Part shown: one piece after another, positions 1 to 64,000 of the stretch
How positions within the stretch are numbered: the first letter of the stretch is position 1
How the letters are laid out: each line of letters opens with the position of its first letter
Assembly: GCA_016458225.1 (NCBI GenBank)
Contig: JAEMGR010000005.1
Location: forward strand, 806,001 to 870,000
Direction: 5' to 3'
Source of the DNA: Myxococcaceae bacterium JPH2
GTDB lineage: Bacteria > Myxococcota > Myxococcia > Myxococcales > Myxococcaceae
Length of the DNA: 64,000 nucleotides
Notes under the pieces: model-generated
The model's database searches: none
What the model saw: only the letters and a program-made list of their open reading frames with translations
What the model was told of the DNA's origin: nothing
Made by a program: the position numbers and the translations under genes

Positions 1-1104
1 CGGCGCGAGCCCCGGGTCCGTCCGAGTGGGCACGTTGACGTAGAAGCTCGGGTCCTCCGGCACACGGAAGCGCTCGAAGATGTCCTCGAACGAACCTCGG
101 TAGTCCCGACCGAACACGACGTTGTGGTGCAGGAGCCCTGGCACTCGCCGCTTCAAGCCCAGGTAGAGGAGGTAGGCGCTCGACGTGAAGCGCAGCGAGG
201 TGCGCCGCTTCAGCGGGGCGGCCTTCGGGTCCAGCAATGACTCGTAGGCATAGGGCAGGTCCGCGTTGCACAGCACCGCGTCCGCGCGAATCACTTCGCC
301 GCCCGCCAACCGCACGCCCGTGGCACGGCCGCCCTCCGTGAGGATGCGCTCCACGGGCGCGCCATAGCGGAAGCGCACACCCTCCTCGCGCCCCAGCCGC
401 TCCAGCGCGCGGGGAATGGCATACAGCCCGCCCTGGGGAAACCAGATGCCCACGCCCAGCTCCGTGAAGGGCAGCAGGCCGTACACGGCGGGAGACGCGT
501 ACGGGGACACGCCCAGGTACATCGTCTGGAAGGTCATCGCCGCGCGCAGCCGCTCGTCGCGGAAGAAGCGCGCCACGTCCGAGTACATGCGGCGGTGCGC
601 GCGCACGCGGAAGAGGCTCGCCAGCACGCGGGGCGACAGATAGTCCGTGAGCCCCGCGTAGTTGCGGCCCACCAGCCGGTCCAGGCTGATGCGGTACTGC
701 TCACGGCCCTGGGCCAGGAAGGCCAGGTAGCGCTGGTAGCTGCCGGGCTCCACGCGCTCCAGCTCGCGTCCCATGGCGCACAGCTCGGAGGTGAACGTGA
801 TGTGCGAGCCGTCGCGGAAGTGCACGCGGTAGTTCGGATCGCACCGCAGGAGCGTCAGGTAGTCCTCGATCCGCCGGCCAAGCGCGCGGAAGGTCTCCTC
901 GAACACCTCCGGCATCAACACGATGGTGGGGCCGATGTCCCACGTGAAGCCGTCCACCCGAAGCTGGTTGCAGCGCCCGCCGGGCCCCGCTGTCTTCTCC
1001 AGAACCTGGACGTCGAAGCCCTGGTGCGCGAGCCGCGCCGCCGCGGCCAGCCCGCCCACGCCCGCGCCCACCACCACCACGCTCGGCCTGTGGGGTCCGC
1101 TCAT
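1..1104 (-). CDS. crtI: CrtI-type phytoene desaturase (partial, runs off the window)
   Basis: FAD-dependent amine-oxidase-fold desaturase that introduces double bonds into phytoene-type carotenoids. Translating the minus strand from ATG at 1104 gives an uninterrupted frame to base 1. The N-terminus carries the dinucleotide-binding motif VVVVGAGVGGLAAA (about residues 9-22), followed by LEKTAGPGGRCNQ and DGFTWDIGPTIV, typical of CrtI enzymes. The start sits 7 nt after the crtE stop and has a GAGGA-like ribosome site inside the crtE end, so the two genes are probably one operon. The order crtE-crtI matches the start of the Myxococcus carotenoid operon, where one desaturase (CrtIb) follows crtE. 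Which of the two Myxococcus desaturases this is cannot be told from a partial protein. Confidence 0.9.
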   Translation of the reverse strand, partial: MSGPHRPSVVVVGAGVGGLAAAARLAHQGFDVQVLEKTAGPGGRCNQLRVDGFTWDIGPTIVLMPEVFEETFRALGRRIEDYLTLLRCDPNYRVHFRDGSHITFTSELCAMGRELERVEPGSYQRYLAFLAQGREQYRISLDRLVGRNYAGLTDYLSPRVLASLFRVRAHRRMYSDVARFFRDERLRAAMTFQTMYLGVSPYASPAVYGLLPFTELGVGIWFPQGGLYAIPRALERLGREEGVRFRYGAPVERILTEGGRATGVRLAGGEVIRADAVLCNADLPYAYESLLDPKAAPLKRRTSLRFTSSAYLLYLGLKRRVPGLLHHNVVFGRDYRGSFEDIFERFRVPEDPSFYVNVPTRTDPGLAP

Positions 1105-1111
1105 GACGTCC

Positions 1112-2197
1112 TCACGCGGCCCGGTACGTCAGCCGCTCGATGAGCGCGTCCAGCCGCTCGCGCATGCCTTGAGGATTGGGGAGCCCCCGGAGCGCACGAC
1201 GCGCGGCGCGAGAGCACTGCTCCACCCGCCGCTCACACGCGGCACGGCCCCCATGGAACTCCACCAGCGCCCGGGCCCGAGCCACCGCGGCGGCGTCCTT
1301 CTCTTCCGCGGGCAGCGACCACAGGGCATCCAGCTCGGCGCGGCCCTCGGGCGAGGCGCGCGTGTACGCGGCCAGCACCGGGAAGGTGCGCTTGCCTTGG
1401 ACGAAGTCGCTGTCGCAGGACTTGCCCGCCACGCCCGAGTCGCCGAAGAGGCCCAGCAGGTCGTCGCGGAGCTGGTAGGCCAGCCCCACGTGGCGCCCCA
1501 CGCGCTCCAGTCCTTCCGTCAGCGCCTCGTCGCCACCCGCGAGCATGGCCCCGCACACCAACGGCGCGCAGAAGCCGTAGCGCGCCGTCTTCAAGTGCGC
1601 CACCCGCAGCGCCTGGAACAGCGTCACCTCGGACAGCGGCGCGCGCGACACCTCCAGGTCCAGGAACTGTCCCGCCGCGGTGTGCCGGCACACGCCCAGG
1701 TAGTAGCGCGCCACGTCCATGACGCCGGGCAGCCCACACTCGAGCAGCGCCTCCAGTGCCCGCGCGAAGAGGTGGTCCCCCATCACCACCGCCAGGTCCT
1801 CGCCCGCGCGCCCCGCCGCCAGCATCGAGTGCAGCGCGGGCCCACCTCGGCGCGTCGCCGCCTGGTCCGCCACATCGTCATGGATGAGCAGGAACGTGTG
1901 CAGCAGCTCCAGGCCCGCCGCGAAGCGCCACAGCTCCGGCGGCACCCCCGAGGTGCCCCGAGCCAGCCCATAGCCCGCCAGCACCAACGCGGGCCGCAGC
2001 CGCTTCGCCGGCCGCAGGGCATAGGCCCTCGCGCGCGCCCTCGCCTGGGTCCAGCGCTCGTCCAGGCCCACCTCGTCCGGCAGCTCGAACAGCTCCGCCA
2101 ACGAGGACTCCACCTGCCCCTGCACGCACTTCAGCCACGCCTGTTCGAGCGACGGCGCTTCACCCGCCGACTGCGCGTTGGGAGGCACGGGGGCCAT
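1112..2197 (-). CDS. crtE: Geranylgeranyl diphosphate synthase
   Basis: Polyprenyl synthase that makes geranylgeranyl diphosphate, the C20 precursor for carotenoids. Both aspartate-rich motifs are visible: LIHDDVAD (first DDxxD) and YQLRDDLLGLFGD (second). The GPALHSM and VMGDHLFARALE segments are also typical of the family. The frame is open up to a GTG at 2239. I prefer ATG at 2197 (MAPVPPNAQ) because a GAGG ribosome site precedes it, and because the likely promoter at 2245-2273 would leave almost no leader before 2239. The protein is about 361 residues, normal for the family. It is the first gene of the minus-strand operon, followed by crtI, and is probably controlled through the 11-bp repeat region upstream. 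Confidence 0.93.
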   Translation of the reverse strand: MAPVPPNAQSAGEAPSLEQAWLKCVQGQVESSLAELFELPDEVGLDERWTQARARARAYALRPAKRLRPALVLAGYGLARGTSGVPPELWRFAAGLELLHTFLLIHDDVADQAATRRGGPALHSMLAAGRAGEDLAVVMGDHLFARALEALLECGLPGVMDVARYYLGVCRHTAAGQFLDLEVSRAPLSEVTLFQALRVAHLKTARYGFCAPLVCGAMLAGGDEALTEGLERVGRHVGLAYQLRDDLLGLFGDSGVAGKSCDSDFVQGKRTFPVLAAYTRASPEGRAELDALWSLPAEEKDAAAVARARALVEFHGGRAACERRVEQCSRAARRALRGLPNPQGMRERLDALIERLTYRAA

Positions 2198-2244
2198 GCG
2201 GCGGACCTCACGGAAGAGAGGACGGACTGCGGCCTTCACCCCAG

Positions 2245-2306
2245 AGGTAGCGTTTGCGTCTAGCGCTTGTCAAGACTATGTCCAATGTTTGTTTCAACCC
2301 TGTACA
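2245..2306 (-). promoter_or_regulatory. Promoter and CarH/CarA-like operator of the crt operon
   Basis: Reading the minus strand there is a perfect -35 TTGACA (2268-2273), a 17-nt spacer and a -10-like CTACCT (2245-2250). Upstream, four half-sites sit exactly 11 bp apart: TGTACA (2301-2306), GAAACA (2290-2295), TGGACA (2279-2284) and TTGACA itself. All end in ACA and the last overlaps the -35. In known B12-dependent CarH photoreceptors, 11-bp direct repeats running into the -35 form the operator, and Myxococcus crt operons are repressed by CarA/CarH in the dark. The repeats are seen; the regulator is inferred. Confidence 0.55.
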
Positions 2307-2319
2307 GAGGAGTGCCCCG

Positions 2320-2868
2320 ATGAAGACGTGGCTGGCTGGCGTGCTCTCGGCGACCCTGGCGGCGGGAGGAGTCCCTGTCTCGGGCCCCCGGGACGCGACG
2401 TTGCGCGGTTCGAGCGGGGCGGAGGTGAAGCTGTCCCGCTGGCGAGGCAAGCCGGTCATCCTCTTCTACGAGGACCGGGACTCCACCACGCTCAACGCGG
2501 CCTTGAAGGAAGAGCTGTTCGCCAAGGGCCGCGAGCACGGGCTCTTGAGCGCCGCGTGGGTGGTGGCGGTCGCGAACCTCCAGCGCTACGACTTCTTCCC
2601 CGCTCGGCAGATCGCCCTCTCCTACGTGCGCGACGAGGAGAAGAAGGTCGGAATCCCCATCCTCGTGGACCTGGACGGGACGCTGGGCCGGGCGCCGTGG
2701 GAGCTGCCCACCAAGACCTCCAACGTGCTGCTCCTGGACGCCACCGGCGCCGTCGTCTTCCAGCACGCCGGGCGGATGAAGCCCGAGGAGCGCGCGGCCT
2801 TCTTCGTCCAGCTCGGCACCTTGGTGGGGCAGGACCTGGGACAGCCCGCGCCAGGACCCACCCCGTGA
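2320..2868 (+). CDS. Secreted thioredoxin-fold protein without a CxxC pair
   Basis: A 182-residue protein beginning MKTWLAGVLSATLAAGG, a probable signal peptide. The body resembles the thioredoxin/peroxiredoxin fold (GKPVILFYEDRDS, then LLLDATGAVVFQHAG near the C-terminus). The place where a CxxC motif would sit reads YEDRDS, so no redox cysteine pair is present and catalysis by thiol exchange is unlikely. ATG at 2320 is chosen because GAGGAG lies just upstream and the signal peptide starts there; the frame itself extends to 2254. The gene diverges from crtE and shares its regulatory region. Its GTGA stop region overlaps the next gene by 4 nt, suggesting translational coupling. The role is unknown. 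Confidence 0.75.
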   Translation: MKTWLAGVLSATLAAGGVPVSGPRDATLRGSSGAEVKLSRWRGKPVILFYEDRDSTTLNAALKEELFAKGREHGLLSAAWVVAVANLQRYDFFPARQIALSYVRDEEKKVGIPILVDLDGTLGRAPWELPTKTSNVLLLDATGAVVFQHAGRMKPEERAAFFVQLGTLVGQDLGQPAPGPTP

Positions 2869-3782
2869 AGGTCGCCGTCACCGGCGCGAGCGGCTTCCTG
2901 GGCGCTCGACTTGTTCAGCGTTTGTGCGAGGTGGGGCATGAGGTCCACGTCCTCTCGCGCAACCTTGAACGAACCCTGGCCAGTCTTCCGGCAGGCGTCA
3001 CGGGGACCTGCTGGGTGGGGCCGGAGGTGCCTGAAGGCGCGCTGGTGGGAGCGGAGGCCGTGGTGCATCTGGCCGGTGAGCCGGTGGATCAACGGTGGAC
3101 GCACGAGGCGAAGCAGCGCATCCACGACAGCCGCGTGTTCGGCACGCGGGCCGTGGTGGACGCGATGGTGCGCGGGGGGACGGCGCGGCGGTTCGTGTCG
3201 GCGTCCGCGGTGGGCTACTACGGCGGCGCGCGGGAGGCACAGCCGCTGACCGAGTCCCATGCTCCGGGCGACGACTTCCTCGCGCGCGTGTGTCAGGCCT
3301 GGGAGACGGAGGCCCTGCGGGCGCGAGCCACGGGCGTGGCCACCGCGGTGCTGCGCATCGGCGTGGTGCTGCACCCCTCGGGCGGCGCGCTGCATCGGAT
3401 GCTGCCGCTGTTCCGCGTGGGGGCGGGCGGGCGCGTGGGCTCAGGGTTGCAGTACGTGAGCTGGGTGCACCGCGAGGACCTCGTGGAGCTGCTGCGATTC
3501 ACCCTAGAGCATCCGGAGCTGGAGGGCGCGCTCAACGCCACGTCCCCCGTGCCCGTGACGAACACCGAGTTCGCGCATGCGCTGGGCCGCGTGATGGAGC
3601 GCCCGTCCGGAATGCACGTGCCGGGCATCGTGCTCAAGGCCCGCTTCGGAGAGATGGCGCGCGTGGTGCTGGAGGGCCAGCGGGTGCTGCCGGCGCGCGC
3701 GCTGGAAGCAGGCTTCGTCTTTCAACACCCCGAGCTGGAAGCCGCGCTGAGGGACCTGCTGGGACCGGCCGCGCTCGCATAG
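2865..3782 (+). CDS. TIGR01777-family NAD-dependent epimerase (SDR39U1-like)
   Basis: Extended short-chain dehydrogenase of the TIGR01777/YfcH type. The Rossmann motif TGASGFLG is at residues 5-12, then VVHLAGEPV, the segment SASAVGYYG and a DUF1731-like C-terminus ending in RALEAGFVFQHPELEAAL. About 305 residues, the family norm. The GTG start at 2865 overlaps the stop of the preceding gene (GTGA), and no ATG upstream gives family-like sequence. These proteins are widespread, but their substrate is not settled. It forms a tight plus-strand group with the thioredoxin-like gene before and the esterase after. Confidence 0.9.
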   Translation: MKVAVTGASGFLGARLVQRLCEVGHEVHVLSRNLERTLASLPAGVTGTCWVGPEVPEGALVGAEAVVHLAGEPVDQRWTHEAKQRIHDSRVFGTRAVVDAMVRGGTARRFVSASAVGYYGGAREAQPLTESHAPGDDFLARVCQAWETEALRARATGVATAVLRIGVVLHPSGGALHRMLPLFRVGAGGRVGSGLQYVSWVHREDLVELLRFTLEHPELEGALNATSPVPVTNTEFAHALGRVMERPSGMHVPGIVLKARFGEMARVVLEGQRVLPARALEAGFVFQHPELEAALRDLLGPAALA

Positions 3783-3794
3783 GGTTGTCCGCGC

Positions 3795-4832
3795 ATGGAC
3801 GCGAAGCGCACCCCGGTCATCGACGGCGACACGGCGACGTTCCTCTGGCGCGGGCGCGGCGGCGTGCGCGTGCACGGCGACTTCCAGGACTGGCAGGGCG
3901 AGCCTCTTCCCCTGGAGCGCGTGGGCCCCAACCTGTGGGCGCGAACGCTGACGCTGCCTCGGGATGCCTACGTGGAGTATGCGCTCTTCGACGCGCACGG
4001 CCGCCGCGTGAGGGATCCGCTCAACCCCCGCGTCTCGGACAACGGCTTCGGCGACGAGAACCACTGCTTCTACATGCCCGAGGGCGGCCCCACGCCGTTC
4101 GCGCGGCGACTCCCCGGCGTGCCGCGCGGACAGCTGACTCGGCACACGGTGGAGACGGGGGACCAGGCCGTGGGCGCGCGCCGCGCGGTGACGCTCTACG
4201 CGCCACCCGTGACAGGCCCCGTACCGTTGGTGGTGGTGCTGGATGGAGAGGATTACCTGCGGCGCGCGCGGCTGCCCGTGCTGGTGGACAACCTCATCGC
4301 GCAGCAGCGCATGCGTCCCGTGGCGCTGGCCTTCGTCTCCAACGGCGCCGAGGCCCGCACGCCCGAGTACACGTGCAGCGAGGCCACCGTGCGCTTCCTG
4401 CTCAACGCCGTGCTCCCCCTGGCGCGGCGCGAGCTGCCCCTCCTGGATGAGCGCGCGCATCCGGGAGCCCACGCGGTGCTCGGCGCGTCCTATGGCGGCC
4501 TCATGGCCCTCTTCGCCGCCCAGCGCGCGCCGGAGGTCTTCGGTCACGTGCTGGCGCAGTCCGGCGCGTACGCACTGGATGGCTGGGACTTCGTCGTCTT
4601 CGAGCTGGCCCGGCGCCCCCACCAGCGCCCCCTCTCCGTCTGGATGGACTGCGGCGGCTTCGAGGGGCTCCTGGAGGGCAACCGACGCATCGCGCCGCTG
4701 CTGACCTCGGCCGGTCACCGGGTGGCGCTCCGGGAGTACAGCGGCGGCCACAACTATCCTGCCTGGCGGGACGACCTCCCCCACGGGCTGGCGTTTATTT
4801 TCCCACATCCACCCACTTCCCGTTCGGAATGA
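3795..4832 (+). CDS. Enterochelin-esterase-like alpha/beta hydrolase with N-terminal Ig-like module
   Basis: A 345-residue hydrolase of the putative esterase (Esterase D/Fes) family. Residues 1-90 look like the carbohydrate-module-48-like domain found in Fes enzymes (VRVHGDFQDW, then YVEYALFDAHGRRVRDPLNP). The catalytic domain shows LVVVLDGEDYL, the nucleophile elbow GASYGG (Ser) and a C-terminal GGHNYPAWRDD supplying the His. Fes-type enzymes hydrolyse trilactone siderophores, but this subfamily includes general esterases, so the substrate is not assigned. No signal peptide is seen. It starts 12 nt after the epimerase gene, so the genes are probably co-transcribed. Confidence 0.85.
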   Translation: MDAKRTPVIDGDTATFLWRGRGGVRVHGDFQDWQGEPLPLERVGPNLWARTLTLPRDAYVEYALFDAHGRRVRDPLNPRVSDNGFGDENHCFYMPEGGPTPFARRLPGVPRGQLTRHTVETGDQAVGARRAVTLYAPPVTGPVPLVVVLDGEDYLRRARLPVLVDNLIAQQRMRPVALAFVSNGAEARTPEYTCSEATVRFLLNAVLPLARRELPLLDERAHPGAHAVLGASYGGLMALFAAQRAPEVFGHVLAQSGAYALDGWDFVVFELARRPHQRPLSVWMDCGGFEGLLEGNRRIAPLLTSAGHRVALREYSGGHNYPAWRDDLPHGLAFIFPHPPTSRSE

Positions 4833-4920
4833 AGCAACCTGGACGAGGGCAGGTGCGATAACCACCGTGGGCCATCCTGGGGCGATCACCGCCTCGGGCT
4901 TTCCCGCCCGGAGTCCCGCC

Positions 4921-5595
4921 ATGTCCCGCGTCGATGGTGGCAACCGCCCCCCCTCCTCGTCGAGGCGCCCGGAAACGGAGCGCCCCGAGCGGGGTGACGT
5001 GTCGCGCGAGAAGAAGCCCGAGGCACCGGCCGCGCGGCCCACCGGCGCCAAGTCCCAGGCGCCCACCGGCGCCAAGTCCCAGGCGCCCACCGGCGCCCAG
5101 TCCAAAGAAGTGATGTCGAACCAGACGATGCGTCCCTTTCAAGGGCGGAGCGACTTCGAACCCGCCCGCCCCACCGCGCGGCCCACGCCGCCGGCCCGTC
5201 CCGCCATCTCTCCGGCGGACGCCGAATCCATTGCCCAGGCCGACGCGGAGCTGGGCCTCCTCGAAGAGTTCCCGGACCAGGACGCGCAGGGCGGTCTGGC
5301 GTCCGCGATGCTGCACGCGCACTCGGATGCGCCGGTGTCGCAGAACCGCATCGTGGAGCGGCTGAAGCAGGACGGTCGCCTGGAGGCCCTCTTCGGCGAG
5401 GTGTTCCGCGACGGCAATCCCTACGTGGAGCAGCCGCACCGCAAGGCCATCGTGCGCGCGCTCGACACGGCGATGGAGCGCGGCACCGTCACGACGGACG
5501 ACATCAAGGCCTTCGCGCGTGGTGCCTACGCTCAGGAGTGGCGCGAGATTGGCGCCGCGCTCGGCGGCACGGCGCAGCCCGCGAAGGTGAAGTAG
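4921..5595 (+). CDS. Hypothetical protein with Pro/Ser-rich repeat N-terminus
   Basis: A 224-residue protein that I do not recognise. Residues 1-100 are low-complexity (Ser, Arg, Pro, Ala) and contain the tandem peptide TGAKSQAP repeated two and a half times. Residues 100-224 look folded and helical (DAELGLLEEFPDQDAQGG, FGEVFRDGNPYVEQPHR, KAFARGAYAQEWREIG). ATG at 4921 is chosen over the upstream in-frame codon at 4867 because CGGAG precedes it. No signal peptide or membrane segment. It lies between the esterase and a convergent gene. Confidence 0.65.
   Translation: MSRVDGGNRPPSSSRRPETERPERGDVSREKKPEAPAARPTGAKSQAPTGAKSQAPTGAQSKEVMSNQTMRPFQGRSDFEPARPTARPTPPARPAISPADAESIAQADAELGLLEEFPDQDAQGGLASAMLHAHSDAPVSQNRIVERLKQDGRLEALFGEVFRDGNPYVEQPHRKAIVRALDTAMERGTVTTDDIKAFARGAYAQEWREIGAALGGTAQPAKVK
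5041..5103 (+). repeat. 24-bp in-frame tandem repeat
   Basis: Two exact copies of a 24-bp unit (5041-5064, 5065-5088) beginning ACCGGCGCCAAGTCCC, and a partial third copy with one change (5089-5103). It encodes the TGAKSQAP peptide repeats of the surrounding gene. Such in-frame repeats can change copy number by slippage. Confidence 0.9.
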
Positions 5596-5607
5596 CAGCG
5601 CCCGCGG

Positions 5608-6255
5608 TTACCGCGCCACCATCGGGAGCCGCCGCACCAGCGCGCTCCGCACGGCCTGCGTGACCGCGTCCGCGTCCGCGCTGAGCTCCTCGGGCATCCA
5701 GAAGTAGAGCACCCGCTCCTCCACCTCCACCTGGGACCGCACGCAGCGCAGTCCGTCGATCTCCGCGCGCTCCGGGCTCTCGGGCAGGCACTGCTTGCAC
5801 AGGCAGGGCAGCGGCGCGCCCGTCCCATGCGCGGTGAGGTTGATGGCGGGGCGCGAGCCCTTCGCGGCCTGCAGCAGGCTCGCGGCGTCCTCGGCGGTCA
5901 GCGCGCGCGGCGTCTGGAGCGACATGCCCAGGGCGCCCTTCGCGGCCTGGATTCCCTTGCCGGATGCGAAGCGGATGCTCGGGATGAGCGAGGTGACGTC
6001 GGTGATGGGGATGCGGTTGGCTGATGAGCGCCAGCCATCGTCATCCTGCTCGGGTGAGCGCAGCACGGCCACCAGCCACAGCGCCTCGTCCGGCGGACGC
6101 ACCGTCACGAGGAACAGGTTCCCGCCCGCTTCGAGCGGCTCCAAGGCGCGGCTGTTGCTGCGGTAGACGTCCAGCGGCAGCACGTCGCCGGGGGAGAGGC
6201 CCGCCGCCTGCTTCTCGAAGATGGCCTTGCTGATGATGGCCAGCATGTCAGGCAT
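5608..6255 (-). CDS. Conserved hypothetical protein with CxCxxC motif
   Basis: About 215 residues, not recognised. It begins MPDMLAIISKAIFEKQ. ATG at 6255 or 6246 are both possible and neither has a strong ribosome site. The upstream extension to 6522 in this frame is Arg/Ser-rich shadow sequence. The middle is beta-rich (NLFLVTVRPPDEALWLVAVLR). A CLCKQCLP motif near the centre could bind a metal or form disulfides. The end reads VEERVLYFWMPEELSADADAV. No signal peptide. It converges with the preceding hypothetical gene and its start is only 37 nt from the divergent HEAT-repeat gene. Confidence 0.65.
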   Translation of the reverse strand: MPDMLAIISKAIFEKQAAGLSPGDVLPLDVYRSNSRALEPLEAGGNLFLVTVRPPDEALWLVAVLRSPEQDDDGWRSSANRIPITDVTSLIPSIRFASGKGIQAAKGALGMSLQTPRALTAEDAASLLQAAKGSRPAINLTAHGTGAPLPCLCKQCLPESPERAEIDGLRCVRSQVEVEERVLYFWMPEELSADADAVTQAVRSALVRRLPMVAR

Positions 6256-6292
6256 GTCGCGGACTCTAGCAGGAGGCATAGAGTCCGCGCGG

Positions 6293-6880
6293 ATGCCCGA
6301 CCTGGACCCCGCCCTGGTGCGGCTGCTCGACGAGGATGCGCAGGTGCGCCGCGACGCGGTCGACGCCGTGGACCTCACGTCCTCCCCGGGCCGATATGCC
6401 CTGCGACAGGCCCTGCTGACGGACGAGGACGCCCAGGTGCGCGCGGCGGCGGCGCATCGGCTGGGGGACGCACGCGACGCGCGCTTCATCCCCGCCCTGC
6501 TCGAGTCCCTGCGCGACGCCATGCCCAGCGTGCGTGATCGCTCATGGCGCGCGCTGGCGAGGCTCGGGGCGGAGGCGCTGCTGCCCCCAGCCCGCCGCGC
6601 GGCCCGCGAGGAGTCCGTGTGGTGGGTGCGCCGCGCGGCCGTGCGCGCCGCCGCGTCGCTCGCCCACCCCGAGGCGTTGGAGGTGCTGCTGATCGCCCTG
6701 GAGGACCCCTTCTGGCGCGTGCGTCACGCGGCGGTGCAGGCGTTGGGGTGGCTCGGCGCGGAGGACGCGCGAGTCCGGGAGCGCGTCCAGCAGGCGGCGG
6801 AACAGACGCCCCAGGGCCCGCTGCGCTCGGCGGCCACCTACCTGGAAGGCGTGTGGCGCGAGGCCGCGTCCCGCGCGTAA
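6293..6880 (+). CDS. HEAT-repeat protein
   Basis: About 195 residues made almost entirely of HEAT-like helical repeats. Recurrent units such as DEDAQVRRDAVDAV, DEDAQVRAAAAHRLGD, DPFWRVRHAAVQALGWLG recur every 30-40 residues. These repeats form a superhelical scaffold for protein binding; there is no catalytic motif. ATG at 6293 begins MPDLDPALVRLLDEDAQ. The open frame extends to 6221, but that part overlaps the divergent gene and is not HEAT-like. Partner unknown. Confidence 0.8.
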   Translation: MPDLDPALVRLLDEDAQVRRDAVDAVDLTSSPGRYALRQALLTDEDAQVRAAAAHRLGDARDARFIPALLESLRDAMPSVRDRSWRALARLGAEALLPPARRAAREESVWWVRRAAVRAAASLAHPEALEVLLIALEDPFWRVRHAAVQALGWLGAEDARVRERVQQAAEQTPQGPLRSAATYLEGVWREAASRA

Positions 6881-6974
6881 GGCCTGCTTAAGACTCCTCC
6901 CCGATAAGCGCACGGTCGCGACCCATGAAGGGCGCGGCTGCGCGTGGCGCGTCGTCACGCCGGGAGGAATCGGG

Positions 6975-7937
6975 ATGAGCAACCCAGTCAGGAACGACAC
7001 GCCCCCCATCGATGCCACGCGGCGCAAGATCCTCCGAGGCATCGGGCTGGCGCTGGCCGCCGCTCCCCTGGGGCGCCTCCTCGCCGCCTGCGGAGAGGGC
7101 ACCACCCCCACCGAGCCGCTGTCGGACGCGGGCACGCTCCTGGACTCCGGAGTCCCCGCTGAAAACTGGGCCACCGGCGGCACGGCGGTCATGCGCGGCG
7201 GCTATCCAGATCCGTTCGCGTCTGGCATTGGCAGCACGTGCAAGCTGACGTGCGAGGCGACGCTGGGCCCCTGCTACGCGCGGACGCTGGAGCGCCAGGA
7301 CATCAGCGAGGGCCATGACGGCCTCCCGGTGCGTCTGGCCTTCCTCATCGTGGACGAGACGTGCAAGCCCATCCCGAACGCCAGCGTGGACATCTGGCAC
7401 GCCGCGCCCGAGGGTCTCTACTCGGGAGACGACGCGAGCACGTTCTGCACCTCGGCGGACGCGAAGGCCGTGGCCGCGCGCTGGTTCCGAGGCGTGCAGA
7501 CCACGGACGCGAACGGACGCGTGCAGTTCGATACGTGCTTCCCCGGCTGGTACAGCAGCCGCACCATCCACATCCACTTCACGGTGCGACTCAACGGCCA
7601 GGAGTACGTGACGTCGCAGCTCTTCTTCGACGACGCGCTGGACGACGACATCGTCAACACGCAGCCGCTGTACAACGCGCGCGGTCCTCGTGACACGACG
7701 AACGCGCACGACAACGTCGTCTCGGCGGACTCCGTCGTGGACTACCTGTTCCAGACGCAGCGCATGCCGGACGGCGCGATGCTCGCGTGGAAGACGCTCG
7801 TCATCCGCTCCTCGCTCGACGCCGCGCGGTGCCAGGTGCCGGGTGGCAGCGGCGGCGGTCCGGGTGGACCGGGCGGCGATGGCGGCATGGGTCCTCCGCC
7901 GGGCTTCGACGGCGGCATGGGCCCGCCGCCTCCGTGA
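6975..7937 (+). CDS. Intradiol ring-cleavage dioxygenase-like Tat lipoprotein
   Basis: A 320-residue protein of the protocatechuate/catechol 1,2-dioxygenase fold. The N-terminus has a twin-arginine stretch (TRRKILRG), a hydrophobic segment and a lipobox ending LLAAC, so it is probably exported folded and lipid-anchored. The dioxygenase core shows VDIWHAAPEGLYS and, further on, PGWYSSRTIHIHF. The Tyr of GPCY, the Tyr of GWY and the two His of HIHF are the expected Fe(III) ligands, so the metal site looks intact. The C-terminus is a Gly/Pro-rich tail with two copies of DGGMGPPP. GGGAGGAAT lies upstream of ATG 6975. The substrate of exported intradiol-like proteins is not known. Confidence 0.85.
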   Translation: MSNPVRNDTPPIDATRRKILRGIGLALAAAPLGRLLAACGEGTTPTEPLSDAGTLLDSGVPAENWATGGTAVMRGGYPDPFASGIGSTCKLTCEATLGPCYARTLERQDISEGHDGLPVRLAFLIVDETCKPIPNASVDIWHAAPEGLYSGDDASTFCTSADAKAVAARWFRGVQTTDANGRVQFDTCFPGWYSSRTIHIHFTVRLNGQEYVTSQLFFDDALDDDIVNTQPLYNARGPRDTTNAHDNVVSADSVVDYLFQTQRMPDGAMLAWKTLVIRSSLDAARCQVPGGSGGGPGGPGGDGGMGPPPGFDGGMGPPPP

Positions 7938-7938
7938 C

Positions 7939-9888
7939 TCAGGGAGGGCCGAACGTCTCCTCCAGGAACTGGCGCATGAAGGCGGGACGCCGCGCGGCGG
8001 TGTCCCGCATCCGCTCGAGGCTCCCCTCCCACTCCGTCAGCGAGGCGGGATAGCTCCAGCGCTGGATGTGCTCGGCCATCTCCGGCGCCAGCTGTCCCGC
8101 CACCGCGTCGATGGCCGCGACGACGCGCTCGGGCGCGAAGGTGTGGTCCAGGTGCCAGCGGAAGCGCGCGGCGAACCGCGCCCGGAAGTCCGGTGACGCC
8201 ATCAGCTTGCGAGGCAGCACCACGGAAGGCTCCGACAACGACGGTTCCGACAGCAGCCGCGTCAGCGTGTCGTCCTCGGGGCCCGTGAGCAGCGCCGAGT
8301 CCAGGTCGTACACCATCCAGCGCCAGCGCCCGTCCTGCGCCGCGGGCGCGCCCGCCACGAGCTTGCCGCTGTACCGCCACATCCGGACGTTGTTGTCCGG
8401 CCAGTCCGTGTTCGCGAAGTAGATCTCCGCGATGAGGTAGTCGATGAAGTCGTCCACGTCCACGCGGGCCTGGACGTAGGCATACGACGCCGGCACCGCG
8501 AGGTCGTGGGTGCGCACGTATTCGAGCAGGTCCTGGTACGCCTGCGCGTCGCTCTCCGCGCCCACGTCCAGCAGGCCGCCCGCGCCCTCCAAAATGGTGA
8601 CCTTCTTGCGGTCCACCGCGTAGTGCCCGCTCAGGTAGTACTCGTCATAGCGCTCGCGCAGCTCATGCAGGCCCCAGTACTCGCCGTTGATGAACACCAG
8701 CGCGGGGCGGCACGCCTGGAGCGTCAGCGCCGTCTCGCGCAAGAGCCCCTGGAGCACGCAGTCCTTCAGCTTCGTGGCGACCTGGTCCTGCCCCGACGTG
8801 CGCAAGAGCAGCCGCTTGAAGTCCCGCACGTTCAGGCCCGGAAACAGCGCGCCGGAGAACCACTCCGGGCCGTAGTCCTCCTTCGCGTACAGGCGCAGGC
8901 TCTTCTGCGCCAGCACCGCGCTGCCTGACCCGTGGATGCGCACGCCCGCCGGCTGCGCGAGCCCGGGCGCGCCATCCGCCTCGAACCACTCGACGGAGAC
9001 GGGCCGCTCCCAGTCCTTGCCGTCCTGCATGTAGTTGCCCGTGTTCCAGCTCAGCGAGCCGTCCTCGGGAGAGTCCTGGTGCAGGTTCCCCGGCACGTAG
9101 ATGCCCATGGCGTCGCCGAACAGGTTCGCGGCCTCCGTCACCAGCGAGACCACCGGCAGCGTGTACGGCTCGCGGCCCAGCAGGTACGTGCGCGTCCAAC
9201 CCGGGCCCACGGGCGTCGCTCCGTCGAACGCCTGCGCGCGGATGACGTGGGCCAGCGACACCGACCCTTGAGGTGCCTTCCAGCCCCAGTTGTCCGGTGC
9301 CTCCGGCGCCGTGGTCGGGATGGCGGAGAGGGGCGCGGTGCCCTGGCGCCCCAGCAGCACGAGCGGCCCCGAGTACAGCGGCGACGCCGGCGTTGGCACC
9401 GAGCCATCCACCGTGTAGCGCGTCGTCGTGGTGGCCGAGGTGGGCAGCGTCAGCAGCGTCTCGGGCTGGTACAGGCTCGCCGCGTCCAGGAGGTCCAACG
9501 GACGCAGCTCCACGTGGGCACGGCCCACCTCACCCGAGACGTGCGAGGCCACCACCTCCACCTCGCGGGCGCTCACGTCGGGCCACCACGGCAGGCTCCA
9601 CTGCCCACCCTCCACGTCCGCCCGCCCCAGGCGCACGCTGTCCACGAAGACCTCCACCGTCAGCGCGCCCACGTCGCCGCGCACGGCGCCCCACAAGACG
9701 TGCCGCGCGTTGTCCATCCCCTCCAAGGTCACCGCGGGCAGCTCCTGCTCGACCCGGCCCTCGTCCGCCGACTCCACCATCGGAGGCGAGCCGTGGCAGG
9801 CGGACAGCCACAGCCCCAGACACGCCAGCAAGGCTGGCGAACGCACCGCACGCAACGGGAGCCCAGGAGGAGAGAACGAGGAGCGCAT
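7939..9888 (-). CDS. CotH-kinase-family lipoprotein with FN3-associated domain
   Basis: A 649-residue secreted protein with a lipobox (GLWLSAC, about residues 26-32). Residues 150-190 hold a chitobiase C-terminal/FN3-associated module (TTRYTVDGSVPTPASPLYSG). The C-terminal two thirds is a CotH kinase domain: FKRLLLRTSGQDQ, FINGEYWGLHELRERYD, a metal-site region FANTDWPDNNVRMWR and RWMVYDLDSAL. CotH kinases phosphorylate spore-coat proteins in Bacillus, and myxobacteria carry many copies of unknown target. The stop lies 1 nt beyond that of the convergent dioxygenase gene. Start at 9888 gives a standard signal peptide. Confidence 0.85.
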   Translation of the reverse strand: MRSSFSPPGLPLRAVRSPALLACLGLWLSACHGSPPMVESADEGRVEQELPAVTLEGMDNARHVLWGAVRGDVGALTVEVFVDSVRLGRADVEGGQWSLPWWPDVSAREVEVVASHVSGEVGRAHVELRPLDLLDAASLYQPETLLTLPTSATTTTRYTVDGSVPTPASPLYSGPLVLLGRQGTAPLSAIPTTAPEAPDNWGWKAPQGSVSLAHVIRAQAFDGATPVGPGWTRTYLLGREPYTLPVVSLVTEAANLFGDAMGIYVPGNLHQDSPEDGSLSWNTGNYMQDGKDWERPVSVEWFEADGAPGLAQPAGVRIHGSGSAVLAQKSLRLYAKEDYGPEWFSGALFPGLNVRDFKRLLLRTSGQDQVATKLKDCVLQGLLRETALTLQACRPALVFINGEYWGLHELRERYDEYYLSGHYAVDRKKVTILEGAGGLLDVGAESDAQAYQDLLEYVRTHDLAVPASYAYVQARVDVDDFIDYLIAEIYFANTDWPDNNVRMWRYSGKLVAGAPAAQDGRWRWMVYDLDSALLTGPEDDTLTRLLSEPSLSEPSVVLPRKLMASPDFRARFAARFRWHLDHTFAPERVVAAIDAVAGQLAPEMAEHIQRWSYPASLTEWEGSLERMRDTAARRPAFMRQFLEETFGPP

Positions 9889-10021
9889 CCGTTCCCTCTA
9901 CAGCAGATAGTTTGTGTTCACACCACCTAGTTCGAGGGGGCGCTCGCACCCTCGTCCGGCCATGAACTCCCGAGGGGACGGAGCCCCGGCGTGGAGGGCG
10001 GGCGGTGTCTAGAATGCCGCG

Positions 10022-12286
10022 ATGTCCACCCGAGAACCCACCCCGCCCGACCTCCTCGCGCCTGACCTCGGGAACGAGGATCCAGCGGTGGTGACGGCGA
10101 GGCTGGAGGCCACGCCCGCCTCCGAGGTGAGCGCGCGGGAGCTGGTGGAGTGGCTGGGAGACCCCCACGAACCACTCCGCGAACTGGCGCGCCGTCGCCT
10201 GCGGGAGCGGAAGGACCTGGACGCGCTCCGGCTCGCGCTGCGCTGGCTGGATGAGCCTCGGGTGCCCCACGCCGCGCAGGCCGCCTATTCCCTGATGGAG
10301 CGCGCGCCCGTGGAGGACGTGGTGCTCGCCACGCGAGTGCTGGACGAGCCCCCACGCCCCGGAGCGGTGGCGTGGGCCACGCGCGTGGCGGCGCGTCGGG
10401 CCCATCCCGAGCTGCTGGCCCGGAGCCGAGCCCTCGCGCGACACCCGGAGCCCTCCATCCGTCGCGCCGCGCTGTCGGGCCTCGCCGCGGATCCCTCCAG
10501 CCGGGAGGTGCTGCTCGCCGCGCTCGAGGACCCCGAAGCGGCCGTGCGCGAGGAGGTCCTGGCCGCCTGGGAGCGAAGGCCCCCCGCGCGCGCCGCCGCC
10601 GAAGCGTTCGCCCAGGCGCTGGTGAGCTTCGCGCCGAAGGCCCGCTCCACGCGAGAGCGCCGCGCGGTGGCCACCGCCGCGGTCCTGCTGAACGATGAGG
10701 CCCTGCTCAATCAGGCCTCACGAGACGAGGACCCCTCCGTGCGCGCCGTGGCGCTGGCGGCGAGAGCCCGACACGGGAACCTCTCCGCCGAGGAGCGCGC
10801 CCAGGCCGAACGCGACGAGGATCCCTGGATCCGCCTGGCGGTGTTGGACCTCGCCAGCGCTCGGCGGGCCTGCGTGGAAGACCTCGACCCGAGCGTCCGG
10901 CGCGCCGCGCTCGACCTCTGGGTCGCCTGGAATCGCGAGCCCTCCGACGACGACTCACCCGAGTCGCAAGACGTGGCGCTCGCCTGCGCGCAATCACCGG
11001 ACCCGTGGGTGCGTGCCCGCGCGTGCGACCTGCTCGACCCCGCCCGAGCGCCGGAGGAGCTGCACGTGCTGCTGCGGCTGACGCACGACACCTCGCCCAT
11101 GGCGCGCGCCGCCGCGGCCTCCGTGCTGGAGTCGTGCGACACGCTCGACGCGCGCCTCGACACGGTGGAGGCCGCTGACCTCCAGCCCGCCGTCTGGACC
11201 TGGCGCCTGCGCCACGCCGATGACGCCGCCCTTCAACGCCTGAGCGCCGCACTGGACAGCGCCGCCTCGACGGACGCCCTCACCGCGCACCTCGAAGCCC
11301 TCACGCTCGTCTTCCCCGACGACGCCCTCGCCGCCGCGCCGTCCGTCGCGCGCCACCGCCCCACGCCCGCGCCCAAGCGCCCGCGAGCCCCCGCGACGCC
11401 TCGCCCCCGGCCCGAAGCCCACTCCTCGTCGCGCCCCCTCGGCACCACCGGCCTGCGCGTCTCGCCGCTCGTGCTCTCGGGCGCGAACCTCACCACGCCC
11501 GAGCCCTTCTTCGAGGCCCGGGACGCGGGCGTGAACGCCTTCTTCTGGGAGCCCCGCTACACCGCCCTCACGCGGTTCCTCCGCGCCCAGCGCGACCGGA
11601 GGAACGAGTTGGTGGTGGTCGCCGGCACGTACCACGCGGGAGAGGCCGCCCTCCGCCGCGATGTGGAGTCCGCGCTGCGGCGGCTGCGCACGACGTCCCT
11701 GGATGTCTTCCTGCTGTTCTGGGTTCGTTCGCCGGAGCGCCTCTCCGACGAAGACTTCGCGGCGCTGGAGCGGCTGCGCGCCGAGGGGAAGGTCCGCGCG
11801 TTCGGCTTCTCCACGCACCTGCGCGACCTGGCGCGCGAGGCCCTCCACCGCGCGCCCTGGCCCGTCGTGATGACCCGGCACAGCGCCGCGCACCCCGGCG
11901 CGGAGGCCGCGTTCCTGCCCGAGGCCCAGGCCCGAGGCACCGGCGTGCTCACCTTCAGCACCACCTGCTACGGCCGCCTGCTGCGCCCCACGCCCGAAGT
12001 CACACCCGACGCGGTGCTGCCCTCGGCGGTGGACTGCTACCGCTACTCCCTCTCGCAGCCCGGCGTGAGCGCCAGCCTCACCGCGCCGCGAAGCTGGAGC
12101 GAGCTGCGGCACAACCTGGAGGTGCTCGCCCGCCCGAGGATGGAACCCGACGCCCTGCCTGCCATGCGGGCCCATGGGGAGCGCGTGAGAGCCCGCGAGC
12201 GAGAGCTGGACGCACGGGTGCGCCGAGCGCCAGGCGGCCCGCGCGATGCCCTGCTCGCCCTGCTGGAAGAGGGCGAAGGGGTGTGA
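10022..12286 (+). CDS. HEAT-repeat protein fused to a catalytically degenerate aldo/keto reductase fold
   Basis: A 754-residue two-part protein. Residues 1 to about 440 are HEAT-like repeats (for example DPEAAVREEVLAAWERR, DEDPSVRAVALAARARHG, DEDPWIRLAVLDLASA). A Pro/Arg linker (about 440-468) leads to an aldo/keto reductase-like domain starting RPLGTTGLRVSPLVLSG at about 470 and ending with QPGVSASLTAPRSWSELRHNLEVL. The usual AKR tetrad is Asp, Tyr, Lys, His. Only the Tyr is in place (NAFFWEPRYT); the Asp position reads F, the Lys region reads VVVAGTYHAG and the His position reads F (VFLLFWV). It is therefore probably not a reductase. It ends 14 nt before the retron inverted repeat, on the same strand as the RT. 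Confidence 0.8.
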   Translation: MSTREPTPPDLLAPDLGNEDPAVVTARLEATPASEVSARELVEWLGDPHEPLRELARRRLRERKDLDALRLALRWLDEPRVPHAAQAAYSLMERAPVEDVVLATRVLDEPPRPGAVAWATRVAARRAHPELLARSRALARHPEPSIRRAALSGLAADPSSREVLLAALEDPEAAVREEVLAAWERRPPARAAAEAFAQALVSFAPKARSTRERRAVATAAVLLNDEALLNQASRDEDPSVRAVALAARARHGNLSAEERAQAERDEDPWIRLAVLDLASARRACVEDLDPSVRRAALDLWVAWNREPSDDDSPESQDVALACAQSPDPWVRARACDLLDPARAPEELHVLLRLTHDTSPMARAAAASVLESCDTLDARLDTVEAADLQPAVWTWRLRHADDAALQRLSAALDSAASTDALTAHLEALTLVFPDDALAAAPSVARHRPTPAPKRPRAPATPRPRPEAHSSSRPLGTTGLRVSPLVLSGANLTTPEPFFEARDAGVNAFFWEPRYTALTRFLRAQRDRRNELVVVAGTYHAGEAALRRDVESALRRLRTTSLDVFLLFWVRSPERLSDEDFAALERLRAEGKVRAFGFSTHLRDLAREALHRAPWPVVMTRHSAAHPGAEAAFLPEAQARGTGVLTFSTTCYGRLLRPTPEVTPDAVLPSAVDCYRYSLSQPGVSASLTAPRSWSELRHNLEVLARPRMEPDALPAMRAHGERVRARERELDARVRRAPGGPRDALLALLEEGEGV

Positions 12287-12299
12287 TGGAATCCGGGGC

Positions 12300-12454
12300 G
12301 CTCCTGGGGCCGCGTGCAGCCAGCCTTCCGTCCGCGATGTCACGTCGCGGCTGCCGTTGATTCCCATTGAAGAATGACGCGGTACGAGGTCCGCCTTGCG
12401 GGCTTCCTCGACCTCGTCCGCCTCTGCCGTGCAGGTGGCGGCGGTCCCAGGAGC
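12300..12454 (+). ncRNA. Retron msr-msd RNA (predicted)
   Basis: Directly upstream of the reverse transcriptase. A 14-nt inverted repeat, GCTCCTGGGGCCGC (12300-12313) and GCGGTCCCAGGAGC (12441-12454), pairs fully in RNA with a single G-U, as expected for the a1/a2 arms. Just inside a1 is an AGC (12318-12320) that could hold the branching G. The msr part has a stem CCGCGA/TCGCGG (12332-12350). The msd part has a long hairpin, GCGG-T-ACGAGGTC (12379-12391) with GACCTCGTCCGC (12410-12421), 12 pairs with one bulge. About 127 nt between the arms predicts an msDNA of roughly 60-80 nt, nearer in size to Mx65 than Mx162 of M. xanthus. Exact ends and branch site are inferred. Confidence 0.75.
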
Positions 12455-12483
12455 CGCGGTTTCCCGCCCTGGAGCCCTGGCAC

Positions 12484-13902
12484 ATGAACCTGGTTGGCCT
12501 CCTCCTGGAGCTCAAGCCACTGATGAAGGACCCCGAGGCCAGCTTCGACGCCATCGTCGAGCTGCTCGAGCGAAACCAGGGTCTCGCCGAGTACGAGGTG
12601 GCCCGCTTCTTCGTCGCGCGCGCCTGGAAGGACCCGGTCGAAGGCCGCGTGCGAAGCCCGGACGCGCGTGAGCGCCTGCGGGCCGCGCGCCTGATTCCCC
12701 TCTTGTTCGATCGCACCAGCGCCGCGCGGCTCGTGCGCCGGATGGTGAAGGATGCGGACGCGCGGGTGTCGGCGTCGGCGAGAGCCGCGGTGCGCAAGCT
12801 GGGGCTCGCGGACGTGTCGCTCCCGGACTCGCGCGAGGAGCCGCCGAGCCACCCGAGACCCACCGCCATCGGAGGCTGGAACCCCACGGGCTGGAGCTTC
12901 GGGCTCTACCCCGAGATGACCCAGGCCGCGCGCAAGCGTCCTCCTCCCGTCACCGAGGCACTGCCCTCGCTGCGCACGCGCGAGGACGTGGCGAAGCTCC
13001 TGGGCCTGGGGACGGGCGACCTCGACGCGCTGATGCGCCCGGGAACCCAGTCGGGCTCGGGCTACGTGGAGTTCGAGGTCCCCAAGCGCTCCGGTGGTGT
13101 GCGTCGCCTGAGCGCGCCGCGCCCCAAGCTGAAGGCCGCGCAGCGCACGCTCTTGGAACAGGTGCTCGCGCGAATGCCGGCCCACCCCGCCGCGCACGGC
13201 TTCGTGTCGGGCCGCTCCACCGTCACGAACGCCGAGCCGCACGTCGGCGCCACGGTGGTGGTGCGCGTGGACCTGGAGGACTTCTTCCCCTCGGTGCACT
13301 TCCGCCGCGTGAAGGGCCTCTTCGAAGCGCATGGCTACGGCGAGGAGGTCGCGACCACGCTGGCGGGCCTCACCACCTACCGCGCGAAGCTGCCGGACGG
13401 CACGGTCGCGTGGCCCGGCGTGCTGCCACAGGGCGCGCCCACGTCTCCGACCATCGCCAACCTCGTGTGCCGCCGCATGGACGCGCGCCTCACCGCGCTG
13501 GCCGCGAAGGTCGGCGCCGCGTACACGCGCTACGCGGATGACTTGTCCTTCTCCTTCCGCCAGCCGCCCGAGCGCCTGGGCCGCTTCTTCTGGTGGGTGA
13601 ACGCCATCCTCCAGCAGGAGGGCTTCGCGGAGAACGGACCCAAGCGCCGGGTGATGCGCCAGGGCGGACGCCAGCGCGTGACGGGCCTCACCGTCAACGA
13701 GCGCGTGTCCATCCCGCGCGATGAGCGCCGCCGCTTCAAGGCCATCCTGGCCAACTGCCGCAAGCACGGCGTGGACTCGCAGGCCCGAGGGCGGCCGGAC
13801 TTCAAGCGCTGGCTGGAGGGCTACGCGGCCTATGTCCGCATGGTGCACCCCGAGCTGGGCGAGGCCTGGCAGCGCGAGGTGAAGGAGCTGCTCGCCACAT
13901 GA
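12484..13902 (+). CDS. Retron reverse transcriptase
   Basis: A 472-residue retron-type RT that primes from the branching G of its RNA and copies the msd part into msDNA. Core motifs from N to C: VPKRSGGVRRLSAP, AAHGFVSGRSTVTNA, VRVDLEDFFPS (first catalytic Asp, about 264), LPQGAPTSPTIANLV, and the active site YADD (350-353). An extra N-terminal region of about 110 residues is helical and HEAT-like (LVRRMVKDADARVSASARAAVRKLG). ATG at 12484 is chosen because GGAG lies 9 nt upstream and the protein then begins after the predicted msr-msd RNA; the frame stays open through that RNA to 12367. The stop overlaps the next gene as ATGA. Confidence 0.93.
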   Translation: MNLVGLLLELKPLMKDPEASFDAIVELLERNQGLAEYEVARFFVARAWKDPVEGRVRSPDARERLRAARLIPLLFDRTSAARLVRRMVKDADARVSASARAAVRKLGLADVSLPDSREEPPSHPRPTAIGGWNPTGWSFGLYPEMTQAARKRPPPVTEALPSLRTREDVAKLLGLGTGDLDALMRPGTQSGSGYVEFEVPKRSGGVRRLSAPRPKLKAAQRTLLEQVLARMPAHPAAHGFVSGRSTVTNAEPHVGATVVVRVDLEDFFPSVHFRRVKGLFEAHGYGEEVATTLAGLTTYRAKLPDGTVAWPGVLPQGAPTSPTIANLVCRRMDARLTALAAKVGAAYTRYADDLSFSFRQPPERLGRFFWWVNAILQQEGFAENGPKRRVMRQGGRQRVTGLTVNERVSIPRDERRRFKAILANCRKHGVDSQARGRPDFKRWLEGYAAYVRMVHPELGEAWQREVKELLAT

Positions 13903-14876
13903 GTGACGACGCGAAGTGGATCGCGCGGGTGGCCGCCGAGCCCGCGAACAACGCACTCCGGCTGGCCCACGCGCAGACGCTGCGCGAGACGGACGCGCCC
14001 CGCGCGGAGTTCATCCAGGCGCAGGTGGCGCTCACCGGCAAGCTGGACCCCGCGAGCCGCCGCACGCTGAACCGAAGGGCCGAGGCGCTCCTGGCCCACC
14101 ACCACCGCGCCTGGAGCGAGCCCCTGCGCAAGCACGGCATCCAGCGCTGTGACTTCACGCGCGGCTACGTCGAGTCGCTCTCACTCTCGGAAGACCTGCT
14201 GGCGAGGCACGGCGAAGCGCTGTTCACGCACGAGCCCGTGCGACAGGTGACGCTGGAGACGCGCGATGGGAAGTCGCTCGCCGAAGCCGCGGCGCAGCCC
14301 TGGTTCGAGCAAGTCTCCTGGCTGCGCCTCCAAGGCCCAGGCGCGGAGGCCGCCGCCGAGGCATTGGCGGCCGCGCCCCACGTCGGGAAGCTGGAAGTGC
14401 TCTCCTTCCGCGCGCCATCCGAAGGAGGCGTCGCGGCCGTGGTGAAGAGCACCACGCTGACGGGCCTGCGCGTCCTCAGCCTGTCGCTGGAAGAGGCGGA
14501 CCCCGAAGTGCTGGCCCAGGCGTTCGCGGGGAATCGGCTCGCCCTGAAGCGACTCTTCCTCTCCGGCGCGCGCATCGGCGACGAGGGCGCGGAAGGGCTC
14601 TCGAAGTGCAAGACCCTGGGCACGCTGGAGCAGCTCGCGTTGAACCGGAACGAGCTGAGTGACGAGGGCGCGGCGGCGCTGGCGCGGAGCAAGGGGCTGA
14701 ACGCCCTGGAGCGCCTGGAGCTGTCTGGCAATGACCTGAGCGAGGAAGGCGCGCTGGCCTTCAAGTCACCCAAGGCGCTGCCCAACTTGAAACGTCTGGA
14801 GTTGAAGGAGATGGGCCTGAGCGACAGCGATGTGGAGCCGCTGCTGCGCCGGCTGGGTAAAGGCCTCAGGCTCTGA
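13899..14876 (+). CDS. TIGR02996-domain leucine-rich-repeat protein, coupled to the retron RT
   Basis: A 325-residue protein. Residues 1-50 match the TIGR02996 repeat-companion domain seen in myxobacteria and planctomycetes (NNALRLAHAQTLRETDAPRA, then EFIQAQVALTG). The second half is leucine-rich repeats of the ribonuclease-inhibitor style (GLRVLSLSLEEADPE, TLEQLALNRNELSDEGAAAL, ALERLELSGNDLSEEGALAF). No catalytic motif or signal peptide is visible. Its ATG overlaps the RT stop (ATGA, 13899-13902), so translation is probably coupled and the protein may be a retron accessory or effector partner. LRR proteins of this type are also common away from retrons, so the functional link is an inference. 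Confidence 0.85.
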   Translation: MSDDAKWIARVAAEPANNALRLAHAQTLRETDAPRAEFIQAQVALTGKLDPASRRTLNRRAEALLAHHHRAWSEPLRKHGIQRCDFTRGYVESLSLSEDLLARHGEALFTHEPVRQVTLETRDGKSLAEAAAQPWFEQVSWLRLQGPGAEAAAEALAAAPHVGKLEVLSFRAPSEGGVAAVVKSTTLTGLRVLSLSLEEADPEVLAQAFAGNRLALKRLFLSGARIGDEGAEGLSKCKTLGTLEQLALNRNELSDEGAAALARSKGLNALERLELSGNDLSEEGALAFKSPKALPNLKRLELKEMGLSDSDVEPLLRRLGKGLRL

Positions 14877-14976
14877 GCCCGCGCACCGGGCGAGCGAGCC
14901 TCATCCGTGCGAGCCTTGACGCTTCTTCACTTTGATTTCGTTGCGACGGGCGAGCCGCCCGTGAGTATTGGAGTCC

Positions 14977-16188
14977 ATGGATACCGCGCTGCGCTTCGTC
15001 CTGTTCGTGCTCGTCATCGGCGTCATCACGGTGTTCTCACACATCTACCTGTACCGGCGCCTGTTCCGGGACACAGCCGAGCACGCCGGGTGGCGCCTCA
15101 CGGGCAAGGTGCTGCTCGTCGGACTGTGCCTGCCGCTGATCCTCTCGTGGTTCGTGACCCGCCTGCTGCCGACCAACGCCTTGTTCTCCATGGCCACCGT
15201 GGTGTGGACCTGGATGGGCATCTCCATCTACCTCCTGCTGACGCTGGGTGCCGTGGACGGAGTGTGGGCACTCACGCGCAAACTCCAGGCGCGCAAGGCG
15301 GCGCGTGAAACGCCGGCCGCCACGCCCGCGCCGCAGGCCCCAGCCTCGGTCGACGAGGCCCGCCGCCTGTTCCTCGCCCGAGCCGGCGCGAGCGGCGCGG
15401 TGCTGGCGACCAGCGGACTGGTGGGCTACGGCTCGTGGCGCGCGTTCCACCCGCCCGTGGTGAGCGAAGTGGCGGTGCGGCTGCCAGGACTGCCCAAGGC
15501 GCTGGATGGCTTCACGCTCGTCCACCTCAGCGACATCCACGTGGGCCCCATCATCGAGCGGCGGTTCATGGATGAGCTGGTCGCGCGATGCAACGCGTTG
15601 AAGCCAGACCTGGTGGCCATCACGGGCGACCTGGTGGATGGCACGGTGTCGGGCCTGGGGCCGGCGGTCTCCGCGCTGACCAACCTGCGCTCACGGGCGG
15701 GCACCTACTTCGTCACCGGCAACCACGAGTACTACTGGAACGCGGACGCCTGGGCCCAAGCGCTGGAAGGCATGGGCATCGGCGCGCTGCGCAACCGCCA
15801 CGTGCGGATTGGAGACGCGGCGGCCTCGTTCGACCTCGTGGGCGTGGATGACTGGTCCGCGCGAAACCGAGGCGGCGCGCGAGGCTATGACCTGGACGCG
15901 GCCACCGCGGGACGAGACCCCTCGCGGGCCTCGGTCCTCCTGGCGCATCAGCCCTCCAACTGGGCCGAGGCCGCCCAGGCAGGGATGGGATTGCAGCTCT
16001 CCGGGCATACCCACGGAGGCCAATTCTTCCCATTCACGCTCGCGGTCGCGGCCATCTGGCGTCACGACCAGGGCCACTTCCAGCAGGGCGAGAATCACCT
16101 CTACGTGAGCCGGGGCACGGGCTTCTGGGGTCCGCCGCTGCGCGTGGGCGCGCCGCCGGAAATCGTGAAGGTGACGCTGCTCGCCTGA
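14977..16188 (+). CDS. Membrane-anchored metallophosphoesterase (YkuE-like)
   Basis: About 403 residues. The first 110 residues hold three or four membrane segments (LRFVLFVLVIGVITVF, GKVLLVGLCLPLILSWFV, ISIYLLLTLGAV). After a basic/Ala-Pro linker comes the calcineurin-like phosphoesterase domain with the full metal motif set: HLSDIHVG, ITGDLVDG, GNHEYYW, LAHQP and GHTHGG. This is a two-metal phosphoesterase of the YkuE/YaeI type; the substrate could be a phospholipid or nucleotide ester. ATG at 14977 (MDTALRF) is used; a TTG at 14968 is an alternative because GGAG is very close to the ATG. Confidence 0.9.
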   Translation: MDTALRFVLFVLVIGVITVFSHIYLYRRLFRDTAEHAGWRLTGKVLLVGLCLPLILSWFVTRLLPTNALFSMATVVWTWMGISIYLLLTLGAVDGVWALTRKLQARKAARETPAATPAPQAPASVDEARRLFLARAGASGAVLATSGLVGYGSWRAFHPPVVSEVAVRLPGLPKALDGFTLVHLSDIHVGPIIERRFMDELVARCNALKPDLVAITGDLVDGTVSGLGPAVSALTNLRSRAGTYFVTGNHEYYWNADAWAQALEGMGIGALRNRHVRIGDAAASFDLVGVDDWSARNRGGARGYDLDAATAGRDPSRASVLLAHQPSNWAEAAQAGMGLQLSGHTHGGQFFPFTLAVAAIWRHDQGHFQQGENHLYVSRGTGFWGPPLRVGAPPEIVKVTLLA

Positions 16189-16208
16189 GGTGTAGGCTTG
16201 ACCAGTGA

Positions 16209-16853
16209 ATGAATAAGGAACCGGCGAAGCGTGAGATCAAGCAGGAGCGCGCAGCGCGGACGCGGCTCGAGATTCTCGAAGCCGCCATCACGTTGTTCGC
16301 GCGACGCGGTTACCTGGCGACGACGATGGCGGACCTCGCCCGCGCCATCCGGATGACGCCCGGCGCGCTCTACTGGCACTTCCCCACGAAGGAGGACCTG
16401 CTGCTGGCCGCCATCGCGGACTTGCACGAGCGCTACCTGCGCGAGTTCGTGGACCTGCTCACCGAGCACCGCAAGCTGCCTGCGCGCGAGCAACTCCTGG
16501 CATTCATGCGCCGCACCACGCACTTCCTGGGGCAGCATCGCGAGTACGGCATCTTCTTCAGCCTGGTGGCCGCCGAGTCCGCCGAGTCCAACGACCGCGT
16601 CGCCGAAGCCATCCGCGAGAAGATCGCCCTCTACGTGGAAGTGCTCGCGGGCATCCTGCGCTACGGCCAGCGGACGCAAGAGTTCCGCACCGACATGGAG
16701 CCGCAGCATCTGGCGCACACGCTGATGGGCAGCTACCTGGGGCTCCTGCTGCACCAGAACCTGTTTCGCACCAGCGTGGACTACAACCCTGTCATGGCCG
16801 CGCTGGATGGACTCGTCGCATCGGGCCTGCCGCCCACACCCACCGGGTCCTGA
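16209..16853 (+). CDS. TetR-family transcriptional regulator
   Basis: A 214-residue repressor-type regulator. The N-terminal helix-turn-helix is canonical: RLEILEAAITLFARRGYLATTMADLARAIRMTPGA read in pieces, then LYWHFPTKEDLLLAAI. The C-terminal ligand/dimer domain (residues 70-205) is all helical and not diagnostic. It follows the metallophosphoesterase by 20 nt on the same strand and may be co-transcribed with it. No obvious palindromic operator was found close by. Confidence 0.92.
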   Translation: MNKEPAKREIKQERAARTRLEILEAAITLFARRGYLATTMADLARAIRMTPGALYWHFPTKEDLLLAAIADLHERYLREFVDLLTEHRKLPAREQLLAFMRRTTHFLGQHREYGIFFSLVAAESAESNDRVAEAIREKIALYVEVLAGILRYGQRTQEFRTDMEPQHLAHTLMGSYLGLLLHQNLFRTSVDYNPVMAALDGLVASGLPPTPTGS

Positions 16854-16938
16854 GCCGCTCTGGCTCTCCCGAATCAGCACGTTTTCCAACATTTGGTAGG
16901 CTATCGCGCGGTCGGTCCTGGGATGGGGGTCCCACGCG

Positions 16939-18411
16939 ATGCCGCTCGTGCCAGATGGTTACGGGGAGTTCATTGTCATCAAGAGTCGACCGGGGCATCC
17001 CCTGGGGCGGCTGAGCAGCGCGGAATACCGAAACATCTATCAGAACATCCTGCATCCCCATTCCCCGTTCCATGTGGTGCATCAGCACCGGCTGAACGTG
17101 GCGAACGGGGTGATGCTCGAGGGGCAAGCCTTCACGGCGGTGGAGCAGTCGGTGCGCAACCGCGCGACCACGGTGCAGCAGCAGCTCACCAACCGGAACG
17201 CCACGATTCACCCCCATGTCTACGGGCTCATCTTCATCCCGCGGACGCTCTACGAGGTCATGTACCTCAACGCGCTGATGGAGCAGGAGGAGACGCTCGC
17301 GGCGTTCAACCAGTGGGACCTGGAGCCGATGGCGCAGTACGAGGCGGCCATCGTGGACCCGGCCGTCAACCTGGCGGCGGAGAACGTGAACTGCTCGCTC
17401 GGGATGAACGTGCTCATCACCGACAAGCTGCGCCCCCTGCTGACGGTGCACGAGCAGCACTTCCCGCTGTCGGGCGCGCAAATCTGGAGATTGGCGAACC
17501 CCGAGCTGGCGCTGTTCCGAGCCCACGTCCTGCGCGCGGGAGCGCGGCAGTCCGGGTTCCGGTACTTGAACCCCGCGAACGTGGCGAGCCAGATATCGCT
17601 GGGTCAGCGGCTCAACGGGAACAACCCCATCCGCACGAGGGTGGACATCCTCATCCGGAGCTTGCGGGCAGCGATGCGGGTGGAGATGGAGAGCGCGGGG
17701 AGGCTCTTGCTCTACCGAGGCACCGACCACGACGTGGACTCGCTGGTGGGGAGCGGCGGGTTCCCCATCTCCTTCAACACGAGCCTGTTCGCGACGTTGG
17801 TGTACGACCCGAACTTCAACACCTCGACGCCGGCGTTCATGTTGGAGAATCAGCGGACAGGGTACTGCGTGCCCATTCCCTATCAAGACATGGTGCGCGC
17901 GAGGTTTCCGTTCCATGTCCCGCTGGGGAACACGCTGAAGCAGTTGCACGGACATGACCAGCCGTCCCATGCGTGGACCAAGACGACGGCGGCCTATTAC
18001 AACAACCACCTGGGCGGGATGCTGCCGGGGGCCTTTCCAGCCACGTCGCACTTGCATCACATGCAGTACCACGTGAACAACTTGCAGACGTTGAACACGG
18101 AGTTCCAGAACAACTACGTGTTGCGCAAGCGGGTCATCTACAAGTGGAACGTGCCGGACCCGGAGGTTTCGAGTCGGAACCTGATGTGCAATGTCTGCGA
18201 TGCGGTGCACGGCCGGTTCCCGTCTCTCGCGAGGCGCTGGCACATCTGCGACACGTGCAGCGCCATCTACTGCTGGTCCTGCGGCTTCCAACTGCGCCTG
18301 TACCGCTTCCAGGACGCGGACGAAGTCATGGATGCCATGGCCCGCGACTATTCAAACCCCGGAGTCCGAGCCTGCCGTTCCTGCGAAGGAACCACCCGAC
18401 TGTTCAGCTGA
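16939..18411 (+). CDS. Unknown protein with ADP-ribosyltransferase-like segment and C-terminal eight-cysteine cluster
   Basis: A 490-residue protein not assigned to a family. The N-terminal half has no motif I know. Around residue 255 LLLYRGTDHDVDSL is followed by PISFNTSLFAT, which resembles the Arg motif and the STS-like strand of the ADP-ribosyltransferase fold; a clear catalytic Glu motif is not evident, so this is tentative. The C-terminus has eight cysteines as four CxxC pairs (CNVC, CDTC, CWSC, CRSC), a cross-brace zinc-finger pattern. No signal peptide. It overlaps the convergent gene by 8 nt at the stops. It could be a toxin or a protein modifier. Confidence 0.6.
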   Translation: MPLVPDGYGEFIVIKSRPGHPLGRLSSAEYRNIYQNILHPHSPFHVVHQHRLNVANGVMLEGQAFTAVEQSVRNRATTVQQQLTNRNATIHPHVYGLIFIPRTLYEVMYLNALMEQEETLAAFNQWDLEPMAQYEAAIVDPAVNLAAENVNCSLGMNVLITDKLRPLLTVHEQHFPLSGAQIWRLANPELALFRAHVLRAGARQSGFRYLNPANVASQISLGQRLNGNNPIRTRVDILIRSLRAAMRVEMESAGRLLLYRGTDHDVDSLVGSGGFPISFNTSLFATLVYDPNFNTSTPAFMLENQRTGYCVPIPYQDMVRARFPFHVPLGNTLKQLHGHDQPSHAWTKTTAAYYNNHLGGMLPGAFPATSHLHHMQYHVNNLQTLNTEFQNNYVLRKRVIYKWNVPDPEVSSRNLMCNVCDAVHGRFPSLARRWHICDTCSAIYCWSCGFQLRLYRFQDADEVMDAMARDYSNPGVRACRSCEGTTRLFS

Positions 18412-18895
18412 CCGGACCCGGAGGAGAAGAAGGAGGTGCCACCGTCGGGGCCCGAGCCCGCCAGGCCACACGGACCTCATAGAGCCCGAGGGCCAACAAT
18501 CCACCGGTGCACAGGACGAAGATGCCCGCGCCGTCGACGGAGATGGGTCCATTGAGGAGCAGGGCGCGGATGGACCCGGCCAGGAAGAAGAGCAACCCCG
18601 CGACGCCGACACACGCTTGCACTGCCCCGGTGAAGAGCCCCAGGGCAATGGGAACGCGGCGTTGGGCCTTGGACTGGTTGAGCCCCAGGAAGACCAACCC
18701 CAGGACGACCACCGCGACCACGACATTCGCGATGAGAATCTCGCGCAAGTCCGCGTCGGGGTCCTCCACTGCCCTCCCTGCCCAGGCGGGCGATGCCACC
18801 AGAAGACTGGTGGCACCGAGCAGCCCGCGAAGCCCTGACTGCCGGACTGAAAGAAGACGCGTGGACCAGTCGAACGGAGCCATGCGCCCAAGCAT
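18404..18895 (-). CDS. Small integral membrane protein
   Basis: About 163 residues, not recognised. A signal-peptide-like stretch (GLLGATSLLVASPAWA) is followed by three hydrophobic segments: ILIANVVVAVVVLGLVFLGL, VQACVGVAGLLFFLAG and GIFVLCTGGLLALGLYEV. The tail is Pro/Ser-rich. Start is either ATG 18895 or ATG 18883 (MAPFDWST); neither has a strong ribosome site. It is probably the last gene of a minus-strand group with the ankyrin gene (32-nt gap) and the small membrane protein before it. Confidence 0.65.
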   Translation of the reverse strand: MLGRMAPFDWSTRLLSVRQSGLRGLLGATSLLVASPAWAGRAVEDPDADLREILIANVVVAVVVLGLVFLGLNQSKAQRRVPIALGLFTGAVQACVGVAGLLFFLAGSIRALLLNGPISVDGAGIFVLCTGGLLALGLYEVRVAWRARAPTVAPPSSPPGPVS

Positions 18896-18927
18896 ACTCT
18901 AGCTGCTCAGCCAAGCGACCGGGGGCG

Positions 18928-19572
18928 TCATGGGGCACCCAGTGCGCGGGCCAACGCGCCAACAAGAGGAGCGTTGCCCATTCTCTCACGCCATTGCGCC
19001 AGGTAGTCCAACGCGGACATCTTCATCCACCCGGCCTGCCTGGGATTGGCACCTCGACTCACCAGCATTGCAACCATCGCGACATCCAAATCATCCAAGC
19101 TCCTTTTCCGGAGCGGAAGGTTGATGGCCGGATCGCCAATCCGCTCTTCGTTCCGGGCGTTCACGTCAGCACCCGCGTCGAGAAGGATTCGAGCCACCTC
19201 CAGGTCGCGATTATCTACCGCGCACATGAGGGGAGTCTGTTCACAGTCATCAAACGTGTTCAGCCTGGACCTACCATCAGCCTGAAGCAGCGCATTGAGG
19301 ACAGGGACAAAGTGCACCTTCGCCGCTTGATGGACCGATGAGCCAAGTCCTCGACCCGACTCACAAGCGGTCCTTGCCCCGAGTCGGAGCAGACAGTCCA
19401 CGCGACGGAGGGACTCATCCAGTCCGGCCTCTTCCGAAATGGCCAACGTCAATGCGGTGACCCCGTCGAAAGAGGCATTCACGTCGGCGCCGTTCCGCAC
19501 AAGCGACTCGGCAGCCTCGAGATCGCCCGACTCAATCGCCATGCAAAGGGGGTCGTTGGCTGGAGAACGCAT
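18928..19572 (-). CDS. Ankyrin-repeat protein
   Basis: A 214-residue protein of four to five ankyrin repeats. Clear units are DPLCMAIESGDLEAAESLV with RNGADVNASFDG, and TPLMCAVDNRDLEVARILL with DAGADVNARN. Ankyrin repeats bind other proteins; there is no enzyme motif and no signal peptide. The coding sequence is less G/C-rich than most neighbours. It lies between two small membrane proteins on the same strand. Confidence 0.85.
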   Translation of the reverse strand: MRSPANDPLCMAIESGDLEAAESLVRNGADVNASFDGVTALTLAISEEAGLDESLRRVDCLLRLGARTACESGRGLGSSVHQAAKVHFVPVLNALLQADGRSRLNTFDDCEQTPLMCAVDNRDLEVARILLDAGADVNARNEERIGDPAINLPLRKRSLDDLDVAMVAMLVSRGANPRQAGWMKMSALDYLAQWRERMGNAPLVGALARALGAP

Positions 19573-19610
19573 CGAACACGTACCAAGGTGGAGAGAAGAA
19601 ACGAAGCTGA

Positions 19611-20036
19611 TCAGCCGACCGGTCCAGGGCGAAGCGTGGCCAGAACCCTCGCACGGTTGTGGGGAGCCAGCCCCGAGAGCGTGAGGGTTCCCGAGTGGAA
19701 TCCCGAGTACCGAATTCGGAGGCTGTCATTCTCCTCCACGACTTCGTCAGCTTGGACACGAGCCGTGAAGAGCCCAATCTTCGTTGTCTGCTCGCCCGGA
19801 CGGTCCAACTGAAGTCCCCCTCCCGACCGGCGCAGAAAGAGAGAGCCCGGAGCCAGATAGAAAGTGGCGCCTGACGCTCTTCGCGAAGAAAACAGGGTTC
19901 TCACCACGTACGCACACGGAGACACCTCTTTGGCCGAAAGCCGAGACAAGTCTCGTGCGAGGCGTCGCTCGCTCATCCACAAGCCCGTGAGCCACAAGAC
20001 CACGAGGACTGGAGCCCAAAGCCAGCTGAATGTCAT
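19611..20036 (-). CDS. Hypothetical single-span membrane protein
   Basis: About 141 residues. It starts MTFSWLWAPVLVVLWLTG, one membrane anchor, then a soluble beta-rich region (RRASGATFYLAPGSLFLRR, DSLRIRYSGFHSGTLTLSG). ATG 20036 is chosen because GAGGGAGGG precedes it; the open frame extends to 20135 without good sequence. First gene of a likely three-gene minus-strand operon, 38 nt before the ankyrin gene. Function unknown. Confidence 0.65.
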   Translation of the reverse strand: MTFSWLWAPVLVVLWLTGLWMSERRLARDLSRLSAKEVSPCAYVVRTLFSSRRASGATFYLAPGSLFLRRSGGGLQLDRPGEQTTKIGLFTARVQADEVVEENDSLRIRYSGFHSGTLTLSGLAPHNRARVLATLRPGPVG

Positions 20037-20113
20037 GAGACCCTCCCTCTCCACGGACAACGGCTGACCACTCGCAGCCCACCATGGTCCGCACTTCGCG
20101 GCCCGTTTAACGC

Positions 20114-20151
20114 AAAAGGGCCCTCGCCTCCACACATCGAGGCGAGGGCCC
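20114..20151 (-). terminator. Rho-independent terminator
   Basis: Perfect 13-bp stem GGGCCCTCGCCTC (20118-20130) with GAGGCGAGGGCCC (20139-20151), 8-nt loop, followed on the minus strand by TTTT. It lies 25 nt past the stop of the large amidohydrolase gene and insulates it from the operon that starts at 20036. Confidence 0.9.
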
Positions 20152-20175
20152 GGACTTCAAGACTTCAGGATGCGG

Positions 20176-23100
20176 CTACGGCTGCTCCGTCGCACTCGCG
20201 GAGTTCTGCGGGTCTCTCGCCGCGCGCGTGACGAAGTCATTCTTGTTGTTGTCCGTGTCGCTGCCGTTCCCCTTGAGGGCGTCTGCACCACCGGTCCCCA
20301 TGCTCGAAGACGTGGAGCTGGGGTTCGCCTTGCGCTCGATGCTGCCGCCCCTGGACGGCGACGGCGCAGCCTCGGTCTCGGAAACCACGCGTCCCGTTCC
20401 GTAGCCCACGACGTCGACAACGCCCGTGGTCACCGTGGGGTCGACCGTCACCGTCGAGTTGCCCAGACGCAGGTTGCCCGACGTGCCAGAGATATCCGTC
20501 GAGCCCCAGGACATGTCCGCGGCCACCGCGGGCGTGCCGGCCGTGTACCCATCATTCGAGATCAGGAAGTAGCCGTGGGCCTTGATCGTCTTGCCCGCGC
20601 CAATCGTCGTGAGGACCGTGTAGTTGACCGTCGTGCTGGTCGTGCTGGCCGTGCGGTACTGCAGCTTCCAACCGCTGATGTCGATGTCGACATCGTTCGG
20701 GTTGTACAGCTCGACGAAGTCATCCGCGTTCACGGTCAGTCCCGCGCCAGAGACCTCGCTGATGACCACGTGGCCCATGGGAACCGGGACCACCACGGTG
20801 ATGGCCGACGACTTCGTCACTCCGTCGTAGGTCGCGGTCAGCGAACCCGTCGCAGCCGCAGCCGCGGCCTTGAACGTCACCGTCGCGGTCAGGCTGCCCT
20901 CGGGGATGGTCACCGACGTCGTCGTGTCCGGAACAAACGTCCCCAGGCCCGTCCCCAGCGTCAGCTCCACGCTGACACCACCCACCGGGGCCTTGCGGTC
21001 CAGCGACACCGTGAACACCTGCGTCGCTCCCGTGTTCACCGACACCGTCGCAGGCGAGATGCTCGCGAGCTTCGCCGGCGGCGGAATCACCGTGACCGCC
21101 GTGGTGCGCGTCACGCCATTGAGCGAGGCCGTCACGCTTCCGGTCCCCTCACCCGCCGCGTTCGCGGTGAAGGTGAAGGTCGCCGTCGTCTCGCCTGCAT
21201 TCACCGTGACCGCCTGCGTATCCAGCGCACCGAAGGGCGCGCCACCCGCGGGTGCAACCGCCGCCACCTGCACCTGGATCGGCGCAGCCGGCGCCGGCGT
21301 CACCGTCACGGTGAACACCTGCGTGGCCCCCGCGTTCAGCGTCACCGCACTCGACGGAGTGATGGACACCAGCCGCGTCGCGTCCTGGAGCACCGTCACG
21401 TCCGCCGTCGCCGAGCCTCCACCCAGCGCGGCCGTCACCTGACCCGCCGTCACCGTCGTGGTCTCGTCCGTCGTGAAGCTGAACGTCGCGCTCGTCACGT
21501 TCTTCGCGATGGTGGTCGGGGCGAACGTCCCGAAGTCCGTGGCGGGCGAAGACGTCAGAGCCAGCACCGCGCCAGCCGGGGCCGGCCGATCCAACGACAC
21601 CGTGAACGACACCGTGCCACCGGGCGCGACCGACACCGTCGTCGGCGAGATGCCCGTCACCACAGGCGTCTCGTTCGTCCCCAGAACCCGGAGGTTCGTG
21701 GTGAGCGAAGAGGCCCCCGAGGTCGCCGTCAGCGTGACGCTCGCGGCCTGAGCAGCCGCCGTCACCGGCACCGTCACGCTCGTCTGTCCCGCCGGAATGA
21801 CCACCTGCCCACCGGTCACGCTCAGCACGTTCGAGTCGCTCGACGTCACAGACACCGTCACGTCCACCGGATACGTGGCGGCCATCGTCACCGTCAGCGC
21901 CTGCGGGAACGCCGCCGTGTCGCCCACACGCGCGAACCCACCCGACGTGAAGGCCGTCAGCGCGGGCAACACCCCCTGCATGTCCGCCGCGCCACGCGGC
22001 ACCAGCTTGGAGTTGCTGAAGGTGTACGTCAGCACGCCGCGCAGGGCCCGGTAGAACGTGCCCGTCGTCTGCGTGGGGTACGCGAAGGCCTGGTCATCCA
22101 CCATCAGGCCCGTCTTGGTCGGATCGCCCGCGTGGTTCTCATCGACGATGAACTCACGCTTCGCGTTCTCGGGACCGGTCGTCCAGAGGTCACGGACCTC
22201 CAGCACCACGCCCTCCAACTCCTGCGCGCGCGGTCCGCCCGTGCGCACCGCGTCCGTGCGCACCACCACCGGCGTGGGCGCGGGGTTGAGGCTGCTCAGC
22301 TTCGTCACCTTGACGTTCGTCAACTCAAGCAGGCCGAAGTAGTCCTTCAGCACGCCCTCGGTGATGTTGATGCGGTCGCCCACCGCGACGTCCGCCTTCA
22401 AGCCGTACACGAACAGGCCCGAGTTCTCCGGACCCTTGCCCGCGGGCGGGTTGGCCACCTGCACCCAGTAGCCGCTCGTCGCCGTGACATCCACCGCGGT
22501 GACGATGACGTCGGACACCGCCAGCTTGAGACCCACGAGCGAGCCCGAGCCCGTGCGCGGCGCAGTCTTCACGTCGTAGACCGTCAGCGCACACGCGATA
22601 CCGCCCGCGTTGGGCACCGGGCAGGGGTCGCACGCGTCACCCATGCCGTCACCGTCCGTGTCCTTCTGGTCCACGTTCGCCACGAACGGGCAATTGTCGG
22701 TTGCCAGGATGCCGTCGTTGTCCGCGTCCATCGGGTCATCCGTCGTGCACGCGGCGCTCGCGTCCTGCGGGCAACCATCGCAGAGGTCTCCCTTGCCGTC
22801 GCCGTCCGTGTCCTTCTGGTCCGCGTTGGACACGAACGGGCAGTTGTCCCGCCACGTCGGCACGCCGTCCGCGTCGTCGTCGTCCAGCGCATGACTCGGC
22901 TGGCAGGTGGTGACGTTGGCCGCCAGCGGGCACGGGTCACACGCATCGCCCACGCCATCGCCGTCCGTGTCCGCCTGCGCGCCGTTGTCCATCGGGCGCA
23001 CCGGGTTGAACACGGTGGGGCAGTTGTCGCTGCTGCTCGGAATGCCGTCCGCATCCGGGTCATCCGCGCGCACTTCGCTGGAGTAGATAGTGGAACCAGC

Positions 23101-24954
23101 CTGAGAGGCATTGGGCCACGAGGCGCCCTGCGAATCGCGACGCGGCTCGCACACCGGCTCATCCTTGGGCGTGCCACCGCACGCGAACAGCGGATAGGCA
23201 TTGGCCGTGTCCGGCGACGCCTGCAGGCCCGCCAGGTCCTTGCCAATCTCAGACGTGAGGCACACCGACTTCGCCGTGCCGCACACATCCAGCGCGTCAC
23301 ACGTGTCCGCGCCCTTCAGCCCGTTCATCAGCGTCTGGTCACCGTAGAGCGGCTTGCCGCCACGCATGGTCAGCACCACGTCCTCGGCGTTCGCCGTCAC
23401 CACCGCGCGGTGCGGACGGCCGTAGAACACGCGCAGGCGGTAGATGGCCAGGTCCGCCAGCTTGCCCGGCGCGATGCGACCCACCTTCTCGAAGACATCC
23501 GTCACGTCGGCGGCGTTCGCCGTCACCATGCGCCAGAGCTGCTCGTCGGTGAACTCGTGCGCGTAGCGCGAGCTGTTGAGGTAGTCCGCGCACTGCAGCT
23601 CGCGCAGCAGGTTCATGGAGCCGGACTTCAGCCAGTCCGTGCCCAGCGCGATGCTCACTCCCAGGTGCTTGTACGCCGTCACCATCGCCGTATCGCCGTA
23701 CAGCGACACGTTGGAGCGCGGCGACCAGATGAGCCCGGTGCCGTGCTCGGCCATCGCGGCGATCTCCTTCGCCGTGAGGCCCACGCCGTGGATGATGGCC
23801 GTGCGGCCGAACAGCACGCTGTTGTTGCCCTGCGACACGCAGCGGAACTCGTTGAGCGCCGTCATGCCGATGCCCTCGGAGACGTGCGGCAGGTACGCCG
23901 ACGTCTTCGGCAGGCCGCTGGACACAGGCAGCGAGGAGTAGCTGCACCCACTCGTCAGCGTCGTGCCGGAGCTGTCACCCAGCGGGAAGGTGTCCGAGTC
24001 CGCGTAGCCCTCACCCAGGCCCTCCTGCTGCGCCACCGAGGAGACGTCCAGGTTACGCAAGAGGCCCGGCTGGCCGCCCGCGCCCGCGATGGACGTGGTG
24101 CCGGACATCATCTGCCGCAGCTCCTGCCAGCGGATCATGTCCGCCTTGACGTTGGACGGGTTGAGAATCTTCGTGTGGCTGTTGGCGCCCGTGCGCCAGT
24201 CATGCCGGTGCTCGTACCGCTCGGCGGTGCCCGCCGACGGCGCGCCCGGGAAGGTGATGTGCTCGTGCGGATTGATGAGGCCCGGGGAGATGACGCCGCG
24301 GGGGCACGACACCTGCGTGGCCTCGGCGGCGCCCGCGGCGGCCGAGCAGTCACACGCGGAGCACTGGATGACGCCCTGCGCGTCCACCAGCACCTGGCCG
24401 CCCATCAGCGTCTCGCCGTCCTTGAGCACCACGCCGGTGAAGAGGCGCGCGCCGTTGCCTGCCTTCGTCACCGCACACGTGGCGTCGCCCGACAGCGGAG
24501 CCGCAGACGCGCCCGGGCACACCGTGGCGGACGAGGCCGCCGGCGTGAGCTTGCAGTTCGCCTCGCAGCCGTCGCCGTCCACCACGTTGCCGTCGTCACA
24601 CAGCTCGCCCGTCTCCACGCGGCCGTTGCCGCACACCGCGAAGCCCGGCGTCACCGTGCAGTCCGTCTCGCAGCCGTCGCCGTTCACCCGGTTGCCGTCG
24701 TCGCACTGCTCGCCGGTCTCCGTAACGTGATTGCCACATTGGGCCGCACCCGGCGTCGTACAGTTCGCCTCGCAGCCATCGCCCCCCGTGGTGTTCCCGT
24801 CATCACACTGCTCGCCGTCCTCCTTCTTCCCGTTGCCACAGACAGCTGAGGCGCACTGCTCACCGTCCTTGCACTTGTCATCGTCACCGCAAGCGGTGCT
24901 TAGGAGTAGGACCGCGCTGAGCGCGATCAGCAGATAGCGGGGGGTGATGCGCAT
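20176..24954 (-). CDS. Very large multidomain amidohydrolase lipoprotein
   Basis: About 1592 residues. Signal peptide and lipobox (LLLSTAC) at the N-terminus; ATG 24954 is chosen because GGGAGG precedes it. Then come three or four DUF4215 Cys-rich repeats ([16 protein letters not shown]), an amidohydrolase domain with [15 protein letters not shown] and [10 protein letters not shown] supplying metal and catalytic residues, thrombospondin type 3 repeats ([15 protein letters not shown]), an OB-fold-like part ([16 protein letters not shown]), about four Ig-like sandwiches ending in TVSV or TVTV, and a lamin-tail domain ([20 protein letters not shown]). It is a lipid-anchored surface enzyme, perhaps a deaminase or hydrolase. 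Start is below the tandem palindromes at 25003-25037; end is followed by a strong terminator. Confidence 0.88.
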
Positions 24955-25002
24955 GAAGCCTCCCGACACGGGGCCGAGCTTTGATGGAAGAGACCCGTCC
25001 TC

Positions 25003-25037
25003 TTTCACGTGAAATGGTTGGGCCGTGAAACATTTCA
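25003..25037 (-). promoter_or_regulatory. Tandem palindromes upstream of the large amidohydrolase gene
   Basis: A perfect 12-bp palindrome TTTCACGTGAAA (25003-25014) and a second site TGAAACATTTCA (25026-25037). Both share TGAAA/TTTCA arms and their centres are 23 bp apart, about two helical turns. They lie 49-83 nt before the amidohydrolase start in otherwise unrelated sequence. Probably a binding site for a dimeric regulator that is not identified here. Confidence 0.45.
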
Positions 25038-25175
25038 GCGACACCTGACGGCCTAAGTCCACCCACCCAGCGACGAATCCTCCCTGGTAGGTGCCATGAG
25101 GTGAGGTGAATCCCCACCCCGGGTATGAGAGGCCCCGTGCACGGACGCGAGCGCGTTCTCTAGAGTCGCGGGCCC

Positions 25176-26786
25176 ATGGTCACCCGCAACCCGTCCAGCG
25201 CCGTCTCCCGCTTCCTCGAAGGACACCTGCGCCGAGACGCTCAGGCTCGGGAGCTGTCCGTGGCGCGCTTCATGGCGGCGCTCTCGGGGATCTGCATCGT
25301 GGTGGCGGCGGCGCTCGGCCAGTCCCTCGGCTGGGGCCTGACGCGGGCCCTCATCGGACTGGCGGCGGTGCTGTGCCTCTACTACGGGGCGATGTGGCGC
25401 ATCCTGCGCGCAGGGGTGTTCCACCCGGCGGTGCCGTGGCTGAACGTGGCCATCGAGGTGAGCATCCCCGCGGTCGTGCTCGCGTTCGACCTGCGCTACC
25501 AAGGCCCCGTCTACGCGCTCACCGCGCCCACCCTCGTCATCTGGGGCAGCCTCATCACCCTGGCCGCGCTGCGCAGCAGCCCCCGGCTGGCGCTCGCGGC
25601 GGGCGTGCTGGTGGCCGCCGAGTACGCGGGCATCTACTTCGGGTTCGTGCGGCCCCTCTTGCCGGAGCAGCCGCTCGTCACGCTCTCGCCCCTGTTCATC
25701 ATGGTGCGGGCGTTCTTCTTCGTCGCGGCGGGCGCGCTCACGGCCATCCTCGCGCGCCACTTCCTGAGCCGCACCCGTGACGCGCTGGCCGCGCTGCGCG
25801 AGCAAGAGGTCATGGGCAAGTACGTGCTGCACGAGCGCGTGGGCGCGGGCGGCATGGCGGAGGTGTACCGCGCCACGTATTCGCCCGAGGGCGGCTTCGA
25901 GAAGCAGGTGGCCCTCAAGCGCATCCTCCCCGCGTTCGCGGATGACGCCAGCTTCCTCGCCATGTTCCGGCGCGAGGCGGAGCTGTGCTCCACCCTCAAC
26001 CATCCCAACATCATCCAGGTGTTCGACCTGGGCCGGCACGCGGGCACGTACTTCCTGGCCATGGAGTTCGTGGACGGCTTGCCACTCAGCGGGGTGCTGA
26101 AGCAACTCGGCCGGCTTCCCTTACCCGTGCCCGCGGCCACCTTCCTGGCGGCGGAGCTGGCCTCGGCGCTGGACTATGTGCACCGCCGCACGGGCCCAGA
26201 CGGCGCGCCGCTGCGACTGGTGCACCGCGACGTGAACCCGCCCAACATCCTGGTGTCTCGCATTGGCGAGGTGAAGCTGTCCGACTTCGGCATCGCTCGC
26301 GACGCGGCGCGCGCGCAGCTCACCGTGGCGGGCGGCGTGCGCGGCAAGCTGGGCTACATGGCCCCGGAGCAGGCCCTGGGCCGGCCCTTCGACGGGCGCG
26401 CGGACCTGTTCGCCCTGGGGCTCACCCTCCATGAGGCGCTCACGGGCCACCGTGCGTTGACGGGTGACTCGGAGGAGCGGCTGATGCGCGCCACCGTGGA
26501 TCAAGAGCTGGTGCCACCCTCGCGCCTCAACCCCGCCGTGCCCGCCGCGCTGGATGCGGTGGTGATGCGCCTGCTGGAGCGAGACCCCGCGCGCCGCACC
26601 GCGAACGGCGCCGAGCTGCGACAGCAACTCCTCGCGCTGGAAGGACCGGCGGCTCCCTTTCCGCGCGGGCAACCCGAGCTGGCCCGGCTCGCCCGCGAGG
26701 CGATGGAGAACTCACGGCGCGCGCACGAGGCACCCGCGGAGAGCATCGCGCTGACACCGCGAGCGAACGCCGCGCGTCCCGCCTGA
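25176..26786 (+). CDS. Ser/Thr protein kinase with N-terminal six-helix membrane domain
   Basis: A 536-residue Hanks-type kinase in an unusual order: membrane domain first. Residues 30-205 hold about six hydrophobic segments (FMAALSGICIVVAAAL, ALIGLAAVLCLYYGA, FFFVAAGALTAILA). The kinase starts near residue 213 with MGKYVLHERVGAGGMAEVYRA, then VALKRILP, HRDVNPPNILV, DFGIA and YMAPEQ, so all catalytic residues are present. The tail (after about 480) is disordered and Ala/Arg-rich. The membrane part resembles integral sensor domains and could pass a lipid or membrane signal to the kinase. Confidence 0.9.
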   Translation: MVTRNPSSAVSRFLEGHLRRDAQARELSVARFMAALSGICIVVAAALGQSLGWGLTRALIGLAAVLCLYYGAMWRILRAGVFHPAVPWLNVAIEVSIPAVVLAFDLRYQGPVYALTAPTLVIWGSLITLAALRSSPRLALAAGVLVAAEYAGIYFGFVRPLLPEQPLVTLSPLFIMVRAFFFVAAGALTAILARHFLSRTRDALAALREQEVMGKYVLHERVGAGGMAEVYRATYSPEGGFEKQVALKRILPAFADDASFLAMFRREAELCSTLNHPNIIQVFDLGRHAGTYFLAMEFVDGLPLSGVLKQLGRLPLPVPAATFLAAELASALDYVHRRTGPDGAPLRLVHRDVNPPNILVSRIGEVKLSDFGIARDAARAQLTVAGGVRGKLGYMAPEQALGRPFDGRADLFALGLTLHEALTGHRALTGDSEERLMRATVDQELVPPSRLNPAVPAALDAVVMRLLERDPARRTANGAELRQQLLALEGPAAPFPRGQPELARLAREAMENSRRAHEAPAESIALTPRANAARPA

Positions 26787-26862
26787 AAAGCATCCACACA
26801 TCCCGAGCAATCCCGCCGGGCCCGCGCTACAACCTCGCGCCTGCTTCGACGGAGCACCTCGC

Positions 26863-27714
26863 ATGGACGTCGCGATCCTCACCTACCAAGGACTGCCTCA
26901 GCTCGAACCCTTTGACGCCGGTCTGTTGCCCGCGCTGCGGGAGCTGGGCCTGGATGCAAACCCTGTCATCTGGGATGACCCGACGATGGACTGGCGCACC
27001 GTGCGCCTGGCCATCGTGCGCAGCACCTGGGACAGCCACCTGCGCCGAGACACCTTCGTCGCGTGGGCCTCCAAGGTCGGCAAGCTGACCCAGCTTCACA
27101 ATCCCGCGGACGTGCTGCGCTGGAACACGCACAAGAGCTACCTTCGCGAGCTGAGCGCCAAGGGCGTGCAGGTGACCGACACGGTCTGGGTTCCGCAAGG
27201 TGGCACCTTGGACGTGGGCGCCGTGATGCGCGAGCGGAGCTGGGACGCGGTGGTGCTCAAGCCGTCCATCTCCGCGGGCGCGCTGAAGACCTATGTCCTG
27301 CCTCGCGCGGAGGCCGCAACCGCGAGCGCCCGCGTGGAGGAGATGGCCCGCGAGTGCGAGGTCATGGTGCAGCCCTACCTCACCGCGTTCGAGCGCGAGG
27401 GCGAGCGGGCGTACATCTTCTTCGACGGCGAGTTCAGCCACGCCGTGCACCGCCCTCCCACGCTGAAGAGCGCGCCCCGGAGCTTCTCGGAGCCGCGCGC
27501 GTTCACCCCGGAGAACGCCGCGGAGCTGAAGCTGGCGGAGCAGGTCGTCGCGGCGGTGGGCCAGCCCCTGCTGTACGCCCGCGTGGACGTGGCCACGGAC
27601 AACGCGGGCCAGCCGCGACTCCAGGAGCTGGAGGTCACCGAGCCGTGTCTCTTCCTGTCGTTGGATCCGCAGGCCGCTGGACGGCTGGCGCGGGCCATCG
27701 CTCGGAAGCTCTGA
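26863..27714 (+). CDS. ATP-grasp protein (RimK/glutathione-synthetase-like)
   Basis: A 283-residue protein similar to the ATP-grasp ligases of the cycloserine DcsG/glutathione-synthetase type. Landmarks are AILTYQGLPQLEPFDAGLL, LAIVRSTWDSHLR, NPADVLRWNTHKSYLREL, VVLKPSISAGA (ATP-binding Lys), MVQPYLTAFEREGERAYIFF and YARVDVATDNAG with LQELEVTEP (metal-binding Asp and Glu). Such enzymes couple a carboxylate to an amine with ATP. The substrate is unknown. The next gene begins within 15 nt. Confidence 0.82.
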   Translation: MDVAILTYQGLPQLEPFDAGLLPALRELGLDANPVIWDDPTMDWRTVRLAIVRSTWDSHLRRDTFVAWASKVGKLTQLHNPADVLRWNTHKSYLRELSAKGVQVTDTVWVPQGGTLDVGAVMRERSWDAVVLKPSISAGALKTYVLPRAEAATASARVEEMARECEVMVQPYLTAFEREGERAYIFFDGEFSHAVHRPPTLKSAPRSFSEPRAFTPENAAELKLAEQVVAAVGQPLLYARVDVATDNAGQPRLQELEVTEPCLFLSLDPQAAGRLARAIARKL

Positions 27715-27727
27715 CTCGGAGCCCGCC

Positions 27728-28654
27728 CTGCTCGCGCCCGCGCTCGCCCTGCTCCTGGCCGCTGCGCCATCCGCCTCGCTGCGAGTGAGCGCGGCGGGTG
27801 ACCTGCAGCTCGGCGCGCGGACGACGCCCGCCGTGCTGGAAGCCCTGCCCTCCTTGCTGGAGGGCGACGTGCGCGTGGTGAACCTCGAGGGCCCGCTCAC
27901 CGCGCGCGCTCACGAGCAAGGCCTGGACGCGGAGGGGACACCGCGCGCCCCTCGCATCCGCTTCGCCGCGCCGCCCACGTGGGCCACGGCCTTGGCGGGC
28001 CGAGTGGATGTTGTCTCGCTGGAGAACAACCACGCGTTGGATGCAGGCGAGGCCGGCAGGCGTGACACGGCGAGCGTGCTGCGCGCGGCGGGCATTCAGG
28101 CTGCCATGGCTCGCGAGCCTGCCTCCGTGGAACGACAGGGATTGCATGTCACCGTGCTCGCGCGCGACCTGCCTCGCGAGCCCACGCGCGACGATGCACG
28201 CACGTTGACCGCGGCGGTGCGCGCCGCGCGAAAGACGGGCCCGGTGCTGTTGTCCCTGCACTGGGGAAACACCAACTCCAACCTGCCCACGCGAGCACAG
28301 CGCACGCTGGCTCACGCACTGGTGGAGGCAGGCGCCTCCGCGGTGCTGGGTCACGGTCCGCATGCGCCGCAGGGCGTGGAGCGCCACGGGCCCGGCGTCA
28401 TCGCCTACTCGCTGGGCAACCTCGCCTTCTCGTGCCGATGCACCGCCGTGAAGGATGCCTACGTGCTGCGCTTCCAGCTCGCGGCGGACGGCGCGGTGTC
28501 GGATGTCAGCGCGCTGCCTCTGCGCGCGGGGCTCGCGGGAGAAGCGCCGGGCCGCGCGACGGACTCGGGGGCCGCGGAGCTGCTCGTCAGCGTGTCCGAG
28601 GCCCTGGGCACTCGCACCACGACGGCGCCGGATGGCACCGTCGTGTTTCCCTGA
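27728..28654 (+). CDS. CapA-family metallophosphatase-like protein, probable CTG start
   Basis: A protein of the CapA/PGA_cap family (calcineurin-like fold tied to capsule synthesis). The domain begins almost at once with AGDLQLG, then VVNLEGPLT, SLENNHALD, SLHWGNTNSN, LGHGPHAPQG and YSLGNLAF, the standard motif order. The first ordinary start codon (GTG 27785) leaves only three residues before the domain. In the same frame just upstream, 27728-27784 encodes LLAPALALLLAAAPSAS, a good signal peptide, preceded by CTG at 27728 with GGAG 6 nt before it. I therefore place the start at the CTG. It overlaps nothing and follows the ATP-grasp gene by 13 nt. Confidence 0.78.
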   Translation: MLAPALALLLAAAPSASLRVSAAGDLQLGARTTPAVLEALPSLLEGDVRVVNLEGPLTARAHEQGLDAEGTPRAPRIRFAAPPTWATALAGRVDVVSLENNHALDAGEAGRRDTASVLRAAGIQAAMAREPASVERQGLHVTVLARDLPREPTRDDARTLTAAVRAARKTGPVLLSLHWGNTNSNLPTRAQRTLAHALVEAGASAVLGHGPHAPQGVERHGPGVIAYSLGNLAFSCRCTAVKDAYVLRFQLAADGAVSDVSALPLRAGLAGEAPGRATDSGAAELLVSVSEALGTRTTTAPDGTVVFP

Positions 28655-28663
28655 GCGCGGGGA

Positions 28664-29221
28664 CTACGGCTTCGGCGCGGCGGTGGTCGCCGCGGCCTTG
28701 GCGCCCGCGGGCACCGGGAACTCACGGCCCCACAGGCGGACGCGCGCGGCCTTGGCGGCCTCCCCCTCGAAGAAGACGCTCGCCTTCACCTTCGAGGTGG
28801 GCGGCACCTTGATGGAGTCAGACGCCTGACCCGGCGAGCGCGTCTGAAGCTGCGTGGAGAAGCCCTCCGCGTCCACGAGCTGCGCCCCGCCACCTTCCTG
28901 CAAGCCGAGCAGGTGCAACGGCGCGGGCGTCTTGTTCTCCACGGAGAGCTGCACCTCCACGCCCCCACCGTCCGCCGGCTTCACGCCCAGCACGGCGAGC
29001 TCCACGCTGGCGAAGACCTCCTCGGGCGTGGACAGGGTGTGCGAGCCATCCGTGCTCACCGCGCCTTTTCGCCCCTCCTTCAATCCTTCCACCACGCCGC
29101 TGCCCGCACCCTTGGCCACCTCCACCGTCTTCCCCACCACCGAGGCAGTGACGTCCTTGGCCGTCTCTCCCTTGCAAGCAGGCAACAGCAGGACGAGCGA
29201 GGCAATCAGCAGGCGGCGCAT
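28664..29221 (-). CDS. Hypothetical lipoprotein
   Basis: About 185 residues. It begins MRRLLIASLVLLLPAC, a clear lipoprotein signal. ATG 29221 is chosen because GGAGAG precedes it. Residues 20-60 contain a short Gly/Lys/Val region (VVGKTVEVAKGAGSGVVEG) followed by a beta-sandwich-like part (VEVQLSVENKTPAPLHLLGL) that looks like an assembly or adhesion fold. The end is Ala/Thr-rich. It converges with the CapA-like gene, stops 9 nt apart. Function unknown. Confidence 0.7.
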   Translation of the reverse strand: MRRLLIASLVLLLPACKGETAKDVTASVVGKTVEVAKGAGSGVVEGLKEGRKGAVSTDGSHTLSTPEEVFASVELAVLGVKPADGGGVEVQLSVENKTPAPLHLLGLQEGGGAQLVDAEGFSTQLQTRSPGQASDSIKVPPTSKVKASVFFEGEAAKAARVRLWGREFPVPAGAKAAATTAAPKP

Positions 29222-29380
29222 GAACTCTCCAGAATCGGATGGCAAGAGATAGGCGCGGGTGTACTACAGGCTCAGGCACTGGCGCGAGTGGGGCACTCCA
29301 GGCCCGGGTTCCGATCATTCGTGGACATCCTCGAATGACCGCGACCGCCAGCTCGCCTCAGGAAGGTTATCTCTCCCGTC

Positions 29381-29923
29381 ATGGCTCGATCCCTGCTGCT
29401 CTCCCTGCTCTTGCGGCAGCACATGGCCCTCAAGGAGAAGTTCCGCGCCAAGTACGCACACCCGTGGCTGGTGTGGGAGGCAGGTGCGTGGAACGTCCCC
29501 GAGGCCACCGAGCAGAACGTCGCGACCACGCGACTGCCTTTGATGGACCTGCGCGACTGCCTGCCTGCCGGTGACGCGATGTGCTTCGAGCTGGTGGCGC
29601 TGGCCGAGCGAGGCGCGCTGAAGCTGGGGCGGGCCGCGCAGAACACCTTCGTCGTGAATGACGCCACGGTGTCGCGCGAGCAGCTCACCCTCTCGCCCAC
29701 GCCGGATGGACAGTGGTGGGTGGAGCGCGTGGCGCAGGCTCGCCCGGTGACGCTCGACGGCGAGACGCTCGAGCCCGAGCAGCCTCGGCGTCTGCAGCCC
29801 GGCGCGAAGCTTCAAGTCGGGGACGTGCGGCTCACCTTCCACGACGCCGATGGCTTCAACGACCGCATCGCGCGCATCGCCGAGAAGGTCATCGCCCAGG
29901 CCTCGCTCCCTCCGTCGCGCTGA
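29381..29923 (+). CDS. FHA-domain protein
   Basis: A 180-residue protein with one forkhead-associated domain, which binds phosphothreonine. The FHA core is visible as LKLGRAAQNTFVVNDATVSREQLTLSP (read in pieces: LGRA, NDATVSREQL), then WWVERV, and LQPGAKLQVGDVRLTF. The Gly-Arg and Ser-Arg residues that contact phosphate are present. A second in-frame ATG at 29423 (MALKEKFRAK) is an alternative start. It converges with a Ser/Thr kinase gene 12 nt away, which makes that kinase or its substrates plausible partners. Confidence 0.85.
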   Translation: MARSLLLSLLLRQHMALKEKFRAKYAHPWLVWEAGAWNVPEATEQNVATTRLPLMDLRDCLPAGDAMCFELVALAERGALKLGRAAQNTFVVNDATVSREQLTLSPTPDGQWWVERVAQARPVTLDGETLEPEQPRRLQPGAKLQVGDVRLTFHDADGFNDRIARIAEKVIAQASLPPSR

Positions 29924-29935
29924 GCCTCACCAGGC

Positions 29936-31678
<1,743 letters not shown>

Positions 31679-31879
31679 GGCCCCTCCGTGACTGGACAGG
31701 ACACACTCCGAGAACCCTTCTCGCAGCCACCAATCCGGCCTGGGCCCCGCTGTCCCTCTTCCATGACGGCGAACCCCCGTGAGCGCCACCCTCTCCGAGC
31801 GGAATCCCACGCGGACTCACCGCGCGCGCGGTGCATTTGAACCTCCGTGAGCAGACGAACAGTCGCCTGCCCCGAGGGG

Positions 31880-31904
31880 CCGTGGCGGGTGTCTCCCGCC
31901 ACGG
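31880..31904 (-). terminator. Hairpin, possible terminator of the MopE-like gene
   Basis: Perfect 10-bp stem CCGTGGCGGG (31880-31889) and CCCGCCACGG (31895-31904) with a 5-nt loop, 27 nt past the stop of the Cys-rich gene on the minus strand. A second short palindrome (CCCCGAGGGG) is adjacent. There is no T-run, so a Rho-independent role is uncertain. Confidence 0.5.
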
Positions 31905-31931
31905 AATCCCACTGAACCGTGAGGCCCTCGC

Positions 31932-33830
31932 TCATCCGCACGTCTTGTTGTTCTGGCAGGTGCCCCCGGTGGCATTGCAGGCGGTGCCGCGCGGGCAGTC
32001 TGCGGCGTCGGCGCAGTCCGTGCTGCCGTCGCCATCGTTGTCGACGCGGTCAGCGCAGTTCTTCTCCACACGCTTCAGGTTCTCGCACGTACACCCGGTG
32101 CCGCACGACTTGGTGTTGCAGTCCGAGTCCGCGCAGTCCGTCTTGGTGTCGCCGTCGTTGTCCGCCTTGTCGTCGCAGACGGTCTCCACGGCCTTGCTGC
32201 CCGTGCACAGACAGCCCGTGCCGCACGCCAGGTTGTCGCAGTCCGAGTCCGCGCAGTCCGCCTTGGCGTCACCGTCGTTGTCCTGCTTGTCGGTGCAGAC
32301 CGTCTCCTTGCGCGTCGTGCCGTTGCACACGCAGCCCGTGCCGCACGACTTGGTGTCGCAATCCGAGTCCGCGCAGTCCGCCTTGGTGTCGCCGTCGTTG
32401 TCCGAACCGTCCGAGCAGTTCGACTCCTGGCGCACGCAGTTCGTCAGCGAGCAGCCCGGACCGCAAGAACCACTCACGCAGTTGGCGTCCGCGTTCCCCG
32501 CCTTGCAGTCGATGTGGCCATCGCCGTTGTCATCCTGCCCGTTGGAGCAGTCCGACTCGACCGCCTGACCACCCATGCAGATGGCGCTCGGCACCTGTCC
32601 GGCGGGCTGGCTGAAAATCTGCCCGTCGCAGTCCGCCAGGTCCGCGCAGTCGGTCTTGCCGTCGCCGTCGTTGTCGATGCCGTCGTTGCAGACCGTCTCC
32701 TTCGCCGTGGTGCCCGCGCACACGCAGCCCGCGCCGCACGACTTGGTGTCGCAATCCGAGTCCGCGCAATCCGCCTTGCCGTCGGCGTCGTTGTCGAGCT
32801 TGTCATCGCAGGTGACTTCGCGGGGCTTGAGGCCACTGCACGCGCAGCCCATGCCGCACGAGGCCCCGTCGCAATCCGCGTCCGCGCAGTCGATGGCGCC
32901 GTCGCCGTCATCGTCCTGGCCGTTCACGCACGCGGAATCAATCTCGACCTTCTGACCGTTCTTGCAGACGCACGACGGACCGGGGAGGCACGCGCCGCCC
33001 GCACACGAGGGGTCCGCGCAGTCGACGGCGCCGTTGCCGTCGTTGTCCACCCCGTCGTCGCACTTCGCCTCGCCGCAGCGGAAGTTGCGGCACGCGCGAC
33101 CCGCGCCGCACGCCTGGGTGTTGCAGTCGGAGTCATCACAATCCGCCAGCCCGTCGCCGTCGTTGTCCACGCCGTCGTCGCACTTCGCCTCGGACTTGCC
33201 GCCGCTGTGGCACACGCAGCCCACGCCACACGCCTGGTCGTTGCAGCCCGGGTCCGCGCAGTCCGTCGTGCCGTCGTTGTTGTCGTCGATGCCGTTGTCG
33301 CAGAGCGTCTCCGCGCGCGGCTCGCAGCGACCCGCGAGGCACTGCTCCGTGGACGCGCAGCGGCGGTTGCACCGGCCGCAGTGCAGCGGGTTCGTCTGGA
33401 AGTCGAAGCCCTCGTCCACCTGCCCGTCGCAGTTGTCGTCCAATCCGTTGCACGTCTCGGCGGTGGCGGGCTTCACCTCGCCCGTGCAGAGGATGGTGCC
33501 GTTGGGGCCGCAGGACGGCGTGCCCTCCTTGCAGCGGCCCACGCCCTTCGTCCCCTCCGGACCCGTGTAGCAGGTGGTGGCCTCCAGTTCGTCCACCTGC
33601 CCGTCGCAGTCGTCATCCAATCCGTTGCACTGCTCGGTGGACGGCACGCAACAGTAGTGCACCGTCGTCCCGGGCCGCGTGGCACAGACCGCGCCACCGC
33701 CGGCGCAGTCCGCGTCCTGCGTGCACGTGTACGGCATGTTCTCGGGGAACTCGACCTTGCAGCCCGCCACCAACGCGGACGCCAACAACAGCCCACCCAG
33801 CCAGCGGGGCAGCGACTCAAAACGAGACAT
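31932..33830 (-). CDS. MopE-like Asp/Cys-rich repeat lipoprotein
   Basis: About 632 residues. It begins MSRFESLPRWLGGLLLASALVAGC, a lipoprotein signal read here in two parts (MSRFESLPRWL, ASALVAGC). Two MopE-type motifs (CNGLDDDCDGQVDE and CNGLDDNCDGQVDE) come first, then about ten 40-residue units of the form CDDGVDNDGDGKADC with ADSDC. The Asp/Asn pattern resembles calcium-binding loops and the cysteines are paired, so a surface metal-binding stalk is likely. ATG 33830 follows the PEGA protein gene by 2 nt, so the two genes are co-transcribed. Confidence 0.85.
   Translation of the reverse strand: MSRFESLPRWLGGLLLASALVAGCKVEFPENMPYTCTQDADCAGGGAVCATRPGTTVHYCCVPSTEQCNGLDDDCDGQVDELEATTCYTGPEGTKGVGRCKEGTPSCGPNGTILCTGEVKPATAETCNGLDDNCDGQVDEGFDFQTNPLHCGRCNRRCASTEQCLAGRCEPRAETLCDNGIDDNNDGTTDCADPGCNDQACGVGCVCHSGGKSEAKCDDGVDNDGDGLADCDDSDCNTQACGAGRACRNFRCGEAKCDDGVDNDGNGAVDCADPSCAGGACLPGPSCVCKNGQKVEIDSACVNGQDDDGDGAIDCADADCDGASCGMGCACSGLKPREVTCDDKLDNDADGKADCADSDCDTKSCGAGCVCAGTTAKETVCNDGIDNDGDGKTDCADLADCDGQIFSQPAGQVPSAICMGGQAVESDCSNGQDDNGDGHIDCKAGNADANCVSGSCGPGCSLTNCVRQESNCSDGSDNDGDTKADCADSDCDTKSCGTGCVCNGTTRKETVCTDKQDNDGDAKADCADSDCDNLACGTGCLCTGSKAVETVCDDKADNDGDTKTDCADSDCNTKSCGTGCTCENLKRVEKNCADRVDNDGDGSTDCADAADCPRGTACNATGGTCQNNKTCG
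32098..32457 (-). repeat. 120-bp coding repeats of the MopE-like gene
   Basis: Three nearly identical 120-bp units start at about 32098, 32218 and 32338, each with GTGCCGCACGACTTGGTG or a close variant, and related units continue to 33300. They encode 40-residue Asp/Cys repeats. Identity between copies suggests recent duplication or gene conversion. Confidence 0.75.
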
Positions 33831-33832
33831 GG

Positions 33833-35068
33833 TCAGAAACTCCCGCCGACGACGAGTTGGAGCGACGTGGCCGAACGAGCCGGGCTCGACGTCACGGGTG
33901 CAACCGAGGGAACCGGACTCTTCGTGGGCACCAACACCAGCCACACCACGCTGCCCGCCGCCACCGCGCCACCGCCCGCCATCAGCGCCGTGGCGAGGTT
34001 GGCCTGGCTCTTCGCGTCGTCACGCTCCTTGGGCGTGACATCGATGACGCCATCCCCATCCGCGTCCTTCGCGCGCTTCTCCACGTTCTTCGCCTGACTG
34101 CCCAGCACCGCGCCCACGCCCACCACCGCCAGGCCCACCAGCGCCGTGTACAGCGCGGGCCGCTTGAAGATGGACGGCCCCGAGGGCGCCACCTTCGTCT
34201 TCAGCGCCACCGACGCGCGATCCTCTCCACCCGGGCCATCCGGCGAGGGCCCCGTAATCTCCAGGTTGGCCGTCACCTCCTGCCGCTCTCCGGGCGCCAA
34301 CGTCAGCGTCTGCGTGAACGTGGTGTACTCCTCCGCGGAGACCTCCAACGCCACCTTGCCCGGGGAGATGTGCCGCTCCAGGCTGCCCACGCCCAGCGTC
34401 TTCTCGCCCACGCGCACCACCGCCTGCGGCACGTTGACGGTCACCTTCAGCACCGCGCGCGGCCGAGCCACCGCCGCCACGCGACTGGCCAGCTTCGCCG
34501 CCGCCTCGCGCTGGAAGGTCGCGTCCTTGGGGTTGCGTCCCGTCACCGCGTCCTCGTGCACCACGTTGAAGTCGCGATCATACGTCCACGAGCGCAGCGT
34601 CCAGCCCGCGTCCTCCAGCGACAGCCGCGCCATGACGAGCACGTCCGCGTCCAGCGACTCGGCCTGCTCGGACATGCACGCGGGCGTCGCGCAGCGCAGC
34701 GCCGCCGTGTACTTCTCCGCCAGCCGCTCCCGCACCTCGCGCATCGGCGTGCCGAGCGCCACCTTGCCTCCGCCCAGGGCCGCGCGCCCCAACGCCTGGA
34801 GCCAGCGCCCGGACTGCTGGGCGCCCGCCCGCTCAGGCGTGTCCAACCCCATCACCACCAGACGCGGCAACAGCTCCGAGCCCGCGGGGCCATCGGCCCT
34901 CAAGTCCAGTCCAACTTCTCCGGAGCTGGCCTCGCCCTCCTGCGCAGCGGGCTGCGAAGAAGAGTCCGAGAGGTCCAGCCCCAGGCCACCCGCCTGCGCC
35001 CAGGCGCGGCAGGGAAGCGCCCCGAGCCCGAGGGCCAGGGCAGCAAGCAACACGGCGGGAATGCGCAT
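33833..35068 (-). CDS. Secreted PEGA-domain protein
   Basis: About 411 residues. The start is ATG 35068 (MRIPAVLLAALALGLGALP), a signal peptide ending AWAQA. The middle third (EVRERLAEKYTAALRCATPAC, LDADVLVMARLSLED) resembles proteins that detect or assemble outer-membrane components. A PEGA-like domain follows (VLKVTVNVPQAVVRVGEKTLG, YTTFTQTLTLAPGERQEV), then one membrane span (LYTALVGLAVVGVGAVLG). ALMAGGGAVAAGSVVWLVLV near the end is a second span. The next gene, encoding the MopE-like lipoprotein, starts 2 nt after its stop. Confidence 0.75.
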   Translation of the reverse strand: MRIPAVLLAALALGLGALPCRAWAQAGGLGLDLSDSSSQPAAQEGEASSGEVGLDLRADGPAGSELLPRLVVMGLDTPERAGAQQSGRWLQALGRAALGGGKVALGTPMREVRERLAEKYTAALRCATPACMSEQAESLDADVLVMARLSLEDAGWTLRSWTYDRDFNVVHEDAVTGRNPKDATFQREAAAKLASRVAAVARPRAVLKVTVNVPQAVVRVGEKTLGVGSLERHISPGKVALEVSAEEYTTFTQTLTLAPGERQEVTANLEITGPSPDGPGGEDRASVALKTKVAPSGPSIFKRPALYTALVGLAVVGVGAVLGSQAKNVEKRAKDADGDGVIDVTPKERDDAKSQANLATALMAGGGAVAAGSVVWLVLVPTKSPVPSVAPVTSSPARSATSLQLVVGGSF

Positions 35069-35264
35069 GACCGCAGTTCTACCGCGATGGTCCCCACAAC
35101 GGAATTGTACCCCGACATCACACCGATTTCGGGAATCCCCGGGCAGGCCCAAGCGGCCCTGTGGTGGCCGCTCCCTGGGCACGCGGCGGGGAGGCCGGTC
35201 GATGGGGGAAGCTTGCCGGGGACCCCGGGGGTCCGCATCCCTGACTCCAGAGGGAGGCGTGAAG

Positions 35265-35705
35265 ATGGCGGATGAAACGCTCTGGATCCTGGTGGCCAAC
35301 GCGAGTCGCGCCCGACTCTTCGCCACGGACGCGAAGGGCTCGGAGGACTGGCGACTCATCGACGAGTTCCAGCACGAGGAGAGCCGCGCCAAGACGGAGG
35401 AGCTGCTGAACCAGCCGGACAATCCCAACGCGGGCACGCTGCACGGCCCGCCCCCCGAGAACGAACCCAACGGTCGCCGCGAGCTGGAGCACACGCGCTT
35501 CGCCCGGGAGCTGTCCGCGGTCCTCGACCGGGGTCATGATCGACACGCGTTCGACAAGCTCGTCATCGCGGCCCCTCCGGAATTCCTCGGACGGATGCGG
35601 CGACTGTTGAGCACCCGGGTGAAGCAGCGGGTCATGCTGGACGTGGACGCGGACTATTCCAGCCTGCCCGCACGCGAGCTGCCGGACCGCGTGCCGGTGC
35701 TGTAG
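35265..35705 (+). CDS. Host attachment protein family (PF10116-type)
   Basis: A 146-residue protein with the pattern of the family named for attachment to host cells: LWILVANASRARLF at the N-terminus, HGPPPENEPNGRRELEHTRFA in the middle (read in parts), and FDKLVIAAPPEFLGRMR with the C-terminal end DYSSLPARELPDRV. The fold resembles release-factor eRF1 domain 2/Host_attach proteins; the molecular role is unclear despite the name. ATG 35265 follows a good GGGAGG ribosome site. Confidence 0.85.
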   Translation: MADETLWILVANASRARLFATDAKGSEDWRLIDEFQHEESRAKTEELLNQPDNPNAGTLHGPPPENEPNGRRELEHTRFARELSAVLDRGHDRHAFDKLVIAAPPEFLGRMRRLLSTRVKQRVMLDVDADYSSLPARELPDRVPVL

Positions 35706-35780
35706 CGGCGGACGCGTTCGGGGCACGATGGGGGCACGGCTCTGCTATGAGGGCCGCCCTCCACCGTGCCTCGAAGCGAC

Positions 35781-37679
35781 ATGCCCTTTCCCATCCTCGG
35801 CTCTCTGACGCTGCGCAGGCGACTGACGCTGTATGTGGCGCTGGTGTCCTGCGTCCCGCTGCTGGCTCTCACCTGGCTCCAGAACACCATTGCCCGGGGG
35901 ATGCTGGAGCGGCAGGTGGAGTCCTCGCTGCGCATGGAGGCCGAGGGACTCAAGGACCTCATGGAGGCCATGTTGGCCGAGCGCGAGGTCACCGCGCGAA
36001 GTTGGGCCGAGGACCCCGTCCTTCGCAACGCGCTGAAGACGCGCGACGCGACCGCCAGCGACGCCATGCTGGCCCTGCTCCAGCGCCGCTTCCTCACCCT
36101 CAACGGCATCGTCCTCTTCACCGACGACGGCGTCGCGCTGTCCGCCAGCACCCCGGCGCTGCGCGACGAGTACGCGCGCATCTCCGCCGACGTGCGGCGC
36201 AGCCCGTGGTTCCTCGAAGCCCAGCAGGAGCGCACCACCGCCGAGGGCGTCACCGAGGTGAACCCCATCTACCAAGGACAGGTGCTGCCGCTGGCCGTGC
36301 CGGTCCTCGAAGCGGCGACGCACCGACGCCTGGGCGTGCTCTTGGCCGCGTTCGACTGGGGGCAGGTGTCCGAGGTGGTGAAGCCCGCCCTCGCGCGCGC
36401 GGCGCTGCGGGGCCACCAGAGCTTCGCGCTGAAGGTGCTGCGCCCGAACGGACAGGTGTTGTTCGACTCGCGCGGTGACGGCGCGCACGATGATCGCGAG
36501 CGACTGGTCGTGGCGGCGGTGGACGGCGTGTCGGTGCGCGACGTGGGCGATGGCTGGCGCTTCGAGGCGCTGGTGGATCCGGACGAGGCCTACGCGCCGC
36601 TCATCCAGGCCCGCGCCATCGTGCTGTCCTTGACCGCCCTCTTCGTGGCGGCGGCCGTGGCGGGCTCGTGGCTGCTCGCGCGCGGCTTCATCCGGCCCAT
36701 CCGGGCGCTGAGCGAGGTCATGCTCCACGTCGTCAAGGAGGGCGACCTCTCCCGGAAGCTGGACCTCGAGGTGGGCCAGGACGAGCTGGGTGAGCTGGCC
36801 GGCGCGTTCCTCCAGCTCATGGCCAGCCTGCGCGAGACCGCGGGCAGCCTGAATCGCGCCACGCGCGTGCTGAGCGACACCGTGGCGGAGCTGCAGCGGA
36901 CCTCCGAGGCGCAGGAGCGCAACGTGTCGCGCCAGGCCGCGGCGCTCCAGGAGACGCAGGTCACCGCGCAGGAAATCAAGCAGACGTCGATGCTGGCCTC
37001 GGAGAAGGCGGACGCGGTGCTGAGCGTGGCCGCGCGCGCGGAGGAAGTGGGCCGCGCGGGCGAGGGCGCGCTGCGCGAGAGCATGGGCGGCTTCCAGGCC
37101 CTGAGCGAGCAGGTGGGGCAGATGGCCCAGCGCATCGCGCAGCTCAACGAGCGCACGCAGCAGATTGGCGGCATCACCCAGACGGTGAAGGACCTGGCGG
37201 ACCAGTCCAACATGCTCGCGCTCAACGCGGCCATCGAGGCGGTGCGCTCCGGTGAGCACGGCAAGGGCTTTGGCGTGGTGGCCCGAGAGATTCGCAGCCT
37301 CGCGGATCAGTCCATCCAGGCCACCGAGCGCGTGCGCGACATCCTCGGGGACCTGGGCAACGCCATCCTCTCCGCCGCGAAGATGACCGAGCAGGGTTAC
37401 GTGCGAGTCACCGAGGGCCTGGAGCAAGTGAGCGCCACGGGCCAGCACCTCAACGAGCTGGCCACCATCATCCAGGACAACGCCTCGGCGGTCCGTCAGA
37501 TTGCCGGCGCGGTGAACCAGCAGAACGCGGGCATCGCGCAGATTTTCACCGCCGTCACGGACCTGTCCGGGATGATGGACGAGACGCAGGCGGGCCTGAA
37601 GGCCACCACCGAGGCCGCGCGCCGGCTCCAGGAAGTCACCAGCCAGATGGAAGGCGTCGCGCGCGCCTACCGCATCTGA
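35781..37679 (+). CDS. Methyl-accepting chemotaxis protein
   Basis: About 632 residues. ATG 35781 begins MPFPILGSLTLRRRLTLY; GTG 35766 is possible. The first membrane span (YVALVSCVPLLALTW) is followed by a periplasmic dCache-like sensor (residues 40-270), a second span (VLSLTALFVAAAVAGSWLLA), a HAMP region (RPIRALSEVMLHVVKEGDLS) and the signalling domain. The hairpin tip reads DLADQSNMLALNAAIEA and GFGVVAREIRSLAD, the conserved core that contacts CheA/CheW. No CheBR-docking pentapeptide is seen at the C-terminus. No other che genes are nearby. Confidence 0.93.
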   Translation: MPFPILGSLTLRRRLTLYVALVSCVPLLALTWLQNTIARGMLERQVESSLRMEAEGLKDLMEAMLAEREVTARSWAEDPVLRNALKTRDATASDAMLALLQRRFLTLNGIVLFTDDGVALSASTPALRDEYARISADVRRSPWFLEAQQERTTAEGVTEVNPIYQGQVLPLAVPVLEAATHRRLGVLLAAFDWGQVSEVVKPALARAALRGHQSFALKVLRPNGQVLFDSRGDGAHDDRERLVVAAVDGVSVRDVGDGWRFEALVDPDEAYAPLIQARAIVLSLTALFVAAAVAGSWLLARGFIRPIRALSEVMLHVVKEGDLSRKLDLEVGQDELGELAGAFLQLMASLRETAGSLNRATRVLSDTVAELQRTSEAQERNVSRQAAALQETQVTAQEIKQTSMLASEKADAVLSVAARAEEVGRAGEGALRESMGGFQALSEQVGQMAQRIAQLNERTQQIGGITQTVKDLADQSNMLALNAAIEAVRSGEHGKGFGVVAREIRSLADQSIQATERVRDILGDLGNAILSAAKMTEQGYVRVTEGLEQVSATGQHLNELATIIQDNASAVRQIAGAVNQQNAGIAQIFTAVTDLSGMMDETQAGLKATTEAARRLQEVTSQMEGVARAYRI

Positions 37680-37697
37680 CGTCTTCGGAGACCCCGC

Positions 37698-38300
37698 ATG
37701 TCCGCCGTCGTGCGCGCAGTGCTGTTGGACCTGGGCAACGTGCTCGTCTTCCACGACAACGCGCGCCTGTTCGCCGCGCTCGGCGCGCGCGCGGGCCTGT
37801 CCGCCGAGGAGGTCGAGCGGCGCCTCTCGGGCACGGGCTGGACGGCCGCCAACCGGGGCGAGCTGGACGCGGAGGGCATCCGCCGCGACGTGTGCGGTGC
37901 GCTGGGCATGGACCTGCCCATGGACGAGTTCGCGCCGCTGTGGAGCTGCCACTTCACGGTGAACGCGTCCGTGCTCCCGCGCGTGGAAGGACTGGAGGGG
38001 CGCGTGAAGCGCATCCTCGTGTCCAACACCAACGCGCTGCACATCGCCCACGTGCGGCCGCTGCTCCCGGTGCTGTCTCGCTTCGACTCACTCGTGCTGA
38101 GCTGCGAGGTGGGCTTCGTGAAGCCCGAGCCCGACATCTTCCGCATCGCCCTGGAGCGCGCGGGCTGTGCGCCGCGCGAGGCCGTCTTCTTCGATGACCT
38201 GCCCGAGTTCGTCGTGGCGGCCGAGGCGTTCGGCCTGCGCGGCCGACTCTTCACGGACGCGGCCACCTTCGACTCGCAGCTCCGAGTCCTCGGGGTGTAG
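37698..38300 (+). CDS. HAD-superfamily hydrolase
   Basis: A 200-residue HAD-like phosphatase. Motif I is LLDLGNVLVF (here with the Asp before Leu-Gly replaced pattern DLGN rather than DxD), motif II LVSNTN, motif III with VKPEPDIF and motif IV FFDDLPEF. A helical cap fills residues 20-95. Proteins with DLGNV/FDD are typical of the YihX/FMN-phosphatase-like group. It follows the chemoreceptor by 18 nt. Confidence 0.85.
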   Translation: MSAVVRAVLLDLGNVLVFHDNARLFAALGARAGLSAEEVERRLSGTGWTAANRGELDAEGIRRDVCGALGMDLPMDEFAPLWSCHFTVNASVLPRVEGLEGRVKRILVSNTNALHIAHVRPLLPVLSRFDSLVLSCEVGFVKPEPDIFRIALERAGCAPREAVFFDDLPEFVVAAEAFGLRGRLFTDAATFDSQLRVLGV

Positions 38301-38307
38301 CGCGCCG

Positions 38308-38910
38308 TCAGCTCCGCGCGTCGCCTCGGCCGAGGAACGAACGCACGCGCGACAGCCACGCGCCTCCGCGCCGGTGCGTCTCGGGACGGTCGATGCGATA
38401 CACGGCCACCGGCAGGCGGATGTTCTTCAGCTCACCGCGCCCCAGCCGCACCGGCTCCGACGACAGCCGTCCCTCCACCTGCCGCACCACCGTCTCGCTG
38501 GCGTAGAGGGTGCCGGGCCGGGCGAGGGACTCGATGCGCGCGGCCAGGTTGACGCCCTCGCCGAAGACGTCCCCATCCCGGTGCGTCACCATGCCCAGGT
38601 GCACGCCCGCTCGCACCGCCACGCGCCGCTCGGTGGCGACGCCGTCGTTGCGGACATCCACCGCGGCCTGCAACTCCAAGGCAAACGACACGGCGGACAT
38701 GCCCGCGTCGAACTCCAAGAGGAAGCCATCCTCCAACCGCTTCACTTCGCGCCCACCGTGGCGAGGCAATAACTCGCGCACGAGCAGGCCATGCTCTTCC
38801 CTCAGGTCTCGCTGAAGGGCGTCATCGTCCCAGCGCTGTCCCGCTGGAGCCTCCATGTCCGTGAACATGATGGCCGATAACTTCCTGGGTTCTGGTGCCT
38901 CGACCGCCAT
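38308..38910 (-). CDS. Class III adenylate/guanylate cyclase-domain protein
   Basis: A 200-residue protein consisting of a single cyclase homology domain. The first metal Asp is in SAIMFTDMEAPAG. KRLEDGFLLEFD carries the substrate Lys and second Asp region, and VFGEGVNLAARIESLA carries the transition-state Asn and Arg. Most catalytic positions are present, so it may make cAMP or cGMP. There is no attached sensor or membrane domain. It converges with the HAD gene 7 nt away. The substrate type cannot be decided without modelling. Confidence 0.82.
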   Translation of the reverse strand: MAVEAPEPRKLSAIMFTDMEAPAGQRWDDDALQRDLREEHGLLVRELLPRHGGREVKRLEDGFLLEFDAGMSAVSFALELQAAVDVRNDGVATERRVAVRAGVHLGMVTHRDGDVFGEGVNLAARIESLARPGTLYASETVVRQVEGRLSSEPVRLGRGELKNIRLPVAVYRIDRPETHRRGGAWLSRVRSFLGRGDARS

Positions 38911-39237
38911 CGCGTGCAGCCTCCCTCCCCCCGGATGCCGACCGCACGATGCTACCCCACCACGGAGCCTGGGTCCTGGTCGCGCCCGCTGCCTCGACCG
39001 GGCCCCGAGGCCCCGGACGGCCCCTCGTCCCGGGGGGACGCGACCGTACGAAGCCAGGACCTGGAAATCACTGCCCTGGCTTCACACGGTACGCGCCGCT
39101 GACGCGACGCACCAACCACCTCCGGGGAAGGCTCGGAGCGCTGTCGCGGACCCGACGCGGCAGGGCGGGCCGCGTAGGGAATGCGCCAGACTCCGGACCT
39201 GGGGGGCAGCCAGGCTGTCCCCTACCCGTCACGGCGG
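38911..39237. other. Gene-free region with an inverted repeat
   Basis: About 330 nt between the end of the S46 peptidase gene and the start of the cyclase gene, both minus strand. No convincing gene. It is very G/C-rich and holds an inverted repeat GAAGCCAGG (39050-39058)/CCTGGCTTC (39075-39083) flanked by CGTAC and GTACG. It probably holds the peptidase terminator and the cyclase promoter, but no promoter motif is clear. Confidence 0.5.
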
Positions 39238-41316
39238 CTACTTCGCCGAGGGCGCGGCCACCTGCTGGGACGCGCGCAGCTCCTGCACCACGCGCGTGGC
39301 GCCGTACACGTGCTCCAGCGCGGCGAGGATGCCGTCACCATGCACGCCCACCGCGCGGTTCGTCTCGGGCACGTAGGCGAAGCGCCCGCCCAGCGACTGC
39401 AGGTTGCCGTCGAAGATGAGGCCCACCACCTGCCCGTCGCGGTTCACCATGGGCGAGCCTGAGTTGCCGCCGATGATGTCGTTCGTCGTCGCCATGTCGA
39501 ACGGCGTGCCCGCGGGCACCTTGCCCTGCGCCTTCATCCACGAGTCCGGCAGCTTGAAGGGGTCCTTGCCCGTGTGACGCGCGTAGGCGCCACCGAACGT
39601 GGTGAGCGCGTCCACCGAGTGGCCGTCCTCCTCCCAGCCCTTCACCACGCCCTGGTTGAGGCGCAGCGTGAAGGTGGCGTCCGGGTAGCCCGCGGTGCCG
39701 TACACCGCCAGGTTCGCGCGCGCGAGGCGCTCACCGTTGCGCTTGAGCACCGACTCCACGGTGTCCTCGTAGCGCTTGCGCGTGGCGCGAGCCTCCGCGT
39801 CCACCTTGCGCGCGAGCTGAATCATCGGATCCTTCGAGGCCTCCACCGCCGCCTTGCCGCCCTCCAGCAGCGCCTGACGGGCCTTCACGTCGCCGAGCTT
39901 CGTGCCCGTCACCAGCGCGCGCGCCAGGTCCGCGGGAGCCTCCTTGCCCAGCACGCGCTGCACGAACGGATCATCCGCGCCCAGCGTCTCGCGCAGCTTG
40001 TTGAAGCTGAAGGTGAGCTGCACCACCTCCAGGTCCGTGGCCACCGGAGCGGCGCGCAGCAACTGCTGACGCAGCGCGGGGAGCTGTCCCTCGGTGTACT
40101 CGCGCAGGCGCTCGGCGTTGGGCTTGGGCAGCTCGTCCGCGGCGCGCACCAGCGTCTCCGCGTAGCCGAACAGCTCAGACAAGAAGCCGTCCCCGGCCTC
40201 CTTCATGCGGTAGCCGGGCAGCATGCGACGGTACGCATCGAGCGCCTGCGTGTTCTCCTCCCACGCGCCCGCCGTGTCTGCCTTCACCTGCGCCTGCGCA
40301 TCGATCCGCTTGCGCAGGTCCGCCTCGTCCTGGCGCTTGCGCGCGAGCAGCGAGGGGTCCGCCAGCGCCTGGTGCCGACCGCGCAGCGCCTTCAGGCCGT
40401 TCTCCACCGCGCGCAGCCGCGAGCGGGTGACGCGGTAGCGCTCCGCCGAGCCGCCCGCGAACTCGCGCAGCGTGCCGCGCAGCTCAGCCAGGTACAGCAG
40501 CGTGTACGGCAGGGCCACGTCGCGCTGGAACTCCAGCTCCGCGACCGTGCTCTTGCGCTCGGTTCCACCAGGATGGCCCGAGACGAACACCAGGTCGCCC
40601 GGCTTCGCGCCCTCCTTCGCCCACGGCAGGTAGTCCGGGCTCTTCGCCGGAGCATCGCCCTGCCACACGCGCAGGAAGGACACGTCGTAGCCATAGCGCG
40701 GGAAGTTGAAGTTGTCCGGGTCGCCGCCGAACGCCGCCATGGAGAACTCGGGGGCGAACACCAGCCGCACGTCCTGGAAGCGGCGGTACTTGTAGAGCTG
40801 ATACTTGCCGCCGTTGAAGAGCGTCACCACGTCACAGCGCACGTCCGCGCTGGTGGCGCACGCGGCCTCCACCGTGGACATCTCCTTCTTCAGCGCCGTG
40901 TTGAACGCCGCGCCGGAGAGTCCCTTCGTCGCCGCGTTCATCTTCGCGGTGACGTCCGTCATCTCCACGAGCTGGTTGGCTTCAATCTTCGGGCAGCGGC
41001 GCTCCTCCTGCGGCGACTTCGCGTAGAAGCCCGTGGCGAGCAGGTCTTCCTTCGGCGAGGACAGGTCCTCGATGCAGCCGCGAGCGCAGTGGTGGTTCGT
41101 CATCACCAGGCCATCCGGCGACACGAAGCTGGCCGAGCAGCCGCCCGCCAGTCGCACGGAGCCGAGCCGAACCTTGTCCAGCCACGCCTGCGTGGGCGCG
41201 AAGCCATACGCCTTCTTCACGGCCTCCGAGGGAAACGCGTCATAGGTCCACATGCCCTCCTCCGCCGAGGCGGGCAGGGAGAGGAGCAGGCCGAGGGCAA
41301 GCAATCTGCGGTGCAC
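39238..41316 (-). CDS. S46-family dipeptidyl peptidase (DPP7/DPP11-like)
   Basis: A 692-residue secreted serine peptidase that removes dipeptides from the N-terminus of oligopeptides. Signal peptide at residues 1-18 (ends PASAEE). The catalytic triad is readable: His in MTNHHCARG, Asp in AAFGGDPDNFNFPRYG, and Ser in IIGGNSGSPMVN. The insert helical domain (about residues 280-560) is typical. GDLVFVSGHPGGTER is another S46 signature. Whether the pocket prefers acidic or hydrophobic residues (DPP11 or DPP7) depends on a residue I cannot align by eye. Lone gene with its own regulation. Confidence 0.92.
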   Translation of the reverse strand: MHRRLLALGLLLSLPASAEEGMWTYDAFPSEAVKKAYGFAPTQAWLDKVRLGSVRLAGGCSASFVSPDGLVMTNHHCARGCIEDLSSPKEDLLATGFYAKSPQEERRCPKIEANQLVEMTDVTAKMNAATKGLSGAAFNTALKKEMSTVEAACATSADVRCDVVTLFNGGKYQLYKYRRFQDVRLVFAPEFSMAAFGGDPDNFNFPRYGYDVSFLRVWQGDAPAKSPDYLPWAKEGAKPGDLVFVSGHPGGTERKSTVAELEFQRDVALPYTLLYLAELRGTLREFAGGSAERYRVTRSRLRAVENGLKALRGRHQALADPSLLARKRQDEADLRKRIDAQAQVKADTAGAWEENTQALDAYRRMLPGYRMKEAGDGFLSELFGYAETLVRAADELPKPNAERLREYTEGQLPALRQQLLRAAPVATDLEVVQLTFSFNKLRETLGADDPFVQRVLGKEAPADLARALVTGTKLGDVKARQALLEGGKAAVEASKDPMIQLARKVDAEARATRKRYEDTVESVLKRNGERLARANLAVYGTAGYPDATFTLRLNQGVVKGWEEDGHSVDALTTFGGAYARHTGKDPFKLPDSWMKAQGKVPAGTPFDMATTNDIIGGNSGSPMVNRDGQVVGLIFDGNLQSLGGRFAYVPETNRAVGVHGDGILAALEHVYGATRVVQELRASQQVAAPSAK

Positions 41317-41446
41317 GGGCGGTCGTCCTTGTCTTCAGTCGTGTCGGGTGAGGGCCCCGTTCTTTCCCGCGACAGGGCGCGCGTCAACCACCCGGCCCTC
41401 CGTGTATTCCAACCGACCACGCAGCGCGTCAGGTATGGTGCGAGTG

Positions 41447-42580
41447 ATGCCCGTGAAGCACCACGTCTACCTCGTCCCCGGATTCTTCGGATTCACCAAC
41501 CTGGGCGAGCTCGTCTACTTCGGCCACGCCTTCGACTACCTGAAGGCGGAGTTGGCTCGGCGCGGCGTGGACGCGGAGGTGGTGATTGTTCCCTCGCACC
41601 CCACGGCCTCCATCCGGCAGCGCGCGGCGGACCTGCATCGGACGGTGCAGGAGACCGCGTCGAAAGACGACGGGCCCATCCACCTCGTGGGGCACTCGAC
41701 GGGAGGACTGGACGCGCGCCTGTTCGTCAGTCCAGGGGCGCAGCTCGCGGACGGGCTCGAGGTAGAGCCGCTGGCTCGGCGCGTGCGGTCCGTGGTGTCC
41801 GTGTCCGCGCCGCATGCGGGCACGCCGCTGGCCTCCTTCTTCCAGGGGATGTTGGGGCAGCGCATCCTGAAGCTGTTGTCGCTCTTCACCATGTACGTGC
41901 TGCGCTACGGCCGACTGCCGTTGCGCGTGGTGTTCCGCTTCGGGCACGTGCTGGCGCGAGCGGATGACAACCTGGGGTGGAAGCACACGCTGTTGGATCA
42001 ACTCTACGACCAGCTCCTCGGGGACTTCTCTTCCGAGCGACGGGACGCGGTGGCGAAGTTCCTGGGCGACGTGGGGCACGACACGTCACTGATTCCGCAG
42101 CTCACGCCCGAGGGCATCGACCTGTTCAACGCGAGCACGCATGACCGGCCGGGCGTGCGGTATGGCTCGGTGGTGACGCAGGCGCGGCCGCCGTCGCTGC
42201 GCACGCGCTTGTCCGCGGGGCTGGATCCGTACGCGCAGCTCACGCACACGATTTATGCGTTCGTGTACAGCCAGACGCAGCGCATGCCGCTGACGGCGCT
42301 GCCGCTGCATACGCCGGCGCAGACCGCGGCGCTGGTGCAGTCCTACGGCGCGATGCCGGGACCCACCGCATGCGATGGAATCGTGCCCACGCGCTCGCAG
42401 GTCCACGGGCGGGTGCTGGCGGCGGTGCGCGCGGACCACCTGGATGCGATTGGGCACTTCGACCAGCCCGCGCACCAGCCGCCGCACGTGGACTGGCTCA
42501 TCTCGGGCTCAGGCTTCCGTCGGCCTCAGTTCGAGGCCATGTGGAAGCGCATCGTGGACTTCCTGCTGCTGGAGACGTAG
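41447..42580 (+). CDS. Alpha/beta-hydrolase lipase/esterase
   Basis: About 377 residues. It begins MPVKHHVYLVPGFFGFTNLG; ATG 41435 is an alternative. PGFFGF is the oxyanion-hole region, the nucleophile elbow is LVGHSTGGLDARLF, and VSVSAPHAGTPLA resembles triacylglycerol lipases. DGIVPTRSQVHG carries an Asp and the His is probably in ADHLDAIGHFD. No signal peptide. It diverges from the peptidase gene, with a 130-nt intergenic region. Confidence 0.85.
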   Translation: MPVKHHVYLVPGFFGFTNLGELVYFGHAFDYLKAELARRGVDAEVVIVPSHPTASIRQRAADLHRTVQETASKDDGPIHLVGHSTGGLDARLFVSPGAQLADGLEVEPLARRVRSVVSVSAPHAGTPLASFFQGMLGQRILKLLSLFTMYVLRYGRLPLRVVFRFGHVLARADDNLGWKHTLLDQLYDQLLGDFSSERRDAVAKFLGDVGHDTSLIPQLTPEGIDLFNASTHDRPGVRYGSVVTQARPPSLRTRLSAGLDPYAQLTHTIYAFVYSQTQRMPLTALPLHTPAQTAALVQSYGAMPGPTACDGIVPTRSQVHGRVLAAVRADHLDAIGHFDQPAHQPPHVDWLISGSGFRRPQFEAMWKRIVDFLLLET

Positions 42581-42589
42581 CGCCCCGGC

Positions 42590-43081
42590 TCAGCCGCGCT
42601 TGAACACGGCGAGGAAGCGGGCCTCGGCGACGAGGAGTCCGTCCACGTCCAGCAGTTGCACGGGCACCCAGGCTTCGGCCTTGTCGCCGCGCTCGCGCAG
42701 CGTGGCTTCGAGGTGGGCGAAGACTTCCGGAGGAGGCTCGCAGACAGCGGTGACGGCGCTCTTGGCCTTGGCGTGGAATTGAACCTCCATGCGGTTGACC
42801 AGGAGCTTGTATTGATTGGGCGGGAAGCGCGTGAAGAGGAGCACGCCCATCGTGAGTTCCATCACGGTCACCTGAGCGCCCAGGTACACGCTGCCCACGT
42901 GGTTCTTCGTCTTGCGATTGAGCGGCACGGAGGCGCGAGTCCGCGAGTTCGACACCTCCTCCACGCGGTAGCCCATGGCCGAGGCGAGCGGGACGATGTT
43001 CTTCACCGCCAACGTCGTCAGCGTGTTGGCCATGCCCGGGGACACCCGGCGCAGCTTCTCCACCATCTCCAGCGCGAACAT
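42590..43081 (-). CDS. Hotdog-fold thioesterase-like protein (DUF4442)
   Basis: About 163 residues. ATG 43081 follows a strong GAGGAG ribosome site. The DUF4442/PaaI-like pattern includes KNHVGSVYLGAQVTVMELTMGVLL, and AKSAVTAVCEPPPEVF. Hotdog proteins cleave or bind acyl-CoA thioesters; the exact substrate is not known. It lies beside two alpha/beta hydrolase genes. Its start is 39 nt after the stop of the upstream hydrolase on the same strand, so an operon is possible. Confidence 0.8.
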   Translation of the reverse strand: MFALEMVEKLRRVSPGMANTLTTLAVKNIVPLASAMGYRVEEVSNSRTRASVPLNRKTKNHVGSVYLGAQVTVMELTMGVLLFTRFPPNQYKLLVNRMEVQFHAKAKSAVTAVCEPPPEVFAHLEATLRERGDKAEAWVPVQLLDVDGLLVAEARFLAVFKRG

Positions 43082-43120
43082 GATTCTCCTCACCGCCCTC
43101 GAGGCGGGTGCGGCGCCATC

Positions 43121-43936
43121 CTACGCGGCGCGGCGCGACGACGGGTCCTCGACCGACGCGAGGAACGCCAGGATGCGCTGGGCACAGGCCTCAGGCTGTT
43201 CCAGCGGGAACAGGTGCGTGGTACCCGCGAGCTTCTCCGTGCGGACATTGGGCACAGTGCGAGCGACACGGGACAGAGCACTCTGGGTCAGCGTGTCGGA
43301 GTCACCGCCACGAAGGACGAGCGTGGGCACGGACACGCCGCGCAGCTGGGCCCAAGGGGAACTGGGTGCGGTCTCGAAGCATCGAGCCTCCCACTCGCGA
43401 GGAATGGTGAGACGGAAGCCACCCTCGGGACGCTCGATAAGTCCGTGAGCGATGTAGTCCTGGAAGCAAGCGGGGTCGAAGCGGGAGAACAGGAGCTTCT
43501 TGCGGTAGCTGAGCGAAGCCAGTTCACGGGTCGGCCAGACCGCACGGCGACGAAGCGCGAGACTCGCGGGAGGCAACCTGTGCACCACGCCGAGCAGGGA
43601 TGCAGCGCGAAGCACCCAAGTGCGCACGCCGGTCATGAGCACAGGGTCCAGGGCTACGACGGAGCGAAAGAGCTGTGGGTGCTTGAGGGAAGCAAACAGC
43701 GTGGCCACACCGCCCATGCTGTGCCCAAGACCGACAATGCGCTCGAATCCTCGGTCGAGGAGGAGCTGAGCCATCTCGTCCGCCAGGTCCTCCCAGCGAC
43801 GAAGTGAGCGAGGATCCGAGCCAGGAACGAAGCACGAGCCGCGCCACGAGTAGACGTGGAAGTGAGGAGTCAGGCGCTCGATGAGCTGGCGATAGGTACC
43901 GGGCGGGAACCCATTGGCATGGGCGAAGTGGAGCAC
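43121..43936 (-). CDS. Alpha/beta hydrolase
   Basis: About 271 residues, starting from GTG 43936 (LHFAHANGFPPGTYRQLI). The elbow is GLGHSMGGVATLF (Ser nucleophile), the acid lies in LVLRGGDSDTLT and the His in EKLAGTTHLFPLEQPE, in correct order. It resembles epoxide hydrolase/haloperoxidase-like hydrolases; no substrate is inferred. It is the last gene before the CRISPR array's left end. Confidence 0.88.
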   Translation of the reverse strand: MLHFAHANGFPPGTYRQLIERLTPHFHVYSWRGSCFVPGSDPRSLRRWEDLADEMAQLLLDRGFERIVGLGHSMGGVATLFASLKHPQLFRSVVALDPVLMTGVRTWVLRAASLLGVVHRLPPASLALRRRAVWPTRELASLSYRKKLLFSRFDPACFQDYIAHGLIERPEGGFRLTIPREWEARCFETAPSSPWAQLRGVSVPTLVLRGGDSDTLTQSALSRVARTVPNVRTEKLAGTTHLFPLEQPEACAQRILAFLASVEDPSSRRAA

Positions 43937-44024
43937 CGGACCGGTGCCACCCTAGTCATCCAGGGACAAAGAAGCGCGCATCGCCTCCCCGCATACCGCA
44001 CCCAGCCCCACCTGTCGCGCCGAA

Positions 44025-44061
44025 CTCAGGGCCCAAGAGCCACACGGACACAAAGAGCGAC
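44025..44061 (-). repeat. Vestigial CRISPR repeat outside the array
   Basis: A 37-nt stretch ending CACAAAGAGCGAC keeps about 15 of the last 19 bases of the array repeat (CACGAGGAGCGAC) but not its other half. It is exactly 34 nt, one spacer length, before the first recognised repeat. It looks like a decayed repeat at the trailer end. Confidence 0.55.
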
Positions 44062-44095
44062 GATTGGCCCTGACTCCGTGTCCAACTGCACGGGT

Positions 44096-47000
44096 ATTTC
44101 AATCCACGCGCCTCACAGTCACGAGGAGCGACCGACCCACCGAAGATGCCGTAGCAAAGCTGACGGTCGTTTCAATCCACGCCCCTCGCACCCACAAGAA
44201 GCGACCTGAGTGCAGTTGGCGGTGGCAGCCCACCCAGAGTTTCAATCCGCGCCCCTCACGGTCACGAGGAGCGACGTTCGCCCACTACGCCTCTTGGTGC
44301 CTGCGCATCCGCCCGTTTCAATCCGCGCTCCTCGCGGTCACGAGGAGCGACCCCTGCGCTGGGGAGCGGTACGGCGGGCATGGTGTTTCAATCCGCGCTC
44401 CTCGCGGTCACGAGGAGCGACAAGCAGTCGCGCTGCACTGCTGGCACCTCGCCAGGTTTCAATCCGCGCTCCTCGCGGTCACGAGGAGCGACAGCGGGAC
44501 AGGGCCGCGCAGCTCCTCATGTACCTGTTTCAATCCGCGCTCCTCGCGGTCACGAGGAGCGACGGCCAGGTTGCCTTCGATTCGCGCCGAGGTGGCGTTT
44601 CAATCCGCGCTCCTCGCGGTCACGAGGAGCGACGACCCGCCGGGATGCGCGGACCAGCGCACTCGAGTTTCAATCCGCGCTCCTCGCGGTCACGCGGAGC
44701 GACGGCCAGGTTGCCTTCGATTCGCGCCGCGGTGGCGTTTCAATCCGCGCGCCTCGCGGTCACGAGGAGCGACGGCCAGGTTGCCTTCGATTCGCGCCGC
44801 GGTGGCGTTTCAATCCGCGCTCCTCGCGGTCACGAGGAGCGACGAACATCCGGGATGCGCTGACCAGCGCAATCGAGTTTCAATCCGCGCTCCTCGCGGT
44901 CACGAGGAGCGACGGCTCTGCTCATGTGCGCGTAATTGGAGGTCTTGTTTCAATCCGCGCTCCTCGCGGTCACGAGGAGCGACATAACAGGACTATTCGT
45001 GTCCGGTATTATTATGGGTTTCAATCCGCGCTCCTCGCGGTCACGAGGAGCGACCATGTTTGAATTTGATTGGGTTGTATCGTGGATGTTTCAATCCGCG
45101 CTCCTCGCGGTCACGAGGAGCGACCCAAAGGGTTTGTCCGTCTCGGAGAAGATAGAGGTTTCAATCCGCGCTCCTCGCGGTCACGAGGAGCGACAACGCC
45201 ACTCAGTTGACCCTCAGGCAGATGGAGGGTTTCAATCCGCGCTCCTCGCGGTCACGAGGAGCGACCTTCAAGAGCACTGAGGCGCGCATCATCCCGCAGT
45301 TTCAATCCGCGCTCATCGCGGTCACGAGGAGCGACATCGTGATTACACAACCAAGACAAGACATGGCGTTTCAATCCGCGCTCCTCGCGGTCACGAGGAG
45401 CGACCATTCTTTACAAACTTCTTCAGCTCTGCATCCAGTTTCAATCCGCGCTCCTCGCGGTCACGAGGAGCGACTCCTGACGTGGGAGCTGGTGCGCGTG
45501 GGCCTGGTTTCAATCCGCGCTCCTCGCGGTCACGAGGAGCGACTGACAAGCAGCGGGCCCTCGTATTGGACGCCATCGTTTCAATCCGCGCTCCTCGCGG
45601 TCACGAGGAGCGACTCGCTACATGAGCCCGGTCAAGCGTGTCAGTTTGTTTCAATCCGCGCTCCTCGCGGTCACGAGGAGCGACAAGCCGATGGTCATCT
45701 AGGATAAGTGCTTGAGTGTTTCAATCCGCGCTCCTCGCGGTCACGAGGAGCGACCATGTCGCTGAGGGCATCCCTGGCGCCGCGCAGGTTTCAATCCGCG
45801 CTCCTCGCGGTCACGAGGAGCGACTGGACCAGCGTCTGGGCCCGGGTCTGCGAAACGGTTTCAATCCGCACTCCTCGCGGTCACGAGGAGCGACAAGCTC
45901 CCGAACCTCGGCACCCTCACGCACGGGTTTCAATCCGCGCTCCTCGCGGTCACGAGGAGCGACATCATGGCTCGGGCCCTTGAGGCTCAACGTCAAGGTT
46001 TCAATCCGCGCTCCTCGCGGTCACGAGGAGCGACTGGACCAGCGTCTGGGCCCGGGTCTGCGAAACGGTTTCAATCCGCACTCCTCGCGGTCACGAGGAG
46101 CGACAAGCTCCCGAACCTCGGCACCCTCACGCACGGGTTTCAATCCGCGCTCCTCGCGGTCACGAGGAGCGACATCATGGCTCGGGCCCTTGAGGCTCAA
46201 CGTCAAGGTTTCAATCCGCGCTCCTCGCGGTCACGAGGAGCGACTGGACCAGCGTCTGGGCCCGGGTCTGCGAAACGGTTTCAATCCGCACTCCTCGCGG
46301 TCACGAGGAGCGACAAGCTCCCGAACCTCGGCACCCTCACGCACGGGTTTCAATCCGCGCTCCTCGCGGTCACGAGGAGCGACATCATGGCTCGGGCCCT
46401 TGAGGCTCAACGTCAAGGTTTCAATCCGCGCTCCTCGCGGTCACGAGGAGCGACTGGACCTGTACCCGGAGGCGTGACCCATGGCGCAGTTTCAATCCGC
46501 GCTCCTCGCGGTCACGAGGAGCGACTTGCCGTCGGGCTTTCGCCCTGGTCGGCACAGGTTTCAATCCGCGCTCCTCGCGGTCACGAGGAGCGACGGGGGC
46601 CTAAACCAACTTTAGGCCCCCTAGGTGTTTCAATCCGCGCTCCTCGCGGTCACGAGGAGCGACGCCATTGCGGCCTCATCGGCCAGCACTGCGTCGTTTC
46701 AATCCGCGCTCCTCGCGGTCACGAGGAGCGACATACGCGTGCCGGCGCCAAACATTCAAGCGCCGGTTTCAATCCGCGCTCCTCGCGGTCACGAGGAGCG
46801 ACCGGTGAGTCGCTTCGTTGCGGAGAACCCCGATTGGTTTCAATCCGCGCTCCTCGCGGTCACGAGGAGCGACACTCGGCCCAGCAGCAGCAGTCCCCCA
46901 CAGGAGTTTCAATCCGCGCTCCTCGCGGTCACGAGGAGCGACAACCCAGCGTACCCGAGGCGGCCGGCGAGGAGCGAGTTTCAATCCGCGCTCCTCGCGG

Positions 47001-47225
47001 TCACGAGGAGCGACCTTGTCGGGCTCGGTGCCGTCCAGGCCCAGCATGTTTCAATCCGCGCTCCTCGCGGTCACGAGGAGCGACGCAGCTCCTGGGGAGA
47101 CTGGACAACGGGCGCGGTGTTTCAATCCGCGCTCCTCGCGGTCACGAGGAGCGACTTTGATATGTGGGTCCAAGATGAACATCATTGTGTTTCAATCCGC
47201 GCTCCTCGCGGTCACGAGGAGCGAC
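44096..47225 (-). CRISPR. CRISPR array, 45 repeats of 37 nt
   Basis: I count 45 repeats of 37 nt and 44 spacers (32-39 nt). On the plus strand the repeat begins GTTTCAATCCGCGCTCCTCG and ends CGGTCACGAGGAGCGAC, with an internal 8-bp stem GCTCCTCG/CGAGGAGC. On the minus strand it ends GGATTGAAAC, the usual 5-prime crRNA handle of type I/III systems. The leftmost repeats (44096, 44169, 44239) carry several changes, as expected at the leader-distal end. Both facts place transcription on the minus strand with the leader to the right of 47225. Repeat start positions run every 69-76 nt. No cas gene lies in the window. Confidence 0.98.
45825..46454 (-). repeat. Three tandem copies of a 210-bp three-spacer CRISPR block
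   Basis: Blocks 45825-46034, 46035-46244 and 46245-46454 each contain the same three spacers (beginning TGGACCAGCGTC, AAGCTCCCGAAC, ATCATGGCTCGG) and the same variant repeat with CCGCACTCC in place of CCGCGCTCC. They appear identical over 210 bp. This is a tandem amplification of array units. Confidence 0.95.
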
Positions 47226-47400
47226 TCTGCCCTGCCAATGTACTGGAACCTCTGCGGAAATTGACCGGGTTCCGCGAACCTCTTTCCCGTGGCGCTCCCG
47301 CGCGACGGAATAGAACGGGTTCTGGCCCGAACCCTTGATGACTATTGGCGATTTCAACGAGCGCGAACCCTCGACGCAGCTTGCACCGGGAGAGGTTCGC
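47226..47400 (-). promoter_or_regulatory. Probable CRISPR leader
   Basis: The sequence right of the last repeat, on the transcribed (minus) side. It contains four copies of a GAACC-T motif, GGAACCTCT (47245), GCGAACCTCT (47274), GAACCCTTG (47329) and GAACCCTCG (47365). The spacing is irregular (28-55 nt). New spacers would be added at 47225. The right limit of the leader is not visible. Confidence 0.5.
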
Positions 47401-47668
47401 GCTCGCCTTCGCCCTCTCCTGCGTCCCTCCCGCCGAGCGCTCTGCTCCCCCGTGGCGCCATAGCATCCCCTTTGCCTCCGCGTGCACCCACTCGGCAGGT
47501 AGAGAAGCCCAACAGTGCGGTCACTTTGGACACTCCCTTTCAACGACTTGCACTGTTCAAAAGGCGGACCTCGGCGGCGCGGCCCAGCAGGCGGGCGGCC
47601 GGGCCTGACAGGGCGAGCGGGAATCCCCACCCTTCGACCTGGAACCCCAAACCCGAGGGACGTGCACC
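47401..47668. other. Intergenic region before dps with an inverted repeat
   Basis: No gene found in this 268-nt stretch. It carries AACAGTGC (47511-47518) and its complement GCACTGTT (47550-47557), 31 nt apart, which may be two half-operators of a dps regulator. A good promoter pair was not identified. The region separates the CRISPR leader from the divergently placed dps gene. Confidence 0.45.
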
Positions 47669-48211
47669 ATGTACACCAGCAGCCATGTGAACCTCCCCGC
47701 CAACGCCCGCGAACAGCTCGTCGATCTGCTCAATACCCTCCTCGCCAGCGCGATCGACCTGCATTGGCAAATCAAACAGGCCCACTGGAACATCCGCGGC
47801 AAGCACTTCATCAGCCGCCACGAACTCTTCGACGACCTCGCCAAGCACGCTCGCGAACAAGCCGATAGCTTCGCCGAACGCGCCGGCACCCTCGGCGGCT
47901 ACGCGGAAGGCACCATCCGCCTCGCCACCCAGAACTCCCTGCTGCCCGAGTACGACCTCGAGGCCGTCGACGGCGATGCCCATATGCGCGCCCTCGTTGA
48001 CCGCTTCGCTCGCTACGCCGCCAGCATCCGCGACGGCATCCAGCGCTCCGAGGCCCTCAAGGACCCTGTCACCGTCGACCTCCTCACCCAGTCCCTCGGC
48101 GACGTCGAGCTGGACCTCTGGTTCCTCGAGAGCCACCTCACCGGTGAGAACCGCCCCGGTGCCCCCCGCACACGCAAGGACCGCGACGCCGGCACCACGT
48201 CCCACGCCTGA
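47669..48211 (+). CDS. dps: Dps-family DNA-protection ferritin
   Basis: A 180-residue member of the Dps family. These 12-mers oxidise and store iron and protect DNA in stress. The helical core shows DLHWQIKQAHWNIRGKHF and HELFDDLAKHAREQADSFAERA, read in parts, which supply the inter-subunit ferroxidase residues (His, His, Asp, Glu). TLGGYAEGTIRLA is also typical. ATG 47669 has GAGGGA a short distance upstream. The Lys/Arg-rich end (RTRKDRD) could help bind DNA. Upstream inverted repeats may control it. Confidence 0.93.
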   Translation: MYTSSHVNLPANAREQLVDLLNTLLASAIDLHWQIKQAHWNIRGKHFISRHELFDDLAKHAREQADSFAERAGTLGGYAEGTIRLATQNSLLPEYDLEAVDGDAHMRALVDRFARYAASIRDGIQRSEALKDPVTVDLLTQSLGDVELDLWFLESHLTGENRPGAPRTRKDRDAGTTSHA

Positions 48212-48288
48212 GCCCGCTCCTTCCGCGAGCGCTCGGCGCGGCCTCGGCATATAGATGGCGTCCTCTCGCTGCACGGAGGACGCGGGCC

Positions 48289-49149
48289 ATGACGGCGCAG
48301 AACCGACTCGATGGGAAGGTGTGCCTCATCACCGGGGCCACGGGTGGCATCGGCCTCGAGACCGCCAAGGCCCTGGCTCGCCTGGGTGCCACCACCCTGC
48401 TCGTGGGCCGGGACCCCGGTCGCACCCAGGCCGCCGTCGCCGCCGTGCGCGAGGCGGCCCCTGGCGCCACCGTGGAGTCCTTCCTCGCGGACCTGTCCTC
48501 CCTCCAGTCCGTGCGCGACCTGGCCTCCGCCGTCCGCGCGCGCACCTCCCGGCTCGACGTCCTCATCAACAACGCCGGCCTCATCCACGACCGCCGCCAG
48601 GTCACCGTGGATGGCTTCGAGGCCACCCTCGCCATCAACCACCTAGCCCCCTTCCTCCTCACGAACCTCCTGCTCGACCTGCTCCGGGCGAGCCCCTCCG
48701 CGCGCGTCATCAACGTGTCCTCGCAAGGACATCGCCTCGCGCGGCTGGACTTCGATGACCTCCAGAGCACGCGCGGCTATGACGGCATCCGCGTGTATGG
48801 CAATTCCAAGCTCGCCAACATCTTGTTCACCCACGCGTTGGCCAAGCGCCTGAAGGGCTCGCGCGTCACCACCAACGCGCTCCACCCCGGCGTGGTGCGC
48901 ACCGGCTTCGGGCTCAACTCGCAGGGCTTCTTCAAGCACCTCATCAAGCTCGGCGCGCCCTTCATGCTCAGCGCGGAGCGCGGCGCGCGGACCTCTGTCT
49001 ATCTGGCCTCGTCCCCCGAGGTGGCGGATGTCTCGGGGCAATACTTCATCAAATGCCGTCCAGTGAAGGCGTCGTCGGCCGCGCGCGATGACGCCCTCGC
49101 CGAGCGGCTCTGGCAAGTGAGCGCTCAGCTCACGGGAGTGCAGACATGA
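48289..49149 (+). CDS. Short-chain dehydrogenase/reductase (retinol-dehydrogenase-like)
   Basis: About 286 residues of classical SDR type. The NAD(P) site is TGATGGIG (residues 15-22), NNAG at about 90-93, the catalytic Ser in INVSSQG and the Tyr-Lys pair in VYGNSKLAN. It reads like the WW-domain oxidoreductase/retinol dehydrogenase group. Its stop overlaps the next gene start as ATGA, so it is coupled to the glutathione transferase gene. Confidence 0.92.
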   Translation: MTAQNRLDGKVCLITGATGGIGLETAKALARLGATTLLVGRDPGRTQAAVAAVREAAPGATVESFLADLSSLQSVRDLASAVRARTSRLDVLINNAGLIHDRRQVTVDGFEATLAINHLAPFLLTNLLLDLLRASPSARVINVSSQGHRLARLDFDDLQSTRGYDGIRVYGNSKLANILFTHALAKRLKGSRVTTNALHPGVVRTGFGLNSQGFFKHLIKLGAPFMLSAERGARTSVYLASSPEVADVSGQYFIKCRPVKASSAARDDALAERLWQVSAQLTGVQT

Positions 49150-49775
49150 TCGACCTGTACACGTTCCCTACCCCCAATGGCCGCAAGGTCTCCATCGCCC
49201 TGGAGGAGCTGAAGCTCCCCTACACCGCCAAGGTGGTGAACATCCTGCGCGGCGATCAGTTCAAGCCCGAGTTCCTGGCCATCAATCCCAACAACAAGAT
49301 TCCCGCCATCGTGGACCACCATGGCGCGGATGGCCGCCCCATCACCGTCTTCGAGTCCGGCGCCATCCTCATCTACCTGGCGGAGAAGACGGGCTACCTC
49401 ATGCCGTCGGATCCGCGCGGCAAGGCCGACGTGCTCCAGTGGCTGATGTTCCAGATGGGCGGCGTGGGCCCCATGTTCGGGCAGTACAACCACTTCACGC
49501 GCTTCCACAAGACGGCCGTCCCCTATGCCATCGAGCGCTATCGGGCCGAGTCCAAACGTCTGCTCAGCGTGCTGGACAAGCAGCTCGGCCAGGGTGAGTA
49601 CGTGGCGCGTACGTTCTCCATCGCGGACATCGCCCTGTACCCGTGGGTGGCGGGCTTCCGCGACTACAACCCCGAGCTGTTCATCGGCCTGAACCACGTG
49701 CCCGAATGGCTGCACCGCATGGCCAGCCGCCCCGCCGTCCAGAAGGGCATGGCCGTCCCCACCCTCCCCAAGTAG
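49146..49775 (+). CDS. Glutathione S-transferase (YfcG/Ure2-like)
   Basis: A 209-residue GST. The N-terminal thioredoxin-like half has TFPTPNGRKVSIALEELKL, NPNNKIPAI (cis-Pro) and VFESGAILIYLAEKTG, which binds glutathione. The helical C-terminal half has FSIADIALYPWV, the N-capping motif. No catalytic Tyr/Ser/Cys is certain by eye; the TxxPN pattern fits YfcG disulfide-bond oxidoreductases. ATG 49146 overlaps the SDR stop. Confidence 0.92.
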   Translation: MIDLYTFPTPNGRKVSIALEELKLPYTAKVVNILRGDQFKPEFLAINPNNKIPAIVDHHGADGRPITVFESGAILIYLAEKTGYLMPSDPRGKADVLQWLMFQMGGVGPMFGQYNHFTRFHKTAVPYAIERYRAESKRLLSVLDKQLGQGEYVARTFSIADIALYPWVAGFRDYNPELFIGLNHVPEWLHRMASRPAVQKGMAVPTLPK

Positions 49776-49797
49776 TCCTCGATCGCCTCACGTCTCC

Positions 49798-51264
49798 ATG
49801 GCCACGCTCGAACAGCTCCGCTTCGACAACACCTACGCTCGACTCCCCGCGGGTTTCGCCGCCCGCGTGGCACCCACGCCGTTCCCAGACGCCCACGTGG
49901 TGAGCGTCAACCCCGCCGCGATGAAGCTGCTGGGATTGGACGCGGCGGAGGCCCTGCGCCCCGAGTTCGCGCAGGCCCTGGGCGGCGGCCGTCTGTTGCC
50001 CGGTATGGAGCCCGTGGCCATGGTGTACGCGGGGCATCAGTTCGGCGTGTATGTGCCTCGCCTCGGAGACGGACGCGCGCTGCTCTTGGGCGAGGTGCGC
50101 ACGGACTCCGGCGACAAGTGGGACCTGCACTTGAAGGGCGGCGGGCCCACGCCGTACTCGCGCGGAGGAGACGGCCGCGCGGTGCTGCGCTCCACCGTGC
50201 GCGAGTACCTCTGTGGCGAGGCGATGCACGCGCTGGGCATCCCCACCACGCGGGCCCTGTGCGTGCTCGGCAGTCAGCAGCCCGTGTACCGCGAGGCGGT
50301 AGAGACGGGCGCCATGCTGGTGCGGCTGGCGCCCTCACACGTGCGCTTCGGCACCTTCGAGTACTTCCACCACTCGGAGCAGACCGAGCAGGTGGCGACG
50401 CTGGCGGACCATGTCATCGCCACGCACTTCCCTCATCTTCAGGGAGAGGCGGACCGATACGCGCGCTTCTTCGAGGCGGTGGTGGAGCGCACCGCGTTCC
50501 TCTTCGCGCAATGGCAGGCGGTGGGCTTCGCGCACGGGGTGTTGAATACAGACAACCTGTCCATCCTCGGACTCACGCTCGACTACGGCCCGTATGGATT
50601 CCTGGATGACTTCGAGCCCGGCTTCGTGTGCAACCACTCGGACGCGCGCGGGCGCTACGCGTTCGACCAGCAGCCGCGCATCGGGCTGTGGAACCTCGCG
50701 TGTCTGGGTGAGGCCCTGCTCTCGCTCATGACCGAGGATGTGGCCCGCGCCGCGCTCGCGCAGTATCAGCCTCGGTTCGCGGCGCATTTCCTCGCGCGCA
50801 TGCGGCGCAAGCTCGGGCTGCGTGAGGAGCGCGAGGAGGACCGTGACCTGCTCGAGTCACTGTTTGGCCTGATGGCCGACTCGCGCGTGGACTACGCCCG
50901 CTTCTTCCGAGCCCTGGGCCGCTTCGACTCCGCCGAGGGCGCGCGCCAGGACCTGTTGCGAGACCAGTTCCTGCCGCCCGCGGGCTTCGACACATGGGCC
51001 GAGCGCTACCGAGCGCGGCTGGGCGCCGAGGGCAGCGTGGACACGGAGCGTCGCGCTCGGATGGACCGGGAGAATCCCAAGTACGTGCTGCGCAACTGGG
51101 TGGCGCAGCGGGCCATCGAGCGCGCCCAGGAAGGTGACTTCGCGGAGGTGGATCGCATCCTCGCCCTCCTGTCCGCGCCTTTCGACGAGCACCCTGACTC
51201 CGAGGAGTACGCGGCGTCGCCTCCGGCCTGGGGACGACACCTCGCGGTCAGTTGTAGTTCCTGA
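49798..51264 (+). CDS. selO: Protein adenylyltransferase SelO
   Basis: A 488-residue pseudokinase-fold enzyme that AMPylates proteins, known to act in redox stress. The family motifs are strong: GGGPTPYSRGGDGRAVLRS, FGTFEYFHHSEQ, HGVLNTDNLSILG and YGPYGFLDDF. The C-terminus ends VSCSS, the region that is Sec/Cys in family members; here it is a Cys version. Length matches the family. It follows dps, SDR and GST genes, a stress-related cluster on one strand. Confidence 0.95.
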   Translation: MATLEQLRFDNTYARLPAGFAARVAPTPFPDAHVVSVNPAAMKLLGLDAAEALRPEFAQALGGGRLLPGMEPVAMVYAGHQFGVYVPRLGDGRALLLGEVRTDSGDKWDLHLKGGGPTPYSRGGDGRAVLRSTVREYLCGEAMHALGIPTTRALCVLGSQQPVYREAVETGAMLVRLAPSHVRFGTFEYFHHSEQTEQVATLADHVIATHFPHLQGEADRYARFFEAVVERTAFLFAQWQAVGFAHGVLNTDNLSILGLTLDYGPYGFLDDFEPGFVCNHSDARGRYAFDQQPRIGLWNLACLGEALLSLMTEDVARAALAQYQPRFAAHFLARMRRKLGLREEREEDRDLLESLFGLMADSRVDYARFFRALGRFDSAEGARQDLLRDQFLPPAGFDTWAERYRARLGAEGSVDTERRARMDRENPKYVLRNWVAQRAIERAQEGDFAEVDRILALLSAPFDEHPDSEEYAASPPAWGRHLAVSCSS

Positions 51265-51627
51265 CGTAGGTATCTCCACAGACGGCTGGACTCCACTTCG
51301 CGGCCGGCATGGGCAAAGACAAGTCCAGTCCCTGAGCAATACGGCCATCGGGCTTGGGCCGCGCACGCAGGGCGGCGAGGGAGCTGGCGCCGCCTTTCCG
51401 TAGCAGATGACACCGGCGCGAAAGCGATTGAGCCCGTGCGAGCAGCACCCCACTCGCACGAACGCTCAGCTCGTATCAGCGCATGACAAGTGCGGAGCAT
51501 ACTGACCGTTTGACGGCCATCTTGCTCGATGCGGAGTTGACGGAACTGAACATTCGGTCCGCCGTGTCATATTCCAAACAACAGAGCCCTGACGACCCGA
51601 GTGCGGCATTAGAGGTATACTCATTCC
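51265..51627. other. Intergenic region at the left edge of the type VI effector island
   Basis: 363 nt with no convincing gene. A short minus-strand frame at 51248-51448 (66 codons) ends GDTYVRNYN and could be a gene remnant, but I cannot identify it. Composition drops slightly in G/C toward the right. The right end holds the -10 box described separately. No direct repeats or tRNA that would mark an insertion were found. Confidence 0.4.
51616..51621 (+). promoter_or_regulatory. -10 box of the effector island, close to the start codon
   Basis: TATACT, a near-consensus -10, lies only 6 nt before ATG 51628. No ribosome site is visible between them. If used, the transcript would be nearly leaderless. 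No good -35 is seen at 16-18 nt. Confidence 0.35.
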
Positions 51628-52947
51628 ATGCTGCTGGCTCGGCCTGACCGACTCTTGCGCTGGGATGTCCTGGAGGAACACCTCAGCGAGGCGGCGTTCC
51701 TTGGCACGCAGTGGGAGAGTGCGCTGACGTCGGCCCGCTTCACCCTGGAGGAACTCCAACGCGGCCTCGAGCAGCGGCTCCTCTTGCACCTGGAGGCACT
51801 GGCGGCGGCCGGCCCCATCGCAGCCAATCGGCTGTTGCTACCAGCCCTTGCTGGAGAGGAATCCGAGACCATCCGTGCGGCAGCCCTTGCCTTGCTGTGC
51901 TCGGGACCGACCTACGTTCCTTCACTGCTCCCCCTGCTCACTGACGGAGAGCCATGCGTGAGCACAGCGGTGCAACGAGCCATCCAGCTCAGGGGAGGAG
52001 AGGCCCTGGCGGAGAGCCTGAAGCCCCTGCTCGTGACCGGGCCGCCGCAAGTCCAGATGACCGTTCTTGAGATACTCCGGTTCCTGCAGGTATCTCCTGG
52101 GCCGGCGCTGACCACGCTCTGCAATCACGACGTCCCAGAAGTCCAGGCGGCCGCGCTGCGTGCTGCGCGCCTCTGGCCCGAGGCGGTGCAAGCACAACGG
52201 ATACACGCTGCGCTCGACTCTCCCGTGACCACGGTCCGTGAGGCCGGGTTGGAGCTGGGGCTGGTGTGTGGCATGCGCAGAGCCTGGAAGGCTTGCCAGG
52301 AGTGGGGCCAGGAGAATGCCTCCTCGGGAAGCAAAGCACGACTCCTGTTGGCCTTGGGGGGCAATGACGCGGAACTCGCACAGTTGCTCCCGCTCCTGGA
52401 AGCTCCGACGCTGCGCCGAGATGTGCTGTGGGCGCTTGGCTTCAGCGGGCGCATGGTCGCGGCCAATGCCTGTCTTGCCTGGCTGAATGACCGAGCGTGC
52501 GGCGCGGTCGCGGCAGAGGCATTCTGTGCCATCACGGGATTGCGTCTGGCGGGTCCGTTCGTGAAGAAGACGGATGAGACAGAAGAGCCTGCTGGCACAG
52601 CGGGCGATGACGACGCCTTGCTGCCGGGTGCCGACGACGAGTTGGTGGCACCGGAGCCGCTGGCCATCCAGCAATGGTGGGCGCAGGCTCGCCTGAGGTT
52701 CGACCCGGATACGAGATACCTGGGCGGCCGACCCTTCACGCCAGATCGATTGAGCGAAGCGCTCCGGACCGAGCCCATGCGCCGGCGTGCACCCCTCGCG
52801 CTCGAACTGGCCATCCGGAGCCGGGGACGCCATCAACTCGAAGTGAACGCCTTCGCGCGAATCCAGGCACGGCAGTTACAGACGGTGCAGCCAGAAGCGC
52901 TCCGAGGACTCCACGCAAAAGCTTTCGCCACATGGATGAGTGCATGA
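51628..52947 (+). CDS. TIGR02270-family HEAT-repeat protein
   Basis: A 439-residue protein of the TIGR02270 family, which I know from type VI secretion neighbourhoods in proteobacteria. It is made of HEAT-like helical repeats (GEESETIRAAALALLCSG, DVPEVQAAALRAARL, GNDAELAQLLPLLEAP). The C-terminus has the family segment RYLGGRPFTPDRLSEAL. No enzyme motif. It probably acts as a binding scaffold or chaperone for the effector genes downstream. It is followed within 14 nt by the PAAR-like gene. Confidence 0.85.
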   Translation: MLLARPDRLLRWDVLEEHLSEAAFLGTQWESALTSARFTLEELQRGLEQRLLLHLEALAAAGPIAANRLLLPALAGEESETIRAAALALLCSGPTYVPSLLPLLTDGEPCVSTAVQRAIQLRGGEALAESLKPLLVTGPPQVQMTVLEILRFLQVSPGPALTTLCNHDVPEVQAAALRAARLWPEAVQAQRIHAALDSPVTTVREAGLELGLVCGMRRAWKACQEWGQENASSGSKARLLLALGGNDAELAQLLPLLEAPTLRRDVLWALGFSGRMVAANACLAWLNDRACGAVAAEAFCAITGLRLAGPFVKKTDETEEPAGTAGDDDALLPGADDELVAPEPLAIQQWWAQARLRFDPDTRYLGGRPFTPDRLSEALRTEPMRRRAPLALELAIRSRGRHQLEVNAFARIQARQLQTVQPEALRGLHAKAFATWMSA

Positions 52948-52960
52948 AAGAGGTGTCGTC

Positions 52961-53425
52961 ATGGGAACAACGGTGGGCGTGAACAAGATGTCGGTGGTCC
53001 ACGAAGACTCCGGCGGAGTAACGGTTGCCGTCCCCGATGTTTGCAAGACGCCGAGCCCGGGAGGACCCATCCCCATCCCCTATCCGAACATCGCAAAGTC
53101 CTCGGATACGGCGCAGGGCAGCAAGAAGGTGGTGGTCGAAGGCAAGTCCGTGTGCCTGAAGGACTCGAACTTCAGCACCAGCACTGGAGACGAAGCAGGC
53201 ACCGCCGGGGGCGGAGTGGCCTCCAGCAAGACGAAAGGCAAAGCCGAGTTCGTCAACTACTCGTTCGATGTGAAGTTTGAAGGCAAGAACGTGGCCCGGG
53301 CCATGGACTTGATGCTGCACAACGACAAGAACACGCCTCCGGCCCCGCTCATCCAACCGCCTGTCATCGCGATGGGGAAAGGACCCGACAGCATCCAGTG
53401 CTTGTGCTGCAAGAAGGATTACTGA
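52961..53425 (+). CDS. PAAR-like protein (DUF4150)
   Basis: A 154-residue protein of DUF4150/PAAR-like type. ATG 52961 is chosen because AGAGGTG precedes it. Landmarks are VAVPDVCKTPSPGGPIPIPYPNIAKSSD, GDEAGTAGGGVASSKTKGKAEFVNYS in pieces, and a Cys-rich end CLCCKKDY. PAAR-like proteins sharpen the tip of the type VI spike and carry effectors. It sits between TIGR02270 and the ketosynthase-fold gene. Confidence 0.9.
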   Translation: MGTTVGVNKMSVVHEDSGGVTVAVPDVCKTPSPGGPIPIPYPNIAKSSDTAQGSKKVVVEGKSVCLKDSNFSTSTGDEAGTAGGGVASSKTKGKAEFVNYSFDVKFEGKNVARAMDLMLHNDKNTPPAPLIQPPVIAMGKGPDSIQCLCCKKDY

Positions 53426-53444
53426 GAGGCGGAGGACTCGGCTC

Positions 53445-54548
53445 ATGCGGCTGACCGTGACAGGTCTGGGAATGACAAGCGCCGTCGGATACGGCGCGGT
53501 GGGCAGCTGCGCGGCCATCCGCGCGGGGGTCAGCCGCCCGCAGGCGCTGGATGGATTGAGGGTGGGGGATGGCGAGGGCGGCTCGCAGCCCGTGACAGGA
53601 CATCCTGTGTCTGGGTTCGCCGAGGGCTTCTTTCAAGTGGGCGCGTGGCTGCGACTGGCTGCCGGTTGCCTGGCGGACCTGCGACACGGCGCCATGCTTC
53701 CCGCCAGCTCCGATGAGCGATTCTGGCACCGCACGGGGCTCACTGTCGTGGCGCCCATCATCGACAAGGCGCGCTTCTCCTGGTCTCTCCAAGAGCGTCC
53801 GGAAGCGCTGCTGGGAGACTTCGCTTATCGGCTTCTGCTGCTTCAGCAGCTGTCCATCCCACGAGAACAGGTGCGCGCGCATGCAGTGGGACACTGTGGA
53901 CTGGCCCTGGCAGTGCAAGAGGCGAGTGTGCGTCTCGCCAACCGCCACGTGGAACGGGTCATCGTCCTGGGGGCGGACTCGTACGTGGACACGACCAGCC
54001 TCGAATGGCTCTTCCAAGGCAGACGCCTGAAGGAGCCGACGCGGCAGACGGGCCTCATGCCTGGCGAAGCCGGGGCCTGTGTCCTCGTGGAACAGGAAAC
54101 CGATGCCCGAGCGAGGGGATGTGCCACGGACATCCGACTGGACGCCGTGGCACTCTCCACGCCGCCCTCCTCGGAGCGCCCTGCCCTCCCCCTGATGGGG
54201 CGCCACCTGGCGGAGGTCATCCAACAGGTGCTCCGCGAGTCCGCACAGGAGGCGCCCTTCCGAGGCCTGCTCGTGGTGGACCTGAATGGAGAGGAATGGA
54301 AGTCCCAAGTCTGGGGACACGCTCAGCTGGGATTGAGCTCCGTCGTCGCCTTCGATGGGTGCCAGCTCATTGTCCCATGTGAGGCGGTGGGTGAGCTGGG
54401 CGCGGCGAGCGGGCTCGTGGGACTGGCTGTTTCGGTGAGCAGCATGCTCCGCCAGGGCGCTGACGCGGCACGGTGCGCCATCGTCTGCTCGATTTCTGAC
54501 TCAGGCCAGGTTGGAGCCGTGCTGCTCCGACGCACTGGCAAGAACTGA
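53445..54548 (+). CDS. Ketosynthase-fold protein of the type VI effector island
   Basis: A 367-residue protein with thiolase/beta-ketoacyl synthase fold (TVTGLGMTSAVGYGAVG, VIVLGADSYVD, MPGEAGACVLVE). A Cys in AVGHCGLALAV sits in the place of the nucleophile, but the second half differs: the motif that normally has GHxxGAAG reads AVGELGAASG (Glu for His), so condensing activity is doubtful. It lies between the PAAR-like and the toxin genes. Similar proteins occur near PAAR-like genes; a role as an effector loader or modifier is my inference. The next gene starts 15 nt downstream. Confidence 0.75.
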   Translation: MRLTVTGLGMTSAVGYGAVGSCAAIRAGVSRPQALDGLRVGDGEGGSQPVTGHPVSGFAEGFFQVGAWLRLAAGCLADLRHGAMLPASSDERFWHRTGLTVVAPIIDKARFSWSLQERPEALLGDFAYRLLLLQQLSIPREQVRAHAVGHCGLALAVQEASVRLANRHVERVIVLGADSYVDTTSLEWLFQGRRLKEPTRQTGLMPGEAGACVLVEQETDARARGCATDIRLDAVALSTPPSSERPALPLMGRHLAEVIQQVLRESAQEAPFRGLLVVDLNGEEWKSQVWGHAQLGLSSVVAFDGCQLIVPCEAVGELGAASGLVGLAVSVSSMLRQGADAARCAIVCSISDSGQVGAVLLRRTGKN

Positions 54549-54563
54549 TGGAGAGGAGTTCGT

Positions 54564-55328
54564 ATGAGTGGAGCGAACGCGCATATCCTCAATCAGCACA
54601 AAATCCAGGCAGTCCTGGATCGGGCCAACGACTATCGCAAGAATGGTATCGATATCATTGGCGCCAACGATGGGAAGACCAACCCCGTCTACAACAACGA
54701 CAGCAAGATCAAGAAGTACCTGAACCAGAAAATGGCGGAGGCCAGGAGCGAGGGAAAGCGCAACCTCCCGAAGACGACCATCGCGGGTGCGCAGTATGGC
54801 GATGACACCCATGCCGCCGGCTACCATTTCAATCACTTCGCTGCAGACAACGGTGGAACCCCCTATCCCAACGAGGGCCACCACATGCTGCCGTGCGAAC
54901 TATTCCTCCAGAGAGAAGAAAGCGGCGACCCTGAAAAAGGCGGCCTCTTCGGGGAAATCGAACGGCAGATCCTCCTCCGCGTGAAGTATGACGTCAACAA
55001 TGGCAACAATGTCATCTTCCTCCCCGCGGCCCTCAACCTCTGTGGCGTGCATCAACTCCCGTACCACGCAGGAAGCCACCCGGGCTATTCTTCAAAGGTG
55101 CGCGCGGACCTCAAGCGGATTGACGCAATGCTCAAGGACCAAGCCAAGAAGCTTTGCGAGACATGGAATCCCCCCGACTCCATTCCCGACCAATTGATGA
55201 AGTTGGAGAACAAATACTGGAACTGGATCGTCCTCTTCGGAGAGAGTCATCTGGATAGCATCAACAACTTCGTAAAGCTATTGGCGGAGAAGGTACCAAC
55301 TCCCGACCAACTGACAAAGAGCCATTAG
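54564..55328 (+). CDS. HNH/Endo VII-type (AHH) nuclease toxin
   Basis: A 254-residue putative type VI effector. The AHH-like nuclease core has PNEGHHMLPCELF, NNVIFLPAALNLCGVHQLP and YHAGSHPGYSSKV. The HH pair and the later His supply the metal-bound active site. The gene is lower in G/C than its surroundings, an indication of transfer. No signal peptide, as expected for a cargo effector. DNA is the probable target in rival cells. Confidence 0.85.
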   Translation: MSGANAHILNQHKIQAVLDRANDYRKNGIDIIGANDGKTNPVYNNDSKIKKYLNQKMAEARSEGKRNLPKTTIAGAQYGDDTHAAGYHFNHFAADNGGTPYPNEGHHMLPCELFLQREESGDPEKGGLFGEIERQILLRVKYDVNNGNNVIFLPAALNLCGVHQLPYHAGSHPGYSSKVRADLKRIDAMLKDQAKKLCETWNPPDSIPDQLMKLENKYWNWIVLFGESHLDSINNFVKLLAEKVPTPDQLTKSH

Positions 55329-55359
55329 ACACCTCTCCATTCAGCTCCCAGCCCCACTC

Positions 55360-55956
55360 ATGAACTACTATCCCTGGCTTAACGCAGAAGACTCATCCTT
55401 CGCCTGGATCATGGCGACGCCCAACGTGCTGGCAAACAACCCCGACGAATACCTGCTCTACCGAGGGGTGTCTGTGAAGAGTTGGTTCCCAGCGAGCCCG
55501 ACATTCTACCTGTCGAAAGGGCGCGGCATGGAGCTGACGGACTCCATCCCCAATGCGGTCAACCTCTGCTTCACCTCCGCGCGATTGAAGACGTTCATGG
55601 AGGAGCATTCAGGCGCAAGCCTTGAGTTTCTGCCGGTGCGCCTGCTCGATCAGAAAGAGCGACCCGTCCAGGAGCCGTATTACCTCATGAACCTGTTGGA
55701 CACGCTGGACTGTGTGGACCTCGAGAAGTCCAAGTTCGAGCGGGCCGTGATCGATCCTTCCCTCATCATGACGTTCTTTCTGTTGGTGCTCGATGAGTCC
55801 AGGATCCCCGAGGACAAGAAGCTCTTCCGGCTGAAAGAGAGCCCCGAGTTGATCATCATCCGAGAGGATCTCGCGCAGGGAATCCTGGACACGGACCATA
55901 ATGGGATGATGTTCCTGGAGATGCATGAGTACGGCAAGGAATGGGGAGGCCGTTGA
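55360..55956 (+). CDS. Imm11-family (DUF1629) immunity protein
   Basis: A 198-residue protein resembling Imm11/DUF1629: FYLSKGRGMELTDSIPN, LEFLPVRLLDQ, YYLMNLLDTLDCVD, and LFRLKESPELIIIREDLA at the end. It starts 31 nt after the nuclease gene, so it is the best candidate immunity protein. Its last 32 nt overlap the next gene. Confidence 0.75.
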   Translation: MNYYPWLNAEDSSFAWIMATPNVLANNPDEYLLYRGVSVKSWFPASPTFYLSKGRGMELTDSIPNAVNLCFTSARLKTFMEEHSGASLEFLPVRLLDQKERPVQEPYYLMNLLDTLDCVDLEKSKFERAVIDPSLIMTFFLLVLDESRIPEDKKLFRLKESPELIIIREDLAQGILDTDHNGMMFLEMHEYGKEWGGR

Positions 55957-56731
55957 AGTCCAGGAGGATGAGCCCTTGCTGACCGTGCAACATCATGAGG
56001 AGAACGCTCTCTACGCCCTCCAGCTCCTGGAGGCCCACTTGGATCAAGGGCAGCGCCCCGCCGAAGAACGGGAGCAGTTCCTCTTCCACATGTCTCGACA
56101 TGGCCGGATCGCAGCCATCAGTGGCCTGCTGGTCCGCATGGATGTGCCCGCCTTCCACGACCGCCTTCGCCGCTCCGGCACCTATCGGCTGCGATTGCTC
56201 AGGGAGCGGCAGGCCGAGGGGCGCCCCTTCAACCACTTCACCGGGACTGGCCAGATTGCTCCCTTATGCGATGCACTCGCGGCAGGCGATGATGCCCTGG
56301 CGAAAGAGATTGCCGCGTTGTCCGCACCCTCCTGGGTGCGGCGAAAGGAGTTCGAGGACGACTGTCATTACGGACGCATCCTGGGCCTGCTCGCGTCCGA
56401 CGGGTCACCCATTCCAAGTGATGCGGAGCTCCTCCTGGCGGACCTCGTCCGGAGCACGGGCGAAGACAGCGCGCCCCGGGTACGAATCTGCCGCGCACTG
56501 TTGGTACAGGAGCCAGAGGCTTTCCACGGAGCCCTGCAGGCGCTCGTCGAGGAGCACGGGGCACACTTCCGCTCCCGGGCAGGCTCGCTCGAGGCGAGTC
56601 AGGCCTACTTCCAGACGGAGCGCGCCATCTTCGTGGAGGGGCTGGCCTTGCTGCGACTAGCCATGAGACGGGGATTGGCCGTGGAGGAGCGAGAATACGC
56701 TTTTCTTCCCAGTCCTGCCTGGGCGAGGTGA
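55925..56731 (+). CDS. Imm49-family immunity protein
   Basis: A 268-residue all-helical protein resembling Imm49: ALYALQLLEAHLDQGQ, HGRIAAISGLLVRMD, GTYRLRLLRERQAEG, and AIFVEGLALLRLAMRRG near the end. ATG 55925 has GGAG a few bases upstream and overlaps the Imm11-like gene by 32 nt. Two immunity families beside one nuclease suggest a lost or exchanged toxin, or immunity to relatives' effectors. Confidence 0.72.
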   Translation: MSTARNGEAVEVQEDEPLLTVQHHEENALYALQLLEAHLDQGQRPAEEREQFLFHMSRHGRIAAISGLLVRMDVPAFHDRLRRSGTYRLRLLRERQAEGRPFNHFTGTGQIAPLCDALAAGDDALAKEIAALSAPSWVRRKEFEDDCHYGRILGLLASDGSPIPSDAELLLADLVRSTGEDSAPRVRICRALLVQEPEAFHGALQALVEEHGAHFRSRAGSLEASQAYFQTERAIFVEGLALLRLAMRRGLAVEEREYAFLPSPAWAR

Positions 56732-56822
56732 GCGGACGGACGGCATTGGCCGTCGAGCCTGGCGTGTTGGTACCCGGGAGTGACTGGAATCCACCCACGC
56801 GCCTGTTCTAAAGCTGCGCGTG

Positions 56823-57365
56823 ATGCGCGACCTCACGATTCCGTTGAAAGAGCTGAGCGAGTTCGACCTCCCCGCCGTGTGCATCGTCACCGGTCAGACG
56901 GAGGGCGTGGTCTTCAAGCCCGTGAAGTTCACGTGGTACCCGCGCTGGGTGAACTTCTTCGTCCTCCTCAACCTCCTCATCGCGTTGATCATCGCCGCGA
57001 TCACCACGCGGCGGGCGAATGGCCAGTTGCCTTTCACCGAAGAGGCGTGGCGCGCGTGGCGGCTTGGACGCATCCTCTTCCCGGTGTCGTTGATCAGCGG
57101 CATCCTCCTCATCATCGCGGGCACCTGCTTGATGGTGGGGGAGGTCGTGCCCTTCGGGCTGATCGTCTTCGCGCTGGGCATCGCACTGCCCGTTGGGTGT
57201 CACTTCCGCTTCGTGCGGAACAAGGGCCCGGTGGTGAACCGGATCGACAAGGAGACCCTCACGCTGAGCCTGCCGAGCAGCGAGGCCGCACAGGCCTTCC
57301 AGGAGCGCCTCTATCCGCGCCGTCGGCCCCTGGCGAACCGCCCGACCATGGGGCGCGTGGGATGA
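56823..57365 (+). CDS. Hypothetical membrane protein
   Basis: About 180 residues. The first 40 residues are soluble (RDLTIPLKELSEFDLPAVCIVTG), then hydrophobic segments FFVLLNLLIALIIAAITT, LFPVSLISGILLIIAGTCLM and VPFGLIVFALGIALPVG. The tail is Arg-rich. ATG 56823 is used (a GTG lies directly before it). The stop overlaps the next gene as ATGA. Function unknown. Confidence 0.7.
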   Translation: MRDLTIPLKELSEFDLPAVCIVTGQTEGVVFKPVKFTWYPRWVNFFVLLNLLIALIIAAITTRRANGQLPFTEEAWRAWRLGRILFPVSLISGILLIIAGTCLMVGEVVPFGLIVFALGIALPVGCHFRFVRNKGPVVNRIDKETLTLSLPSSEAAQAFQERLYPRRRPLANRPTMGRVG

Positions 57366-57781
57366 CCCTGCCCGTGCCTCCCGAGGGCGCCCTCTGCGGA
57401 GGCCACTCGGACATCGTCGCCACCAGCATCTGTCCGCGCTGTGGCGCCTTCATGTGCCCGCGCTGCGAACACCGCGTCCGCCCTGAGTCCGTGCCGATGT
57501 GTCCCGCCTGCTGGGAGCTGCGCGCCAGCAAGCTCCAACCCGCCCCAGGGCTGGGCGTCGCCCCCTCCACCGTGGGGCTCATCGCCGGCGTCATCGCGCT
57601 GATTCCCCTCTGCCCCATCATCCAGGTCGTCGCGCTGGTGCTCAACGTCATCGTGTGGATGCGCAACCGACGAGCCCCTCCTCCGACCGGCCGCTGGAAG
57701 CCGCTCGTGGGAATGGGGCTCGCCGTGCTGGGCTCGGGCATCACAGCCCTGGCCTATTTCGTCTTCAGCCGTCCGGACTGA
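57362..57781 (+). CDS. B-box-like zinc-ribbon membrane protein
   Basis: About 139 residues. The N-terminus has a B-box-like cysteine set (CGGHSDIVATSICPRCGAF in part, CPRCEHR, CPACW). Two membrane segments follow (VGLIAGVIALIPLCPII with VVALVLNVIVWM, and VGMGLAVLGSGITALAYFVF), similar to DUF4190-like proteins. ATG 57362 overlaps the preceding gene by 4 nt. Function unknown. Confidence 0.72.
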   Translation: MTLPVPPEGALCGGHSDIVATSICPRCGAFMCPRCEHRVRPESVPMCPACWELRASKLQPAPGLGVAPSTVGLIAGVIALIPLCPIIQVVALVLNVIVWMRNRRAPPPTGRWKPLVGMGLAVLGSGITALAYFVFSRPD

Positions 57782-57854
57782 GCCCAGGCGCGCGCGAGAA
57801 TTCCCACCGCGCCTGGGGTTGCCCGTCCTCACCCTCCGGAACCACCGTTGCCGC

Positions 57855-58394
57855 ATGGCGACGGACCTCACCCGGCTCCCCACGTACGCGCGCGCGGACG
57901 CAGTTCACGTGGTCATCGAGTCTCCCCGGGGCTCGACCCTGAAGCTCAAGTACGAGCCCGCGCTCCAAGCCTTCTCCGTGTCCCGGCCCCTCCCGCGCGG
58001 CCTCGGCTATCCGTTCGACTGGGGCTTCATCCCCGGAACGGTCGGCCCCGACGGCGACCCGCTCGATGCCCTGGTGTACTGGGACGACACGAGCTGGCCG
58101 GGCGTCGTGCTGCCATGCCGCCCCTTGGGTGTCCTCCTGCTCGACCAGCGCCCCAAGGGCGGGCCTCGGGACGCGAGGGAGCGCAACGACCGGCTCCTCG
58201 TCGTGCCCCTGTCCGCGGCCCGCGCCTCGGACCTCGGCTCGGTGATGGACCTGTCCGAGCGCGAGCGCGTCGAGCTGGAGCACTTCTTCCTCGCGACCCA
58301 GCGCTTCGAGGACAAGGACGCGAATGTCCTCGGCTGGGAAGGCCCCGAGGCCGCCTTGCAGCAGGTGCGGCACGCCGTGACGACGGAGCCATGA
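57855..58394 (+). CDS. ppa: Inorganic pyrophosphatase (family I type)
   Basis: About 179 residues. The family I core is clear: GYPFDWGFIPGTVGPDGDPLDALV contains the DxDPxD metal-binding Asp set (seen here as DGDPLDALV), and KLKYEPAL carries the Lys near the N-terminus. It hydrolyses pyrophosphate to phosphate. ATG 57855 is chosen over an upstream TTG at 57819. The CHAD gene starts 1 nt after the stop. Confidence 0.88.
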   Translation: MATDLTRLPTYARADAVHVVIESPRGSTLKLKYEPALQAFSVSRPLPRGLGYPFDWGFIPGTVGPDGDPLDALVYWDDTSWPGVVLPCRPLGVLLLDQRPKGGPRDARERNDRLLVVPLSAARASDLGSVMDLSERERVELEHFFLATQRFEDKDANVLGWEGPEAALQQVRHAVTTEP

Positions 58395-58395
58395 G

Positions 58396-59283
58396 ATGAC
58401 CAGGCCCACGCCCATCCGAGGCCTGGGGCCGGACAGCTCGCTGGGCGAAGCCGCCCGGCTCAGCCTCGCGGGCCGGCTCGCGGACGTGCACACCCACGAG
58501 GCCCGACTCCGACAAGGGCACGACGCGGACACCGTCCACGACCTGCGCGTCGCCACCCGCCGACTCCGCGCCGCCCTACATGTCTTCCGATCCCTGGGCC
58601 GGATGAAGACGCTGGAGCGAGAGGTGAAACGATTCCAGGACGCGCTCGGCCAGGTGCGGGACCTGCACGTACAAGCCGCGTGGCTGGACTCGGCCACCCA
58701 CGAGCAACAGCCTCACGTCCAACGGGACATCACCGCGCTGCGCGACACCCACCTGTCCGACCAGGAAGCGCGGAGCCAACAGCTGTCCCGCGAGGTCCAG
58801 CGCTGGCACCGCTGCACCGCGCCCCGGCTGCGCTCGCGACTGAAAGACGTGAAGGATTCCCATCGCTTCATCAGCCGCCCCATCCGCCAGCAGCTTCGCA
58901 AGCGATTGCGCCGGGTGGACCAGTCCATGGCGCACTATGCCAAGGCTCACGACCCGACCACGGCCCACACGCTGCGCAAGGAATTGAAGAAGCTGCGCTA
59001 CGAAATCGAGCTGCTCCAGCCCGCCCGCCCGATGCCGGACACCGCCCTCCAGGTGATGGAGCAGCTCCAGGATGGGCTGGGCGCACTGCATGACACGGAC
59101 GTGCGCATGGAGCTGCTGGAGCACGACGCCGCCCAGGGCACCCCGCCCGAGCGCCGCGCCGCGCAAGCGCTCCTGCCCCGCGTGCGCGAGGAGCACGAGA
59201 CGGATGCCGCCCAGGTGGCCCGTGCGCTCCGACGCTGGCACTCGGGCGCGCTGCCCCAGACGCTGCACGACGTGCTCACCTGA
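58396..59283 (+). CDS. CHAD-domain protein
   Basis: A 295-residue all-helical protein of the CHAD family. The repeating His/Arg pattern includes TVHDLRVATRRLRAALHVF, LGQVRDLHVQAAWLD, and HTLRKELKKLRYEIELLQ. CHAD domains bind polyphosphate. It lies 1 nt after the pyrophosphatase gene, so both act on phosphate polymers or PPi and are probably co-expressed. Confidence 0.92.
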   Translation: MTRPTPIRGLGPDSSLGEAARLSLAGRLADVHTHEARLRQGHDADTVHDLRVATRRLRAALHVFRSLGRMKTLEREVKRFQDALGQVRDLHVQAAWLDSATHEQQPHVQRDITALRDTHLSDQEARSQQLSREVQRWHRCTAPRLRSRLKDVKDSHRFISRPIRQQLRKRLRRVDQSMAHYAKAHDPTTAHTLRKELKKLRYEIELLQPARPMPDTALQVMEQLQDGLGALHDTDVRMELLEHDAAQGTPPERRAAQALLPRVREEHETDAAQVARALRRWHSGALPQTLHDVLT

Positions 59284-59421
59284 AGCGCGGCCCCCGTTGC
59301 ACAATCCCTCCCAAAACGTTAAAAATCAGTAAATTCAGCTTTCATGGACGCAAGGGGCGCGTCCTCGGCACCCGCTCTGGGGGGAGCGGCGACCGGCCTC
59401 GTCCACCCCCAGGGGCCGACC

Positions 59422-61731
59422 ATGAACCGTCGTGTGTCGTTGCTGCTGTGGTTCGCGCTGTCCAGCGTGTTGTGGGGGCCCGCCTCGGGCCTCGCGCAAC
59501 AGCAGTTCTCCTATCGTCATCCAGACGTGCCCATGGGCAGTCCGCCGGTGACGACGGTGCGCGTGCTGTTGGAGCTGGGGAACACGACGTTCACCTCGCC
59601 GCAAATCACCATCACGCCCAGCGCCGGCACGGCGGAGACCTTCCCCGCCACGGACGGGCCGCATGACCTGTCGAATCGCGATCGCGTGTTCCTCCAGGGC
59701 ATCGGGACGAACACCGTCATCCTCACGTACTTCGCGCGCAGCTTCCTGGCGATTCCGCCCAACCTCTGCGTCGTGAGCGGCACGGGCAACCCCACCCAGA
59801 CGTATGACTTCTCCCTGCAAGGCTTTCCGACCATCACCGCGTACCGGATGACTGGCTATGCCGCCGCGTCGCAGGACGCGTGCTGGTGCGCCAAGCGGCG
59901 CGTGAAGACGAACCTGAACTGGGTCGTCGCGCCGCCGGGCGTGGACAAGGGCCGCATGCCGCAGGACATCGCGCTCGTGCTGGACCGCTCGGGGAGCATG
60001 ACCGCGTCGGTCGTCGCGGGGATGTCTCGCTGGCAGGCGCTGCAGTCCGCCGCGGGCCAGTTCGTGGCCTTCTGGAAGCAGGAGGGCCTGGCCTCCAGTC
60101 GCTCCGGAGGCGTGGACCTGGGCAAGGACCGCCTCGCCATGTACCTGTTCTCCACCAGCGTCCAGCCGCTCAGCGCGGCCAGCCCCTATGTCGAGCGCGG
60201 CGCCACGGGGGCCGCGTGGGACGGGCTCGTCACGGAGCTCAATGCCGCCACCGCGACCGGCGTCACCGCGATGGGCGCGGGCCTGCGTGACGCCATCGAG
60301 CGCTACCAGGCCGACGTCACCGCGGGCCGGACGCTCAATGACCTGACCGTGGTGCTGATGACAGACGGCATGCAGAACCAGGAGCCCATGGTGAAGGAAA
60401 TCACCATGGGCTCGCTCACGGGCCTCAAGACGCTCCAGTTCTCCACGGGCGAGGAGCCGCTCGTCGAGCGCTGCGTCCCCATCCTCTCCGTCCCCGTGGG
60501 GGACGTGGGCGTGCCGTGGGCGCAGTTGCTGGACCGCATCTCCCAGCAGACCTCGGGCAAGAGCCGGTTGACGCCCGCCATGGGGATGTCCGTCGCGCTC
60601 ACCCAGACGCTGGTGGACACGCTGAAGGGCAACACGCCCTCCGCCGCGCTGCAGGTGCAGCAGAGCACGCCCGCGACGGCCGGCGCGGTGGCGCACCCGG
60701 TGGTGCTCGATGGCTCGGTGAAGAACGCCATCGTGGTGCTCGGGTGGCTGGGCACCTCGGACCTGGCCAAGGCGGGCCTCACGCTGCGCATCCTCCGGCC
60801 GGATGGCAAACCCGCGCAGCCGGTGGCTCGGACCGACGGGAACTTCTTCACCGTGCAGCGCGTGGACCTGCCCACCAGCGGGCCCGCCGGCAAGTGGACG
60901 ATGGAGGTCACCAACAAGGTCGCGCAGGCCATTCCCTATCAGCTCTCCGTGTTCACGGAGGAGGCGGCGCTGGACTTCGACCTGCGGGTGCGCGGCATCC
61001 GCCATCCCGCGGGTGAGCCGCTCGTGCTGGAGGCGCTGGCGTTCCAGGACGGAAAGCCCGCCTCCCCGTCCGACGTCCAATTCAAGGTCGAGACGCGGGC
61101 CCCGCTCACGCCGCTGGGCGCGCTGCTGCGCGACACGAGCGGCAAGGTCTACACGGATGACATCAAGGGCCAGCGCACCGCCTACGAGGTGAAGCTGGAC
61201 ACGCTCATGAAGGACGGCAGCTTCCGCGAGAAGGCCCAGGCCCAGGTGAGCAAGACCTGGGAGATGGCGCCTCAGGACAAGGGGCGCTGGACGCTCGACT
61301 TCGCGGACACGACGGTGCCGGGCACGTACCGCTTCCTCGTCACGGTGGACAGCGCCCAGGGCCTGCACCGCGTGGAGACCGTGGAGGCGCACGTGGAGGT
61401 GCTCCCGCTGCCCAAGGCCACCGACTACAAGGTCGAGGACCTGGGGAGCGGACGCTTCCGCATCCGGCTCGTGCCGTATGGGGGAACGGGACTGCCGCTG
61501 GGCCCCGGCTTCCAGAATGAGCTGCGCGTGTTCGCGAAGGGCAAGGAGCTGCGTCACCCCGCCGAGGCCGGAGACAAGGCCGAGTTCCAACTCCAGGACC
61601 CGTACCAGGACGGCACGTACCTGGTGGACCTGGCGAACCTGAGCGCGGACCTGCCCATCACGGTGGTGCTCTCGGGCATCCCGCTGCTCCAGGGCACGCT
61701 CGCGAAGCTGGAGCCCGTGCCCGCGGGTTAG
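59422..61731 (+). CDS. Secreted von Willebrand A-domain protein
   Basis: About 769 residues. ATG 59422 is chosen because AGGGG precedes it and a signal peptide follows (MNRRVSLLLWFALSSV, cut near GLAQ). The VWA domain at about residues 190-400 has the MIDAS motif IALVLDRSGSMTAS and the later TDGMQNQEP. The C-terminal half is beta-rich and Ig-like. VWA domains bind protein ligands with a metal. No enzyme motif is seen. Confidence 0.85.
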   Translation: MNRRVSLLLWFALSSVLWGPASGLAQQQFSYRHPDVPMGSPPVTTVRVLLELGNTTFTSPQITITPSAGTAETFPATDGPHDLSNRDRVFLQGIGTNTVILTYFARSFLAIPPNLCVVSGTGNPTQTYDFSLQGFPTITAYRMTGYAAASQDACWCAKRRVKTNLNWVVAPPGVDKGRMPQDIALVLDRSGSMTASVVAGMSRWQALQSAAGQFVAFWKQEGLASSRSGGVDLGKDRLAMYLFSTSVQPLSAASPYVERGATGAAWDGLVTELNAATATGVTAMGAGLRDAIERYQADVTAGRTLNDLTVVLMTDGMQNQEPMVKEITMGSLTGLKTLQFSTGEEPLVERCVPILSVPVGDVGVPWAQLLDRISQQTSGKSRLTPAMGMSVALTQTLVDTLKGNTPSAALQVQQSTPATAGAVAHPVVLDGSVKNAIVVLGWLGTSDLAKAGLTLRILRPDGKPAQPVARTDGNFFTVQRVDLPTSGPAGKWTMEVTNKVAQAIPYQLSVFTEEAALDFDLRVRGIRHPAGEPLVLEALAFQDGKPASPSDVQFKVETRAPLTPLGALLRDTSGKVYTDDIKGQRTAYEVKLDTLMKDGSFREKAQAQVSKTWEMAPQDKGRWTLDFADTTVPGTYRFLVTVDSAQGLHRVETVEAHVEVLPLPKATDYKVEDLGSGRFRIRLVPYGGTGLPLGPGFQNELRVFAKGKELRHPAEAGDKAEFQLQDPYQDGTYLVDLANLSADLPITVVLSGIPLLQGTLAKLEPVPAG

Positions 61732-62681
61732 GCGCGCTCACGCCCGAGCAACCGTCGCGCGTGGGCGGCCACGGCCTCACCCAACGCGGTGGGGTGACGG
61801 ACCTCGAAGTCGAAGGGCAGCCGCGCCAGCTCGCGCGCGAACCAGCGCAGGTCGTCCGTCTGCCCTCGCAGCAACACACCGGCCTCGGCGCGCTCCAGCA
61901 CGCCGAGGCCCGGGAACACCTCGCGCCGCGCGGCCTCCAGGTCCGTGTGCAGCAGCACCTCCACCGCGTGCGCGCGCGGGAGCGTGGCCACGGAGACCGT
62001 GAGGTGCGCCAGCGCGTCAAAGTCAGGCGGGCGCTCGAAGGCCACGCCCAGCGACTGCACCGAGCGCACGCGGTCCAACCGGAACGAGCGCGGCTCGCGG
62101 CGCAGGTGGCAGTGGCCCACCACGTACCAACGCCCACTCCGGTACGCGAGGCCATACGGGTCGAAGTCGCGCTCGGTCTCCTCGTGCTCCGCGGACGCGT
62201 AGCTCAGGCGCACGCGTTGGCGCGCTTGGGCCGCCGCGCTCAGCGCCGTCAGCGCCGCGTTGTCCCGAGGCGTCTCGGGCGACCGCGACAAGTCCAGCCG
62301 CACCGTCTCGTCCACCGCGCGCACGCGTCGCTTCAGCGGCGCTGGCATCACCCGCTCCAGCTTCGCCTGCGCGCTGGCCACCGCGGGTGCGGCCTCGGCG
62401 AGCCCCAGTCCTCGCGCCGCCAGGAGCCCCACCGCGAGCGCCATCGCCTCGTCGTCGGTGAACATCATCGGCGGCAGCTTGAAGCCCGCCGCCAGCAGGT
62501 ACGCGCCGTCCCGGCCTCGCTCCGCCGTGAGGGGGATGCCCAGCGCCTCCAGCGCGGCCACGTAGCGCCGCACCGTGCGACGGTCCACCTCCAGCCGTCG
62601 CGCCAGCTCGGCGCCGCTCATCCGCCCGTGCGTCTGGAGCAGCTCGAGCACCGTGAGGACGCGCGTGGTGGGGCGGGACAC
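61728..62681 (-). CDS. WYL-domain transcriptional regulator
   Basis: About 317 residues. GTG 62681 follows GAGG and begins SRPTTRVLTVLELLQTHG. An N-terminal DeoR-type helix-turn-helix (MSGAELARRLEVDRRTVRRYVAALEALG in part) is followed by the WYL domain (YGLAYRSGRWYVVGHCHLR, FRLDRVRSVQ). WYL regulators sense ligands and often control neighbouring transport genes. It converges with the VWA gene (overlap 4 nt) and diverges from the LysE exporter. Confidence 0.92.
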   Translation of the reverse strand: MSRPTTRVLTVLELLQTHGRMSGAELARRLEVDRRTVRRYVAALEALGIPLTAERGRDGAYLLAAGFKLPPMMFTDDEAMALAVGLLAARGLGLAEAAPAVASAQAKLERVMPAPLKRRVRAVDETVRLDLSRSPETPRDNAALTALSAAAQARQRVRLSYASAEHEETERDFDPYGLAYRSGRWYVVGHCHLRREPRSFRLDRVRSVQSLGVAFERPPDFDALAHLTVSVATLPRAHAVEVLLHTDLEAARREVFPGLGVLERAEAGVLLRGQTDDLRWFARELARLPFDFEVRHPTALGEAVAAHARRLLGRERA

Positions 62682-62685
62682 GAGG

Positions 62686-62730
62686 CCTCGTTCGAATGAG
62701 GGCGGATTCGGCCCTATATCGCGTCTAGGG
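62686..62730. promoter_or_regulatory. Candidate operators between the WYL regulator and the LysE gene
   Basis: Near-palindrome CCTCGTTCGAATGAGG (62686-62701, one mismatched pair), and an inverted pair CCCTA (62712-62716)/TAGGG (62726-62730). Both are within the 97-nt divergent region and probably serve both promoters. Confidence 0.4.
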
Positions 62731-62778
62731 TGCGCGCGCGCCCCCCGAGTCGGGTGGGTCCGCACCGAGGTCCGACGC

Positions 62779-63414
62779 ATGACTCAGACAGCTCACCTGT
62801 GGCTCTTCTTCGTAATGGTGTTCGGCATCATCGTGTTGCCCGGCCTGGACATGGCCTTCGTGCTCGCCAGTTCGCTGGTGGGAGGACGCAAGGCGGGGCT
62901 GTCCGCCGTGAGCGGGGTGGTCGCGGGGAGCATGTGCCACGTCGCCGTCGGAGCGACGGGCGTGGCGGTGCTGCTCCAGGTCATGCCGGTGGCCTTCAAC
63001 GCCTTGCTGTGGGGCGGCGCGCTGTACGTCGCGTGGATGGGCGTGTCGCTGTGGCGCGCCGGCGCGGCCTTCACCGCCCGCCCCCTGACCGAGCGGCGCT
63101 CCTCGTTCGCCACGTTCCGCCAGGGCGCGGTCACCAACCTGCTCAACCCCAAGGCGTACCTGTTCATGTTGGCGGTGTTCCCCCAGTTCTTCCGCCCCGA
63201 GTACGGGCCGCTGTGGCTCCAGACGCTCGTGATGGGCGCCATCATCGCGGTCACCCAGGTGGGCGTGTACGGCTCGCTGGTGCTCATCGCGGACCGGGCG
63301 CGCGGCTGGCTGGAGACGAACCCCGCCGCCAGCACCGCCGTGGCTCGGGTGGTGGGCTGTTTGATGCTGCTCGCCGCGGTGGCCACCGCCGTGGAGGGTT
63401 GGCGAGGCGTGTGA
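62779..63414 (+). CDS. LysE/RhtB-family amino-acid exporter
   Basis: About 211 residues with five or six membrane helices. LysE landmarks are FGIIVLPGLDMAFVLASSLVGGRKAG, FRQGAVTNLLNPKAYLFML and FFRPEYGPLW. The family exports amino acids or homoserine lactones. ATG 62779 follows GAGGTCC. Divergent from the WYL regulator, which is its likely controller. Confidence 0.92.
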   Translation: MTQTAHLWLFFVMVFGIIVLPGLDMAFVLASSLVGGRKAGLSAVSGVVAGSMCHVAVGATGVAVLLQVMPVAFNALLWGGALYVAWMGVSLWRAGAAFTARPLTERRSSFATFRQGAVTNLLNPKAYLFMLAVFPQFFRPEYGPLWLQTLVMGAIIAVTQVGVYGSLVLIADRARGWLETNPAASTAVARVVGCLMLLAAVATAVEGWRGV

Positions 63415-63499
63415 AGGATGCGGGAGGTCCGCGTTCGACCTGCGCGGGCACTGCCCGCCATCGGGCACCTCTCGGCCCGACGAACGGAAGGAGTCCTCC

Positions 63500-64000
63500 A
63501 TGCTGCGTCGAACCTTGTGGGCCGCAGTGGGTTTCCTCGCGTCGGGCATTGTTGGATGTGGAACAGCAGGTGACGTGGGGCCCCAGGGGCCCGCAGGGCC
63601 CGCCGGCACGTACCAGGTGGGGCCGGGCCTGACGCTGAAGGATGGCGTGCTGAGCGTGAGCACGGGGACGACCGACACCACGGTGGTGGCGGGGAACGAC
63701 ACGCGGCTGAGCGATGCGCGGCCCCCACTGGCGGGCAGCGGCTCCTACATCCAGAACGGGACGACGCCGCAGGACGCCTCCCTCACCATCTCGGGGACCG
63801 CCACGGCGAAGGGCCCCATGACGAGCCGCACGAACCTGCGGGTGGACGCGCAGGCGGACGTGGCGAACCCCCTGCCGCTCCTGCGGGTGGAGAACTCCTC
63901 GGCCACCGCCCCCATCTGGGCGAACTACCCGCTGTTCACGGTGGACTCCGCGGGCGGGCTGCTGGCGCGTGGCGAGCTGGGGCTGGGCAAGGTGCCCATG
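63500..64000 (+). CDS. Collagen-like lipoprotein with tail-fibre-type motif (partial)
   Basis: Open to the window end (167 codons shown). It begins MLRRTLWAAVGFLASGIVGC, a lipoprotein signal, with GGAAGGAG upstream of ATG 63500. A short Gly-Xaa-Yaa run (GPQGPAGPAG) follows. TTVVAGNDTRLSDARPPLAG has the motif found in phage tail fibres and bacterial tail-fibre-like proteins. The shown part has no enzyme motif. The rest is outside the window. Confidence 0.8.
   Translation, partial: MLRRTLWAAVGFLASGIVGCGTAGDVGPQGPAGPAGTYQVGPGLTLKDGVLSVSTGTTDTTVVAGNDTRLSDARPPLAGSGSYIQNGTTPQDASLTISGTATAKGPMTSRTNLRVDAQADVANPLPLLRVENSSATAPIWANYPLFTVDSAGGLLARGELGLGKVPM

Follow-up and report, generated by a model that had tools for sequence, protein, structure and literature searches.

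The tandem 11-bp repeats ahead of crtE in the analysed window (the whole stretch of 64,000 nucleotides) very probably constitute the operator of the crtE-...-orf9-carH carotenoid operon, repressed in the dark by AdoCbl-loaded CarH and released by light, in a circuit that would resemble a natural carA deletion and in which the target of CarS would be CarH. Judged by its sequence, the operator is of the known Pcrt type of Cystobacterineae, now encountered in a further genus, Citreicoccus; the JPH2 genome represents a second species of this genus, beside C. inhibens M34, and the type of switch is already known in myxobacteria. The operator itself adds one more genus to a well-studied series, and its value lies in the setting: in Citreicoccus carA is being erased while carQRS, carF and an operator of the Myxococcus type persist. 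The genus becomes a second CarA-less case next to Cystobacter/Melittangium, one in which a remnant of the gene survives.

The original prediction placed four minus-strand half-sites (TGTACA, GAAACA, TGGACA and TTGACA) at exact 11-bp steps, and their start coordinates, 2306, 2295, 2284 and 2273, confirm this spacing. The phase is continued by a degenerate fifth half-site, TAGACG (minus strand, start 2262), which was absent from that prediction. The elements on the crtE side are the following:

2256..2310, minus strand: predicted CarH operator at Pcrt, DR1-dr2-DR3-DR4-dr5, five tandem 11-bp repeats, 55 bp (sequence, conservation, layout as in PMC9304148)
2301..2306, minus strand: DR1 core TGTACA (sequence)
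2290..2295, minus strand: dr2 core GAAACA, without the T of TnnACA (sequence)
2279..2284, minus strand: DR3 core TGGACA (sequence)
2268..2273, minus strand: DR4 core TTGACA, the -35 element of the crtE promoter (sequence; invariant in 63/63 core loci)
2257..2262, minus strand: dr5 core TAGACG (sequence and alignment of relatives)
2244..2249, minus strand: TACCTC, putative -10 element for crtE, 18 bp away from the -35 (its T, A and T are conserved at 0.94-0.98; fits the published footprint)
1112..2197, minus strand: crtE, GGPP synthase, ATG at 2197 (open reading frame and profile evidence)
1..1104, minus strand: crtI-type phytoene desaturase, the second operon gene, which runs out of the window (TIGR02734, 513 bits, over the cut-off)

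Cores 1, 3 and 4 (DR1, DR3 and DR4) fit TnnACA perfectly, and dr2 and dr5 are degenerate. The characteristic features of a CarH operator were found as follows: (i) 11-bp tandem repeats of the form nnnnTnnACAn, about three perfect and two degenerate; (ii) a -35 TTGACA embedded in DR4, ahead of crtE; (iii) a CarH with a MerR domain, Wx9EH and a D/ExHx2G motif, encoded at the operon end. The TTGACA half-site had been described as overlapping the -35; the two do coincide, yet TTGACA is the -35 element itself and not merely a neighbour that reaches into it. If the M. xanthus footprint, which extends from -70 to -19 (PMC8156234), is overlaid on the array, transcription would start at about 2237, with TTGACA at -36 to -31 and TACCTC at -12 to -7. 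An upstream GTG of crtE at 2239 lies at or above this putative start. A generic sigma-70 scan returned zero promoters on either strand, that of crtE included.

The array reaches a score of 15/16 consensus letters over four TnnACA cores, which was equalled in 0/20,000 shuffles (mononucleotide) of the intergenic region of 122 bp. An exact three-repeat scan of the window gave 0 matches and missed the operator because dr2 is without its T; it was replaced by scans with one mismatch permitted. With at most one mismatch, TnnACA-N5-TnnACA-N5-TnnACA has 3 matches in the 8.99-Mb genome, all of them overlapping registers of the operator, and the reversed-pattern control gave 1 + 1 matches. The three-repeat variant ending in TTGACA has a single genome match, the operator, with a control of 0.

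Conservation was followed through the family. A crtE match at E<=1e-60 is present in 84/96 Myxococcaceae genomes, and the upstream region was examined in 82 loci. Two rows that repeat others (L075 for L017, L076 for L042) were dropped before counting, two genomes (G047 and G050) with crtE partial or at contig ends were left out, and in genomes with two crtE matches the copy near carH was taken where a carH neighbour was visible. Alignment upstream of crtE in relatives had been proposed as a check, with loss of the 11-bp phase as a refutation; the phase is kept, since at period 11 the best four-repeat score comes to 13/16 or more in 63/63 core crtE promoters, which span eight genera. None of the core loci (0/63) attains this score at the other periods tried (7-10 and 12-15) or on the other strand. 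DR3 and DR4 are both perfect in 62/63 core loci, and 39 of the 63 have their repeats in the order seen in the window (perfect, degenerate, perfect, perfect, degenerate). The idea that the array is a product of chance, or a simple A+T-rich promoter in which -35-like hexamers became phased by accident, can call upon the full TnnACA fit of only three of the five half-sites, but it is contradicted by this conservation, and the shuffles together with the uniqueness of the array in 9 Mb leave it virtually no credibility.

The TTGACA-type site is missing in 19/82 loci, all outside the eight core genera and mostly from metagenome-assembled genomes. The gene divergent from crtE is present in 15 of these 19 loci, and in 10 of the 15 it is separated from crtE by 60 bp or more. 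Five of these 10 scorable non-core loci have a period-11 array that scores at least 13/16, and two (L119 and L128) are without an array. In the deep Myxococcaceae loci L102, L107, L113, L114, L116, L117 and L121 a period-11 TnnACA-like array without TTGACA precedes crtE, and several of these arrays end in TGCAACG; their sequence suggests an operator of the CarH type combined with another promoter arrangement. In a locus of the Corallococcus genus (L043, genome G028) DR1 and dr2 are lost as TnnACA repeats, and a long inverted repeat (TGTCCAAGGTTT...AAACATTGGACA) occupies the place where they would lie.

A Pcrt operator of the arrangement DR1-dr2-DR3-DR4-dr5, with the -35 in DR4, has been described for Myxococcus, Corallococcus coralloides and Stigmatella (PMC9304148). 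As in the Pcrt (PB) of M. xanthus and other Cystobacterineae (PMC9304148; PMC8156234), the Citreicoccus operator consists of five 11-bp repeats over about 55 bp in an equal order of perfect and degenerate copies, carries its TTGACA -35 inside DR4, and stands ahead of crtE in an operon ending in carH. In contrast to these operators, the letters of the repeats and spacers differ, and there is no functional CarA to share the operator. The match to the CarH operator design put forward in the original prediction is supported by the sequence, by the family-wide conservation of the phase and by a layout equal to that of published Pcrt operators (PMC9304148). With dr2 degenerate, the array nowhere has three perfect repeats in a row; published operators with one or two perfect repeats are still bound, and CarH homologues of all three myxobacterial suborders are able to substitute for M. 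xanthus CarH at Pcrt (PMC9304148). Tandem nnnnTnnACAn repeats overlapping promoter elements are likewise known from Thermus thermophilus (three repeats) and Bacillus megaterium (four), both cited in PMC9304148, whereas in Citreicoccus there are five, two of them degenerate.

At its end the carotenoid cluster encodes a single MerR-B12 protein (L011:5589-6500), which carries the motifs RAWERRY, WHAGLLTVAQEH (Wx9EH) and EQHEIG. By the published motif criterion this protein is an intact, B12-competent CarH; with the NCBIfam CarH profile it obtained 145 of 400 bits, below the cut-off, and the motif test was used instead. Each of the two Citreicoccus genomes has one CarH/A gene, and a tandem pair is found in the Myxococcus and Corallococcus genera. 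In a CarH tree of 40 rows (quick search), Citreicoccus groups with the Myxococcus/Corallococcus/Stigmatella side (SH-aLRT 91), with the fork drawn open. Two open reading frames downstream of carH (L011:4610-5650 and 5056-5928) were considered as a broken carH or carA and rejected, as their translations look out-of-frame; a Pfam search with the first of them gave no match.

The carQ, carR and carS genes are intact and adjacent in both Citreicoccus genomes, and carF is present in both. The Citreicoccus CarS matches PDB 2KSS (E 5e-31), and CarS was found in 68/96 family genomes. The PF06532 search for CarR yielded weak, incomplete matches across the family and was used solely to locate carQRS. 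The CarS matches in g5 (Corallococcus) end at residue 85-86 of 111, close to the endpoint of the constitutive M. xanthus carS1 mutant, which lacks 25 C-terminal residues (PMC8156234), and the Corallococcus CarS tails may be absent or diverged.

The array had been attributed to CarH and CarA together. The CarH part of this attribution stands, as the genome encodes a single intact CarH that carries both Wx9EH and the B12 motif, and the CarA part falls, as both species possess only a 3' carA stub, located between orf9 and carH. The stub is without a DNA-binding domain and has lost the B12 His. In JPH2 it comprises about 57 codons with the frame open (51% identity to CarA residues 232-288 of 288), and in C. 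inhibens about 129 residues with an in-frame TGA (42% identity). A CarA query of both genomes recovered only carH itself, the stub that directly precedes it and, as a third match, a distant part of a large B12 protein; an intact carA directly upstream of carH was found in neither. Between the two species the stub is identical at 164/175 positions, distributed over the codon positions as 54/58, 55/59 and 55/58 and therefore without a codon-position pattern, unlike carH, where 96.0, 98.7 and 88.4% of the respective positions are identical. Because the stub lacks the DNA-binding domain and shows no such pattern, carA was probably once present in Citreicoccus and then decayed. A short truncated product, without a DNA-binding domain, may still be made from the JPH2 stub. 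The stub region (L011:6501-6675, i.e. contig C5 799501-799675, outside the window, 175 bp) is 93.7% identical between the two species, more than the third codon positions of carH (88.4%) or crtE (87.0%), and, having no coding pattern, may contain a non-coding element, for instance a promoter of carH.

These data bear on a joint operator as in M. xanthus, where a B12-independent CarA would also repress in the dark and be lifted off by CarS. The operator layout is that of CarA-bearing genera and not the published CarA-less order dr1-DR2-DR3-DR4-dr5, and carQRS and carF are intact, as a joint circuit would have them; the state of the stub and the outcome of the CarA query in 2/2 genomes nevertheless make such sharing very improbable, and the sequence refutes it, save for the case that a complete carA sits in a gap of the 144-contig draft. 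A decay of the Pcrt inverted repeat AAGGTT-N6-AACCTT was also considered as a footprint of CarA loss. This repeat is imperfect in Citreicoccus (4 of 6 arm pairs, versus 6 of 6 in 15/16 g5 loci) and not diagnostic: the argument was rejected because CarA-bearing genera vary (2-4 arm pairs in g7, g2 and g3), because g19 ranges over 1-6 pairs, and because CarA has been suggested to read the direct repeats (PMC9304148).

The CarH-only circuit preferred here resembles that of Cystobacter/Melittangium (PMC9304148), with a single CarH, carQRS and carF kept, and carA missing at the orf9-carH junction; in that circuit the CarH dimer is inhibited by light and by CarS (PMC9304148). The differences relate to the operator, which in Cystobacter/Melittangium has the order dr1-DR2-DR3-DR4-dr5, to the junction and to the CarH lineage. 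In four genomes of genus g6, probably Cystobacter/Melittangium to judge from the operator type and the lone CarH, orf9 directly adjoins carH and a carA remnant is missing, whereas Citreicoccus keeps the stub and its CarH falls on the opposite side of the tree from that of g6. The 2022 survey is, in its available text, undecided for Cystobacter/Melittangium between a CarA that was lost and one never gained (PMC9304148). A search of the available literature found no paper on carA loss in Citreicoccus, and the same available text does not mention the genus.

Since carA is a stub while carH, carQRS and carF are intact, the operator should be CarH-only, with CarS possibly acting on CarH, and Citreicoccus should behave as a natural carA deletion. 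Binding in Citreicoccus, its dependence on light and B12, and the action of CarS are proposed here by analogy with close relatives. In the dark and with B12, AdoCbl-loaded CarH, the product of the last gene of the same operon, would bind the phased repeats along one face of the DNA and cover the -35 TTGACA, so that RNA polymerase would be kept out and the carotenoid genes would stay off. In the light AdoCbl would be split, CarH would fall apart and the operon would be expressed. With no CarA to hold the promoter when B12 is missing, expression should then be constitutive, as in the M. xanthus carA deletion and in Cystobacter (PMC9304148), and dark repression would occur solely in the presence of B12. 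In the light the antirepressor CarS would come from the carQRS operon, and it would act on CarH, the sole remaining target of the CarA/H type. Such an action is suggested by the binding of CarS to M. xanthus CarH, with lower affinity than to CarA (PMC8156234), and by the abolition of Cystobacter CarH binding by CarS (PMC9304148). The circuit predicts B12-dependent pigmentation in C. inhibens M34; the species description, in its available text, reports pale lemon-yellow colonies and a carotenoid cluster, and the terms 'light' and 'B12' do not occur in it.

The opposite side of the operator is occupied by a divergent gene, hitherto overlooked as a possible second CarH target. The elements on this side are:

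2320..2868, plus strand: divergent gene, YtfJ-like thioredoxin-fold protein without CxxC (PF09695, 12 family members)
2254..2259, plus strand: TTGCGT, within the spacer of the crtE promoter, a candidate -35 for the divergent gene (column conservation 0.91-0.98)
2277..2282, plus strand: TATGTC, which overlaps DR3, a candidate -10 for the divergent gene (T-5 and A-4, columns outside the repeat pattern, conserved at 0.98)
2307..2312, plus strand: GAGGAG ribosome-binding site of the divergent gene, overlapping the 11-mer of DR1 (sequence)
2865..3782, plus strand: SDR/DUF1731 gene, with a GTG start that overlaps the stop codon of the YtfJ-like gene (open reading frame; neighbour kept in named relatives)

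PF09695 (YtfJ) matches were obtained in 12/12 homologues of the divergent gene at E<=0.1, the best at 9e-7, with the copy of the window below the Pfam cut-off. A PDB sequence search with the divergent protein returned nothing significant.

One operator may serve two promoters, with the CarH array also repressing the YtfJ-like gene and the coupled SDR gene, an extension that would add to the CarH-only reading without replacing it and that we hold plausible, if a little short of probable. The original prediction had already allowed for a light response of the divergent gene, and its conserved place beside crtE and its candidate promoter make this more plausible. A homologue of the divergent gene lies beside crtE in 78/82 loci, always on the opposite strand, even at those without a TTGACA-type operator. 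Its ATG (2320) stands only 13 bp beyond the DR1 core, and its promoter must therefore sit in the operator or in crtE. Genus-weighted conservation reaches 0.96-1.0 at T-5, A-4, C-1 and CAA +17..+19 relative to TTGACA, columns that the repeats do not demand (0.96-0.98 over 8 genera for T-5, A-4 and CAA), and the conserved columns read TTGCGT-17-TATGTC on the plus strand, a candidate promoter inside the operator. Sorangium offers a precedent, with a pair of divergent promoters under a single CarH site (PMC9304148). However, the -10 candidate is without its last T, the generic promoter scan was empty on both strands, and the columns could owe their conservation to contacts with CarH or to the promoter of crtE. 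The available texts of PMC9304148 and PMC8156234 describe no such sharing for Cystobacterineae and do not name a YtfJ-like redoxin/SDR operon in the light response, and a search of the available literature found no expression data for the divergent gene.

A broader scenario is offered tentatively and with some doubt: a single CarH array may have long governed two divergent operons, one for carotenoids and one for the YtfJ-like redoxin and SDR, through much of the history of Myxococcaceae, and the Citreicoccus circuit may have been rewired after carA decay, CarH having become the target of CarS. The YtfJ-like gene, the SDR/DUF1731 gene and an esterase (2320-4832 of the window) form a block kept beside crtE in named relatives; with many contigs ending early, the SDR was found in 23 and the esterase in 21 of the 38 named crtE loci searched.

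Follow-up and report, generated by a model that had tools for sequence, protein, structure and literature searches.

The window analysed here, 64,000 nucleotides of the genome of Myxococcaceae bacterium JPH2 (G000:C5:806001-870000), carries on its plus strand a gene for a retron reverse transcriptase (RT) of 472 aa (12484..13902, starting at ATG 12484), which is preceded by a small structured RNA (12300..12454) and followed by an overlapping gene for an LRR protein. Retrons are bacterial elements whose RT copies part of their own small RNA into DNA, and they were first discovered in myxobacteria. The RT matches the PADLOC family RT_XIII best (E-value 1.1e-115; 385 bits, versus 334 for RT_other) and Pfam RVT_1 (5.7e-19), it contains the motifs NAEPH (residues 249-253, the NAxxH motif), YADD (350-353) and VTG (399-401), and its best matches in the PDB are the RTs of the retrons Ec67 and Ec86. 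Compared with a close relative, Citreicoccus inhibens (L032; RT identity 92%), the RT domain shows a dN/dS of 0.12, indicating purifying selection. The ORF listing offers an earlier start at TTG 12367, but in all orthologues the protein begins at the residue that corresponds to ATG 12484, with M(N/D)L or, in the most distant of those aligned, MAL; the RNA and the RT gene therefore do not overlap.

The RT N-terminus and the neighbouring genes

In an AF2 model of residues 1-150, the N-terminus of the RT (residues 1-108; 12484..12807, plus strand) is predicted to form a HEAT/ARM-like alpha-solenoid of six helices, with pLDDT of about 81-93 over residues 1-110; the model of the whole RT, built from a six-sequence alignment, was poor (pLDDT 61), and only the N-terminal model was used. 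The top matches in structural comparison were all HEAT/ARM-type solenoids (best Z 10.4 over 120 residues), which, among proteins built of helical repeats, would speak for a fold class and not for kinship. Foldseek returned no significant match for this model, Pfam had no above-threshold match in residues 1-150, and the HEAT_2 sequence match to the N-terminus was weak (E 0.037). A profile of the N-terminal region finds the orthologous RTs and, beyond these, three weak matches at threshold, which probably reflect general HEAT similarity. A specific kinship of the solenoid with HEAT-ARM_XIII is not claimed, the single match (E 6.5e-4) standing among general HEAT similarities. An extra N-terminal domain in the RT had already been remarked on when the locus was read from sequence alone, and this domain is real; however, an extended N-terminus is usual in myxobacterial retron RTs, as in Mx162, Mx65, Sa163 and Ne144 (PMC6868368), and it is the HEAT/ARM-type solenoid that is unusual.

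The gene downstream of the RT (13899..14876, plus strand) encodes a 325-aa LRR and TIGR02996 protein, and it overlaps the RT stop codon in an ATGA, the arrangement of translational coupling; its product is a candidate partner or effector. Of the 21 related loci, 15 have it next to the RT, among them the distant L052 and L053, and it was not found beside the RT in the other six (L034, L035, L041, L048, L049 and L051, some of them from Archangium). Because the RT and the RNA are intact in these six loci, the LRR gene may be a mere operon neighbour.

Upstream lie a gene for a HEAT-repeat and aldo/keto-reductase protein (10022..12286, plus strand), a conserved neighbour in most relatives that is displaced or lost in Archangium, and a gene for a small HEAT-repeat protein (6221..6880, plus strand), which adjoins the former in relatives; both HEAT-repeat genes are found upstream in most relatives, and in Archangium they do not adjoin the RT. 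Most relatives have the two side by side or almost so, and in the window they are separated by an insertion shared with C. inhibens (6975-9888), which holds a dioxygenase-like gene and a minus-strand CotH-like gene, both recognized by eye. No known effector model of PADLOC or NCBIfam matched any neighbour tested, and scans of the locus for sigma-70 promoters and terminators were uninformative.

Anatomy, covariation and distribution of the RNA

The RNA, all of whose elements lie on the plus strand, is closed into a unit of 155 nt by the arms a1 (12300..12313; GCTCCTGGGGCCGC) and a2 (12441..12454; GCGGTCCCAGGAGC), which form 14 pairs, with G-U once (12309-12445), and enclose 127 nt, as established by a base-by-base check of the sequence. 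Between the arms, and after the priming segment described below, stand the msr stem-loop CCGCGA-UGUCACG-UCGCGG (12332..12350), a conserved unpaired box CATTGAAGAATG (12365..12376; 84% conserved over 12365-12378, beside a more variable stretch), the msd hairpin (12379..12421), which comprises four pairs, the bulged T12383 and eight further pairs, capped by a short apical stem at 12392-12400, a small hairpin CTGC-CGT-GCAG (12424..12434) where the predicted cDNA would start, and the GTGGC of the msd 3′ end (12435..12439). The sequence-only reading had described the 14-nt inverted repeat with its single G-U and 127-nt interior, the short stem and the 12-pair hairpin, and re-reading placed each of them at exactly the same coordinates; the a1/msr/msd/a2 retron layout that it had recognized before a YADD RT is borne out by a covarying RNA restricted to genomes with the RT. 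The segment 12297-12457 folds 4.0 s.d. below its dinucleotide shuffles. The 64-kb window holds just two inverted repeats that combine 14 or more pairs, no more than one G-U and a loop of 60-200 nt; the other (40101-40252; 14 bp, 124-nt loop) apparently lies within protein-coding sequence and looks like chance.

The priming segment GCCAGCC (12319..12325) contains G12323, the predicted branching guanosine, bulged between paired neighbours. RNAalifold, unprompted, paired the GCCA and CC around G12323 with the GGTGGC of the msd 3′ end and left the G bulged, and when tested separately, the helix 12319-12324/12435-12439 was 96% paired, with compensatory change in three of its five pairs, including C-G to U-A swaps where CAGC becomes TAGC (L035 and L052). 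As far as aligned sequences can tell, this covariation shows a second short helix holding G12323 as a bulge. The priming context is CAGC here and TAGC in the distant relatives L035, L052 and L053, and TAGC, CAGC and GAGC are all known priming contexts of retrons (PMC6868368). In the RNA of the Mx162 lineage from the same genome, the G of GCATCAGCC is likewise unpaired between paired neighbours in the MFE prediction, and in that of the M. xanthus Mx162 RNA (485-aa RT) a bulged G is absent. The first template base is predicted to be G12435 and, following the retron pathway, the msDNA would be about 60-70 nt long; the 60-80 nt that the sequence-only reading had expected would likewise suit the anatomy. 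The cDNA 3′ end and the overlap of RNA and DNA likely fall in the unpaired box at 12365..12376.

Among 96 genomes of Myxococcaceae, 31 carry RT orthologues sharing the N-terminus, and in 30 of these the RT is preceded by a 157-nt RNA; the sole exception, G056, has an RT truncated at a contig end. A genome-wide search with the RNA model gave no match in the other 65 genomes, which are without this RT, and the co-occurrence has a hypergeometric p of about 5e-24, a nominal value in which the shared descent of the genomes is uncorrected. Conservation reaches 93% in a1, 99% in the msr stem, 87% in the msd hairpin, 97% in the 3′ segment and 86% in a2, and is 37% and 32% in the unconserved 5′ and 3′ flanks, respectively. 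A search of Rfam with the RNA found no retron family at the gathering or a permissive threshold.

Covariation was assessed in two alignments: A1, made from 24 distinct sequences by MAFFT alone and unbiased by structure, and A4, a model-fitted alignment of 26 sequences, which leans towards the proposed structure. In A1, 95.5% of cells are paired and both-sided changes occur in 15 of the 39 pairs (46 such cells), most of them in the msd hairpin, where 9 of the 12 pairs show compensatory changes; 500 shuffles, which give 5.9 compensatory pairs, never reached the observed values, and when the partner is shifted by 1-3 columns, pairing falls to 38-48%. In A4, 21 of the 39 pairs covary, 10 of them among the 14 of a1/a2. 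The msr stem is paired in 100% of cells with two compensatory pairs, and the small hairpin, whose evidence is weak, in 96% of cells with no compensatory change. Pairing in homologous loci, which the sequence-only reading had named as the check on its proposal, is therefore both conserved and covarying in 24-26 distinct homologous RNAs, and nothing in them refutes the retron layout.

Additional copies of the RNA occur in some relatives. In G092 (L052), two complete tandem RNAs (7948-8106 and 8147-8305, minus strand) lie upstream of the RT, with msd hairpins that differ and are both intact, and in L035 a remnant of an extra copy (about 9-32) precedes the main RNA. G042 carries an extra copy on another contig (L092 8241-8397, that is, G042:C1:1238240-1238396), flanked by integrase-like and transposase-like ORFs and with slightly decayed a1/a2; an RT match was not found on that contig, and the copy could be either a remnant or a trans-acting RNA.

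Comparison with type XIII, Mx65 and Mx162

The same genome harbours a second retron, of the Mx162 lineage (G000:C3:739483-749650, L056), which has the complete type XIII set, namely HEAT-ARM_XIII (739483-745962), SWIM_XIII (746004-747539) and then the second RT. The only full-length match to HEAT-ARM_XIII in the genome is the one on C3, the HEAT gene of the window at 6221-6880 matching one repeat stretch, and the only match to SWIM_XIII is likewise on C3, with none beside the window RT. This second retron, the coupled LRR gene and the bulged priming G had gone unmentioned in the sequence-only reading. The type XIII of PADLOC and the window retron have in common the RT family, RT_XIII being the best match, and an alpha-solenoid theme; however, type XIII comprises a separate solenoid protein of ~2000 aa and SWIM, whereas the window retron has a solenoid of ~110 aa fused to the RT, an LRR gene and no SWIM.

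RT_XIII is also the best-scoring family for Mx65 (427-aa RT; 435 bits) and for L059, which we take to be Mx162 from its RT length (485 aa) and its sequence, and the Mx162-lineage RT of the same genome scores 516 bits, compared with the 385 bits of the window RT. The Mx65 locus (Mxa2 of Myxococcus xanthus) was identified by matching its coordinates in PMC8934634. Its RT is 45% identical to the window RT over residues 141-467, and it shares with the window retron a short RNA, an extended RT N-terminus and, in its msr stem CCGCGG-UGUUUCG-CCGCGG, a loop similar to the UGUCACG of the window RNA, but it belongs to a separate RT clade, has another N-terminal sequence and primes in a GAGC context (PMC6868368), versus CAGC or TAGC in the window lineage. 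The window RNA model scores Mx65-lineage RNAs at noise level (E 0.12-0.84), although in the right place. Mx162 (Mxa1) and the Mx162-lineage retron on C3 resemble the window retron in the CAGC priming G, the N-terminal extension and RT_XIII, and the latter also in the bulged G. However, the Mx162 msDNA, at 162 nt, is much longer than that predicted here (PMC6868368), and the C3 retron is preceded by HEAT-ARM_XIII and SWIM_XIII, which the window retron is without.

Phylogenetic analysis of 35 myxobacterial RTs placed the window RT in a clade of 19 (support 99/97) and joined the lineages of Mx65 and Mx162 in another part of the tree (91/95); judged by these sequences, the window RT is outside both lineages. 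A third RT in M. xanthus (L058 of G076; 444-445 aa), whose best PADLOC families are RT_other/RT_outgroup, lies far from those of Mx65 and Mx162; the sampled genome of laboratory M. xanthus has no member of the window lineage. Because two of the three features defining type XIII in PADLOC, HEAT-ARM_XIII and SWIM_XIII, are absent at the window locus, the retron is not filed as type XIII; it is a relative with a different partner set.

Proposed mechanism and rival explanations

An RT with the NAxxH, YxDD and VTG motifs, and an adjoining structured RNA with a1/a2, a (T/C/G)AGC priming G and msr followed by msd, which are the general marks of a retron, can all be read at this locus, and it is almost certainly a genuine chromosomal retron. 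We propose that the RT would bind the RNA closed by a1/a2 and use the 2′-OH of G12323 as primer. Copying would begin at about G12435, proceed through both the small and the msd hairpin and end close to the TGAAGAA box, so that msDNA would be produced from the locus. If tripartite retrons are a guide, the complex of RT and msDNA would probably restrain or position a partner protein, which phage disturbance would release. Candidates for this partner are the HEAT/ARM solenoid fused to the RT, putatively a docking surface, and the LRR protein encoded by the coupled gene, and we hypothesize that one or the other serves as effector or partner. Taken as a whole, a retron with these RNA, priming, msDNA and partner steps is a highly probable explanation of the locus. 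Much more tentatively, it could represent a retron type of its own: the type XIII solenoid partner would have become part of the RT, as a short N-terminal HEAT/ARM domain, the LRR protein would be the effector or sensor, and tandem, diverged RNAs would provide some relatives with two different msDNAs per RT. Nothing on this lineage or on the type XIII mechanism was found in the literature searched, which included neither the founding retron classification (10.1093/nar/gkaa1149) nor the census of retrons.

The inverted repeats might instead have nothing to do with retrons and serve the upstream gene as terminator or attenuator, as the RNA begins just 14 nt past its stop codon; but no T-tract terminator was found there, the unpaired boxes are conserved too, the RNA co-occurs strictly with the retron RT, and the extra copy (G042:C1) and the tandem copy (L052) are away from the upstream gene, all of which leaves this explanation scarcely credible. 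It is also rather unlikely that the locus is an ordinary type XIII retron of the Mx162 kind that has lost HEAT-ARM_XIII and SWIM_XIII, or uses in trans those of the second retron: RT_XIII is indeed the best score of the window RT, and one complete HEAT-ARM_XIII/SWIM_XIII/RT_XIII locus is present in the same genome, but the RT belongs to a clade of its own, apart from Mx65 and Mx162, and has a different N-terminus, whose solenoid runs throughout the clade and meets elsewhere in the class with only weak HEAT-like matches. Among the neighbours of the relatives, the PADLOC scan covered a part.

A further explanation accepts the retron RNA as genuine and regards the element as domesticated for housekeeping, without a toxic effector and with the LRR gene as an operon passenger. 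The chromosomal neighbourhood, mostly similar across genera, and the loss of the LRR gene where RT and RNA survive would both agree with it, whereas the coupling of the LRR gene has been kept in the very distant L052 and L053, and the N-terminus and the LRR gene evolve faster (dN/dS 0.43 and 0.40) than the RT domain (0.12), as is expected of interaction surfaces and equally of relaxed constraint; we consider domestication possible but somewhat doubtful.

No function of myxobacterial retrons was found in the literature searched. The retron reported here may defend against phage as a compact system whose partner proteins form a new set. The lineage is compact and well conserved and is without the large partner proteins of its neighbours, and it is therefore tractable for asking what role the N-terminal extension plays in myxobacterial retron RTs and whether an LRR protein can be a retron effector, while its short, defined msDNA could serve DNA-writing tools.
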